In this document: positions 1-64,000 of the stretch, piece by piece
How the letters are laid out: every line of letters begins with the position of its first letter
Numbering within the stretch: position 1 is the first letter of the stretch
Source of the DNA: Physcia stellaris
Taxonomy: Eukaryota > Ascomycota > Lecanoromycetes > Caliciales > Physciaceae
NCBI GenBank assembly: GCA_018902385.1
Contig: JABSSW010000015.1
Location: 372,001-436,000, forward strand
DNA length: 64,000 nucleotides
Direction: 5' to 3'
The notes under the pieces: model-generated
Databases searched by the model: none
The model's input: only the letters and a program-made list of their open reading frames with translations
Told to the model about the DNA's origin: nothing
Translations under genes and position numbers: made by a program

Positions 1-819
1 CACTGGTGCTACAGGCTGATCATCATGGTCCTCATCTGTTTTTTGACGCTTGGAAAGGTTACCCTCTTCCTCGTCGTCGGTAACCTCAACTTCCTCATAT
101 TCATCACTTTCTTCGTCCCTATTGCAAGGAGTTGGCGGGGCTGCTGACGGAGCTGAACTTTCAGGCCTTGCAGCTTCCGCCCTGATTTTCTCGGCTGCTG
201 TCGCAACATGATCATCTGCCTCTTGAACCGGTTCACCTCTCTCGAGTTTTGCCTTTTTCTCCCGCTCAAGCCTGTCATATTCGACCACTCCCTTCATGAC
301 TTCCAGAGGAAATTTCCAGAAGCTTTCACCCTTCTCGGGGTTATAGACAAATCGTCTTCCGAGCTTCGTCTTCACGAGCAGCCATGGCGAACAACCAGGG
401 ATCGGATGCTTTGTCTTTGGCCGATCTACTGGCTCAGCACGCTGGCGTCCATCGTGTCTAGTATTAAGCACTCCACGCCCGCTGGTAGCGCTGCCAGTCT
501 GATAAGGGTAGGGTTGGTTCTGATGATCAGCATGTTCAGGTCGCTGAGTATACCCCAGCGGTGCTGCAGCCGGGATCTGGGCAATTGATGATGGTGGCGC
601 TTCTACAGGACGTGTGTATGTGGACTGTTGAGTTGCAGCATTGTAATAATACGGATGACCTAAGAGCCAAAGTCATCAGCATTGTTACTATGTAAGTCAG
701 TAAACCCACCGCGGTCTAGATGTTATTTCGCGAGACTTGCCTGTGGGAGCTCTGTGCTCAGTCCAACCGGCAGGAAGCAGCGGTGGCGCTACGGCGGGCT
801 TGTAGGTAGATTTCAACAT
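1..819 (-). CDS. WW-domain protein, N-terminal part (runs off left edge)
   Basis: Two exons, 741-819 and 1-659, give 246 codons, with the C terminus beyond the window. WW domain 1 covers about residues 16-44: it starts PAGWTEHRAPTG and continues HPYYYNAATQQSTYTRP after the intron. WW domain 2 covers about residues 118-144, with both tryptophans (W119, W141) and the motif RRFVYNPEKGESFW. An acidic, charged tail follows. Tandem WW domains of this kind at the N terminus fit the URN1/TCERG1-like pre-mRNA splicing factors, whose FF domains would lie outside the window, so the function is inferred. The intron 660-740 begins GC (GCAAGT) rather than GT and ends TTAG; it is accepted because it joins the halves of WW1 exactly. 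The start at 819 gives a short leader before WW1; an in-frame ATG at 984 is an alternative. The gene is divergent from PRE9, with about 257 bp between starts. Confidence 0.72.
660..740 (-). other. GC-AG intron within WW domain 1
   Basis: On the minus strand this 81-nt intron reads GCAAGT at the donor and TTAG at the acceptor. Splicing it restores an uninterrupted WW domain. No GT donor nearby keeps the frame. Confidence 0.65.
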
Positions 820-1076
820 CTCCAAATCCCGAATGAGCTCTCTGAAGGCAACTGTTTGTGAAGCTAAGAGCTTTGCATTGCTGTTGTTGGTCAGGTGAAG
901 TAGAAAGGTCGAGGCTTGGCACCCGCTGGAGCTTGACGCGCGTGAGGAAGCCTTGAATTTGAAGCTCTGATTCATTTGCATCACCTATCTACGTACCTTG
1001 CGAAATCCCAGATTTGCACGTCAAACATTATCCTTGACATCTCCTGAGCCCCTTTTGTAATCGGGTCACGATCAAC

Positions 1077-1985
1077 ATGTCCAGAAGATATGACTCAAGG
1101 GTATGGAAACTATAGTGCCATTGAGTTCAAGCTGGGCTAATGCGCTGTATGGTAGACGACCATCTTCTCACCAGAAGGACGCTTGTATCAAGTAGAATAT
1201 GCTCTAGAAGCTATCTCACATGCAGGTACAGCTATTGGGATATTAGCCAACGATGGCATCGTGCTAGCCGCCGAGCGGAAAGTCACAAGCAAGCTTCTAG
1301 AGCAAGACACGTCTGCAGAAAAGCTATACATCCTCAATGAGTATGACCACTTTGCCCACAGCAATAAATCACTAATATTGGCCAGCAATATGATATGCGC
1401 CGTTGCCGGTATGACAGCGGATGCAAACATTCTGATCAACTACGCTCGACAAGCTGCCCAGAGATACCTCCTAACCTACAACGAAGACATCCCATGTGAG
1501 CAGCTCGTAAGGAGATTATGCGATCTGAAACAGGGCTACACGCAGCATGGTGGTCTCCGGCCATTTGGTGTGTCCTTTATATATGCTGGTTATGACCCGC
1601 AACGTCAGTTTCAGCTGTACCAGAGTAATCCCAGTGGCAATTACGGTGGGTGGAAGGCAACGAGCGTGGGAGCGAATAATGCGAGCGCTCAGAGTTTATT
1701 GAAGCAAGATTATAAGGAGGAGTGTGACCTCAAGGAGGCATGCGGCCTGGCCATGAAGGTCCTGAGTAAGACGATGGATTCAACCAAGCTGAGCAGCGAG
1801 AAGAGTAGTAATCCCAAGCCAAGCTTGATCGCATATTTTGCTGACATCCACTTGCAGTCGAATTCGCCACAGTTGGGAAGACCAAAGGCGGCAAAGTATA
1901 CCACCATCTGTGGGGCGCAGACGAGATCAATGCTTTGCTCAAAGAACATGGTTTAGCCAAGGAGGAAGAAGCTGACACAGGGTAG
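1077..1985 (+). CDS. PRE9: 20S proteasome subunit alpha3 (alpha type-4)
   Basis: Three exons: 1077-1100, 1156-1804 and 1858-1985, giving 266 residues (yeast Pre9 and human PSMA4 are about 260). Exon 1 encodes MSRRYDSR and exon 2 opens TTIFSPEG, the proteasome alpha-subunit N-terminal signature, followed by [19 protein letters not shown]. The third exon carries the conserved tail [19 protein letters not shown]. Alpha subunits form the outer rings of the 20S core; they are not proteolytic, and their N-terminal tails gate the entry channel. Introns are 55 nt (1101-1155) and 53 nt (1805-1857), both GT-AG. Reading straight through the second intron would give a false C terminus. A constitutive, essential gene; alpha3 is the exception in yeast in being dispensable. 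Confidence 0.95.
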
Positions 1986-2937
1986 TCAAAGTAGATTTGC
2001 TCCTTAGAAAAGCATCATAGCTTGGCGTCAGGGGTCCTAGAAGTACGTCTATCAAAAGGAAATAACAGCCGGTCTTGCTCCTTGGTCATGGGCTTTGACC
2101 GATGTTCAAGCTTGAGTTGATCAATCCCGAGTATAGCCCATGTGTAGAAGAATTCTGTGCTATCAGATACCGATCATTGCCTTTTCCAGGTGCAAGGTGA
2201 GGTATTTACGTATTGACGCAACTAAGGTAGATCTACCTCTTTATAAACCTAGGTAGATGTTCGTACTCGAATAAGTAACTCGTCTAGTCCAGGAGAATCG
2301 CTTCTAGAGATCTTCTTGCTCTTCAGGAAAGACAGCTTCCTCTCCTTTACACAAGTACTTGGTCTATTATACGGCTTTTCCCTCTAATTGGTGGAAGCCC
2401 TCGGGAATTCCCGGTTCGCAAACTCCCGAGGTCCGCGCTTGGAGCTGGATTAAAACATGCTCGCTTCGACCGCCAAGTCCGCTAGTTCTATTCCAGCCCC
2501 GCAAAGCTGTCAAGCTACCTTGGCTTTTTTATTATTACATTAGGCTTGAAGCTGCTCAGACTTTGCCTCAGAAGTCTTCAGGTGTCGTTGGCTCTTATAG
2601 CAGCTTTACTGATGATTTTCGCTATAGTCGTTCCTTGTCAACAATTCACCCATTAAGGATCCGGCTGAGGATAAAAGCATAAGTCTCCGACGCTGGATCG
2701 GCGGCTACGAAGCTGTCTCATGCACAGCGTCAAAGCATCAGCAAATAACAGGTCAATATTCATCAGAAACACGCGGGGAACCGATCAAAAATTCGACTTA
2801 TAACAGCATCGGTGTCGATTTATCGCACTAATTCTCACTAACCCGAAGGCACCAGCTAATGACAGAAGAACTTCAAACCCCCAACCTTTCACAATACCCC
2901 TTCATAGAAACCCCTTCAACATAGAGACCAGCCTAAA
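1986..2937. other. intergenic, no supported gene
   Basis: This is the convergent gap between PRE9 and the small Cys-rich gene. A 107-codon plus-strand frame at 2359-2682 has no recognisable motif and no codon pattern that I would trust. Confidence 0.6.
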
Positions 2938-3270
2938 TCAGATCGCCTGAAGCCTCCTCTGACGCTCGTGACGTAGGTCATATATCTCCTTGTCTAATGC
3001 CTTTACCATGTCATAAGACCGTTCAATTGAGGCCCGGAATGTTCCACCTTCCCTTTGCCAGCGACTGATTCGATCCATCTCGGCGCTACGGCGCCGCTGT
3101 TTCGTATCGAGCTTGTCGCAAAGCTTGCATTTCTGGTGGACCGGAACCGTGACCATGATAAGTTTCATGCCGCACGTTTCACCTGTGCGGTACTCTCGAT
3201 TGCAATGTTGTCTAAAGTGACCCCATTTCCAATCACCGCAGGCGAATCGATGTTGGTCGAAGAAACACAT
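2938..3270 (-). CDS. small Cys-rich conserved fungal protein of unknown function
   Basis: Single exon, 110 residues. The N-terminal half is rich in Cys and His (C2, H7, C11, H18, C22, then YRTGETCGMKL) and is followed by HQKCKLCDKLDTK. The C-terminal half (about residues 60-110) is a charged, probably helical region (RWQREGGTFRASIERS; DKEIYDLRHERQRR). The opening CFFDQHRF.CGDWKWGHFRQHC resembles a hypothetical family that I recall in many Pezizomycotina. A structural zinc site is plausible from the CxxC and the paired Cys/His. No function is known to me. It starts at the first ATG of the frame, and its 5' region is the gene-poor stretch to the right. Confidence 0.7.
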   Translation of the reverse strand: MCFFDQHRFACGDWKWGHFRQHCNREYRTGETCGMKLIMVTVPVHQKCKLCDKLDTKQRRRSAEMDRISRWQREGGTFRASIERSYDMVKALDKEIYDLRHERQRRLQAI

Positions 3271-6200
3271 TGTTGTGTTGTCTGATGGTCAGAACGTGAG
3301 CTGAGCCTCCAGTACTCGGGCGCTTCAATGCTTACCTAGTGGTCTTGTGCTTTTATCTGAACTCCGTGATCAACAGACGCCGACTGGTATCTGTTGCAAG
3401 AAGCGCTTCGCTGCGGTGAGCTGCAGTACAAATGTATCAGACCCACGACTACTCACCTCCTGAACCCGGGCTGAGCGAGAGTGAGCAAGAGCTGATTGAG
3501 TTGCGAAGCTGTTCAAGAGTTGTGAGAGGCTACTATTCTGAGATCGAGCGCTTGGAGGAAAAATTGGGATTGATGGAGCGAGAGGGCAGTATTTAAGTTT
3601 CAAGGGCTGCCGTGGTGATCTCGCTCTTTGGCCCTCTTTTCTCTCACACGACAACAGTCTTTCCTTCCGAGGACGGGTACCGGTGAGCATTCTTCTTCTC
3701 GCGTCTCTCATGCAATCTCGATCATGGTGTCGCCTCCAACCAACTTCACCGCATCGCTCGATCTTCGAACGCGAACCATATCTCTTCAGCTGAAAACACT
3801 GGCCATGCATGTGCAACCAGCGGATCCCCACCTCGATGCTCTCAGCACACGCATGAGAGGAAACGGCGTGAAGGCAAGTAGCGATCTCTTTTGTCCACTC
3901 ATCGTTGTTGCAGCTATCACTTTATTGATATTTTTCTTTGCTATTGGCTCGAATGCGTATCACAGAAAGCCTCTATGAGTTCACAAATATCCCTGTATTG
4001 TCTCAGCTTCTCATCTTCTGATCGACTGCACATTAGCCGTCCTCCGCTCCTCGTGGCACTAAGCTGGCCTGATCCACTATCGGTTGGTATCATGCTCCCT
4101 GTCGACACCCGTACAGATTTGGGCGCTTCAATTGGAGCTGAGGAGCAGAGAGGTGCATATGCAGTTGCTCAAGTGACTGAGTCATGACATTACGGAATCC
4201 GACGTCTGAAGTAAGCTCCAGTGGCGAAGCTGTCAAGCTATCAACCTCCCGAACCGCAGGATTTCAAAGTAGCTTACTAGATGGCTGATCCAATGCCCCG
4301 TTCTTTGACACTAACGGTGCAGATGCTCCTTGAGCGAATGGTTTTGCATCGCACTAGCACATCTGTTGGGAACTTCCTACGCACCGAATTGGATAGGCAG
4401 TCGGGAACATATCCGGATCGTCCATCAGGCAACCTGGAACCTCCTTTGCTCTGAAGAGCCCCACCCACACTGTCGATCATGGCTTTGTGTCGTACGATGA
4501 CATCAAATTAGTGTGCTCGTGAGCAGGGGAGCCAAGCGTTTTTCAGCGCATTTCCGTGGCCAGGTTCAGCCCGGGAATGATGGTAATGATTTCTCGCCAC
4601 CTGCCTCCTTTTTCCGACCTATTAGATCTCGGTTCGTGCGGAGAAAAGCCGTCTATCCGACGAGGCTGTGGGAAACAGCAGTAAAAACTGGGTCACAGGA
4701 GTTTCAGACTTGGTTATCATGAGCGAATGAAGAGGGCGTCTAGGCTCGTGTACATTGGGGTATGGATCAAAATCGACAGGTCTTACCGCAACGTCAAACC
4801 CAGATGCCTGAACCTCATGGTCGATCTTTGGTCATAACATTTCCCCCAACCACTCATTCTTGCCCATGGGAGGAGCGGGACCATGTAGTGGAGACCAACC
4901 ATCTGGTCCATGTTGTCAGCAGTCAACCTAAACGAGGTCCCTGCAAGCAGGGGCTGGAGAGAAGCAAAAGAAAAAGATATCATTGTAGACGCGGGCAAAG
5001 ACATAGGCTAGCAGATTCCGTGCCATATTCGTGCAATCCTCTCAGAAAGTAAACAAAAGGCATGACCAATGAGAGAAACGGCGGTGTCTAGCATTGTTTA
5101 CCATGCCAAGACGGTGAAATACCCTGTGGGTTTCTTGTCAAGAATTCTTTTCATATCCCAAGTTTTGGGATGACGTTGGGAATTACTGCATTGGCGCATC
5201 AACTACTGAACCTCTCCCTCGGGTTTCTAACGTTCATGTGAGCAGTAAGTGCTGCGTGCTTGGGCGTTGAACGCGCTCTGTCAACAAATGGGAGGCCGGC
5301 CGAGAGGCCCGCAGAATTTAGAGTGCGAAGGTCCTTGATCGCCATGGCATCCATGCAAGATGATAGGTCGTTCTGACACTTTTCATGCCTGCCAAATCAG
5401 ACCTATGGGAAGCAGCAAACGGCATTTCATCGCGCTTATGCAAAAGCTAATTATGCTTTAGCTCCGATTGTCGGCTAACTGAGTACTGAGTAGCTACTGC
5501 CAGCTTCTAACGACGACTAATTCACCTTCTAGACGTCGGTTGACAGAGGATAGAGGGCTTGCAACGTTACTCCGGTCCTCGATCCTACCACCAGACCCTT
5601 CAAACCAAATATCGCTCCATCCAAGGACCCTCACAAGCGTTGAGGACCTGCCTACTTAGGTTAGGCGCCGGATCTTTACGTGGCTGGAGACCAAGAAGGA
5701 CCTAGAGGAATATCAATACCATTTGATGGCTGAACTGTCCTCCAAGACACCTATACGGATTGACTTCTTGCGTCAAAACTTGTACCTTCTGCCGTGCTGT
5801 TGTTGTTTTTGGATTGATATTGGCACAGTACGAAGTGCTTCCCATCAGAGCCCGAAGGGGTAAAGACCCCGACTCCCTAATTTTCATGTTCGCATCTTGA
5901 TAATAAACACGTCCGTGGCGCAAAACTGCACTCTTCGTATTCAAGTCACAGCTCCCTTTAAGATCTTGCATGGTCGGATTCTCCATACTCTAAATAATCA
6001 CATTTCTATCAGTCTATTGTCAGATGCATGCTCTCTGAACTGCTTTGGTATCATTCCAGCCTACAGGTCTCATCCGCCCCATCCTCTCTTAATTTAGATG
6101 AAGAAAACCGATACTCCTCTTTTAGCTCCTCGTCACCGATTGGCCAAGGATTGGGCTAAGGTTCGAGCCGCCAATCCTCGGAACAAAGCCATGACCCTCA

Positions 6201-8102
6201 GAGCCCTTCCGTGGCCGACGTTAGGAGTGAGCTAACCATACGAAGAACATTGCTAGGCCCAAGGCTACTATCCAAAAGAGGAAGTTCTGTACCCAACTGT
6301 GAAGTGCCGATACCAGCTATAATTAGGATCAACAAGCATAACAGATAGAAGAGACTACGCGTCGCGACTGCCCCAAATGGATATTTCCTGGATCCTCTTG
6401 GTAGCAGTGCAATTTCCTTGCGGGAAGATGTGACTCCAGCGCGCCGAAGTACAGCGATTCGCTCACCAGATCAGCCCTCACTGATAGTCGATAGCTGAAG
6501 GCTGTATTCTCCCCAGCAGATCAAGTCCCGCCCACGCTCGCTAACTGCGTTTATTCCCAGTCCAGATACGAGGAATAAACCCTCGTATGCTCCCTTCTAT
6601 CAATTGAATACTCCTGCAAGCCGTAGATGGTATCCCGATCATGAGCCCACGTCATCATATGCTGTTCGGCGCGGTCGGGAATCAGTATGCCAAAATCGAT
6701 ACCAGCCATGTCCCATGCGAGCTCCTGCGGGCTCCACTTTCGCTGCGGACTCTATAGCACCGCGGCAAACTGGCCATGATGTTCGATTGCGTGGTGTACG
6801 GCGTCGGAGCAGACGTCCAGGAGTATCTGCAGGGTGGACCCAGTGTGCGGTCTAGGGACGTGGTGAAGTTAGTGGTCCGTCTACGTGTCGCCAGGCACTC
6901 GAAATACAGTCCTGTAGTCGTCCGAGTAAGCCTAGCTGCTGAGACTGTTGTGGTTGTGGTTTTGACTTCCATAGGGGGATGAAGAGGGAAGGGTAAGATT
7001 ACCTTGTTGAAGCACGTGTACCGTTTGCTTTGGATGAATTTTGGGGTAGTAGGTCTGAGTGGACCGGAGATGTTTGTACTTGATGGTTATGGAGACGAAT
7101 AACAATATGAGCCCCGTGCATGTTGTGCCGTTTGGGCTTTTGTTAGTTGGAGTGCAATAAGCCATTGTGACAACAAGAGATCTGCGAAATCTGAGAAAAG
7201 ATATCGTCTGTTCAGTCCCCCTCCCAGAACAATGAACAGGTTCATTGAAATTGTGCTCAAAAACCTCGTGATCATCTGATGTGATTGTGTACTTTTCAAC
7301 CCTTTCGATTCTTAGCCCTCGTGACGCAGGTAGTCACCAACACCACGACTTCGACTCCGCACCATCAGACCTCAAACGCCAGAGTCAGGTTGGAAGAGCG
7401 CTGAAATGCATTGTTTCTCCAATACCAGCGAATTCGCCATCTCCAATGCAAGCAGATTATTTGATGCGGCTCGAGAAGGGGTATCCCACGGCTCTGTTTC
7501 TCCCGAACTCACAGATGCGTACGCCGCTCTCCAGAATCGGCCTCGCTGGTTGATTATTGAGGGCGTAGAGCACCGACGCTGAGAGGGAAGGTATGGCTGC
7601 TGAAATGGCAGTGGTTTTTAGATTGTCAACCCCAATATGTGGATCCCAGCCCGGAACAGTAGCTCCATCACGTCTCAATGCCTAGAAAGAAACAAAGAAA
7701 GAAGGGAAGCGAAGAAAAAGAGGAAAAGATGGCGCGAAAATGAACGGTACCCACGACTTCGAATCCTCGACTTGTAGAACGTTAATGGTAGGAACTGAGT
7801 TCATCACTAGCAATATGTAAGTGTTATTTCAAATCATGTAGCCCACAGTTTCATTATTTTCATAAGATTCGATAGCACAACCCTAGCGATGAATCTTTCA
7901 AGAAACAAAAGTATGACAACCGTGATGAATATGTAGTAACCAATTGACCCAATTCCCAGTCCACGACCACGACAAGACCTGTAGGAAGTACTCGACTGAA
8001 ATTCGCAGAATGTTTGGTGGGGTAATGGGCTCAGGGACAAATTACGAAGACAAGATCATTCCTGTGGGTGGAACCGCTAAAGATTTTCGAGATGGTCTGC
8101 AT
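3271..8102. other. gene-poor stretch left of the transposon island
   Basis: No gene could be supported here. Base composition is ordinary and not hypermutated. Short frames exist but show no family motif: 3628-3978 (116 codons, one hydrophobic segment near its C terminus), 4762-5052, 6604-6855, and 7406-7582. The last (58 codons from an ATG, with ELTDAYAALQNRPRWLIIEG) has a protein-like composition and could be an exon or a relic. This stretch may hold lineage-specific genes with several introns, or degraded sequence. Confidence 0.5.
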
Positions 8103-8204
8103 TAGGGATGTGCAGAACGCACTGGAATCTCTTGGCGAAAAAAATTTACTTTTTCGCACTTCGCATCAGATTTCGATGCATCTTCTGAAATTTTCAATTT
8201 TTCT
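8103..8204 (+). repeat. left terminal inverted repeat of element C
   Basis: About 102 bp, matched in reverse complement at 24844-24945. Shared blocks include GTGCAGAACGCACTGGAAT, CTTTTTCGCA, and GCATCAGATTTNGATGCATC. A weaker match continues inward to about 8290 (block TGTATATTTCG). Confidence 0.85.
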
Positions 8205-8413
8205 GGTTCATTGCTTCACACAGTTTTTTGTTACATCATTTGACGTGATAAAAGTTTGTATATTTCGTTTATCATTTTTTTGATGTTTGTTTTTCGTCGA
8301 ATTTCGAAATCATGAAAAATTCATTGTCGTCAACGATTCGTTTCAAGATCGTTCGTTATTTATTGTGTCATTGACGTTTTGATATTATTGTTCAAAAATT
8401 CATTATGTTGTAC

Positions 8414-8418
8414 AGATT
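8414..8418. repeat. target-site duplication of element B, left copy
   Basis: The 5 bp AGATT lie immediately outside the left LTR of B and are identical to 21645-21649. Confidence 0.85.
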
Positions 8419-8626
8419 TGTAAGAAATAAAAATTCAGAATTTTCGGAAGTGCGACTCGCATCTCGTCAAGCAATTCGATTATCGAAGTTCGAATGATTT
8501 CGAAAAAATCAGTCTCAATCATTTTACAATTCGATCAACGATAAACTCAACAAGTTCATATTTTCAGTCGAAATCGATCGAATTCGTACGATTGAGTAGA
8601 TAAGATGCAGATAAAAAGCAACTGCA
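8419..8626 (+). repeat. left LTR of element B, first part
   Basis: 208 bp, colinear with 21325 to about 21533. This copy keeps more C and G than the right copy. It is cut at 8626 by the insertion of element A. Confidence 0.88.
8622..8626. repeat. target-site duplication of element A, left copy
   Basis: CTGCA, also the last five bases of the first part of the left LTR of B. The partner is 15225-15229. Confidence 0.75.
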
Positions 8627-8865
8627 TATCATTTGAATCGTGCTTGAATAGACGTATTATTGACTAGCTAGACGAAAACAATAAGTCTGCAGAAACAAAT
8701 AGATATAGAATGATGAAATTGTAAACAGTGTGCGAACGTCAAGTTTCAAATCACGTTAATCTCGTCAGAAAATTAAAGCATAATTCGATTCAGACATATC
8801 TGTTTAATCATTTATCATATCAATTATCTATTTGTCAGATTTATCTGTCAGACATGTTCGTAACA
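8627..8865 (-). repeat. LTR of element A (3' LTR in element orientation)
   Basis: About 239 bp, direct repeat of 14988-15224, ending GTTCGTAACA on the plus strand. It is the less mutated of the two copies at most differing sites. Confidence 0.88.
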
Positions 8866-11800
8866 TTATTTTTTTCTTTTCGCGAGCGTCGTTTCGACGA
8901 TTCGTTGTTGTTTCGAGATTTGAAAATTTTGTTTGATCAAGTTGTATGATCGCAAAATTCAGAAATTTCACGATCATCATTTTTCATTTCTCAGTATTTT
9001 ATTGTCATTTCAAAGTTCGATAAGATTTGACAACAACTTTTGAAAATGTTTTTGACACGATTCAGTTCTTTATGCGAAATAAATTCTGATTGTAAATAAC
9101 ATCGAAATAGCAATAAAAATTGAATTGTTGTATAAAAATCGTGATGTCAAAAACAAATGAATGAAAATTGAATTCGTGACGTCAAATGTTAATCGAAAAT
9201 AATTTCGATTAATGTCAACATGACGATTTTTTTTCGAAAACGACGACGATTCGTTGAAAAATTTGATTCGTTGACGACGATTTGAAATATTGAAATTAAC
9301 GTTTTGAACGATTTTGAATTTGTTGTCGTGAAATGATTACGATGAAAATCGTTCATCACATCGCGAACATTATCGAATTTTTCGTTGTCGACATAATATC
9401 ACGTTCGATCATGAAATCAGTTTGATCAATTGACACGATATTGAAAACGATTGTAATGATATCGAAATTTCAAAATATCGTTCATTTCTCATTCGAAATT
9501 CTCGTTGATTATGACGAAATCGAAAAATTCATTGATTTGATTTTCGAAAAAATCACGAGAATTTTTGCGAAAAAGTCAACAATGAAACACATCGTAAATT
9601 CGCATGATTTTTGACAATTCGAATCGATAAAAGTTGTTTTTACGTTTTAGTATTTTGTACGAGTTTAATTTTTGTCATCAAGTTTGTCAAATGATTTGAT
9701 CGTTTTGATGTTTCGTCGATTTAAAAAAACGAAATTTTTTCGACGTATTTCACGATTTTTCGATGTTTGTTGATTTGAATAATAAATGCGTTTTTGAATC
9801 ATTTTTGCATGATTTCGTACGTAATTGAAAATATTTTGCATCGTGTCGATGATATTTTTTGTTTTGACGATCAAAAATCGTTTTCTCGTTGTAACATACG
9901 AAATAAAATTTGATGAAAAATTCATACGAAAATGAAAATTTTTATTGATGAAAAATGATGATAATTTTGTTGTTGCAAATATCGCGTTGTTGTTTGCAAA
10001 CTCGATCATGAATAATCAAACGTTTCAATCATTTTGCATGTAATTGCAATATTGTCGCAATTGTTTTTCGATATTTTGATTGATTTTTTCGATTTGTTTA
10101 TCGATTTTGAATGAAAAACGATGAAAAATTTACATTTGATGTCGAAAATTTTGCAAAATGTTTATCAAACGAATGATATGAATTGAAATTTTCGATTTGA
10201 CGTTATAAAAAAAAATAATTCATGCGTACGAAACACGTAATTGATAAATATTTTGATCGTGATTTTCGCATTTGTATTTTTATCGTTGACGATGCAAAAC
10301 ACGTAATGACGTTTTTTATTAAATTTGTCGATTATCGTGCAAATGACGTTATGATCGTAAACGTCGAACAATTCGATAATAAAATTCATGAATATGTCGA
10401 TTCAACGTTGCAAAAAAATGATCAAAAAATGAATAAATCATTTTTTCGATTTCGAGAAATTTTCGTACGTTGACATTTATGACAATTGCGTACGTATCGA
10501 CGAACGAATTTGCGCATGTTGAATCAATAATAATCGCGACGTATAAAATTTTTCATACGATTAAAATTTGAATGTTTCGAAATCGAAAATTCATGAATTT
10601 TTTTGAAAAAATCAACGAATAAAAAAACGTCGACAAACATTCATAATCGATCATTTCGATATAAAACATCGTTTTTTTCATTGCAATTTCGTAAATCGAT
10701 TTCGTTCATTGAAATGAAATTTTGTTCGATGATTTCACGATACGTCGTGCAATCATCGTCAACTTTATTGACAATCAAAATTCGTTCATAAATAAATTCG
10801 TCAAATTTTATCGCGTGAATTTCGAATCGTTTTGAAGTGAACAATATTTGCTTTCGATATTGATGTCGCTCATCAATTTCGTTTTTGAATCGAAAATCAA
10901 ACATACGAATCAAAACATTTGTTTTGACGTTTTGAGTTTCGAATTGAAATTGAATGACAATGTTAAATTTCGAGAGAATTTTTGCTCAACGAATTTGACG
11001 AAAAATAAGTTTTTTTGACGTCATGAAAGTTTTCAATTTCTTGTGATCGATAAAGATTTTGATCGATTTTTCGATGTTTTCGAATTCAAAACGTCAATGT
11101 TTTAAACAGCGAATAATGACTAATAGTTTTTTGTCATAAATTTCGTAATTGCATTCGATTGAAATCATGTTGCGATTGTAAAAAGCAACGAAATGCAACA
11201 CTTTTTCGTCGTCATATTGAAATAATATTCTTGCATTGACGTAATCAAAAAAATCGATTTTCAAAATGACTTGTTTGATTCGATCGTAATGTCGTAATAT
11301 GAAAATTTCAATCATCGTTTTTTTGAAAAGATTGAAAAATTTTTCGATTTTTTCAATTCATTCGAAATTCACAAACTTCTTGATCATTCGAATGAGAATT
11401 CGAATTTTTTTCGAAAAATCACGAATGAATCGTTTGTAAAAATTGACGAAATTTACGAAAATTTGTATTTTTTTCAAATTCGTAAAGCGTTTTCAATTGA
11501 CAATGATTTTTATTTTTTTCGAATTCATGCGAAAATCATTTATCGATAATATGACGTTCAAAAATGTCATTTTTTTTTTGAAAAATTCGCATTTTTCAAT
11601 ATTCATTTGTAATTCGATTTTTTTGAATTTTTTCAATATTTTACGAACGTGAACGATATGCTTTTTTTTGAATTTGTTGTAAATGAAAATATCATTTAAA
11701 TAAATTTGACAGAAATCGTTCTGTTCAATCGTACACACAGCAGAAAATTGAATAACAAATCGTTCATGTAATGTTGTCAATTCGCGAATTCGTTGATCAA

Positions 11801-14800
11801 TTCGAAAAATAACATTCGATATTTGTATGATTTCATGAAAATAACGAACGTGATAAATTTTTCATTTTTTTCATTCATTCGAAATTTGTTGAAAATCGAT
11901 ATAATATTCAATTTAATCAAATATTTGCAATTTTGCATTTTGATTAAAGTTTTTTCGATCAAAAAAATGAAATATCGATTGCGTTTCGTGATGTGATTAA
12001 ATCGTCGATAATTCACACACAAACGTAATTGATCGTTCGATTTAATTGCAAATAAAACGAACGAAACGTATACAATTTGATTGAATACGATAAAATTTTT
12101 TTGAAAATTATTTTTCAAATATTTTTTTTTTTTTTTGAAAGTTTGAATTCGAACAAAAAATATATTTTGCTTCGAAACAATGAATTGTTATCGTTTAAAA
12201 ATTCGATTTTTGATCGTAAAATCGATGCGATAACAATTGATGATTTTTGAAAATCGAATATTTTTGACAAATGTTTGAAATATTTGAATATTTTTTCATT
12301 ATGCGTTCAAAAATCGACTTGATTTGTTCGTGTTTCAGAATTTCTTTGATCATGACAGCAATTTTCAACGATTCAAAATTTGTTCGCAATGTTTTGAACG
12401 CGAAATCGATTTGATTGATCGTAATGAAAAAACATTGCATTTTTGTTTTTTATTTTTGAAATCGACGAATAAACAAAAAAATTGCATCAATCATCGCGAT
12501 ATTCATGAATCGTTTGAATTCAATTTCGATGATGAAAAAAAATTTCGAAATGTTGTTTTTGATTTTTCAACGTTTGTTGCGTTGTTTTTTCAAGTTTTTT
12601 TTTTGATGAATGTCGTTTTCGTAATTGTTGTGATATCAATTTTTGAATCATTTGATTCGATGATTGACGATTCGTCATCGTCATCGACATTCGAATGAAT
12701 TGAACATTCGAAACATTTCGAATCGAATACATTTGATTCATTTTCTAAAAAAACAAAAACTTGATTTTGAAACGAAACAAAATGATATATCGAGATTTTA
12801 TCATCGTTATATGTTTCGAATCGTTTTTTTGCGATAATAAAATATCACGACGTCAATTAGATACATTTCATCGACGATTTGATTTGAAAATTTTCAAACG
12901 TCGAATTTGAACAATTTGATTGAAATTTGAATATATTGTCATGATGATTGCATTTAGACGATTTGAAAATCAATTTATCGTAAATCATGAAAGTATGATT
13001 TCATGTTTGTTCATTCACGATTTTTTAAAATTATCGAATGATTATTCAAATCGATGATTAACAAAAAAACGATCAATTCGAAATGCAATTTATCGTTAAT
13101 TTAAAATATATGACATAAATTATTGAAAAATTTGACGATCGTCGAATTCAATCAATGATTTCGATTTCAATAAAAATACGAATTTTATGTTCAACATGTT
13201 GCATACAAATTGCGCGATTTTTTTATCAATGAATGCATAATCAATTGCATCAATGTTTATTAAAATTTTTAATTTATGTTTATTATCGTTGAATGATAAC
13301 GTACAATTGATAATTAAAAATCGTTTGATGAAAAAATCAAACAAATCATCGTTGTGAATAAAATTTTTTTTAAACATTTATCAATCGCGTTTTTGATGTG
13401 AATTGTTAATTTTTCGAATCAAAATCATTCGATTCGACGATTAAATTCATGTACGATATTTGCATTTTGTGTCAATGACGTTTTTGATGTTTGTGAACGT
13501 TCGAACATTTTTTTCAAACGTGATTCAATTCGTCACATGTGAAACATTTGTTCGTGACGATTAATTTGTCAATCATCGAATCACGAAATTTGATTTTTAC
13601 ATTGAAATGAAAATGAATCGTTAATTTCACAAAAAAAACGAATGTAACAAATTTCGTGAACGATATCGAAATCGAAACGACAAAAATGAATTTGAATTGA
13701 AATAATTCAAAACGTTGTTGACGTGTTGTCGTTTTTTTTTTTTTGAAATTCGTTTGTCGATTGTAAATTTGTTGAAAAATGATTTTGATTTCGTCAAAAA
13801 TGATAAATTCACGAAAATACACGTTCATAGTTTTTTTCAAATTTCAAAAAATTTTTTTCATTAATTTTTCAATTTTGATAATTTCGTTATAATCTGTTGA
13901 ATTATTGAAACGAAAAAAAATGAAATAAAACGATTAAAATTTTTTGAATATTCATGATCAATGTTCGAAATTGATTACGCATGTTGCGTTTGAAATCAAA
14001 ATTATCGTAAATGTTTGACAAAAATTTCAACATCATAAATCAATTTTTGAAATGATTGAAATCGATATCACGTATCGATTGAATGTGATCGTCAATTTCG
14101 TCGACAATTCAATCAATAACAAAAATAACGACGAACAGATTCGTATTGTAATGATCGTTGTTGATCGTCATTTTATCATGCATTTTCGTTTTTCACACAC
14201 GTCAAATGAAATTCATTTCATCGATAAACGTGAATGAATCAAAATGTTTGACGAAACGACGTTTTTTTGAAACGTTGAAAACAAACGCATCGTCGTCATC
14301 GTTGTTTTCACGTTTTTTTTCGTTGATCGATAAAATTTGATATTTTTTTCAACGCGTCGTATTTGTTTTGAAGAATGTTATAAATTGCATCGTTTTGAAT
14401 TTTCAAAAACGTTTTTTTGTTAACTCGAAATTAATTTTTGCGAATTTGTTGATATTATTTTGAAATTCGTTACAAATTTTGATATTGATTAAAAACTTTC
14501 AAGTAAATGTTTCGATTCGAACGAAAATTTTTTGCAAAAACGATATTTATGATTTTCGATTCATCATTTCAATTGATTGACGTTGATGACGTTCAAAAAT
14601 GAATGATATCGTCATTTTTCATCGATACAATCGATCGAGAAAACGAACTTGCGACGTTTGAATTGAATAACAATTTTTTTCAAAATGTTTGTCGTATTTG
14701 TTTCAAATGACGATCGACTTCGACACGAAAAATTTCAAATGACGAGATTTCAAATGAAGAAAAACTATGATGATTTCGAATCATAACGAGAAATGAAAAC

Positions 14801-14987
14801 TGACGATTGTAAATAAAGAAAAAATTTGTTTATTGTTTGTTTTATCGTTTTTTATCGTCGAAGATTTCGTCGTTGTCTCATCAGAAAAGTTTTTCGTCGT
14901 TTGTTTCGTCAGAAAAACTTGATCGATTTGAAATCTTATTTTTGAACGTTCGCGTATCTCGACGAGCGATAAAGATGAAAATTTATT

Positions 14988-15224
14988 GTAATAATGAATC
15001 GTGTTTGAATAAACGTATTATTGATTAGTTAAACGAAAACAATAAGTTTGCAAAAACAAATAAATACAAAATGATGAAATTGTAAACAATGTGCGAACGT
15101 TGCTTCAAATCACGCTAATCTCGTCAAAAAATTAGAACATAATTCGATTCAGACATATTTGTCTAATCATTTATCATATCAATTACTTATCTGTCAAATC
15201 TATTTGTCAAACATGTTCGTAACA
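14988..15224 (-). repeat. LTR of element A (5' LTR in element orientation)
   Basis: About 237 bp, direct repeat of 8627-8865. The inner boundary is uncertain by a few bases because the first ten positions align poorly. About 24 substitutions separate the copies, 23 of them at CpT/ApG. Confidence 0.85.
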
Positions 15225-15229
15225 TTGCA
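15225..15229. repeat. target-site duplication of element A, right copy
   Basis: TTGCA, differing from the left copy by one C/T transition in a CpT context, in line with the mutation pattern of the island. Confidence 0.75.
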
Positions 15230-15340
15230 GAACGTAATCTGTTCTGTAACGATTAATAAATCAATATATTACATTTCAAACTATACATTTCTGATGTCAA
15301 TAATTCATTAAATTATATTATTTCTAATACGAATTTTACA
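15230..15340 (+). repeat. left LTR of element B, second part
   Basis: 111 bp, colinear with about 21534-21644. It continues the LTR after element A and ends TTTTACA, like the right copy. Confidence 0.88.
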
Positions 15341-18300
15341 TTTTAATCGTTATCATATTTCAAAATAATGTCATTCGTGTATATTTAACAAAACACAATT
15401 TTGTTGTCTCGCATACATCATGTCGAGTTCTGATAATGATTTGTTTTTTGAATTTGTCGAAAATGTTGATTTATTTTTTTGATTGATTTATTACAAACAA
15501 CAAATCGAAAAAAATCACAAAAAAAAATCAGATTCAAAATTCGAATTGTCGAACGTTCGAAATTTGCAATTTTTATTTCATTTATTTTTGTTTCTGTTTT
15601 TGTTTTTGATTTTGATTTTGTTTGAAAATTTTTCGTCATGAAAATTATCAAAACAACATCGAATCAATATAAAAAAAAAATTACAAAAAAAATGAAAAAA
15701 ATATTGCAAACAAATGAAAAATTAATTCACGCAAAACAACGTGAATCATATGATTCAATTTTCGAATTTGATCAAAATCGCATATGCTGATATTTATTTT
15801 AAATCAGACAGCAATGCGAACAAATTTTGAAACGCAAAAATCGATTTTCATTCAAACAAACAATACATTTGAATCGAATTCAAAATTTTTTTTAAAAACG
15901 ACATCGAGCGAACAATCACGTTGCAACAAAATTTTTGAAAAATATCGCAAACACAAACAAAATCACAATCAATCGATTAAAAATTACAATGTCGAACGAG
16001 TAAATATGTTTGCTGAATTGAAATTCGAATTCAAATTCACGAAAACAATGAAATTCAACGATTTTCGTGACGAATTACGTTTGAAATTTCGTTGCATGTT
16101 TTTAAGAAAAAAAAATTTTTACAAAAACGAAAGTTGTTTGAACGATTCAAACGTATGAAAAACGTTCAAATTTTGAAAAAAATTCAAAAATTTCAAAAAC
16201 GTAAAGATTTCGTTCGATATTGACAATTTTGAAAATGAAAACGAAAAATTCAAAATTGCGAAATTCAAAAATAAAAAAATCAAAAATATTAACAAAATCA
16301 ATTCGAATCACGAAGTCAATCAAATCAAAAAATATTCGAATGTATCGTTGATTCGTCAACGAATTTCAAAAAATTCAAAACAAAAATAATTATATAAATT
16401 GTGACAAATCAAATTATCAAATCGAAATTTGCACAAACAAAAAAAACAAAATCATTTTCGTTGATCAAATTTTTGAATCAATCAAAAAATTAATCGATTT
16501 GATGATTTTCGCTCAAATCGTTAAAAAAAAAAAATTTTCGAATTTCGATTTCGATACGTCATTTTTTTTCAGACATGAGCAAAAATCATGTCAACAAAAA
16601 AAAAACGACGCAAAAAATTTAAAAAATTTATAATTCGTAAATGCGTCAAAATCAAAATTAACATACAAAACGAAAATCGAACTTGAAACGAATCGAAAAC
16701 AATATTCGATACAAAAACAAAAATTAATTTGATAAATCATGTTTATGCGAAAAATTAAATTTTCGTCGTTTTGAAATTTTAAATTGTGATACAATAACAG
16801 TTGACAATCATCGTTTGAAAACATATGACGTTTATTTCGTACAATTCGAAATGTCAAACGTCAGAAAAATTAATCGTTTTTTCGAAAAATCGTTTTTGAT
16901 CGTGAATTTGAATTGAAATTTAACGTTAAACATGTTCTGAATACAATTTTCGAAAATCAAAATGAATGAAACGACGACAGTATCAAAACTTGACGTTGCA
17001 AAAAAAACATTTCATTTTCATCACGAATCGTATCGAAAACATCGAATCAAAACAATTGACAAAAAACGTCATCGATAACGAAATCGAAACGTATTTCATG
17101 TTCGTACGAATGTATATTGACAAACAGTTCGACATGCATGAAATGCACGTTTCAAAACGAATTCAAATAGAATTTGTTTTGACGAAAATGAAAAAAAATT
17201 CGATATCAAAATCACGTTTTTCGAAATTTTGAAAACGTATGAAAAACTCGATAACGAAAATAAAATTTACGAATTATCGAATCATGATTCAAACGATCAT
17301 GTTATTGATTTAAAAAAAAACAAAAAATCGTCGCATGAATCAATCTATTTTTTATTTGAAAATGAGTTTCGAATATTACGTGCTTACATCGAAAAACATT
17401 TAATTAACGATTTCATTCGATTTTCACAATTTTTTGCAAAAACGTTCATTTTGTTCGTCAAAAAAAAAAACGATAATTTACGATTATGTGTGAATTACAA
17501 AAATCTTAATGTTTTCACGATAAAAAATAAATATTTTTTATCGTTAATCGATGAAAATTTAAATAAATTCAGCAAAATCGTCAAATATATCAACATCGAT
17601 TTGATTGTTGTTTATCATCGATTGCGTATCAAGCATGAAAACGAATGAAAAACAACTTTTCGTATTCGATATGATCATTTCGAATATAACGTATTTTTTT
17701 TCGATTTCATTAACGTTTCGACGACGTTTCAAGATTTTATCAATCGAATTTTGACGATTCGTTTCGATATTAACGTCATAATATATTTGAACGATATAGT
17801 AATTTATTCGATGAACGTCGAAATTCATATCGACGATGTCAAATGAATTTTTGATCGTTTTAAAAAAAATAAACTATATATTGTTTTTGAAAAATGCAAA
17901 TGATTCGTTGACGAAATAAATTTTCTTGAATTCGTTGTTTCATTCAAAAATACGAATGCAAAACAAAAAAATCGAAATTATTCAACAATGATTTGTATTT
18001 CGCAACGTTTTCGACATTATGCAATTTCTCGACATCGTTAATTTTTATCGACGATTCATTAAACATTTCAATAAAATTGCTGAATTTCTGATCGTTATGT
18101 TAAAAAAATCGCAAAAATTACGAAAAAATACTCGTAAACGTAAACGATATCGAAATTGCAACAAATTTTCGAATATTTACATTTTTTGATCAATAAAACG
18201 TTGAAAATTTTCAAACGATTTCGCAAAACATTTATCGAAACATCAATTTTACGTCATTTCGATTTCGAACGTGTTATTCGAATCGAAATCGACGCATTCG

Positions 18301-21300
18301 ACAAAATCATCGAAATCATTTTATGTCAACAAAACGACGAAAATCATTGATATTTTGTTGCGTATTTTTCGCGCAAAATGATTTCGACCGAATGCAATTA
18401 CGAAATTTGACAAAAAATTGCTAATTATTGTGATTTCGTTCAAACAAAAAAAACATTATTTCGAAAACGCAAAAAAGCAAATTTTTGTTTTTATTGATTA
18501 TCGCAATCTGAAACAATTTATGATCACAATTAAATTATCGTCACGTCAAATTCGATGAATTCAAAAATTGAATCGATACAATTTTTTAATCGATTATCGT
18601 TTCGATAACAAAAATTTTGTTGACGAATTTTCGAAACGATTTGATCACATGATGATTATTAAGAAAAACGTCGAAAACAATCGTCAAATTTTGAAACAAT
18701 TGCAAAAGTCATTGATCGCAAACTCGAAACGTTTCGAAAAATGCGAATAAATGCGATCAAAATCATGAATGCGATACATGTCATGAAACGATTCATGAAT
18801 ACGATGCATAACATGAAACGTCGATCGCATTTAAATGATTTAACAATCGAATCAATCAGCGTTGTTTCGAAAACATTTGATTCAAAAAATTCAAAACGAA
18901 ATCGAATTTCAATCAACGTTGTTTCGAGAATATTCGATTCAAAAAATTCAAAAAATTCGAAACATTCGACTGAACAAAAATCAGACGTGACATTCATAAA
19001 ATGAAAAATTTTTGTGTTAAAATCAGCGATTGTATTTGAATGCGCAATGCATAAAATTCGAATACAAATTGTTTTACGAAAAAAAGCGACATATAACGAC
19101 GAATCAACACAATTATTGTTGAATTTCGTTCGTGATTTGATCGTTAAAAATCAATTCGTTTTTGAAATATGTCGAAAATTAATTATTTCGAAAACAAAAA
19201 CAAATCATTGACAACACAAAAATGAATTTTTGTATTACGACGACGTTGTTTATATTTAAAAAAATTTGCGTGAAAACATTATTCGTGTCAATCACGATAA
19301 TTCGTTCGTTAATTATTTCGACATCGAACGAACGTTGAAATTGATACGTCGAAAATATTATTGATCGAATCAAAATTTTATCGAAATTTTGAAATGCGAC
19401 AACAAATCAAAAACATTGTGAAACATGCGTCGTTTGCAAACGAAACAAAATTTCACGACACAAATCATACGACGAATTTTTTTTTCAATTTTTAAATTTA
19501 AATGAATTGATTTTTTCATGAATTTCGTGATTCAATTTTTTTCAAATAAAACGTGAAATGAAACGATTTACGATTCGATTTTAATAATGATAAATCGTTT
19601 AACGAAAATAATTCATTACATATTAATTATTAAAACGATTTTCGCAAAAAATTTAATCGAAATCATATTTCGCGAAATTATTCGATTTTACGATTTTTTT
19701 TCGTCAATCGTCATCGACAAAAATTTCATTTTCACATTCAAATACAACGATGCGCTGTGTTACGTTTTGAAAATCAAACGTAAATTGTTAATCGTTTTTC
19801 ATTTTCAAATCGATGAACAAATCGAGCGAATGAACAACGTCATGAAACAATTTTTCGCGTTTTCGTCAATTTCGAGCAAAATGATTGAATGAAGTTGTTG
19901 TTCATAATCGAATTCATTTACAATAACAACAAACATGCGTTCACAAACATTTTTTCGTTCGAAATTATGCTTGAATATTCGTTTCGCATGTTTTCGAAAA
20001 AACATGAAACAAAAAAATTAAATTCAAATTCGCAAAAAAACACGTTGAACATTTAATTGAATTATTTCGAATATTGAAAAACAATTTATTCGTGACACAA
20101 CAACAACAAACGAAATACAAAAACGAACGCACGAAATCAATGTCATATAACGTCGAAAATTACGTGAATTTGAACGATAAAAACATCAAAATTAAACGAA
20201 ACAAAAAATTGAAATGAAAATTTTTCGAATCATTCAAAATTTTAAAAATTATAAAAAATCAAGTTTATCGTTTAAATTTATTCAAACGTTGACGCATTCA
20301 CAACGTTTTTCATGTTTTTTTTTTAAAAAAATTCAATTTTAAAAGAAAAAAAAGCGCGCAAACGTCACAATTTTTTGAATTTTCGTATCAAATTGAAAAT
20401 ATCGAATTCGACGAAAACATGAAAATGAAAATCACGAAAAAGTTTTATGAAATCGAAATCATTAAAAATAACAAAATTTTCAAAACAAATGAAATTTCAA
20501 ACAAGTTTTACAACGAATTCGATTTTTATTATTTAATAAAATGAGAAAATTATGAAAACGCGATCTGAAAATTTGCATCGTTTGTCAAGCATTTTCGAAA
20601 AATTTTGCGACAATTTCATAACGAGAATTCAAAAAAATCTGATGTCAATAAAAAAACAAATCATCGAAAATCAAGAAAAAAATGAATTGAAATATTTATT
20701 GCATGTTAACACATTTTCGTTTTCAAAATTTTGTGTGTTATTTATTGTTTAGAATTTACGACGCATGAAAAATTGAATTGTGTCAAAAATATTTTCAAAA
20801 ATTGTTGTTCGATTTGATCGAGCGATAAATCGTTGAATAAAAAATATGAAATGAAATAAAAAAAAAAATTCGAAATTTGAATATCAAATGCGATCGCGAT
20901 TAATGAACGTTTATCGCGTTACACATTTTTTCATGATATCGATGTTGATATTCGAAATAAAAAAATGAAAAAATGAAAAAATGTTCGAATTCAGAATTTT
21001 CTGTCAACAAATCAATTGTCAATCATCATATCGAAAATTGTGAATTGTACGAAATCAAACATTCGATCATGAAAACAACAAACAATTGATTCATCAAATT
21101 ATGTTTTTTTTGAAACATTCAAAAAGATGTTTTTCAAATTTTTAACGCAAACTGATTATTGAATTCGAACGAAAATATTTCGAGATGCGAAAATCACGAT
21201 CATAATGATTTTTCAAATCAATGCAAAATCAAGACAAGCAAAACACGTCAAGACAAACAGAATACGTCAAGATTTTTGTTAACATGTTGATTTCAAAAAA

Positions 21301-21324
21301 CTTCGATGTTTAAAAAGAAACGTA

Positions 21325-21644
21325 TGTAAAAAATAAAAATTCAAAATTTTCGAAAATGCGATTCGCATTTCGTCAAACAATTCGATTATCGAAATTCGAA
21401 TGATTTCGAAAAAAATCAGTTTCAATCATTTTACAACTCGATCAACGATAAACTCAACAAACTCATATTTTCAATCGAAATCGATCGAATTCGTACGATT
21501 GAATAGATAAAATGCAAATAAAAAGCAACTGCAAAACGTAATCTGTTCTATAACGATTAGTAAATCAATATATTACATTTCAAGTTATACATTTCTGATG
21601 TCAATAATTCATTAAATTATATTATTTCTAATACGAATTTTACA
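21325..21644 (+). repeat. right LTR of element B
   Basis: An uninterrupted 320 bp copy, TG...CA, which shows how the left copy was split. It differs from the left copy by about 21 substitutions and a 1-nt length change. Nearly all of the substitutions are at CpT/ApG. Confidence 0.9.
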
Positions 21645-21649
21645 AGATT
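21645..21649. repeat. target-site duplication of element B, right copy
   Basis: The 5 bp AGATT lie immediately outside the right LTR of B and match 8414-8418 exactly. Confidence 0.85.
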
Positions 21650-23130
21650 GTTTATATCATACAAAAAAACATGTTCGTTTATGACGACATGATTGACAAA
21701 CGATTTCGTTTTCGATTCATTGACGTTTTTCGCAAAATTCACGTGACGATCGAAAAATTTTTGATCAAATATCTAGACGAACAATCATAAACTATGCAAA
21801 AAAAATGATGTAATTTTTATGAAAAAAATAAAATTTATTCGTTTATCGAATCACGATATCAAAAATATTGAAAAAATTAAATGAAATGCGAAAAACGTTC
21901 GTCGCATCGAATTTCGTCAAAACGAGAAATTTCGTATGTATTGATTCGTTGAATTTTTCGATTGTATCGCGAAACAATTGATTTACATCGACGAGTTTTT
22001 GTTCAACGAATTTATTGATTGACGTTTTCGAACGTATATTTCAGTTGATCAATTCGATCGATATCATGCAAATCGAAAAAAACTACTTTTGATGTATTTT
22101 CTTTGCATACACGTTGAAAAATTAATTTTCAAATCGATTTCGAAAATATTTATTAATTTCACAAACTATTTACTTTGTACGACAATTAAACAAGATTGAT
22201 TCAACGTCGAAAAGTTTTACGATTGATTATTACATCAATTTTTATTTTTTTGCAATTTTTTTTTTGTTTTTCGAAACGTTATCATAATGAACAATGTCAC
22301 AATACATACAAATTTTCGAATCAAGAAAATTATTGAACAACATGACTGTCAAGTTCGTTATTTTTTTTCGTATTTTTTCGATTTCAATTCAATTGAATTG
22401 AATTTTTCTGTTTTTAAAATTTGAATTAAACAACATTTTCATGAAATATGATCAAATTATGACGACGATTTTGAAAACTTTTTAAAATACGCAATAAAAA
22501 AAAATCAATGTGACAAATTTTTTAAAAAACATTTCAAACATACGATGTACGATCGTTTCATTTTCGAAATCGATATGCAAAATTTCAATGCACGATTGAT
22601 CGTTCAAAAATTCGATATAAATTTTGAATAAAAAAATATTTTTATTTGTTAATAAATGATTGCAAAATCGATGTATTATTTCAATTAATCATAAAATTTT
22701 GTATCGAAACATTCACATTATTTTCAATCAATTTATTCATGTCGCAAATTAGACAACGCATTCGCAAAACGTCATTGCGATTTGAAACGTTTCAAATCGT
22801 CGTCGAAATCAAACGTTATATCGTCAAATATATTCAAATCGATAATTCGTTGATGATGAAATTTCGAAAAATCGAACATGATTTTCAAATGTTTTGTTTT
22901 GAAAAATTTGATTTTCATTATTTGCGACATCGTTTTGAGTTTTTTTTTTTCATTTTCGCGAAGAATGTTTTGTATTTTTCAATTGAAAAAAATCGTTACG
23001 ATGTTTGATTCGTTTTCGAGAACGTCAATGAAATTCGACGAAACGTTGAAAATAAAATTTTTGTTGTTATTTGACAACGAATTCGACGAGATTGAATTCG
23101 AAAAAATTGATCGTTTTACAAAATCGAAAA

Positions 23131-23220
23131 ATGATGAAAAAGATGCACGACGTCGACGAAATGATAAAAAAAATGCACGATGTCGACGAAATGACGAAAA
23201 AAATGCACGACGTCGACGAA
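23131..23220 (+). repeat. three tandem 30-nt units inside element C
   Basis: Three units of exactly 30 nt (23131-23160, 23161-23190, 23191-23220), each ending GTCGACGAA, with a partial fourth after them. The shared period is a multiple of three. One frame gives repeated KKMHDVDEM; another gives a basic, Asn/Arg-rich repeat. This may be a charged tail of the transposase or a simple tandem expansion. Confidence 0.75.
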
Positions 23221-24843
23221 ATGAAAAAATTCATGACGACGACGACAACGACGCGATTTAAATTCAAGAAAAAAAAATCTTGTCGACGAATTGTACGTTT
23301 ACTCATTCGATTCATGATTTTCATGACGTTTTGATGCATGTCGATTTTCATGATTTTTTTTTGCATTTTCAAACATGTTTGCATCATGTTTTGCGTATTC
23401 AAAATTTTTTTTTTTCGTTTTTATTTGTTGTGTTTGTTGTAAAAACTTTTTCGAAAAATCGTTATCGAATTTTGAATTTTCGTTAAATCATTTGTACAAT
23501 TTGAAAAACGATTTTGTAAACGTTATATCAAGTTTTTTTGTTGAATAATTTTGATTCATTTGAATTGCTGCTTTTGTGTCATGTTATAATGATCGTTGTC
23601 ATCGTTTACTCAATATCAATTTTTTTTTTATCATCAAATTCAAATTTCGAATTGATGCAACGTTCATTCATACATATTCAGCGATTCATCAAGTTTTTGT
23701 TGAGTTTGCTCATCGTTTCGAATTCGATTTTTCGAGTTTTCGCTTGCTCAAACAACTGATTCGTACGTGTAAAACGCTGTCTGAATCGTGATGTAATTGT
23801 AATATTTTTTTCGATCGAATCATTTGAAAACGACTCACGTATTCGTTTCTTTTTTGTTTTTTTCGCTGTTTCGACAAATTGTTTATCAACGACGACGACG
23901 ATGTTGAAAATAATAACGAAATTGAGTTTTCATTCTTTGTTTTTTGCAATGATGAGCTCGATCAGTGAATTTCATTCGATTTGTGATAATTTTTTCATCG
24001 TTTTTCGTTTTTGAATAATTTTATTATGTTTGATTTTAACGATCGCAAAAATGATAATAATGTTTCATTTCAAATTTTTATCGTTTTTTTGCGTTATAAT
24101 TTTTCGAATTGATTTTCGAGATTTAAAATTTTGAAATCATTGAAAAAACGTTCGTCGAAATTATTTTTTCAAACGTGTTTTTATCGATTCGATAATTGAC
24201 GTTGACGATGATTAAAAAATTGCTCTGAATTTTCTCAATCGTCAATTTTTTCAAATTTGACGTGAATATATTATCGTTGTTGTCTCGATCGATTGTCAAC
24301 TCGTTCAAATAACGACGTTTGATTTTCTTCTCGTCAAATTGAATCATTTCAGTCTTTCATGCTTTTTTTTTTTCGATTTTTTTTTGAATTTCTTTTTTTT
24401 GTCATCGTTCAACGATTTTCGTTTGACGTTCATTCTCGAGTCGTTATCGCTTTCGAGTTTTTTTGATCGTCGCAATATTGTTCGAGTCGCGTTCAATGAT
24501 TTCAACATTTGCGACGATTTCGAGCGTGTTTTCGACGACGAGAAAAAAAAGATTTTTCTTCGTAAACGATCGACTGTTACGAGCAAAAAATTGAACAAAA
24601 AAAACTTGAACGAAAAGAATTTGAACGAAAGAAATTTGAACAAATGTTTGAGCAACACGCAAACGTTTTGACGATTGTTTGACACGAATGAAAATTCGAA
24701 AAAAAAAAAACATCGAGAATTTTTTTGAAAAATCATTTTGATTGCGACGATGAAAAAACATGATCGAAAACATCAAAAATATGTTAAGCGAAATATACAG
24801 AAACTTCGATGCAACAATTCAGATATCAACGAAATGTGAATTA

Positions 24844-24945
24844 CAAAAATTGAAATTTTCAGAAGATGCATCAAAATCTGATGCGAGATGCGAAAAAGTT
24901 TTTTTTTTAATGTCAAGACATTCCAGTGCGTTCTGCACATTCCTA
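24844..24945 (-). repeat. right terminal inverted repeat of element C
   Basis: Reverse complement of the left terminal repeat, with scattered differences. The sharp change back to ordinary base composition coincides with its outer end at 24945. Confidence 0.85.
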
Positions 24946-25356
24946 ATTCATTTCTGTGCTGCATGAAGAAGATGCGCCGTGTTTTGTGGTGAGATTTTTT
25001 CGAGCTAGCTTTTTGGGCCATTGATGGGTGGTTATGTTGATTGTCTTCTGTCTTCTTGAATAGATGTGTTTAGTGACCTTTGGAGTTCTTTGTTGCTTCC
25101 TCTTCTTTAAGCCCGGCTAACAGAGGCTCTTCATCGTAACTTCATATATGTAGGCTGTGGCAGTCGATGGATTAAGAAAATTGGGCTTGATGCGCAGGAG
25201 GGCTTGGGAGTCTGTAGTACTATTTCGCGGAGAAAAGTATCGTAGTCAGGTAGAGTATCCCATAACCAACCGTACCACCCATTCATAATCATTGTCGTCA
25301 AACTCCCTATCCACCACCAAGCCCACAAAACCGCACAAGCAACCTCCTCCAACCCG
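24946..25356. other. intergenic, right flank of the island
   Basis: Ordinary base composition returns at once after the terminal repeat. No supported gene is seen. This would hold the 3' region of the RING-like gene. Confidence 0.55.
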
Positions 25357-26055
25357 TCAATTCCTCAAGCCTCGCCGATGTTGCACAAGATAAGTATAAA
25401 CCGTAGCCAATACCTCAGGACGAATCCGCCTAATCTGCTCGCAAGCAGCAAGTATCGTCCGCCTCTCCGCTTCCGTGCTGATCCCCAGCCTCCCGGGGTC
25501 GGTGATGATCATGATCAAGACATAGCAGTGCAACAGATCCAACGACTCCTCCGCGGCCGCTATCCCGTCCATCAAAGCCGTGATCTCGGTTGATCTGCTG
25601 AGCACATCGCTAACTCCCGGACGCATGAAGCGATTCGCCCGTTGGCGGAGGTTGGACAGCGGGATGCGCACCTGGGGATATTGCCGCCGATTGGCTGCGA
25701 AGTGTGTCAATGATCCGGAAGCCTTGAATGGGAAGCGTCTGCGGCAGTAAGGGCAGGTGTCTTGCTCTTTGAGCCACGTGGTAATACATTCTCTGCCGAA
25801 GACGTGGTTGCAAGGAAGGCAAATCGCTGCTTCACGGCCGGACTGCGATCGGGTGACTCGGCCGGGACCTTGGAAGGGTTCTTGGCAGATTGTACAGTGC
25901 CTGTCTTCTGGATTGATAGCTGATGTCTCGAGAGGAGTGATGAGGCGTTGGATGTCTTCCGTACGTGGCGAGGTTTTCGCCATGTTCATTCCGGTATGGC
26001 CTGGGAAACGAGAGCGAGGAGCAGAAAAGGATGGACCATGGATTTGCGCGCTCAC
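25357..26055 (-). CDS. RING-like zinc-finger protein, probable E3 ubiquitin ligase
   Basis: Single exon, 232 residues. The RING-like domain spans about residues 53-107: HCTICQEPF, then CLPCNHVFGRECITTWL, then DTCPYCRRRF. The fifth zinc ligand, usually Cys or His after H-V-F, is Gly here, which I recall as common in fungal RING-like proteins and which may weaken or alter zinc site 2. The rest is largely helical with no other domain that I recognise. RING proteins bring ubiquitin-charged E2 enzymes to substrates; the substrate is unknown. Internal ATGs at codons 23 and 25 could be the real start. It is the first gene right of the transposon island, 411 bp from its edge. Confidence 0.8.
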   Translation of the reverse strand: MSAQIHGPSFSAPRSRFPGHTGMNMAKTSPRTEDIQRLITPLETSAINPEDRHCTICQEPFQGPGRVTRSQSGREAAICLPCNHVFGRECITTWLKEQDTCPYCRRRFPFKASGSLTHFAANRRQYPQVRIPLSNLRQRANRFMRPGVSDVLSRSTEITALMDGIAAAEESLDLLHCYVLIMIITDPGRLGISTEAERRTILAACEQIRRIRPEVLATVYTYLVQHRRGLRN

Positions 26056-26651
26056 TGGTAGAGAAATTCAATACACTTGCGATTGGTTGACAGAACATGC
26101 AGCAAGTTTAGCAGAGATTGTGGATGACGCAAACATCCAATGTCTAGCAACACTGAGGACAAAGGAGGTGCGCAAAACTAGCGGGAGTCACAGGACAAAT
26201 TATCACTTAGGGAGAATAAAGGAAATAAACAGCTGAAAGAAGACTATCAACAGCAAGCCGTAGAGATGAATAATAGGTTACCTTCTGTTGCTGAATTAAC
26301 CTACCATTTTTCTTTGATGTAATAGGAAAGCTAAGGGGGAAAGGCACCCATTCCATGAATAATCTCATGGCGTGATCCTTTCAGTCCTTTAGGCTTATTT
26401 CATAGCAACTATTTTGCTCACCAAAGGACTAAGTCAGATGGACGCCTCCTTCTTCCCATCTTTAGTGCAGCTGCTACTATGCCCTCTTCAACCAAATCAA
26501 TAATCGATTGATGCTGCAAGCTTCGTCTTGACGTCGTCGTATGGCACAGCAAAAATGCCGGATCGCTTTTATCATGAAGTAGTGCAATATCAACACTCGA
26601 TCCGGAAACGCCTTTCAAAACTCCTGTCATGAGGCTTCGGAGCGAGCCATG
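26056..26651. other. intergenic, promoter side of the RING-like gene
   Basis: Nothing recognisable. It contains the upstream region of the RING-like gene and the 3' region of the next minus-strand gene. Confidence 0.55.
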
Positions 26652-27274
26652 TCAGGCGACCTTGGATCCCTTGCTGGGGCTGGAACCGCCGCTGCTCCTC
26701 GGCCTGGTGTTGTCGCCAGAGTTTTCGGCGCCACCTTCTTGCGGATGTCTCTGCTTGCTGACTTCTGGGTTTGCAGGACTGACCTCCAATGGGTTGTTCT
26801 TGTCCTGCGGAGTCCGTTAGCCACAATCTCTGAAACAAGCTTCAAGGTCAACTTGGCGCCTTGCTAGAGGAGTGCATAGGCATTTCCGACGTATCAAGTA
26901 AGATGATAAGATGCAAGATACTAGGAGTCTAGGCAAGCTCGAGTACTCACCCCTGTCCCTTCACCAGCTTTCCCTTTTTGTTCCTGCGGGTCCGTAATAT
27001 TTGGATCGAAGGCCGCATCCTCCTGTCTTGCACCCTCATCGTCCGTACCGCTCTTACTATATTCAGTCGCTTCGGTGTTAATACTGTCCTTATCTTGGGA
27101 ATCTTTTCGAGGATAGGCTAATTGTGACGAGGTCGAGATAGGTCGACGTGAGGGCGGTGGGCTTGACGCAGCTTGACCTTGTGCTATTTGCTTGCTCAAG
27201 ACTGCGCAGGACCGATTCGGTATATAGCGCGCTCGAGGCACGCTTGCCAGTGATTTCATGAGTGAAGAAGCCAT
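26652..27274 (-). CDS. small mitochondrial-type conserved fungal protein, unknown function
   Basis: Two exons, 26951-27274 and 26652-26804, give 158 residues. The N terminus is rich in Arg, Ser and Ala with no acids for the first ~35 residues (MASSLMKSLASVPRARY), which looks like a mitochondrial presequence. The conserved core is acidic: KSGTDDEGARQEDAAFDPN, then NPLEVSPANPEVSKQR, then a Gly/Ser-rich tail ending SKGSKVA. The intron 26805-26950 (146 nt) has GTGAGT and CCGCAG ends; reading through it gives a spurious stop soon after the donor. The sequence pattern is familiar from hypothetical Pezizomycotina proteins, but I know no function. Confidence 0.75.
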
Positions 27275-27792
27275 GATGTGGAGCCGGGAATTGCAGATTT
27301 GAGAATTGCAGAATTAGATCGCTCCTTTCACTATCGTGGAACGGATGTTAGTCGATGTACGGCTTGGCTTCAGTGGCTTCCAGGTCTTTTGTGGCTTTGA
27401 GTAAGGTCGAAAGAGATTTCGGCCAGTAGATGGTAAGGTAAAGTCACTGAAATATGGAGCGTTCAATTAAATGATGTAAATTCCGGAGATGGCCCCGACG
27501 TCATCATGGACGCGTATTTTTCTTAGGGTTCAGGCCGACAGGACGAGCGGGACTAGCCAGGTACCAGTACGCCTCACAATCACACCGTGATGAGAGTGTT
27601 ATTACTTGTTGAAAGTATCCTTAACGGGAGACCCCGAATTTTAGTGTAGTCCTGACCCACGATTAGATCTATATAAGGTAGGATAGCTTTAAACCATTTA
27701 GATCTACGTTCAGTCTGATCCAGTCAGACGCCCAATGCAGCTTCCAATTCTGCTCAAAACCTCACACAAGCCAATCTTCCACCAAGCGCCAT
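27275..27792. other. intergenic
   Basis: This is the upstream region of the small mitochondrial-type gene and the 3' end of the LtrA-family gene. No supported gene. Confidence 0.55.
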
Positions 27793-29523
27793 TTAATGTT
27801 CGACAATACCTCCACTACGCTCTAGACTAGACCACCATTCCCAGGGCAAGCATGCTACCAGTACGATAGACAGGATGCCGATGAAAAACAGTATACTCAT
27901 GCTTCTTTCGATTGGGAGACACAAAATGATTGGCAGAAGCAGAATTCTTGGTAACAACCTAAGGATGCGGCTGTTCACTTTCAGTGTTCCAGGTGGATCT
28001 AGTGAGCGATTCAGGAGAGCAATCATTGTTTGGTTCCACAGGGCGATGGCTAGTGATATGGAAACTGTCCATTTGGCTGCGTGGACGGCAAGCTCAAGTT
28101 GAGTGGCACTTTCATCCTCTTTGAGAATTGGCTCACTGGTCTCAGTCGGCTTGGTGGCGCTGTCGCCGATATGCTGGAGGAGGAAGACCACAGTAACGCC
28201 GAGTATGAGAGTCGCACCGAACAAAGCGTTGTGGAAGCTCCTATGGGTCAGCATGTGGATTATGGCATTAATAGAGCACGTACTATAGCCACAGGTTTTT
28301 TCTCCACCAAGACCTTTTCATGGCATGAACGTATTGTTTAGACTGGTCACCATTGAAATAGAATCCATTCAGAACGTAGTAAATAACAAGTGCCGAAACA
28401 CCACCACTTGCACGACTCGTGATCCCCTCTCCGAGTGGACTTGCTCTAATCAGGGATAATACAGCCTCGCCTAGGATGATGGTGTAGAAGTCTTTTATTC
28501 GTCCAATCCAATGGTCGGGATCGATCCTCTCAATCTTGTCATTCGCATGCATAAAGCGGTCATTGATGAACGGCGACTCAATGAGAAGATGTGCAATATT
28601 CTCTGCAATTACCGCTGCAAAAACAAGTCCAGCTTTGACGTCGATGTCAAGGTAGTCGGCCGAAATCCAGAGTGGTAGAACCGGGATGATGAAAAGCGCT
28701 TGGATACTAATACGGTTCCGAATGTGGTGAATAAAAAGGGCGTAGTATACTTCACACACCAAGACTGAGCCTCGCCAGACGAGGTATATATTGATGGCCA
28801 GATTGGACTGGTGATCAGGGTCGAACAAATATGGGGCATTATTTCCCCACAACATAGCAAGGATGAGAGCCCAGACTACGAAAGCCCGCTCGACCATGTC
28901 ATCTGTTGCGTATTTGGCCATGAATTCCTGGAGGTATTTCCAGAAGCGCCAGGCCATGAGGAAAAGAATGATGAAGTGCCATACTGCGTTACCGATCTAA
29001 GGGAGGGTGGTAAGTCGAATAGACTACTATGTAGTAATGGTTCATCTGAGGGTATCCGAATAGAGAAAGCCTACATTCTTTGATCTAAGAGATGAAATAT
29101 TCGCGGCGAAACTTCGATCTCGAGAATAAGATGAAAAGGATTAAAGGAAAAATTACTTACATCGACGCCCGACTCAAGATTGAACGCCTCTTCACTAAAG
29201 TTCTCCGCGAGATTGCCGATGATGCCAACCCAAATCAAATCAATGAAGAGCTCGAAACGTCCTGGTACAAGTTAGATTTGCTCGGGGTTGGAAAAGAAAA
29301 CACATCTTCGCCGAGAAAGGAACAGCATACGCTTATCTACGAGAGGATCATCGATCTTTACCGATTCGTTTTCGCCTTGGCCGTTAAGCCTGGTTGTATG
29401 ACTTTCATGCTCCCGAGGATGATGTGTTTGTGGCTTCTTGAGAAGGTATCTATGAGTACGGATTTGTCTGGTCTCGGCGTGCTGAAGAATGTTGGTTCCT
29501 TGGCGGACTTGGCGCTGCACCAT
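27793..29523 (-). CDS. LtrA-family (low temperature requirement A) multi-pass membrane protein
   Basis: Four exons fit: 29331-29523, 29161-29261, 28293-28996 and 27793-28240, giving 481 residues with matching phases. After a hydrophilic N terminus, the family signature appears as RRFELFIDLIWVGIIGNLAE. It continues through several membrane helices (HFIILFLMAWRFW; FVVWALILAMLWGNNAPYL; LFIIPVLPLWISADYL) and the conserved HWIGRIKDFYTIILGEAVLS. The C-terminal part adds further hydrophobic segments. LtrA was named from a Listeria cold-growth mutant; the biochemical role of fungal members is unknown. The first two introns have good sites, and the one at 29262-29330 has a CTAAC branch motif. The donor of the last intron (GTGGCT) is weak: the better GTACGT nearby would create a stop. 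The start at 29523 is the most likely ATG but is not proven. Confidence 0.78.
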
Positions 29524-30158
29524 TATGAGTCGGACTAGGGAAAACAGCCACCACTGTTTCGCCCAAGATTCTCTTCTGCTGGAACAGTTGTCAATCCTGC
29601 ATTGAGCGAGTCCTTCAGTGTCGGAAACGATCGAATCTGAAAACAAAAATGTTCGATCTCCTCAATTATATGTCGTGCTCGACAATCGACTACAGCCTCG
29701 CCGCGGCGCAGTGCAATCAAACCCGAGTACTTATGCCAGGATGCATTTTCAGCTTGCTCCAATGATAGGCTGACAGCACTCCGATGTACTGCTTGTGTTC
29801 ACGATCTGGATAATGCCAGGACCAGAGAAATAGTCTGCTCAACCTCTAAGTCTTGTTTGGTCCCTCGGTTTGGGGCTTCGTGATGGCCTCGATCTTTGAT
29901 TGCCGAGTCTCACAATAGCACTGCTTGTCGGATGGCGCTTTCAAGGTAACGAATTTCTGGTGGGTATGTCTGCTGCCTACGGTAGATGTCCTGTTATTAT
30001 CTACAAGCAAACTCCGTCTTCCTGCTATTATCGTACTATGAAAGCCCGACCATGCCATGCTGTCATAAGATCGTATCATCGCTCGCTGCAATCAGGCAAA
30101 ACCAGTAAAAAGACAGCAGATCTGACACAAATACAACTATACAACTCACGGGGTGACC
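29524..30158. other. intergenic
   Basis: The gap between the LtrA-family gene start and the TCO89 end, both on the minus strand. No supported gene, though further 5' exons of the LtrA gene cannot be excluded. Confidence 0.5.
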
Positions 30159-31919
30159 TCAATCTTCTGCGCCTCCAGCATTGCCGCTATCTCCATCCCA
30201 CATTCGCCTTAAGAGCCCCCTCCTCCGTTGCTCCTCGTCACCGCGATCGTCATCCTCGTCATCGCCTTCCGCTCTGCCAACCTCAAATCGGACTCTTCCG
30301 CGGCTCGGCGGCCGACTTCCTCTCTCCTCATGGCTCTTCCCCAGCGATCCGGCAACAGACCTGACTCCATCTCTTTTCCCATCTTCACGGATTCTAGTTT
30401 TCCGCACCAGACCCCGTTTCTCCAGTCGGCTCAGCGCCTTCCCAAAAATATCCTCAAATCGCGCCGCATTGGCCAGCTCCCTCCCCGCTACTGCATATTG
30501 CCTTTCCCTCCTCTCCTTTTCCTCCTCCGCACCCGCGCCAACGCCAACGCCGACCGACAAGCCCGATTGGGGTGTGTGCAGCGGAGCTGGGCCAGCCTTC
30601 TTCCGCTCTGCTTCGTGCTCCGAGGCTATACGTTGTAGATCGAGCTTGAGCTGTGTAAGGGATTTGGACGCTTCCTTGGGTTTGCGCCCAGCCTGGGCAC
30701 GAGGAGATTCAAATGGGGATGCTCGTGAGATAGTTCCATCAGGTGGGTGAGAGGGCGGAGAAGGAGACCGCGAGGAGCTCGTCCCCAGCCGAGGATGTCT
30801 TAGGTTGCCGGCTGAGCGGGCACGCAGTGCTGCGTCGAGGTTTTGGGCCGGTGGGGAATCGGAGGAAGGGGAATGAGAGGATCGTGCGTGTTTGGAATGT
30901 TGTTCACGACGTAGCGAAGCGAGGGTTGACTGGAGCTGGCTCACTGAGCCGGACGTCGCGCTACCGGAAGAGCCATCTTGGTGGAGAAAGCGAGAAACCC
31001 CATCCGCGCCAAGAGATGGATGGGTATTGACTAATGTGGTGGCATCGCTGTGCTGGTGTTGAAAAGCAGGAGAAGAGTTAGAGCCTGTAGGCGTGACGAC
31101 CGCAGAGAAATTGGAGAGCTCAGGAGCAGCATTGTGTCGGCTCAAGAGTCGAGAGGTTACAGCTTCAGCGTCTGGAGGGCGCGTGTAGCGCGTATGAAGC
31201 TGCTGCTGTGGATTACGGCTGTTGCGAGAAACATCAGATTTCCGCGGTGACTCAGGAGGGGACTGTGGTAGTTTCGATGGTGATGGCGCTGGAGGATCAT
31301 CAGGTGATGGAAGGCCGATAGGCTTTGATGGCTCCCGGGCAATTGGTTCTTGCCGGACTGCCTCCGGCGATTGCGAGCGACTCTCTTCAGTCCATTCGTC
31401 TTCTGGGCCATCACTACCTATCGAAAACTTAGGTTGCGCTTTAGGAGGGCGAAGGTCTGATTTATCGGCGCGTCCTACTTTACCCAGCTTGACTGCTGAG
31501 CCATTGCGCTGTGGCAAGTTGATTCCCGAAGAATTCCTCTTGACATTTGCCTTAGACCCTGTCCGCGGCAAGTTCAGATTAGAGCTGTTGCGTTTTACGG
31601 TTTGCGATGTGGGACTCGTCGAAGGGGTGTGGGACTTCGTCCTCTTGTGATGCTTTGTCTGCCCCTCTGCGTCTTCGACGTGCGCTGCGGTGTTCTTTGT
31701 AAGGCCGAGGCGGTTCAAGTTTTTCCCATAGGAAGGCAATCGACCATGTGGATGACGTCCATGGCCAATGCCATGCGCTTTATGCAACTTCTGTGTGGAC
31801 CCTTTGTGTGACGTCGAAACGAGACCTGAAGGCGACCCTCGAGATAAAGACTGTGTCGATGAATTGCGCTGGGCTAATTGAGGGCGCTGGCCTGGTGACG
31901 GCGAGCGGAAATCCGTCAT
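30159..31919 (-). CDS. TCO89: TORC1 subunit TCO89 domain protein
   Basis: Single exon, 586 residues from the ATG at 31919. It is mostly disordered, with long Ser/Pro/Arg-rich stretches. The Tco89 signature is the repeated KRNSS motif: VKRNSSNLNLPRTGSKANVK and then VKRNSSGINLPQRNGSAVK. A basic KHHKRTKSHTPSTSP block precedes these, and DGPEDEWTEESRSQSPE follows. An ordered, charged segment lies near the end (EREYAVAGRE-like region, then FGKALSRLEKRGLVRK). Tco89 belongs to the rapamycin-sensitive TORC1 kinase complex at the vacuole and helps in nutrient and stress signalling. The frame stays open 63 codons further upstream, but that part lacks a protein-like pattern, so I start at MTDFRSPSPGQ. 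A 189-codon plus-strand frame opposite it is a shadow. Confidence 0.82.
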   Translation of the reverse strand: MTDFRSPSPGQRPQLAQRNSSTQSLSRGSPSGLVSTSHKGSTQKLHKAHGIGHGRHPHGRLPSYGKNLNRLGLTKNTAAHVEDAEGQTKHHKRTKSHTPSTSPTSQTVKRNSSNLNLPRTGSKANVKRNSSGINLPQRNGSAVKLGKVGRADKSDLRPPKAQPKFSIGSDGPEDEWTEESRSQSPEAVRQEPIAREPSKPIGLPSPDDPPAPSPSKLPQSPPESPRKSDVSRNSRNPQQQLHTRYTRPPDAEAVTSRLLSRHNAAPELSNFSAVVTPTGSNSSPAFQHQHSDATTLVNTHPSLGADGVSRFLHQDGSSGSATSGSVSQLQSTLASLRREQHSKHARSSHSPSSDSPPAQNLDAALRARSAGNLRHPRLGTSSSRSPSPPSHPPDGTISRASPFESPRAQAGRKPKEASKSLTQLKLDLQRIASEHEAERKKAGPAPLHTPQSGLSVGVGVGAGAEEEKERRERQYAVAGRELANAARFEDIFGKALSRLEKRGLVRKTRIREDGKRDGVRSVAGSLGKSHEERGSRPPSRGRVRFEVGRAEGDDEDDDRGDEEQRRRGLLRRMWDGDSGNAGGAED

Positions 31920-32415
31920 AGCGAAGATGGAAGACAGTAAGGAGTAGCTGTCCTTTGGAGCGTTGTGAGTCGCAAAATGCGGTGGGTGAGATCCCAGGGG
32001 CTGAAGGTTCGCGGGGGAAAAGATTGAAGGGCAGCTGGTAGGGTAGATTCGCCGAAGCCCAGGCTTAACAGCGCATCCTAAAATTGATTGACCAGGCCAA
32101 ACCCTCAATTGATACCGAATTCATTAAAGAAAGGATTGGGATCCTTTTGGCGAACGACAAGAAGTCAGAGAGACGGCGATTTGCCGGGTTTGGACTTCGC
32201 CAAGGCCGGTCACAGCCGCATGTGAAAGACTCATCTCCCGGACATGCAAACATGGAGCAATTGTCGACAGCAGTGGACCAGCAACATGTACAATATACAT
32301 GTATTCTCCATATGTACATTTCTAAAAAAAAAGGTCTAGTCATTACTAATCAAATCCTCGGCGCCATGCTCAATGAAAGCTGTATCTTTCTTTGTCTTGA
32401 AGTTGATGATGATAT
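31920..32415. other. intergenic, TCO89 upstream region
   Basis: This holds the TCO89 5' region, open in frame but without protein-like pattern, and the 3' end of MET10. No separate gene. Confidence 0.55.
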
Positions 32416-35400
32416 TTAGTACACTTCCAGCACGTATCTCGATTCTTCCTTCAACCTGTCAATCTCCTTTCTTGGGTCGACTTTTCTGCCAATTATCTTT
32501 GCATTTCGAGCAATAGCATCTTCCAGCACGTTCGTCACATCCGGTACCGGCCAAGTCGGGCCACACAGGTAAAACGCTCCATCTTCCTTGAGATATGCCT
32601 GGATAATGTCGCTCATCGTTTGCCTCATCCTATCTTGAATATAGATCTTCTGCGGCTGATCACGAGAAAATGCACGGCCTAGCAGCGTGATGACGCCTGC
32701 GTCTTGGTAGGCCTCCCACTCCTCGCCGTAGCAGTACTCTTCTCGTTGGTGCCGTGAACCCATGTAAAGTAATACCGATCCAATTTCTTTGCCTTGCTGC
32801 TTTTCCCACGCACGGTGCTGAACGAAGGCGCGGAAAGGTGCGAGCCCGGTTCCCAGACCAGCCATGATCAATGGCTGGGTCGAATTAGGTGGTAGCTTCA
32901 TAACGCTGGGCTTAACAGATACAATGACTTCGGCGCCGACCTTGAGCTTGTTCAGAAACCTGGTGGCTTGACCAAATCGATCTCGACCTTTCGGATCAAC
33001 CCAACCGACCACAACGATCATCAATGCGACGCTGTTGGGTGTCACTTTCTGGCATGAAGCGATTGAGTATTCCCGCCGTTTCATGGGATTGACAATCCGT
33101 ACTATGTCGTGGAAACTAGGATGTGCAGAGGGAAATTCGAGAAGGATATCTGCATATGTGATTGTATCGACTTCCGCCCTCCTCTTGAATTCCACAGCAC
33201 CTTCAGAACCTCCTAAAGCGCGCAGCTCCTTAGCCTCGTTCGCATCGTCCGCGAAATCTGCGAGCGCCTCATAGAATCGCTTTGGTGGCCGGCCGAATAT
33301 ATCAATATTTTGCATCAAGGACTGGTACACTGTTCGGTTTTCGAGCACATTGGGGTTCTCGCGTGTAGGAACTTCGACTACCTCTTCTGGATCAAGTCTA
33401 TAGAATTTTATGAATTCGCGTACCTCGACCTCATCATTTTCGGCATGTACACCAAGTGCTTCACCAATGTCGTATTTCATCCCCGAGTCACCCAAGTCGA
33501 ATTCGATATGAAATATGTTGCGTTCGTAGCTTGGTGGTGTTAGTCGGCGGTTTTCTTGGACACGGACTGTATAGGTCTGAACGGATACGTCAGGGCGCAA
33601 TGATGGTTTGGTCCCATAGGCCTCTTTGAATGCCATTCCTTTAGCCGCTGTCTGCCAGTCTCTTAGATAAGTTGGCGGTTCGGTTTCAACTTTGTCAAAA
33701 CTGGTAAAGCTGTTGATCTGTATATTCGTTGGTAAGTTCGAAGCATCTCCTCCTATTTCAAGTGTAGCCCATTCTTTGGGTATCTCGATCTCACGGAGAG
33801 CATCGTCAAGCTTTTTGATAGTTTATCGAGTGCGTCGGTCGATGATACCTCCGATGGCGGATTGATTGAGGCAAGCTTCTGAAGACCGATTTTTTCAAGA
33901 TTTGAGAGACCGACTCTCAGGAAGGCGACTTGTAGGAGAATACTTTCCATTGAAGGGTTATTTGCAGTGTCTTCGATTGCAGATGGATCCAGAATGAAGA
34001 GTTGTATTTCTTTGATGGCCAAAGCCTTTTTGAAGGGTTCCGACAGCTTTCCTTCTAGCTGGTCATCCTTCACTCCGGCATACTTGAGTAGCAGCCTTCC
34101 CTTACTCTTGAGACCATTGGTAACGTCGAAACACTTCAGAATGCTAGGATCTCCAACGACGACCATATCGGCTGATTCAATCGAGTATGCTGCTTCGACT
34201 GTCTTTTTCGACTTTCGAATATCAGTTCTGAAGACCCCGCCCTCCACAAGGTTATCATGCCATTTGCTAACTGTCACATTATTCGCGGAGTCTTTCGCAA
34301 GTGCTTGCCCCATGAGCAGAGACGCCTCTGCAGCTGGAGAGTCGTCAACATCCCAGAAAGTATATTGTTGGACGCCCGAGGTGTCCAACAACTGCAATTC
34401 CGTTTGCTCTTGCGATCCGACAAACAGAGGCTTTGGAGCAAGTAGTTGGAAAGCAGCAGCAAGACTGATTGGGGTCCACACAGTCTCCCTGGGATATTTG
34501 ATGTCAGTTACAGCGGGTCTTGTGGCCAATTCGTCAGAAAAAGTGATTGCTGCTATGACATCTCCATAAAGGTTTGAATGGACGCTGATATCCGAGACAG
34601 CATACGAGTCATGTACTTGGCCCAAAACACCAATAGACCTGACAGACTCAGGTATCGCCCTGATGAATTCCGACTCAATGAACGGTCGGTAGATCCTCAC
34701 TGCGACAAGACCAATTTGAACACCACTTCCTGCCAGGGAGCTCGCGATTTGAGAACCTAACGAGGACTCCACAGTACCAAACACTACAAGTACTATCTCT
34801 GGGGCTGGGTGCCCGAAGTATTCGAACGCTTTATAGACTGTGCCAAGCTCACTGTTCATAGCGTCGAGAGTGCGCTCCACCATTTCGTCGAGGGTTGATT
34901 TCCTTCTGGAAGGACTAGAGGTCTGCTGTAGGACAGCTTTGTATGTCCTTTGAATTGCTTCACAGTCCAAAGTATCAATGAGTCTCATAGTCTCCCGTCC
35001 GACACCAACCCCATCATAGATGTGAATGGTTGGTACTATACTGGCAAGCAAAGTGGCTAATAAAGCCATATGCTGCGATTCCAAGCCAGAAAGGCTTGCT
35101 AGCATGCCGAAACCTATCTCTTCAACTAATGTCATGGCTGAGACATAGTCCGTCACCAGTCTTGAAGATTTGGCTGCATAATCAACCGCGGCGACGTGTG
35201 CGACGAAAGGGCTAGCCACGGAGTAGAGAAGGGACAGTTGATCAAGAGAGGTACGAAGATATTGAAGAGATGAAGATGTTGCAAGGACCGACTGTGGGAT
35301 ATAGCGCTTCTTCATGTCGAAGTCGGGAGAGAACATGTAACCAAGGGCGATTGAGGCTGCACCATGGCGTATCTGCAGCGACTCCACTTGCGTAACAGAA

Positions 35401-35669
35401 CCATATGCATTTCTTGATTCCTCTTGGGACCATTGTTTCACCAATTCGTTGAGATCGAAAGATTCAAACGAATACGTCCAAAGGCGGTCCGAGAGAGCGT
35501 AGGAAACCTGCTGTATGACAGTCTGTGCTGTGACATATGTAGGACCAGCAATATCCGCAAGATCAATGCTCCGTCTGAACGGGCCACTCGTAATCTGTTT
35601 GGCCGCTTCCGATTCTCTAAATGGTTTGGTGGAGGCAGGCCCATTGGAGCCAGGTGCTTCGTGACGCAT
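32416..35669 (-). CDS. MET10: sulfite reductase (NADPH) flavoprotein alpha component, with one apparent frame break
   Basis: Two abutting frames, 33753-35669 and 32416-33636 extended upstream to about 33811, cover the whole family. The N-terminal part is the pyruvate-ferredoxin-oxidoreductase-like region of fungal Met10. The C-terminal part has the FAD site (RREYSIAS), the NADPH site (GLGTGLAPFRAF), YMGSRH and FYLCGP. With Met5 it makes the assimilatory sulfite reductase, reducing sulfite to sulfide in the cytosol for Cys/Met synthesis. The frames switch at a run of five A on the coding strand (33812-33816). The text ..DKLSK then continues LDDALREIEIPKEWATLE one frame away, and the total length is 3254 nt, one short of a multiple of three. 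The run is inside conserved coding sequence and no intron explains it. A sequencing or assembly error is the simplest reading; a true mutation is possible. Divergent from FMP52. Confidence 0.9.
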
Positions 35670-36029
35670 GCCGGCAACCGCAAGAACAGTGGGCGAGGGA
35701 TGACTGAATTACGACAGTGGAAACGCGCAGAAAGAGAAGAGCGTCACAATTGCAGATATGAGACTGCAAAAACCCAGGATAGGAGTCTCTCCCAGAGGCA
35801 GCCGATGGGCATTTTGCCTCCGGGGAAAGTCAGCGAGCCAAAAAAAAAGTCCGGAGTCGCAATTGCGTGATCAAGCGGAGTCTTAGCTGCATCGCGACTG
35901 CATTAGCGGCGGATCTAATCTAATCTAGCCTTTGTAATCACATGCAAGGATCTCTACCTGCGTACCTCCGTACTCCGTACAGCATAAGCTGATGATCCGG
36001 AAGGCTTCGTCGTTTACCAATTTTTGGTC
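35670..36029. promoter_or_regulatory. shared divergent promoter region of MET10 and FMP52
   Basis: The 360 bp between two oppositely directed start codons must hold both promoters. It lacks introns or protein-like frames. I could not identify specific factor sites with confidence. Confidence 0.6.
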
Positions 36030-36789
36030 ATGGCGCAACCTTTCAATTCAGCAGCTATAGTGGGCGGTACCGGCCTAGTCGTAAGTCCTGCTTAGTCTGC
36101 TCCATTAAACAATTCTCACCACCCTAAGGAGCCAGGGCTCCCACATCCTCAATTTCCTCCTCTCGCATCTAGCGAAGCCAAAGACCTATGCACTCGGCCG
36201 CCGCACCTTTCCCGAAGCATCACCAGAGTTGTCTCCCATAATCTCAACTGATACATCCACATGGCCAGCCTCCGTGAAATCCATTTCACCTCCGCCTGCA
36301 ATCCTCTTCTCGGCCCTAGGCACCACCAAAGCCGCAGCCGGCTCCCTCGCTGCTCAACGCGCCATCGACCATGACCTGAACCTCGACCTCGCGCGCGCTG
36401 CGAAGGAGAGTGGCGTCAAAGTCTACGTCTTGATCTCAGTCGCTGGTGCTTCTGCTTCCTCATCACTCCCGTACACTAACATGAAGGGAGAGTTGGAGGA
36501 AGAGGTGAAGAAGCTCGACTTTGAACATACTGTTATTCTGAGACCGGGGATGCTAGTAGGGAGCAGACAAGAGAGTCGGCCAGCTGAAGCAGTCATAAGA
36601 GGGATTGCGAATGGCTTTGGCAAGATCAGTAAGGGATGGTTGACGGACTGGTGGGCGCAGGATGCGGATGTGGTCGCGAGAAGTGCTGTTCGAGCGGGAG
36701 AGCAGTGTTTGGATGGCAAGAGAGAAAGAGGGGTTTGGATACTTAGCCAAGGAGATATTGTGAAGATGGGGAAAAAGGGAGAACAGTAG
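36030..36789 (+). CDS. FMP52: FMP52-like mitochondrial outer-membrane NAD(P)-binding protein
   Basis: Two exons, 36030-36080 and 36136-36789, give 234 residues (yeast Fmp52 is 231). Exon 1 encodes the Rossmann turn AIVGGTGLVGS, completed across the 55-nt intron 36081-36135. Next come ALGRRTFPE, ILFSALGTTKAAAG and VYVLISVAGAS, then the YxxxK-like YTNMKGELEEEV with HTVILRPGMLVG, as in atypical short-chain dehydrogenases (HTATIP2/TIP30-like). Yeast Fmp52 is found in mitochondrial outer membrane preparations; its reaction is unknown. It follows a divergent promoter shared with MET10. Confidence 0.9.
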
Positions 36790-37642
36790 TAAGATGGCAC
36801 GTTGTAGCTTCGTCGATCAAGTCGCGACATAGAGGGAAGTCAATAGCGCAGATGCACGGTACCGAGATTGTTCGTAGGTTCCGGACGATGGAAGAAATCT
36901 CATATTTGCGAAGGAATTGTTCTGTCCAACGGTGAAGCCGGGTGCTTTCGAGATACCGAATACTGCTCAAGGCAGCCCTGATGTTATCGCCGTATTATAT
37001 GATTCTTTTCCTGGATCATGGTTGCGTTGATTGTTTTATATGCTACATGTATAAAGTACTCGTTAGGATCGGTCCTGGTAGCATGGCTAACCAGCTTCAA
37101 CTACTTGAGAAGTGAAACTACATGTATATAACCACTTAGACAGCCAACCTCGCAGTAAGCGAGGACTTCATCGATGCGAGCTGCTCACAGGTCGAAGTCT
37201 TCGCGATAGCATCTCAACAGCACTCAATCTTCTTTTCTTTCTATAAAGCTCACTCGGTAGTAGGGATCCCAACAATATTTCATGCATTGTTCGACTTTGA
37301 AGAGGTCATGATTACCCGACTTTGAGCGGAGCGCACACACCGGAAAAGTGCCGTTCCGTTATCGGATTACTACATGTATCCGGAGCTATCCTCGGAAATT
37401 GCGTGCTAGCAAGCTTCGGTAACTGTTCCCGGCAGTCATGATGAACGTCATATTGCAACGGATAAGATATGCCATCAGAACATACCTTATGTATGTACGT
37501 TGATTGGTAAGATATGTCACGAGAATTTATTAATTTGTAATCAACCGACATTTTTCTGAATAGTGTACATAGCTTATATCAAGTGCAGATAGCTCTCTGT
37601 TCCAGGTGTAATTTGACCAAGAGCGAACTTCGTTTGCACAAT
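36790..37642. other. intergenic
   Basis: No supported gene. It contains the 3' region of FMP52 and the upstream region of the old yellow enzyme gene. An in-frame ATG at 37583, 20 codons upstream of my chosen start, is unlikely to be used. Confidence 0.55.
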
Positions 37643-39094
<1,452 letters not shown>

Positions 39095-39613
39095 ACTATA
39101 GATAGACAGAAGACAGGAGCAATAGAGTGTTTTGGTGTTGGGTTTCTGTCAATGAAAGCTTGATTTGGAACTTCGTCTTCATATGACTCTGTAACCCTCT
39201 TGATCGCCCTAGTCGTGCCTTTGAAATGATGTTGCATTTAGCGAGTGAGTATCCACTCTTTGTCCAATCTTCCCGGTTGTTACGTGACGTTAACCTTGCT
39301 CTGCTAGATTCGTCGCTCGTACTTTCCAGAGTCACAGTCGCTTAACGATCAATACATGGCTCGGCCATGTCCGTGGGCGATTCCCATTCTGTATGAGAGA
39401 TACATGATACGCAACCACCGGCAACAACTGGTTTTTACTCATATCAGTTGGATCAGTTCTGCCCTTCTGGTGTATGAGACTGGAAGTGGCAAGAATAGGG
39501 TATTGTAACATGCTGTAGAGACAGAGTCTGCCTAACTTTCATAGTATATTTGAGTTGTAGCTCCTATCATCGTGATCGTAGAATACCGTATGATGCCGTC
39601 CACACTGACATAT
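39095..39613. other. intergenic between convergent genes
   Basis: The 3' ends of the old yellow enzyme gene (plus) and the second RING-like gene (minus). No supported gene. Confidence 0.55.
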
Positions 39614-40382
39614 TCAAGCGTAATAATCATCATACTCACCATCCTCCTCTTCGTCTTGAGGCGGAGGAGGTGGCGGCTTTTTCTTAGATAAATCCTTACG
39701 GTCTAACGGGCATGTGGCATGTAATCGAAGCCATGGAGCTATACATTCAAGGTCGAATTTGTGGTCTTTGTGACACGGCAACCGCACGACGAGAGGGTAT
39801 GGATCTAAATGACGATAAAGTGAGTCTGGGATTAAGAGAACCACATATTGCAGAAAAATAGCAACGAACATACCTTCAAGGAAAGCATTGCTGCAGATCG
39901 GACACGAATCGCCAGATTTGAGAGACTTCTTGGGTACACGGTCAAGCTCTAGAATGCGTTCAGTCATCAGCACCCTGGTGGGAGACGAGCTTAGGATGGA
40001 GTCACAAACCATCAAGGAAGTCTTGCCCCACTCCCTGTACCTCTCTTGGAGGCATTTCGGCGTCTCCCATCAGCTGCTGCCTCATTTGCTCCAACAGGTT
40101 GCTTCCGTTATCGAGCTCCCTCTCCAGTATGCTGAGGGCGTCGGCAAGCATGCGGAAAGGAGCTGCGATGCTGACGGGAGTAGGTACAGCATTGCTGTTG
40201 GAGACGTTTCTGGTGTCTATTTGCTCGAGTGCGGAGAAGAAGGTAGAGAGATCTGGAAGGCGATGGGGTTGTTGCTGGGCTGGGGCATCTTGACCGTTTG
40301 GGATGTTGTGCTCGACTGTGCGAGGTCAGTAAGAATAAGAAGTGGTAGTTCCTGAGACACGACTACCTTCGTAAGTCGCCAT
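39614..40382 (-). CDS. RING-like protein with acidic tail
   Basis: Four exons, 40367-40382, 40010-40315, 39874-39948 and 39614-39804, give 195 residues with consistent phases. After an N-terminal helical region (FFSALEQID; MLADALSILERELDNGSNLL), the joined exons read FLDELDRVPKKSLKSGDSCP, then ICSNAFLEDPYPLVVRLPCH. The zinc-binding part ends FDLECIAPWLRLHATCPLDR, where Asp replaces the last Cys ligand (CPLD for CPxC). The tail is DLSKKK, six prolines, then acidic Glu/Asp/Tyr. The pattern matches a family of fungal RING-like proteins that I recall; ubiquitin ligase activity is an inference. Exon 1 is only 16 nt. Introns are 69, 61 and 51 nt. Reading through the introns would split the domain. 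Confidence 0.83.
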
Positions 40383-41228
40383 GATTGGGTTGCGTAAGAG
40401 AATCCGAGAAGAGAGAATGTCAAATAAGGGAACAGCCTAACATAAACTACGATTGTACGAGTACGGTACTTTAATGAAGTTCAAGCTTCAGGGTTCTAGG
40501 CAGACCCTTGACTCGCGTCACGCTAGAGGCTCGCTTACGCAAAGCTTGGCACCCTCGATCACTCATCCATCGCCTTTGCATGTACGTACCGTATTGTACA
40601 TATGTACTTCTAGGATGAATTTTGATGCGCTGCAGGCCTTCAACTGGAGGTCTGCTCGATAAGCCGACTAGGGGGCTACTGCATTCAAGCCTGTAAGCAC
40701 CGACGACCAGCGCCTCAAGTGAAGTTCCAAACATCCATGCTCAAAGGCAGATCTGGGGTGATGAGTGCATACATGTAAGTTGTCTAAGCCACAGCGCTTT
40801 CATTTTCAGTCACACCACCCTATGCAGATCGTTGATGGGCATCCGCCTCCTAGGGCGAAGAACAGCCTATCTGCGTGGTAAGCAGGCGATCACCATCAAT
40901 GATTGGACAAAAACGGCATACATGATTTATAATGTCGAAGCAGATTTAGAGAATACTGTACAAGGCAATGCAGCCCAAGGCATATTTGCCATTGGTAGAT
41001 ATACGAAAATTGAATCTTTGTAGTGCTTGCCGTTCTCTCGAGCCTGGAACGCTGTGCGAAATCGCACAGATAAGTAAAGTCAGCCTTTCTACTTAATTCT
41101 CGAACAACCTTTCACTCTGCACATGTAATTTCGCAAACCCTCCAGAGTCTAGAGTATTCAGAGATCATTGATACATCCATAAATCTACGTTAGCACGTTG
41201 GCATATAAGAGTGTGGATATCAGCAGCC
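40383..41228. other. divergent intergenic region
   Basis: It lies between the start of the RING-like gene (minus) and the start of the 71-aa gene (plus). Short frames at 40453-40662 and 40832-41023 have no recognisable motif. Confidence 0.5.
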
Positions 41229-41497
41229 ATGTCAAGCGGTTGGGTTGGCCCAGGTGCCAATAGTTCTCCCCAGAACCAGAATCACCTTGCCATGTACAAT
41301 TCTCTCAAGGCCGAGGTCGACCGTGAGCAGAAGGAGAAGCGCGACATTCTCAATGCCGAGCGCGCTAGTCAGGGGCTGCCTCCTGGTAAGCTTGTCGGAT
41401 TCTTCGATCTTTGTCTCAAGAGCTCAAACATCGAACAGTGAAAGACAGTGCCTGGGTTAAGGGAAAGGAGTTTTTGAAGAAGATCACGAAGATGTGA
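41229..41497 (+). CDS. 71-residue conserved-type small protein, unknown function
   Basis: Two exons, 41229-41385 and 41439-41497. The protein begins MSSGWVGPGANSSP, has a charged helix (NSLKAEVDREQKEKRDILNA) and ends VKDSAWVKGKEFLKKITKM. The 53-nt intron has GTAAGC and ACAG ends, and splicing gives a charged, helical C terminus rather than a premature stop. No family recognised. An in-frame ATG six codons upstream (41211) could also serve. Confidence 0.6.
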
Positions 41498-41865
41498 TCT
41501 CGCTTTTAGGTGCCTGACGGAGCTATTTGGGGGTAGAATGATAACGAGACGCCTGAAAACAGGTCGATGAAGAAATTACTGTCACGACAGGAGTAATGAG
41601 GAGGGAGTCGAATCACCTTCGTTCTATGTACGAGTTCGCCGAGTAGCTATCTACAACCCTGCAACCGAGACCTCAGGTCTAAAAATCCATCCCGTCCTGA
41701 TCTATTCCTATTCTACAAAGCATACTATCATACACCACCGAATAATCATGCCCTAGCGAAACATCGAGATTGCCGCCCAAATGCTGTACTCTTACATTTA
41801 ACCGTCTATCCCACTGTAGCCCAAGTCATCCATCCATCCATCAAACCCATCTAGTCACTGTCCAC
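41498..41865. other. intergenic between convergent genes
   Basis: No supported gene. A short CCAT-type tandem (near 41,828) is the only pattern noticed. Confidence 0.5.
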
Positions 41866-43359
41866 TCAGTCTTCGTCCGTGATCTCGCCTTCTTCTGAAC
41901 CTTCTCCTGAGCCCTCCTCACGATGCTCTGCACGACCTCTCCTAGCTCTCGATCGCGATCCAAAGTCTAGATTCGCTTTTGCAAGCCCACGGCCTTCGCT
42001 CAATCCATCTTGTGCCCGATCGAAGTATTGCTCGTTGAAGATCTCATCATGCCATAACTCGCCGTTGCCGTCGCTGCCGAAAAGTCGGGCTCCTCGCTCA
42101 TCCATGCCAGGTTCTATTTTGATCAATGCGTTGTTCAAATCCTTGGGGAATTCCTTTGTAAGCCATGCTTGCCACTCCATATCGCTCATTACAGAGGATG
42201 CGGTACTGGGCCAGGCTGGGTCATCAGGTAGCAGGGCTGACATGGCGGTAATTTCTCCGTCAGAGATCGGCTCGGTGGGGTCGATGAATAGAGACTGCTC
42301 TTGTATATTCCCTTGGTTGAAGGTATTGTGGTTAAAATTTTGATCTTGGGTGGTGGTGGTCTTTGCAGTGTTGTTGGCTGTGGCATTGGTAGGGCCTGCT
42401 ACAGCTTGTGGAGGATAATTCCCTTGGCTGTCGTGACCAATAATTTTGGATGTCACATGAGGATTGACAGGATATGGATGCAGTTGCATCGAAGCTGGGA
42501 GATCCGTGCCATTGGCTGGCACATTGTACCAAGCATCTGACAAATTTCGCTGATCCATAGGTAGCGGAGTAGAGAGGTTGTGATTTTGATTGTTGAAGGC
42601 GGGAGTAGCTGGGCTGTAAATAGTCTTGCATCGAGGTTCATTTCCATATGCGGTAAAGTCGATCCTTGGGAGAGTGTTGTAGGTGTTACCAGTGTTTACT
42701 GGAGTGAAAGAATTCGATGGAACACCATATGAGCCGGAGGCTAGCTCGAGCAAGCTGCTGGCTGCATCAGCTTCCTCCAACCTGGTGTCAAGATCAATGT
42801 ACTTGGCACCTGAGGTAGAGGCATCGTGAGAAGTTGAGATGGTCTCAGCGCGAATGTCATCGGCAGGCACTTCAAGTCGTCGAGCCTCCCGCAGCTTGCC
42901 ACGATGGACTGCGCTCGACTTCTGTGGCGCCCTAGGTACCTGTTCCTGCTTTTCGTCATCCTCTCCATCTAAAACCATCTCATCATTGTTCAGACCGTCA
43001 TCCTCACTCTCACTCTCTTCAATGACCACCGTTCGTCTCCTAGTCCTTTTACTCCTCCCTCCAAGACGAGGACTAGGAATTTTCATAACGCTTGTTTTCT
43101 CCTTCTTGGGCTTCAGGAGGTCCAGAGAGCGTGGACGAGTAGCCTTCGCCATCGCTCGAGCGTTGGTGGCTGCATAGCCGATGTCCCCACTGTTCAGCAT
43201 GTGGGTGCCGTCGCTACCTCGCTCGAGCCAGCAAGTAGTGCAGAAATTTACTCCACAGTCCATACATTGTTTCATCGTCGAGGTATTGTGCTTGTTGCAC
43301 GTATCGCACTTTGCTGTGTGGACTTTTATATTCCTGAAGTTAGTATGCATGATAGACAT
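41866..43359 (-). CDS. zinc-binding N-terminal domain protein, mostly disordered, unknown function
   Basis: Frame of 497 residues. The N terminus has a cross-brace-like cysteine cluster: CDTCNKHN, then MKQCMDCGVNFCTTCWLERG, and a later His, similar to B-box or ZZ-type fingers. A basic region follows (KKEKTSVMKIPSP; RSKRTRRRTVVIEESESEDD), then a long Asn/Gln/Ser/Pro-rich middle. Near the C terminus is PAWPSTASSVMSDMEWQAWL, and the very end is RG/E-rich (RSRARRGRAEHREEGSGE). This suggests a nuclear, DNA- or chromatin-linked protein, by inference only. Just downstream of the first ATG is CATACTAACTTCAG, which looks like a branch point plus 3' splice site. So the true first exon may lie further right (43,360-43,800), with this ATG inside an intron. 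Confidence 0.7.
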   Translation of the reverse strand: MSIMHTNFRNIKVHTAKCDTCNKHNTSTMKQCMDCGVNFCTTCWLERGSDGTHMLNSGDIGYAATNARAMAKATRPRSLDLLKPKKEKTSVMKIPSPRLGGRSKRTRRRTVVIEESESEDDGLNNDEMVLDGEDDEKQEQVPRAPQKSSAVHRGKLREARRLEVPADDIRAETISTSHDASTSGAKYIDLDTRLEEADAASSLLELASGSYGVPSNSFTPVNTGNTYNTLPRIDFTAYGNEPRCKTIYSPATPAFNNQNHNLSTPLPMDQRNLSDAWYNVPANGTDLPASMQLHPYPVNPHVTSKIIGHDSQGNYPPQAVAGPTNATANNTAKTTTTQDQNFNHNTFNQGNIQEQSLFIDPTEPISDGEITAMSALLPDDPAWPSTASSVMSDMEWQAWLTKEFPKDLNNALIKIEPGMDERGARLFGSDGNGELWHDEIFNEQYFDRAQDGLSEGRGLAKANLDFGSRSRARRGRAEHREEGSGEGSEEGEITDED

Positions 43360-44158
43360 GATCGAAGATGCAGGGAGGATTGCTGTTTGCCACGACGGTA
43401 GGGAGATCGAACAGGAATATAGATAGACCTCTGTTCAAGCCAAGAATTTGTACAATGGTCAGTGGTAGGTGAAGAGTGCTGGAGTAGTAGAGGTGATTTG
43501 CAGGTTGGATCTGCAGAGATTGGCGAGAAACGGGGATCGAGATCGAGTCGCACATATTTATAGTTCGAGTCCAAGGGGTCCTCAGAGGGGAATCTATCGT
43601 GACTGGCTACACGAGAAGTCATCAGATCTGTGAATGGACTCCGGATTGGCAAAGTGGAGTGTGAAATGTGAAGTGGATGACGACGTCCTTCTGGATACGG
43701 CCTGGCTTGCTTCGGCATCACTCACGACAGAAGGAATCTTCATATTGATGACAGATCGGACATAGAAGATGTTCTTATCATACACTTACCTGGGGACTAC
43801 GCGAGTCAACAAGTTTCAGGACGGTGACTACTAGTAGGTAATGGAAACAGCATGAGTCAGTATTGTGAGCTCACCTCTCATATCAGTCAATGTACATATC
43901 CGACCATATCTGTTTGCCGATATGGTGCTTGCGACTACAATCATGCCATCAAGCAGAACAGGTCGTCCGTCTATGCCGCCGATGACTGATTGGGCAGACA
44001 GTGATGTGGACATCAACTTTCCAATGTCGCTGGTTCGTCATATGGTAGTGACTTCTGCCGTGACTACGAATTTCTTCATGACCTGTACCAGCCGCTTCGA
44101 TGCTATTGAAATCAGTGTGATAGGAGACTTCTGAGGTTTTGCAAAGGATGGCGTTCAT
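43360..44158. other. intergenic or 5' exon/leader region of the Zn-binding gene
   Basis: A 131-codon minus-strand frame (43326-43721) has no family motif. A small 5' exon of the gene to the left may be hidden here. Nothing else is supported. Confidence 0.45.
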
Positions 44159-46134
44159 TCATTTATGAGCTATACAGATAATCAGTCAAGCTTTGCGTAG
44201 TTTAGTTCAGATGCAACTTACGAATGCCTTCGACGACGGTGGGCGTGACATCGACAACTTCGGCCGCCGTCTTCTTCTCCTTCCCCTGCCCTACTTCGTC
44301 CTTCATGAACGGAAAGGCCAGCACCTCCTTGATGCTATAATGGTCGGTCAGGAACATTACAATGCGGTCAATACCCATTCCCCAACCACCAGTCGGAGGC
44401 AGGCCAAATTCCAGGCTTGTGCAGAAGTTCTCGTCAACCATTTGCGCCTCGTCGTCGCCTTGGTCCTTTTGCCGTGCTTGTTCTTCGAACCGCAAACGTT
44501 GATCAAAGGGGTCGTTCAGTTCAGTGTAGGCATTGACAATCTCCTTCTTGCAGACGAAGGCTTCAAATCGCTCACACAAGCCAGGATTTTCTCGATGATA
44601 TTTGGCCAAGGGAGACATCATCTGTGGGTGACCAGTAATGAATGTTGGATTAATGCACTTCTCCTCGATGAACTCGCCGACTAGTTTGTCAAGCATTCTC
44701 GCATTTGTCTGTGGAGGCGTACACTCAACCTTCATCTTTTTCAGTACGCCCTTAAGGAAGTTGTTGGTGCTATCGGTGTGTAATTCTTCTCCAGGTGGAA
44801 ATTTCTCCCCGCAGGCTACCTCTAAAGCAGGTATCATTTCCACCCGTTTCCATGGCTTGTTCCAATTCACTTGATACTCCTCGCCGGTCTGGGTGCGGAA
44901 CTTGGTTTCATAGCTTCCTGCAATGTGCTTGACAAGACCAGAGACAAGATCCTCTGTGATATCCATGAGGTCGTAAACGTCTGCATAAGCCATATAAAAC
45001 TCGGCGGTTGTAAACTCCGGATTATGGGTTAAGTCAATTCCCTCGTTGCGGAATTGTCGGCCTAATTCGTAAACGCGTTCTAGACCGCCGACCACGAGCA
45101 TTTTGAGGTATAACTCCGGGGCAACGCGCATGAAGAGATCCATGTTCAGATCATTGTGATGCGTGATAAATGGCTTTGCAGTGGCACCACCAGCAATGGC
45201 ATTCATCATAGGTGTTTCAACCTCTATAAAATCTTTCTCGTCAAGGAATTTCCGAATATAGGTAATCATCTTGGAGCGTGTGATGAAAACATTGCGGGCA
45301 TTGTCGTTCATAATCAAATCTAAATACCGCTGTCGGTACCTCTGCTCCTGGTCTTTGAAGCCATAGTGCTCTGAAGGGATTTGGTGTAAGCATGGCGTAA
45401 GCAGTATAATCTCCGTAGCAAATATAGAGAGTTCACCCTCATCTGGTCGGCTCCGTGGTGCTGTTCGCCCTGGGTAGCCGATTATGCCAATTATGTCCCC
45501 CCGTCGAAGGTGGTCATGCTGATCCTCAAAAGGTACCGAGCCTGAGGCTTCTTGCATTTGGCACATGATCTGAACCTTGACACCCTCAGCTCTGACGTCG
45601 TAGAAGACGAGCTTGGTACCCGACACTCGTTTTGTATAAATCCTCCCCCCAACGCGACATTCGACATCTTTGAGATGCTCCCCGGGCTTGAGGCTTTCAT
45701 ACTTCTTGAGAAAGTCACGTAGATCGGTGGTAACTTGGAATTTGTGAGGGTAAGGATCGGGTTTCTTGATCTGGCGCAGTTTCTGGATTTTGGCGCATCG
45801 AATTTCATAATATTGCTGTCACAGGAATCAGCTAACAGAGTCGCTGAGGCTGCCCAAAAGAGAAGCAAGTGGTTGTGAACGGACATTGGGGGTTAAATTG
45901 CTTTCCTCCTCCTCGGCTGATGTATGCTTTGCAATTTTCGGCGGTGCCGCCGCAGCTTTGGCTTTCTTCTTTTCCTCAAGCTCTCGTTGCTTGATGCGTT
46001 TCTTTAGCTCGGTTTTGCTGTAGAGTTGTTAATGTGGAGGTAATTTCGCCGGTTGTACAAACAAACCTGACTTTCTCACCTGTGACTTCGTCGAGGTGAA
46101 GCTTGGCTACTTCACCTGCTGTCTCGTTCGTCAT
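44159..46134 (-). CDS. KRS1: cytoplasmic lysyl-tRNA synthetase
   Basis: Four exons, 46067-46134, 45885-46017, 44222-45815 and 44159-44169, give 601 residues (yeast Krs1 is 591). A lysine-rich N-terminal extension ([20 protein letters not shown]) binds tRNA in eukaryotic enzymes. The anticodon-binding OB fold starts near [18 protein letters not shown] and includes [19 protein letters not shown]. The class II catalytic core has [20 protein letters not shown] (motif 2) and [15 protein letters not shown] (motif 3). It charges tRNA-Lys with lysine. The 70-nt intron 45816-45884 has an unusual GTCCGT donor but joins TPN to QYYEIR precisely. The last exon is 11 nt and encodes the PHK tail; without that splice the protein would end RKLHLN. 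Confidence 0.93.
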
Positions 46135-46676
46135 GATTTTCCAATAACTATTACCGGATCGACTGGGCTTATTGTTGTACAGTCACAGGGCATCAAAGTA
46201 CGATACTAGAGACTGAGCCGTGTACCTTATGCTTTCGGCCCTACATGTAACTACCTTAGGGTACCCTGTATTTCTGTTCTCCGTAAAGTACAGTACCTTA
46301 ACGTTAACTCGCCTTCACCCAACAAACCCCGAGTGCGTAGGGCTGCACCAACCGAGGAAGCAACTTTAGGCGAGGTGGTACTCCGTACGTACCTTGAGGT
46401 ACTTATGGGATCTATGAGTAATGTACTACTGTAGGATTTTGGGGTAGAGCAATTATCGGAACACGGCTGCTGAAAACTTTGAGATCCTCATGTGACGATG
46501 TGTTGTTCATTGCTTTATTCTGCAGCATTGTTCGGCGACAACATTTGCCCATACATGATAGGCCCTTACATTGACCCGGCTTCTTGGACGTACATCGATC
46601 CACTGCTCGACTTCGTAGGTAATCCTGACGTCTAACAACCGAATTACATTGTATCAGAAAAGGTGAGGGTTTCTCT
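46135..46676. other. intergenic, KRS1 promoter region
   Basis: Between KRS1 (start) and the dynamin-like gene (end), both minus-strand. It contains short repeated GTAC-type stretches but no supported gene. Confidence 0.55.
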
Positions 46677-49600
46677 CTAAGCCTCCATATCATACTCCAC
46701 AGTCTCCCCCAGATCCTTCAACCACGACGAAGCTTTCTGAAGCTTTTCTTGTTCTTTTGTGAGCTGGCATCGCTCTCTTTCATCCTCTGGATTGACCGCT
46801 AAGAGAAGCGCACAGCGTTCATGTGCTTCAATGTGTCAGTGATACTTCTCCGTACAACAACAAGGTTAACGACTTACAGTCTGCTTCCGTCACACCTAGC
46901 TCCTGCTCCAAGGAACGTTTCAAATCGTTTCGAAATTTAAGAAAGAACTCGCATGCCACACTCTGACACACATGCTCGACAAACCTTGGAAAAGCATAAT
47001 CATAGTAGCCCTTTACTTTCTGATATATGTGGATTAGCTATTATACGTGGAGCCCCGACAGAATGTGCTTACTGAGATAGCCAGAATCTCCTGGCTATAC
47101 GGGTCAGCGCCTAATTGGGCATCCGTGATCTTAGCTAGTCGGTCGGCCTTGTTTTGTCTGCTCGGAGTCTGATTGCCGTTCGAGTCTTGGCGCTCCAAAT
47201 ACTTCAACGCTCGGTATTCACGTCGGCGAGTCTGTAGCATGATTAATGCTTTCTGTGTGGCCGCTGTGATTGCTTCGGCAATCACAGCCATCGGTTGGTA
47301 CATCTCCCAGTCCAGAATCCGAGTCACTATTCGACGCTGCTCCACCATAGCTTGCTGAAGAAATGAGCTACAGATTCGCTCAGCCTCGGAACGAATGAGA
47401 GTGTTATTCCACTCAGCTGCGATAGATGTCGGAGTCAGCATTTGCAGCCTTGAACAACCCGAGCAAGCGTTGTTGCAGGTTCTAGAAAAGAGATAGCAAA
47501 CACTCTGAAAGACCTACCAAAAGCTCTATGAAGCTCTCCGAATATCGTTTCCTGGCATAAAGCAAGAGTAGAATCCAGGAATTTTTCGGTGGGTATTTCC
47601 CAGACTTTTATAGAAAGCTTGATCATCGATTGTGTAGCTCTCGGATCAATTTCGCCGGGAAGGGCAATGTAGTGATCTTGAAGAGCATTTCGAACATCCG
47701 TCAGACTAAAGCTCTTTGAATACGCTAAGACTCAGTCAGCTCGACATCTCAAAACGACCGTCAATCACTAACAACTCTTGTCCGTGGACGCGGAAGACTT
47801 AAATTGCGGGATTTCACTCAATCGCAAACGTTTCATTGTAGATTCCCCAGAAGAGTCTCCGTTGTTACGCTTCTTCCCCGAACGATCTGCATTTGATCGC
47901 GGTACATCATTCTCCGAAGCAGAGTCAATTTCTATAGGTTCCGCTGTCGGACGACTGTGTCTGCGACCTGGTGTCGGTGTTTCAGGACTGTCTACGCTCA
48001 AACGAGATGTAACGGTCAGAGCCGGTTGAATAAGCATTGGCCGCGAGTCTGCCAAAAGCTGCTGGAAGTTTCTAGCCAAGTTATGCCACTGTTTTTGGAG
48101 ACTGTATCGCGAGTCTCCTCCATCGACGTGATTTCGAATTTCCGACTCAAATACTGCTAGTTTCTCCCAGATTTTGAGCTGCAAATTGCCAACTGGAGAT
48201 TTAGGCAGCTCATTGAGCCGTGTTTCAATCTGCGTCAATTTCTGTTGTACTTGCCGAGAAATGTGTGGTAAACTAGAGCGAGTGTTAGTGGTGCTGGGAA
48301 TTCCTGAAAGAACGTCGTCACAAACCTGTCTTTGATTTGAGCGGTCAGTATTTGCGATAGGAATGTTTGAAGCTGCAATGTTCCGAATCTATCGTTGTAC
48401 TCCTTTAGGACTGTAGACCAAGGCGTGTTCCTAGCAAAAAACTCTTTTTCTTGAGCTCTTGCTGTTGCGTGGTTCACATTGGGATCAGGGTTATTTTTGA
48501 CTACGTGATAACCGTGGCCTAGCTCAAAACGTTGACCCGCTAGAATCTGAATCCACTGATCTAGGGACTCAGCTTCTTGTACCCGATCTGGTTTCGTAAG
48601 AATCCCAACGGTTCGAACCTCGGCTGCTTCATCGCGTATGAGTTTAGAAGCACTGGAGTTCGCAGGGTCATCAGTCATTGGTAGAGCGAGAATATTGATG
48701 CAATTGTCTGCTCTAATGTATTGCTTGACCAGGTTCTTGACCAAGTCGACCAGATAGTTCTCTTCAGGCACATCGGATACGTTGATGACTCCAGGTAGAT
48801 CGTAGAAGGAAAGATTGGGCAAGTCCGGGCCTGATATCTCCAGTCGTACTACGTTTGGCGAGAACTTCACCTGACAATCTTGATTGGCTTTGAAATCGGT
48901 AGTTCCTGGAATATAATCATGGTGGGAGGACTGAGGATTCAATGTAGCTATCTGAGCCCACTCCCTTGATTAATCATGGAGGTTAGCATTGTATCATCCA
49001 GGTAATTGACCAAGTGTAGACATGCGACGAAACCTTAGCCATCCAGTCTATGCCAACCCCATTTCTTGCAACAATGCGTAAAGGGAGTTGAAGAGCTTGA
49101 TCTTAACTCACAGTAAGTTTGCAACATCTTCCTTGTTAGATGTCCGGGCAAAAAAGAAATTTTCGCCTTCTTGAAGTACCCATGGTCCCAATGGACGCTT
49201 TTTCGTGGCACCTTCGGGCTTGTACGTAGCGATTGCGGTCGTCTTAGCGATACCACGCGAAGTCACAGGTTTACCATGAGTCCCATCATACCTAAACGTT
49301 ATGTCACAGTCAGTGATACTATTCTAAGGTAACCGTTGAGTAGCAGAACGTATCCCTGCGCAGGCTAATCTGTTGCAGATCTTGTAGCTTCAGAAACGAA
49401 AGGAATGAAACACTTCGAGAAGACCTACATGTATTTCTTGTAGAGGGAGACAACGCAAACCCAGGGATCACTTCCTTCAGTGTTTTCGATCAAATTTATT
49501 TCTAGTGGACACTGTATGACATCAGTGTCTGCACCTAGGAACAGTTCAGAAAAGCTTACTCTAGTACATACACCCGCTTTGCGAGGGACCTTAATTTCGC

Positions 49601-50026
49601 TGTAGACCATCAGCACACCATACACGAAACAGAAAAGTCAAAATACCTGATCCCTTCGATGAGTGAGCTCTTTCCGGTGCTTTGATCACCCACTACGACA
49701 ATTTTGGGCAGCGGAAGAACCAGATCTTCGACCCCTAAATGACGTAGATTCTGAACAGCTTGCACAAGCTTCTTGACTCCACGACCAAGGACCTCCAAAC
49801 CTTGAGAGGCTCCGAAAGATAGAGTTGCAGAAGCACCAAGGTCGACGAGAGCGGCACTGGTTGAGCCGGTACGTGTTACTTGAATTTCACCATGCCCGTT
49901 GGTAACAGCTAGATCTTCGTTCATGGTGATATCGTGGTCTACCTCAGTGTCACCCATTCTCTCCTGGATTGGGTCTGAGGTAACCTCCTGAGTGCCACGT
50001 TCTCGTTTTACTTGTTTCCTCGCCAT
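46677..50026 (-). CDS. dynamin-like large GTPase (fungal Mx/dynamin type)
   Basis: Ten exons fit with consistent phases: 49647-50026, 49560-49599, 49429-49511, 49112-49291, 48326-48964, 47776-48272, 47518-47724, 47073-47416, 46878-47019 and 46677-46825, giving 886 residues. The G domain has GDQSTGKSS (about 113-121), the switch threonine in GVCTRCP, DLPG (about 283) and TKPD (about 350). The stalk follows (LPHISRQVQQKLTQIETRL...). It is interrupted by a polar, basic insert near the end of exon 6 that contains SGKKRNNGDSS and MKRLRL, like a nuclear signal. The C-terminal part (LLLAVNPEDERERCQLTKEQ) resembles a GTPase effector domain. No PH domain or transmembrane segment is seen, which resembles Mx proteins. 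Such GTPases self-assemble and act on membranes or nucleoprotein; the specific role is unknown. Confidence 0.87.
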
Positions 50027-51329
50027 TGCTACACTATACAGCTTGATCTGTTACTTGATCGTAGATTCAGATCGCTTGTGGTGCAGCGAGACTACAGAGT
50101 GTTAGCTGCCCAACAGCTTGGTAAGGGAGCAATGACTGACAGTAAACAAGGTGTGCTTCTGTGGATCAGACCACCAGATAGGCTAGCAGTCGTGTCGAAA
50201 GCTGCTATTCTTACAGCAATTACTCTCAATAGCTCTAGGAAGGGGTATAGTCGACAAGTAACAATCACAAAGCGTCGAAAGAAAAAGAGAAAGCTGTGCG
50301 ATCAGATTCAGATCTTTGACAAGCAGCCGATGTTGAAGCGAGGGAGGGGTACTGCGCATTGGAAAGCTGTGTTAAGAAAAGTATCCACGATTCATTTACT
50401 TTAGAGGGATGGGAGTCCGTTTGATATCTATTCCACGTAACATTCAAATCACCGCCCCTTCTCTTCATCATCTCCAGATTCATTGCGTCGGTGCACGCAG
50501 CTTTGACGGTATGGCGCAAATACGACAGTTCAAAGGTTGCTTCTTCGCCAATCATTCTGGAGGACTGTGGTGATGGATGTGAAAGCTGTGGAAGGAGACA
50601 GAGTGTGCCAAGACCCCCCAAATCCAGCAGCGCAAAACCCACACCATGTCCGTAAACCCTCACAGCATATTTGGCAGAACCACAAAAAGCTAAACATGGC
50701 GGCCTGCATAAGCCTAAACAAAGTGGGGTAGCATGAATGTATGGGTTTTACGCACGCCTACGTTCAGAGCATGAAATCGCCATTTGTTCTTGACTCATGT
50801 GAGAGAGATTACCGTAAGCTTGTGTCTACGGACCCGGGTGATATACGCACGGAGATCTGGACTCTTGCTCTGATGCAATAGCTAGGACAGAGACGCGGCG
50901 CTCGGACGTGACAGATCGCAGCAACAGATCCTGTCGAATGTTGGTTATTTGTGGTCCTTTTGTCTTGGTGATTCAGAGCCCACCCGCTGTGGACAAGATC
51001 GAGTGCCGGGGCCAGGTGGACGCTTTGTGAATTCAATCTTTCTGTTCTCGGGATTGTAGATAACCATATGTGACATAGTTTCAGCGTCCAATCCTCTCCA
51101 AGCGAGTGACCGCTGGCCCACAGCCTCAGACAGAGTCAGACAATAGCAGGTTGAGCTGCACATTTATCGACCATCTTACGATTGGCGGACAACTTGTTCG
51201 CCCTCATAGTGAAGGCGACTGTGTCCAAACATGGAATCTCATGTTTGACCAGCGACAGATATCTGTTTTCAAAGAAAACTTGTTTCGAATGAAGCTGTTA
51301 CCGTTCACATATACCCTCCAGAATCGCTG
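50027..51329. other. intergenic, no supported gene
   Basis: A 132-codon minus-strand frame (50265-50663) contains FELSYLRHTVKAACTDAMNL and could be a small gene, but I do not recognise it. Another frame (50945-51163) has TMSHMVIYNPENRKIEFTKR and is also unassigned. The stretch is the upstream region of the dynamin-like gene and the 3' region of COX15. Confidence 0.45.
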
Positions 51330-52847
51330 CTACTGTCTTCGTATAGAGCCTCTCAGACCGATTGAGTTACCATTCTTTCCTAGCCTTTTTGCTATGATCA
51401 TTGCCGCTCGTCTAGGCACCCAGCTTCTACTTCCAAGCACAAGGACAGACGTAAGTAAGGCGAGACTCCCTGCTTGATGTGCTGACGCCAGCGGCATTGG
51501 CACCAAGTAAAGTAGCGTGCTGATTCCCAGTAAAACCTGCAAACACACAAAGCCCACCACGCCATGTACTCCACTTCTCACGGCAAAGGGTAAAAGCTGC
51601 TTTATTGTTGGGGAAAACCTGGTGTACGCCCACAGTCCTATAACCGAAGTGAACGTCGTGGTGGCCAGGATCCTATGATCCAGTTGGACCAGAGATGGAT
51701 TTTCCAGAGCGTTACGCCACCAAATGTCGCTTTTGTCCGGAGTATGGGAATAAAAGTCCGAGAAAAGCTCGGATCTTGGCGGCACCCAATCGAGTCCCAT
51801 TTTTGGGAATTCGTTGTAAATCAAGCCCGCATCGAGTCCCGCGACGAGCCCTCCTGACATTGCGGTACAGAACACAAGCACTGCTAGCGCAGCCACCGAT
51901 CTTCGGAAGACTCGTAGCTTTGGGTCTTGCATTTTCGCGAGAAGTGACCATCCCTCTTCAGGATTCGCAAGTAGCTTGTGGGCTCGGAGAATCGAGAGAC
52001 CATTCCATAGCATAGCAGTATAACATAGAAAAGCGGCTCCTAAGTGAGCAGTGAGTCGATACTGGCTGACTCGAGGATGGCTACCGGGAGCAAAGAGATC
52101 ATCCTTGAGTCCAGACTTGACCATCCACCAACCTAAGAAACCTTGAAACCCTATTAAGCCTGCTATGCCTGCAAGCTTTACTGCCATGCGCGCCGAGACT
52201 CTACGTTTCGCGACAAAATATACGGAAGGAACGAGGAAAGAGAGGCCAACCACGCGACCCCATATCCTATGCGTCCACTCCATGTAATAAATCTTTTTGA
52301 ATTCTTCCATTGTCATATGTGGATTAAGCAGCTTAGACTCTGGTGACGCTTGGTATTTCTCGAATTCCATATCCCAGTCCGCGGTGTTTCGTGGTGGTAA
52401 AGAGCCTGTTACAGGCTTCCATTCCGTGATACTCAACCTGCTAATATCAGCCTGCAAGATGATCAAAATTGGAAAGTAGACTTACCCGGACTCAGTAAGC
52501 CGAGTCAGTCCACCAAAAACCACTATCCCAAAGACACTCGCTGCGCTCCCCAGAAGCCAGTACGCGACAACCTTGTCGCTGATTTCAGGAAACCGCCTAT
52601 TGCCACCCGTGGATCTATTGATGGATCTGCCGAGGGTGGACAAGGGAGAGCTCAGCGCTGATCTGGCCTCGATGGCCTCGGAGCTTGCAAGCGAGGCGTA
52701 GTACCTATATCGAGACCAAGTGTTCTTGCTCGCATCTTGCTTGAGTTTCAACCCTGGCTTTTGGCAATGACGACATGTGAAGAGTTGTCTGGACAGTCTT
52801 GGTGCAGCTCGAGCGAGGGCAGGCCAGCTATGAAGGATGGATGGCAT
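51330..52847 (-). CDS. COX15: heme A synthase, mitochondrial inner membrane
   Basis: Two exons, 52486-52847 and 51330-52437, give 489 residues (yeast Cox15 is 486). The N terminus is a basic mitochondrial presequence. The membrane part carries the signature VFGGLTRLTESG (across the 48-nt intron) and LSITEWKPVTG. Conserved histidines that can ligate heme sit in EWTHRIWGR, YRLTAHLG, QLDHRILA and SAHQAGSLA. Several hydrophobic helices lie between them, typical of the internally duplicated eight-helix CtaA/Cox15 fold. It converts heme O to heme A for cytochrome c oxidase. It is head-to-head with BCKDHB, with 277 bp between starts. Confidence 0.95.
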
Positions 52848-53124
52848 AGCTAAAGGTCGAGGTCGTGGGATGCAAGCTCAGGGGCATGTGCGAGTAGTGG
52901 TCAGTAACATCTATAGTAGATCAAACTGATTCGCAGTCCACACCATATCGAAGGTAAAGCAACCATCGGGATTCGGGCCGCCCTTGTTCTTGAGCCTCTC
53001 TTGGCCTCTCCTGTTTGAGCCGACGCAAGCCGACGTCTTCTGTCTCGCCTGCTCAAAGACAACAAGTACTGAAATACATATCCATCATTTGCCCTGTGCA
53101 AAGAGTCAAGATGCGAAAGTGATT
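52848..53124. promoter_or_regulatory. shared divergent promoter of COX15 and BCKDHB
   Basis: 277 bp separate the two start codons, and both products are mitochondrial. A common regulator is possible, but no site is assigned. Confidence 0.6.
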
Positions 53125-54390
53125 ATGTTGCGCGTCGGAGCGCGCTTTAAGCCTTCGGATGTCAGTTGCTCGATCAGATCTCTCCGTCGCTATTCTTCCA
53201 ATCCCCCGTCTGCCCGTCTAAATGTACCCATCGACTATTCCACCACTCCACTACTCCATCATACTGCAAAGTCCTTGCAGACTTCCACTCTTTCCTCAAA
53301 ATCTTCTTCTGCTCGGCTCAATCTCTTCCAAGCGATCAATAGCGCTCTCACCCATGCTCTGCGCACTGATGAACGAGTTCTCGTTTTTGGCGAAGATGTC
53401 GCTTTCGGAGGAGTCTTTCGATGCAGCATGAATCTGGCTACGGAGTTTGGCTCGGAACGAGTCTTCAACACGCCATTAAGCGAGCAAGGAATAGTTGGCT
53501 TCGCGATTGGTTGTGCAGCCCAAGGCATGAAGCCTGTAGCTGAAATCCAATTCGCAGACTATGTGTATCCCGCTTTTGACCAGTTCGTCAATGAGGCAGC
53601 GAAGTGGCGGTACAGAGAAGGCGCAACAGGTGGCAACGTAGGGGGACTTGTGGTCAGAATGCCGTGCGGGAGCGTAGGTCACGGCGCGCTGTGCGTAACT
53701 CTAATTTCTCATACAATGTCCTAACTTGCTGATCCAACGCAAGCTACCACTCTCAATCACCTGAGTCTCTTTTTACCCATGTACCTGGCTTGAGAGTTGT
53801 AATGCCTCGATCACCAGCTCAGGCGAAGGGCTTGCTATTGGCTGCAATCGCTTCTAATGATCCTGTCCTATTTCTTGAACCTAAGATTCTCTATCGAGCC
53901 GCTGTCGAGCAAGTTCCTATCGAGGCCTATCAAATTCGGCTATCAAGTGCGGAAATCGTGAAAGAAGGCAAGGATGTAACGGTAATATCCTACGGGCATC
54001 CTCTTTATACCTGCTCGGCCGCCATTGCAGCAGCAGAGAAAGATCTAGACGTCAGCATTGAGCTCGTAGATCTTCGCACACTCTATCCATGGGATCGAAG
54101 CACCATCATACAAAGTGTACGAAAGACGGGTCGCGCTGTCGTGGTGCATGAGAGCATGATAAATGCTGGCGTGGGCGCTGAAGTCGCTGCAACTATTCAG
54201 GAGGATGCATTTCTATTTTTGGAGGCTCCCGTGCAGAGAGTTGGTGGTTGGGCTACGCACATGGGTTTGATCTTTGAAAAATTCAACGTTCCCGATGTGA
54301 CGAGTAAGCTCGACAGCACTTCTGGCAATAGGTTGACTAACAAGATCGTTAGGAGTTTACGATGCAATCAAACGTACATTAGAGTACTAA
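53125..54390 (+). CDS. BCKDHB: branched-chain 2-oxoacid dehydrogenase E1 component, beta subunit
   Basis: Three exons, 53125-53690, 53744-54303 and 54353-54390, give 387 residues. After an Arg/Ser-rich presequence the protein reads [57 protein letters not shown] and [20 protein letters not shown], the transketolase-like pyrimidine-binding domain of E1 beta. The C-terminal half follows splicing ([32 protein letters not shown]-like), and the last exon adds [11 protein letters not shown]. With E1 alpha it decarboxylates branched-chain 2-oxoacids using thiamine diphosphate in the mitochondrial matrix. The FRCSMNL loop distinguishes it from pyruvate dehydrogenase beta. Introns are 53 and 49 nt. 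Confidence 0.94.
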
Positions 54391-55237
54391 TGATGGGCAA
54401 ATTACGAGTTCACTTCAGCGAAAGCTACCACATCACGTCAATGGGATACCAAAGCGCTACGCTGTCTGTATTGCAACCCACCAGATTCAGGAGATCCCAT
54501 GAATGTTCTCTGTCTTGAATAGGCTGTTAGGCTACGTCTTGCCACTCTCAGCTTCGTTGTTGCCGAGGAGGGTCGGACGACGTTGCAACGATCGCGTTAC
54601 AGTATTGCTGATGACGTGCGGGCGAGTCCAAAAAGGTTCACTCCGGCTATAGCAGATCTCTTGACGTACATGCCCCGAACACCAATAAGTGTCGACAAGC
54701 GACAAGTCCTTCTAATAAATCTTACCAAGTTTTCGAACATGAAGTGTAAGATGTGATATATACGAAGCTTGGAATCCGATGTATTCCAGGTGGACACCAT
54801 CCGCGCTAATTATTTCTTCTCTCATTCGATCGACTGCAATGTGAAGCAATTATTCATATAGAATCGGCAACTGTTCTTGTTCGGGCAAGGGGCAGTCCGA
54901 TTGTGAGGAAAGCATCATAACAAGCAAGGCGAGGAGTGAACTGTATTGAGAATGTGATTGCCACAGGTGGACAATAGCACTCGACGACTAAAAACCGAAC
55001 ACTCACGTGTGTCAGATTGTCATAGGTGAATGCACTTGTCACTTTTCTTTGTTCTTTGTTCTCGCCTTGACACACATACTAGTACGGTTTTCGAGCACAT
55101 AGTTCTCTTGACAGCTCTTCTCAAGTCTCCCAAATTACTCCGCATAACCCATTCCTACTCCTGTCCCCAGCCAGCGAGCTATTTGAACTAGTTAATTCTG
55201 AACCAAACTATCATCTTCAAAACTTACGGGACTCATT
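54391..55237. other. intergenic
   Basis: The 3' region of BCKDHB and the upstream region of the repeat protein. Short frames only, none supported. Confidence 0.55.
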
Positions 55238-58203
55238 ATGAATCTAATCAAACCCGTCATGGCTTTTATGCAGCTGTTCTTAGAGTTTTTCTTGGAGATC
55301 TTCTCGTGCACCCCGGTCCAAGTCGTCGCCATTGCCATTTTCTTCTACTACGGCCACCATCAGTATGTTTTGGAGGCAATATATATGATGATCGAGTCCT
55401 TCATGCACATTGTCGAGGTGAGTGTGAAAGTAATACTGCAATCCTTGCAGGCTGATCTCAGATATAGTACCGGTATCAATATTTCGAAATCGTTAAAGTC
55501 CTCGCTATACTCGGCCTCATAATCTACTTAGCCGCCTATTTAATCCTTCTCGCCCGCGCACATCTTGGAAACGAGCTCAACAAAGCGGTGGCAGATAACG
55601 AGATTCTAGCCCAGAGAATATCCTACCTTACAGAGCAGCTAGAGGACTCACACTTAAAAATCGAGAAGATCACCAGTCATCGTGATTCTGTTATGGACGA
55701 CTACTCGGAGAAATCCATCGCTCTCGAATTAATGACGGATCGTGCTGAAATAGCCGAGTGTCGTCACGCCGAAGCTGAAAGCAATTGCCAAAGCGATATG
55801 GACATCATCGTTCGCCTAACCGAGTACGCTGAAAGCTACAAGCGAGCCCGGGATTCCATGGCGGGAAAACTTGAGTATCAAGCAGATCTCCTAAACAGAG
55901 TCAAGTTCTGGAAAGAGGCTGCTGGAGTCGCTGAGAAGGACTGCTCCGCAAACCTTGTCGACCACCAAAACAAAGAGAACAAACTGAAAAAGGAGATCAG
56001 GAAGCTGAAAAGAGCCAACGACCAGGCGGGTTGCCGGGAAGTTGAAGATCAAAAATGTATTGAGGATCTTAGGAACAACAACAAAGAACTCAATGCCAAG
56101 GTGAACAACCTTACTCAGGAGGTCCAGGAAATAAGTACCGACCGTGGAAAACTTCAGAAAGAGTTGAATACGACGCAAGATGAGCTGAAAACGACGCAAG
56201 ACGAGTTGAAAAGGACGCAAGACGAGCTGAGGGACTCTGAAGAACAGCTTACCGAATACAAGGAGGACACGGAGGAGCGTAATAAAGAGATAGCGACGGT
56301 CAAAAAAGTCAAGAGCACACAGGAGACGGAGCTCAGAGATCTGAAAAGGCAATATGCTATGGCGGAAGCTGCTCTGAAATACTTCATCAGCGTACCGGGA
56401 GATGACACTGGCAACAACGAGACCGATCCTTCCATAACTGAAGACGGCCCTAGCTCATCCGGAGCAGGTCAATCTAATTCCAAGGAATCCCCGAGCGCGG
56501 ATGGCTCTGGCTCAAGCGGCTCTCAAAGCGTCTCGGAGAAGCCTGGAGCAGCTGAAAATCATCCATCAAACCCTTCTAGTGTTTCGACCCAGCCCAATAT
56601 TGTCCAATCGGGCCCTGACGACTCACCTGAAAAGCCTGATGCAGGTCAGAATGATTCATCAAATCCTCCCAGCAGTTCGATCAAGGCTGATGTTGAACAA
56701 TCGGATCCAAGCGACTCACATGAAAAGTCCAATGCAGGTCAAAACGATCTATTAAACCCTCCCATCGATCCGACTGTTGACCAATCGGACCCTAGCGAGT
56801 CACCTGAAAAGCCTGGTGCAGATTTGAGCGGTCCATCAGATCCTCCCAGCGATTCGACCAAGCCTGATGTTGACCAGTCGGACCCTAGCGAGTCACCTGA
56901 AAAGCCCAGTGCAGGCCAAAATGATCTACGAGAGCCTCCTAGCGATTCGACCGAGACCGATGTTGAACAATCGGACCCCAACGACTCACCTGAAAAGTCT
57001 ACTGCAGGTCAAAATGATCTATCAGAGCCTCCTAGCGATTCGACCATGCCTGATGTTGCGAACTCTAGCGATTCACCAAGCGAATCTGAAAAGCTCAGTG
57101 CAGGTCAAAACGATTCATCAGAATCTTCTAGCGCTTCGATCAAGCCTGATGCCAATCAATCGAGCTCTAGCGACCCGTCAAGCGAGTCTGAAAAGCTCAA
57201 TGCAGAAAAAACTGATTCATCAGAGTCTCCTCATGACTCGAGCAAGCCTGAGACCGATCAATCGGATGACAGCAACCCATCAACCGGATCTGCAAAGCTT
57301 AGTGAAAATCAAAACCATTCCTTACAGCCTTCCAGCGATTCAACCAAGCGTGACGTTGATCAATCGAGCCCTAGTGAGCCATCAAGCGGATGTGAAAAGC
57401 CCAGTGCAGATCAAATTGATCCTTCAGAGTCTCTCGGTGACTCGAGCAAGTCTGAGGCCGATCAATTGAATCGCAGCAACCCATCAACCGAGTCTGAAAA
57501 GCTCTGTGCCGATACCGACTCAAATAAGCCTGACGTTGATCAGTCGAATCACAACAGCCCATCAATCGAGTCTGAAAAGTTCGATGTTGATATCGACTCG
57601 AATAAGCCTGACGTTGATCTATCAGCTTCCAGCACTTCATCGACCGAAGCCGAAAAGCTCAGTGCCGATAGCGACTCGAGCAAGCCTGATGTTGATCAAT
57701 CGAATCATAACAACTCATCAATCGAGTCTGAAAAGCTCGGTGCTGATATCGACTGGAACAAGCCTGGCGTTGATCAATCGATGTCCAGCAATCCATCAAC
57801 CGAGTCTGAAAACCTTAGTGCTGATAGTGACTCGAGCAAGCCTAATGTAGATCGACCGACTCCCTCCAATCCGCACAGCGAAACCGAAAACCCCACCACA
57901 AATCAAAACCATCCATCAGACTTTCCTGGTGACTCGAGCAAGCCTGATGCTGATCAGTCGAATCCCTTCAATCCGCTCAGCGAAACCGAAAACCCCAACG
58001 CAAACCAAAACCATCCATCAGACTCTCCTACTGACTCAAACAAGCCTAACTTCAATCAGTCAAATCCCAGCACCCCATCAAGCGAAACCAGAAACCCCAA
58101 TGCAGCGCAAACTGATGCAACAAAGCCTCCCAGCAAACCTAAGAAAGGAAGTGGCTACTCCTGGATAGGCATAGAACCTGGTCGAGGTCGCAAGCAAGCC
58201 TAG
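55238..58203 (+). CDS. two-TM, coiled-coil protein with long Ser/Asp/Pro-rich tandem repeats, unknown function
   Basis: Two exons, 55238-55417 and 55468-58203, give 971 residues. The N-terminal 90 residues contain two hydrophobic segments (VQVVAIAIFFYYG near 27-40; VLAILGLIIYLAAYLILLA near 70-89). A coiled coil runs from about 100 to 370 and includes tandem heptads TTQDELK, TTQDELK, RTQDELR (about 289-320). From about residue 440 to 945 come around 15 repeat units, each ending near KPDVDQ. The unit length is 31, then about 34, then 26, then 34 residues. The tail is basic (KPKKGSGYSWIG...GRGRKQA). The 50-nt intron (GTGAGT, ATATAG) joins HIVE to YRYQYFEIVK, completing TM2. No family is recognised; it may be a lineage-specific wall- or membrane-tethered protein. 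The repeats are probably disordered and highly charged or phosphorylatable. Confidence 0.78.
56620..58120 (+). repeat. coding tandem repeat array in the two-TM coiled-coil protein
   Basis: Each unit has the form SESEKLSAGQND...SSDSTKPDVDQ. Early units are 31 codons (93 nt), the next about 32-34, a middle block of five is 26 (78 nt), and the last two are 34. The shortened block lacks the QND...ES portion and reads SADSDSSKPDVDQ. This shows successive array expansion with an internally deleted unit. Confidence 0.8.
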
Positions 58204-59266
58204 CGAAGTCCAGAGTACCGTTCCTGGGAATTCATCTCCTTGGCCTAACCTTTTCGCCGCCAACGACCTGATTGCAGACAGCCATATAACAACTTCAGAT
58301 TCCACTGTCTTATTCAGCTATTGGTTCTCCTACTTTGACAGACTCCTGATGAGAGTCGGTCGGTAGATGTGTACTTTGACAAAAGCAAAAAACAAGGGTA
58401 TATCTCGACCCTACCCCTTTCTTCTCGACTTCGACGGCTATGCAATCAGACGGGGGCCCATGACACCGGTCGGGAAAAGCGATGTACGTAAGGAAGGTCG
58501 TCCAAAGTGGAGGTTCAGTGGGACGTTCGTTTCTACGTGAGCCATGGTCTGATCATTTGTGTGTTTCGAAGAAGTGCGCCGAGAGTTGAGTCCCGTCGTC
58601 CACAATGCGTTGCACTTCCCTGTTATGGTGCAGCGTAGCGAAGAATCGAAGAACTGAGTGAACGAAAAACCTCCTCCTGTCTCATCATGACGTGACCTGT
58701 TACCTCCCGGTAGTGATATCTCTGAATCCGATGTCCACATCGAGCCGACGAGAGCTGACAGATCGTAACCTTCTCCCACCTAAGCAATCAACATGGCCTT
58801 CGTTCTCTTCTCCCCCGCTCCATGAGATAATACCATCACTACATAGTGGGCCAGATCAAAGCGGCTACCTCACAATTCGGAGTACTCTACCTACCCAGTC
58901 ACACCGTTCATCTACAACCTGGCTTTTTGTTCCACCTACGTTCTTAAGGTTCTCTATCTTGCGTATGAAAGTCTCGTCCTCATTTCTACTAAAATTTGCG
59001 TGGGTGTCAACGCGAGTACAGGTGAGCACATTATTGAATCATCAACTGTCTGCCACTGCCCCGTAGGGCTCAAAGATGCTTTGTATCTGTCTATCCTAAG
59101 TTCCATAATCTCGTGACCACATAATGTCATAAGAGGGTATCATGCTGACGCTGGAAAGCGCTTAAATTCCCCCAACATAGCTTGTTGGCTTGCTTCTCCG
59201 TCAAGCTCATGCCACGCACATCTATTTCTGGATAGACATCATCGAAGTTGGAGGCTAACTCGAAGA
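58204..59266. other. intergenic between convergent genes
   Basis: About 1.06 kb with no supported gene. Frames at 58438-58779 (minus) and 58692-59066 (plus) lack motifs. Confidence 0.5.
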
Positions 59267-61085
59267 TCAAGGGCGGTACCGAGAAGAAGCCTGGCCAGGT
59301 TCTCCTGCGTTGGTGGTGGGATTGAACCCGTATGTATTTGCATCCTGTCCTCTTTGGAAAGGTGTAACACTCCTGGACGCTTGCAACCGAGGATTGTAAG
59401 CCGCATAGCCGGAAAATGTCGAATTGATCGCTCCGGATCCAGTCTCGTGAGAGCGCATTTCGTAAATATCTCTCTCCTGCGGCACACTTCGTGGCAGGGC
59501 TTTGCGGCCTTGCGGGTGGCCAGAGTTGGACCCCGGGGTTGCACTTCTGGATGAATAAGGCGTGAATCGGCCTGGAATGGCAGATCCGAGCGGGCCGACA
59601 CCACCAACACTGTATTCGTGAGGACTTTCGGTGTAATGGACTGGCGATATAGGACTGGACCCTGAGCTCTCGTGGCTTCTTTGGGACTCCTGGGTTAGTA
59701 GACGATTCAAGCCTGGCTTACTGGCCGGATAGCTGCGGTCCGACCCCATCCTCGAAGGAGGGTTTGGCGTATACTGTCGCCGCGGCGCAGTGTACCCCAT
59801 TGAGCTTGCAGCAACCATAAGAGGTGCATCCGAGGCGTAGCTGCCGCCAGAAGTAACCGAAGATTGAGATGTTAACCTCGATGGAGGAGCTGGTCGATTC
59901 AGCCCAGGAAGTGTACTTGGATGTGGCTCATCGACATTCCCGAAACGGCTGATAGAACCTATTGAGGAATGAGGCCCACGCTGAGTATAAGCGGACTGAG
60001 AGGTCTCTCTTGATGAAAGTGACATATCATCGTCAAGTATTGGTAGCGTGGGTTGACGTTTTAGCTGGGAGTCACCCGTGGCATTCCCTTTTTGGATTTG
60101 TTTATTTTCTCGCTCGATAGCTTTGTTGATTTTCACCCCAACAATTTGAGCCAAGCGCTTGTCGACCTTCCTCCTACAATATCTAGCCAAGGTACCGTCC
60201 AAGCTGGGTATGTGGTGCCACAGAAAGATTACATAGAACAGGCATGCCAGGATAAGACTGACAGCTGTAAAGACCCAGATGATGAGGGTAAAAAGCATGC
60301 CAAATAGGATGGCGGCTTGCTGGCTGTTGGCATCAGCTAAAATTTGCACATTGACGAAAAATTGAACGATGGGCGTATGGCCGTTATTAGCGGCATGTTG
60401 TCCTACTGGAACGAGATTGGCTTTCATTACCGTATAGAGTGTTACGGCATTGATGACCTGACGAGGGCCCTCTGCAAACACAATGCGGAGCCATGCTAAG
60501 AACTATGAGTAAGGCGCAGATTGACTGGACTCATTGACGTACCTTCAAAAGAAAAAAAGGTGAATAAGGCAACGTATTCAGCGCCTCTACGCCCCTTGGT
60601 TAACTCTGCGAAAAGCAAAAACCGCCTCCAGCCTCGCCCGTTCTTTCCCATACGGACTGACTGAACCCTCACCGCGAGGGGATCTAGATAACTGGCCGCG
60701 ACAACGCCTCTTTTCATTACACGGATTGCCCGCAGCCAGCGGTAACCCAAAAGAATCCATGAGAGTATGATGCACCCTGCAAAGACCCAACGAGCGATAT
60801 AGAATGGTATTAGAGGTTGAACTTGACCGGACCAGCGGTTGAAAAAAAGAAGGTTTGCAGCGGTGAACGCGTCAACCAGGTACACCGCAACCGATATCAG
60901 GAGCGAAATGTAGAGAATTCCGTAGGAGAGGGGTGCAAAGCAGGAGGTAGACTTGAAATCGGACAGATTCTGTTGCATTGTTGTCAGCGACGAAAACCCA
61001 AATCCAAAGATGTAATCACAATGTAGTTCCATTTCTGCTCCGGTCTCTCGTCGCCTAACTTTTCACGCTCTCCGCAGCAGCTCAT
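59267..61085 (-). CDS. KCH1: KCH1-type low-affinity potassium transporter
   Basis: Three exons, 61020-61085, 60543-60969 and 59267-60495, give 573 residues with matching phases. Joining exons 1 and 2 gives KWNYINLSDFKS, the family motif; an ATG at 61032 lies inside the first intron and is not the start. The membrane part has SYGILYISLLISVAVYLVDA, ARWVFAGCIILSWILLGYRW, an amphipathic stretch with GPRQVINAVTLYTVM, and QQAAILFGMLFTLIIWVFTA continuing hydrophobic to FLWHHIP. A long Ser/Pro-rich cytosolic tail follows (MSLSSRETSQSAYTQRGP...). In yeast, Kch1/Kch2 (PRM6) mediate K+ influx linked to calcium signalling at the plasma membrane. Introns are 47 and 50 nt. Head-to-head with the TAPT1-family gene. 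Confidence 0.88.
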
Positions 61086-61802
61086 TGCCCCAACTTCCAG
61101 CTGATCTGCCTAGTTTTTATAATGAAGCGGGGTTGAAATAAGTAAGGATCGTGAATTCTAAAGGACGTCTAGAGGTCAGCAAGATCTAGTAGGAATATTT
61201 GTCACACATTTCGATCTCATAAGTCACGATACTTACAATGGAAGATTAGCAGTCAGCGGTATTAGAATATCAGATACGGTCCAGCCGCCTTGAACATTAC
61301 TGCCGTTGCTGGATCTAGAGCTTTGTGTGGAATTAGCGGTTGAAAATGAAGGACGAGAGATAGTGACAGTGCAGAGAAGCCTGATGAAGGCTCAATGGCG
61401 AGATGAGAAGCGCGCGAGACGACATCGCATGGTCGCCCTTGGGTGAAGTTTCACAAGATGGTTGCAGATGTCTCAGATCTGCACCGAGGTATTTTGGTGG
61501 TCCATGCAAATAGCCAAGCGCTTGGCTTTTCCCGTGCCAAGCCTTCAACCAAAAAGTCAAAAGTTCAGCCTCATGCCGAGCCGAGGTACCTTGTACCTTA
61601 TTATTACCGGCCCGAGCGGCATCTCCCTTTCCAAGCTTCGGGGACTCGTGCTCGTTGGGGATTCTGGGGAATCTAATCCCTCATGGAAGCTCTCGAACAC
61701 TGAGCTACACCTACATGTGATACCACCATCTGCGCCATAGCCATTCAAGCTTCATCATCAAGTCGGCATGATGAGGTCAGTCACGTGTAGGGGACCTGAT
61801 AT
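61086..61802. promoter_or_regulatory. divergent intergenic region between KCH1 and the TAPT1-family gene
   Basis: 717 bp between the two starts; no supported gene. Small frames at 61443-61740 are not convincing. Confidence 0.55.
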
Positions 61803-64000
61803 ATGTTTGACAATACAATGCCTACCTCGCATGAGCAGTCCTACGGCCAGGCGGAGCCTTCCCCCAAAACGACAGTTCAAGGCCTCGAAGAACTGAATTG
61901 GGAAGAGCGCGGTAAGCAGCCAAAGACTATACGCCATCGTACAGGCTCGTCACGGTCAAATGACAATCCGAACATACAGCCAAATGGCCATAGCCAAATC
62001 CAAATTTCAGCTCTTCAAGATGGGCCCCATCAGGCTCCTTTCTCGAAGTCCGCGGGTTCTCTTGAACACACGACGACAACCCAAAGTAAGAACACTGGCC
62101 TTGAACGTCTTGACTCGGAGGGCGGAGTGAATTACAGGCAAGGCAACATAGGCCACGATACATCTCAGATCTATGAAAATTGGACAGAAGTCAGACAAGG
62201 TGCTAGACTGGTGAGCGGCGATAATGCAGCGGACTTGGATTACTGTGCTCCAGATGGAGATTCCTACACTCAAGGGCCAACTTCCATTCGCAAGCTGTCC
62301 TCTGCGAAGCTGTACGAGGTAACGTCCTCACCCGACTTCCTTCCGAGGCGCAGCTCGTTCGCCGATCCAGAGGAATCAGTGCTACATCTCTCGGATCGTG
62401 AGGCGGGATCATCGAGTCACGGTGCGCATCAAAGACGTGCTTTCGGAAATGGCACTGGCCAGATGACACGAGAAAGCAACGATCAGAACACTCTAGAAAG
62501 ACCCAGTAATTCGGAACTGGACAATAGTGATGTTGATATTACCAGCCATAAATTTTCCGATTTGAAAGCGCATTCTTCCAGGCCTCATCTGGCTTCGAGA
62601 ACTTTTTCTACACCTTCGCTGCGCAGACGCAGTTCTTCGAAAGCGCTGGGCTCTGCACGAACACCAAATCATCGATCTAATAGAAACACTCGTTCGAGCC
62701 CCAAGCCACTACAGATCCATAGGTTGAAAAATGATAACCATATGGTGGAGCCCTCATTTCCCTCTCCGATGCCATCAACAGTCCCAGCTCCGCCAAGCTC
62801 GTTGTCCACCTATCTTGAATTAGAACTTTCCTCAAAACCTCCCCCGCCGTTCTATATACACCGATCAGCTACTAATGATCTTCCGTATGAGTCTTCCCGG
62901 GTGAAGCTCGAACGTTTGCAGAATTTCCTTCTGTTGCCGCCCCAGTTGGAGCAAGTTTTGTGGTTTGGAGCATTGGCTTGTCTAGATGCTTGGCTATATT
63001 CCTTCACGCTGTTGCCATTACGCTTTCTAAAAGCGCTTTTCTTACTCTTCAGGTCTTGGGCCATCAATTCCGTCAGGGAAATCAAGGCTGTTGGGTGTCT
63101 TGGGTTAGGCAATGTGTGGCGGCGTCGACGAAAGAGCAGTATTGTGAATCATACTGCGGCTCCGATATCTAGCAATGATGATGATTCCCAGGAGCCTCAG
63201 AAAACCAAAAAAAGACCATCTTTCGCATTTGGCAATGGCGACGCTGATCAAGAAAAGCCTCAGGCATCACAGAGTCATCGAACCGCCAACACTTATAGAC
63301 ATCATCGCAGAACCAAGTCCTCTCCGTCTACGCTTTCAGAAAACCACAAAGCGGACATCTTGAAAGGACTCCTTATTTTAATCAGCTCTACTATACTTAT
63401 GTATTTTGACGCTAGTAGGATGTATCATGGTATACGAGGACAAGCTGCTATCAAGCTATACGTAATCTACAATGTTCTTGAGGTGCGTTATCCCAATGAC
63501 CCTTCCCGGGAAAATCACGATTGACTCTGGCTCCAGGTTTGCGACCGCCTTTTCTCTGCGATCGGTCAGGATGTGCTCGAATGCCTCCTATCAAAAGAAG
63601 CACTGGAACGGAAGCCAGATGGCCGCAGTAAAGTTCTCCGGCCATTCTGGCTCTTCATTCTAGCCCTTTGTTACAATCTTGTGCATGCTACTGCCCTCTT
63701 CTATCAAGTAATTACCCTCAACGTGGCTGTAAACTCTTACTCCAATGCTCTCCTGACCCTGTTAATGTCAAACCAGTTTGTTGAGATTAAATCGACTGTC
63801 TTCAAGAAGTTCGAGAAAGAAAATTTGTTCCAGCTCACCTGCGCCGATGTGGTTGAGCGTTTTCAGCTCTGGCTGATGCTCACCATCATCGCGGCGAGAA
63901 ACGTAATAGAAACAGGAGGTCTCAGTCTAGGTAATAACTCAGCATCTGAGTCGGCAGCTCCTCTCCAATCTTCCTCTATCCTACCACGTAGCTTCACTCT
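61803..64000 (+). CDS. TAPT1/EMP65 family (DUF747) multi-pass membrane protein, partial
   Basis: Exon 1 is 61803-63482 (560 codons) and exon 2 begins at 63537 and runs to the window edge; 714 residues are visible and the C terminus is missing. The first ~350 residues are polar and Ser/Arg-rich. Then comes RLQNFLLLPPQLEQVLWFGA (about 366), a hydrophobic pair, and the core DILKGLLILISSTILMYFDA with SRMYHGIRGQ (about 518-548). Exon 2 adds VCDRLFSAIGQDVLE, LFILALCYNLVHATALFYQV, LTLLMSNQFVEIKSTVFKKF and NLFQLTCADVVERFQLW, all typical of TAPT1. Yeast Emp65 is an ER membrane protein that, with Slp1, protects soluble proteins in folding. The 54-nt intron 63483-63536 has GTGCGT and CCAG ends. A second ATG at 61818 could be the start. 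Confidence 0.88.

Follow-up and report, generated by a model that had tools for sequence, protein, structure and literature searches.

The window analysed here, a stretch of 64,000 nucleotides from a Physcia stellaris contig, contains a 16.8-kb nest of transposons (Table 1). The outermost element has terminal inverted repeats (TIRs) of about 100 bp and is bordered by a TA duplication (8103-8104 and 24944-24945); element B lies inside it, and element A is inserted in the left LTR of element B. Genome searches returned 10 matches to an internal piece of the outermost element (22300-22900, its own copy counted), 233 candidate copies of the element B LTR and 342 of the element A LTR, with 40 copies scored for each LTR.

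Table 1. Coordinates of the repeat island, of its nested elements (positions within the window) and of the two RID/Masc1-class genes (contig:positions).
Feature	Position	Strand	Basis
CpY-hypermutated repeat island, nested transposons	8103-24945	.	CC/GG 9 vs 613 shuffled
Left TIR, outermost element	8105-8202	+	inverse blastn self-match, 87.5% over 104 columns; end sequences
Right TIR, outermost element	24845-24943	-	blastn self-match; end sequences
Element B left LTR, first part, interrupted by element A	8419-8626	+	91.9% identical to 21325-21533
Element B left LTR, second part	15226-15340	+	95.7% identical to 21530-21644
Element B right LTR	21325-21644	+	self-match; 30-copy alignment
Element A left LTR, inserted in element B left LTR	8634-8867	+	88% identical to 14995-15226
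Element A right LTR	14995-15226	+	self-match
Longest stretch without CpC, CpT or complement, 837 bp	12992-13829	.	dinucleotide scan
RID/Masc1-class methyltransferase, 932 aa, P0001	C5:498855-499792		
RID/Masc1-class paralogue, separate, short	C6:791557-792528		

The dinucleotide composition of this island is highly skewed. Against 613 (sd 21) CC/GG dinucleotides expected from 200 base shuffles, only 9 were observed, with a single one between 8447 and 24922, and CT/AG dropped to 357 (1664 shuffled, sd 33), while CA/TG (2070 against 1659, sd 32) and CG (1055 against 305, sd 16) were in excess; the individual counts are CC 3, GG 6, CT 157, AG 200, CA 1026, TG 1044 and CG 1055. Counting bore out the original prediction that CC, GG, CT and AG are all missing from 12001-12120 and 16021-16080; CpA and CpG abound in the island. 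Strong mutation occupies a core from about 8250 to 24850, and a 50-bp edge profile revealed that normal composition is regained within roughly 100-200 bp at both edges. Since CpY/CpR is close to 1 in the flanks and in windows of normal composition, we reject a host-wide base bias. A foreign or contaminant source with a different bias is rejected as well, given that the island shares its contig with adjoining DNA of normal composition and that many contigs are affected. The sequenced culture was derived from ascospores, according to excerpts of its description (PMC7513301).

The idea of a CpT/CpC target arose in part from the two LTR pairs, and the underlying counts proved accurate: 19 CpT, 1 CpC, 1 CpA and no CpG changes in element B, and 23 CpT, 1 CpA and no CpG changes in element A. 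Each pair holds two further transitions whose neighbouring base also differs, and six transversions fall at the 3' edge used for the element B LTR, outside the self-match that defines it. Both contexts are indeed targeted, but the lead of CpT in these pairs is misleading, because CpC, the stronger and, judging from the stages seen, the earlier target, was already exhausted. Of the RVT_1 loci retrieved, 11 mutated relatives matched a high-GC copy (L045) over 300 bp, and comparing them with this copy gives the changes a direction. In this comparison, the fraction of C-to-T changes was 0.978 before C (4374 sites) and 0.866 before T (4548 sites), as opposed to 0.070 before A (4345 sites) and 0.034 before G (4026 sites). 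The 5' base mattered little (0.47-0.58 over the four bases), the +2 base hardly at all (0.86-0.88 at CpT), and the two strands behaved alike (0.923 and 0.913 at CpY). As GC content falls from about 0.50 to 0.22 across 500-bp windows of the fetched loci, CC declines from 60 to 0 and CT from 67 to 5, CA from 68 to 57 and CG from 55 to 50. Likewise, the invariant C/G columns of a 30-copy alignment of the element B LTR comprise 32 CG and 17 CA, with neither CT nor CC among them. The order of targets is CpC > CpT >> CpA > CpG, and across stages CpC is mutated first, followed by CpT. Changes at CpA are mildly raised (7% overall, up to 15% in L055, and 0.149 at CAC), and a minor second activity at this dinucleotide is possible.

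The same mutations affect several repeat families on many contigs. An arbitrary sample of the 44-Mb genome (12 x 4 kb, or 96 windows) included 18 low-GC windows, about a fifth of this small sample and not each checked as repeats, 15 of which were strongly CpY-depleted; depletion was seen in none of the 78 windows of normal GC, so that unmutated host DNA carries no CpY deficit. Within the sample seen, mutation is confined to repeats and has sharp edges, and the copies examined on many contigs changed predominantly at CpC and CpT rather than CpA, in agreement with the original prediction. Transposon reading frames are interrupted mostly by TGA, with 250 TGA, 33 TAA and 3 TAG stops in 150 RVT_1 matches, 401, 101 and 3 in 137 RVT_2 matches, and 44, 3 and 0 in 10 DDE_1 matches, the last of which extend the pattern to DNA transposons. 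Not every repeat is hit, as L046 and L047, which are 95% identical over 3.47 kb, lack CpY mutations. Searches for relatives of one retroelement piece in other species gave 4 (viral_contigs) and 22 (genome_contigs) pattern matches, none of which was confirmed.

Given that targets are CpY instead of CpA, standard RIP indices miss these repeats. The island has a TpA/ApT ratio of 0.385 and a substrate index of 1.355, both on the wrong side of the classical thresholds (TpA/ApT at least 0.89; (CpA+TpG)/(ApC+GpT) at most 1.03), and these thresholds were passed by 0 of 393 low-GC windows. RIPper-type cut-offs (product at least 1.1, substrate at most 0.75, composite at least 0), although looser than the published 1.15/0.75/0, were passed by 0 of 32 island windows. 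Could CpA have been mutated first, leaving only later CpT differences visible, as may be the case for CpT signals described from fungi of the CpA type? Exhausted contexts do escape pairwise comparison, and excerpts of earlier work describe a RIPCAL analysis of Neurospora Tad1 in which changes at CpT eclipsed those at CpA (PMC2621366), CpT as the dominant form in survey alignments of RIP-capable controls (PMC7882544), and Copia families of Colletotrichum truncatum called CpT at TpA/ApT of 1.64-1.67 and a substrate index of 0.09-0.12 (PMC6180176). For our island, we reject such a saturation artefact as having practically no chance of being correct: CpA is abundant, its polarised rate is 0.07, and both indices point the other way. 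Ultraviolet or other dipyrimidine damage in an exposed lichen can be dismissed with equal firmness: CC and CT are both dipyrimidines, but so is TC, which should be hot, and yet TCA and TCG mutate at only 0.07 and 0.03, and DNA of normal GC is spared.

What, then, causes these mutations? In several respects they correspond to RIP in its broad definition, as C:G-to-T:A transitions on both strands far exceed other substitutions, mutation is restricted to repeats in the sample seen (L046/L047 being repeats that escaped it), and a RID-class methyltransferase gene is present; CpA-to-TpA changes do not dominate in the island. We consider it probable that a RIP-like defence, present or recent in Physcia stellaris, is responsible, in which a RID/Masc1-class enzyme with flipped 3' recognition acts premeiotically on CpY on both strands and mostly spares CpA and CpG. 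Such a defence would recognise repeated DNA and convert C to T at CpC and CpT; the mutator would belong to the RID/Masc1 class of C5-methyltransferase-type enzymes and be encoded by the gene on C5 or its paralogue on C6, and its recognition of the 3' base may have turned from purine to pyrimidine (CpA to CpY). By analogy with RIP, its action would be premeiotic. More tentatively, RIP might have been rewired in this lineage by a RID/Masc1-class enzyme with inverted 3'-base recognition, possibly the short C6 paralogue. If so, Physcia stellaris would harbour a RIP mutator whose specificity has switched in nature, producing TGA stops while preserving CpG and CpA and going unnoticed in surveys based on CpA.

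The original prediction of a cytosine-targeting system with an altered neighbour rule acting on repeats is supported, whereas its alternative of another deaminase has become less likely because the 5'-neighbour effect is small. AID/APOBEC enzymes choose their targets by the 5' base, and the L045 comparison shows no clear preference of this kind. An AID/APOBEC- or tRNA-deaminase-like enzyme editing repeats or retroelement cDNA would also have to strike both strands equally and to leave the same TGA pattern in DNA transposons; although a search of the genome for the zinc deaminase family PF00383 gave eight hits, we regard this as very improbable. Slow decay, i.e. CpY methylation of repeats as in MIP followed by passive deamination of 5-methylcytosine, would fit the presence of methyltransferases, the role of the 3' base and the existence of copies at several stages. 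It is nevertheless improbable: about 92% of CpY sites changed, compared with 1.2% other substitutions (422 of 34247 sites), which has the look of a burst of directed change rather than of ordinary decay. This ratio far exceeds the level associated with passive 5-methylcytosine decay, and near-saturated stretches end in sharp edges.

We infer that a RID-class or DIM-2 enzyme is the agent, and our search, in line with the proposal to look for both, recovered both classes. Three C5-methyltransferase genes were found in the genome, namely DIM-2 on C3 and two RID/Masc1-class (class-I) genes. The former matches PDB entries 9bap/9baq (9bap_A, 2e-181 over residues 220-905), of which we take 9bap to be Neurospora DIM-2. 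A tree of 33 proteins, kept from 112 named ones (out of 237) by requiring the catalytic motif and at least 230 residues, plus the C6 gene, separates the C5 and C6 groups (100/100) and leaves their order relative to other fungi unsettled. The two differ in their motifs (PCQFFS..EQT and PCQSFS..EET), with no tie to neighbour choice established. Two Gyalolechia records also contain C5-type proteins that carry this PCQFFS motif, and the RIPper survey, as excerpted, counts Gyalolechia flavorubescens among RIP-affected fungi (PMC7882544); the motif alone therefore cannot explain the switch. Choosing RID over DIM-2 is weakly founded, since, according to excerpts on Neurospora, RIP of old genomic repeats proceeds in the absence of RID and ceases only when RID and DIM-2 are both knocked out (PMC11969663). 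That DIM-2 makes the changes via a Neurospora-type heterochromatin branch of RIP would also agree with the presence of its gene and with excerpts of a 2026 review, in which methylation by Neurospora DIM-2 is described as falling on non-CG sites, CpT being preferred (PMC13297926). We still find it unlikely, as a table in the same review lists all CpN contexts for DIM-2 and, in excerpts on Zymoseptoria, Dim2 promotes change at CpA with CT sites nearly devoid of 5mC (PMC8016269).

Our best reading is that CpY mutation constitutes a new variant of RIP with a reversed 3'-neighbour rule. In the literature searched, mostly as excerpts and with Clutterbuck 2011 outside its scope, we recognised no report of RIP confined to CpC and CpT. 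Cladonia metacorallifera and Gyalolechia flavorubescens are lichen formers as well. Excerpts of the RIPper survey place both in a class with 5-9% RIP (PMC7882544), and the neighbour rule thus seems able to switch between relatives. A survey from 2025 that covered 1,239 fungal genomes concluded, as excerpted, that a preference for CpA is common to RIP-like defences, and there are Neurospora repeat-tester strains without rid (PMC12543289). With few candidate genes (three found), Physcia stellaris provides a natural experiment for asking what governs target choice by RID. With all 32 island windows missed by RIPper-type cut-offs, all 393 low-GC windows missed by the classical thresholds and most low-GC windows of our sample CpY-depleted, CpY indices are needed in RIP tools, and genomes scored RIP-free deserve re-reading.

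Several known systems share features with this process. APOBEC/AID hypermutation also changes C to T, but the process seen here obeys a 3'-base rule with no clear rule for the 5' base, and it strikes both strands and DNA transposons as well. The CpG-type mutation of Basidiomycota (Mvio, Mlar and Pgra of Amselem 2015) and Tuber is a similarly repeat-linked C-to-T bias, whereas CpG is least affected in Physcia stellaris (3%, and untouched in both LTR pairs). MIP of Ascobolus relies on a class-I methyltransferase (Masc1) and is directed at repeats, yet it only methylates, according to excerpts (PMC4352252). CpT changes in transposons are also known from Botrytis, Sclerotinia and Magnaporthe, which possess a RID-class gene (Amselem 2015), as well as from Colletotrichum truncatum and Anisogramma. 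In excerpts of these reports, CpT accompanies CpA; in Colletotrichum truncatum CpT was called family by family, with depleted CpA indices in the CpT families (PMC6180176). The text of Amselem 2015 contains no occurrence of 'CpC'. In Physcia stellaris, by contrast, CpC leads and CpA is largely spared. Neurospora-type RIP, including its RID and DIM-2 branches, shares C-to-T change on both strands, repeats as targets, near-saturation, sharp edges and the presence of RID-class and DIM-2 genes; the difference lies in the target, which is CpA in Neurospora and CpC and CpT in Physcia stellaris.

The hypermutated island of nested transposons (window 8103-24945; GC about 0.27) is almost devoid of CpC and poor in CpT (together CpY). 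CC/GG was observed 9 times against 613 (sd 21) in shuffled sequence and CT/AG 357 times against 1664 (sd 33), while CA/TG stands at 2070 against 1659 (sd 32) and CG at 1055 against 305 (sd 16). In the island core, NCC lies at 0.00 of the flanking level in all four 5' contexts and NCT at 0.08-0.23 per 5' context, with CCT alone at 0.00. The original prediction had counted about 21 substitutions between the LTRs of element B (19 at CpT/ApG) and about 24 for element A (23 at CpT/ApG), figures that proved exact on recount.

Features of the window and loci elsewhere in the genome
Feature	Location	Description
Outer element		encloses element B; TIRs of about 100 bp and TA duplication
Element B		nested in outer element
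Element A		nested in left LTR of element B
Copy of outer element	G000:C2:972936-977754	matches collinear, broken into four pieces; suggests insertions there too
871-aa ORF	window 55588-58203	extended degenerate repeat region rich in Ser, Pro and Asp, with spacings of 78 and 102 nt
DIM-2 gene	C3	match 9bap_A, 2e-181
Class-I (RID/Masc1-like) gene	C5	932 aa, PCQFFS..EQT
Class-I (RID/Masc1-like) gene, shorter	G000:C6:791557-792528 (L001)	PCQSFS..EET; two putative introns
Best PF00383 (deaminase family) match	G000:C64:178666-179121	4 in-frame TGA: introns or a hypermutated copy
Spared repeat L046	G000:C5:1166521	GC 0.52-0.53; reverse-transcriptase match; Ty3-like by eye
Spared repeat L047	G000:C12:60312	as L046

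Given that LTR pairs conceal contexts already exhausted, a high-GC reference copy was sought. To locus L045 (GC 0.50 in the matched part), 11 mutated copies could be aligned for as much as 3.4 kb; these are the ones with a match to it over 300 bp among 30 fetched RVT_1 loci. The C-to-T fraction was 0.978 at CpC, 0.866 at CpT, 0.070 at CpA and 0.034 at CpG, CpC exceeding CpT in 11/11 copies and the two strands agreeing at CpY (0.923 and 0.913). The overall fraction ranged only from 0.47 to 0.58 with the 5' base; the +2 base had no effect at CpT (0.86-0.88), little at CpC (0.92-0.99), and spanned 0.03-0.15 at CpA. The mildly raised CpA rate of 7% is one of the contrary results. Locus L055 has the highest CpA rate (0.15 vs 0.03-0.11 in the other ten copies), which hints that this copy is older or has met a second, minor activity. 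Substitutions of all other kinds amount to 422 of 34247 sites (1.2%); slow decay of repeats does not fit CpY near saturation beside so little other change, which fits a directed burst.

C5-methyltransferase-type recognition suits a 3'-base rule nearly blind to the 5' base and AID/APOBEC does not, so the pattern fits the former and not AID/APOBEC-type editing. The PF00145 profile gave four matches, representing three genes. The C5 class-I gene matches protein G7Y79_00005g016670 of the lichen-forming fungus Physcia stellaris (Physciaceae, Caliciales), at 99% over 99% of the query, which runs into an intron. Both class-I genes have relatives in the lichen fungus Heterodermia (P0008, P0128), and the tree keeps the C6-type group (P0121-P0158, its one named member from Heterodermia) apart from the C5-type RID group. 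Among these three candidates, a RID-class enzyme would be the favoured CpY mutator, since RIP of new duplications in Neurospora needs RID. DIM-2 stays a serious rival, because old Neurospora repeats are reported to be RIPed without RID (PMC11969663).

The window lies at G000:C15:372001-436000 of the analysed genome (43.97 Mb, 147 contigs), which is somewhat smaller than the published draft (46.57 Mb, 184 scaffolds), from a culture raised from ascospores (PMC7513301). Element A LTRs have 342 candidate copies in the analysed genome and element B LTRs 233, of which 40 were scored and 30 fetched, these being the best matches to the window's own copy. Among these 30, invariant columns hold 32 CpG, 17 CpA and neither CpT nor CpC; variable C/T-type columns comprise 42 CT, 18 CA, 5 CG and 3 CC, and 17 more vary otherwise. 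An arbitrary sample of 12 stretches of 4 kb at round coordinates (96 windows) contained 18 low-GC windows, 15 strongly CpY-depleted and 3 not, and strong depletion occurred in 0 of the remaining 78. When 500-bp windows from loci picked as repeat matches and from the 12 stretches, an uneven sample, were ordered by falling GC, CpC dropped first and CpT second, with CpA and CpG nearly constant. L049, L050, L059 and L061, with CpC already low, look like intermediate stages; 7 of 393 low-GC windows of the fetched loci lack CpY depletion, some of them intermediate stages. Like these undepleted windows and the 3 of the arbitrary sample, L046 and L047 (95% identical over 3.47 kb) are contrary results: they carry no CpY mutation and differ without context bias; they escaped mutation or are recent arrivals.

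Transposon frames carry a corresponding mark. TGA accounts for 250 of 286 in-frame stops in RVT_1 (150 scored of 527 candidates), 44/47 in DDE_1 (10 matches), 401/505 in RVT_2 (137 matches of 165 candidates, some being pieces of one copy) and 48/50 in 29 RVT_1 loci (incomplete locus L057 left out). This excess accords with TGG to TGA, i.e. GpG to GpA, and is a fingerprint of altered context, given that CpA-type RIP is expected to yield TAA and TAG. The larger TAA share in RVT_2 (101/505) than in RVT_1 copies (33/286) counts against it.

By the canonical criteria for CpA RIP, the island does not qualify: TpA/ApT (0.385) and the substrate index (CpA+TpG)/(ApC+GpT) (1.355) lie opposite to RIP because CpC and CpT are hit and CpA is spared. 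A 2025 survey concluded that CpA preference is common to RIP-like defences (PMC12543289), and a RIPper survey placed Cladonia metacorallifera and Gyalolechia flavorubescens in a class with 5-9% RIP (PMC7882544). CpT has been described alongside CpA in Botrytis, Sclerotinia and Magnaporthe, in a text that contains no CpC (Amselem 2015; PMC4352252), and CpA plus CpT is reported in Anisogramma. In Colletotrichum truncatum, the Copia families assigned to CpT are CpA-exhausted by index (PMC6180176), and CpT may appear dominant in alignments of CpA-type fungi (PMC7882544, PMC2621366), which we read as CpA exhaustion. The P. stellaris system works like RIP, but in contrast to canonical CpA RIP it changes CpC and CpT and spares CpA; since this combination is unlike the published cases compared, we regard the system as a novel RIP variant.
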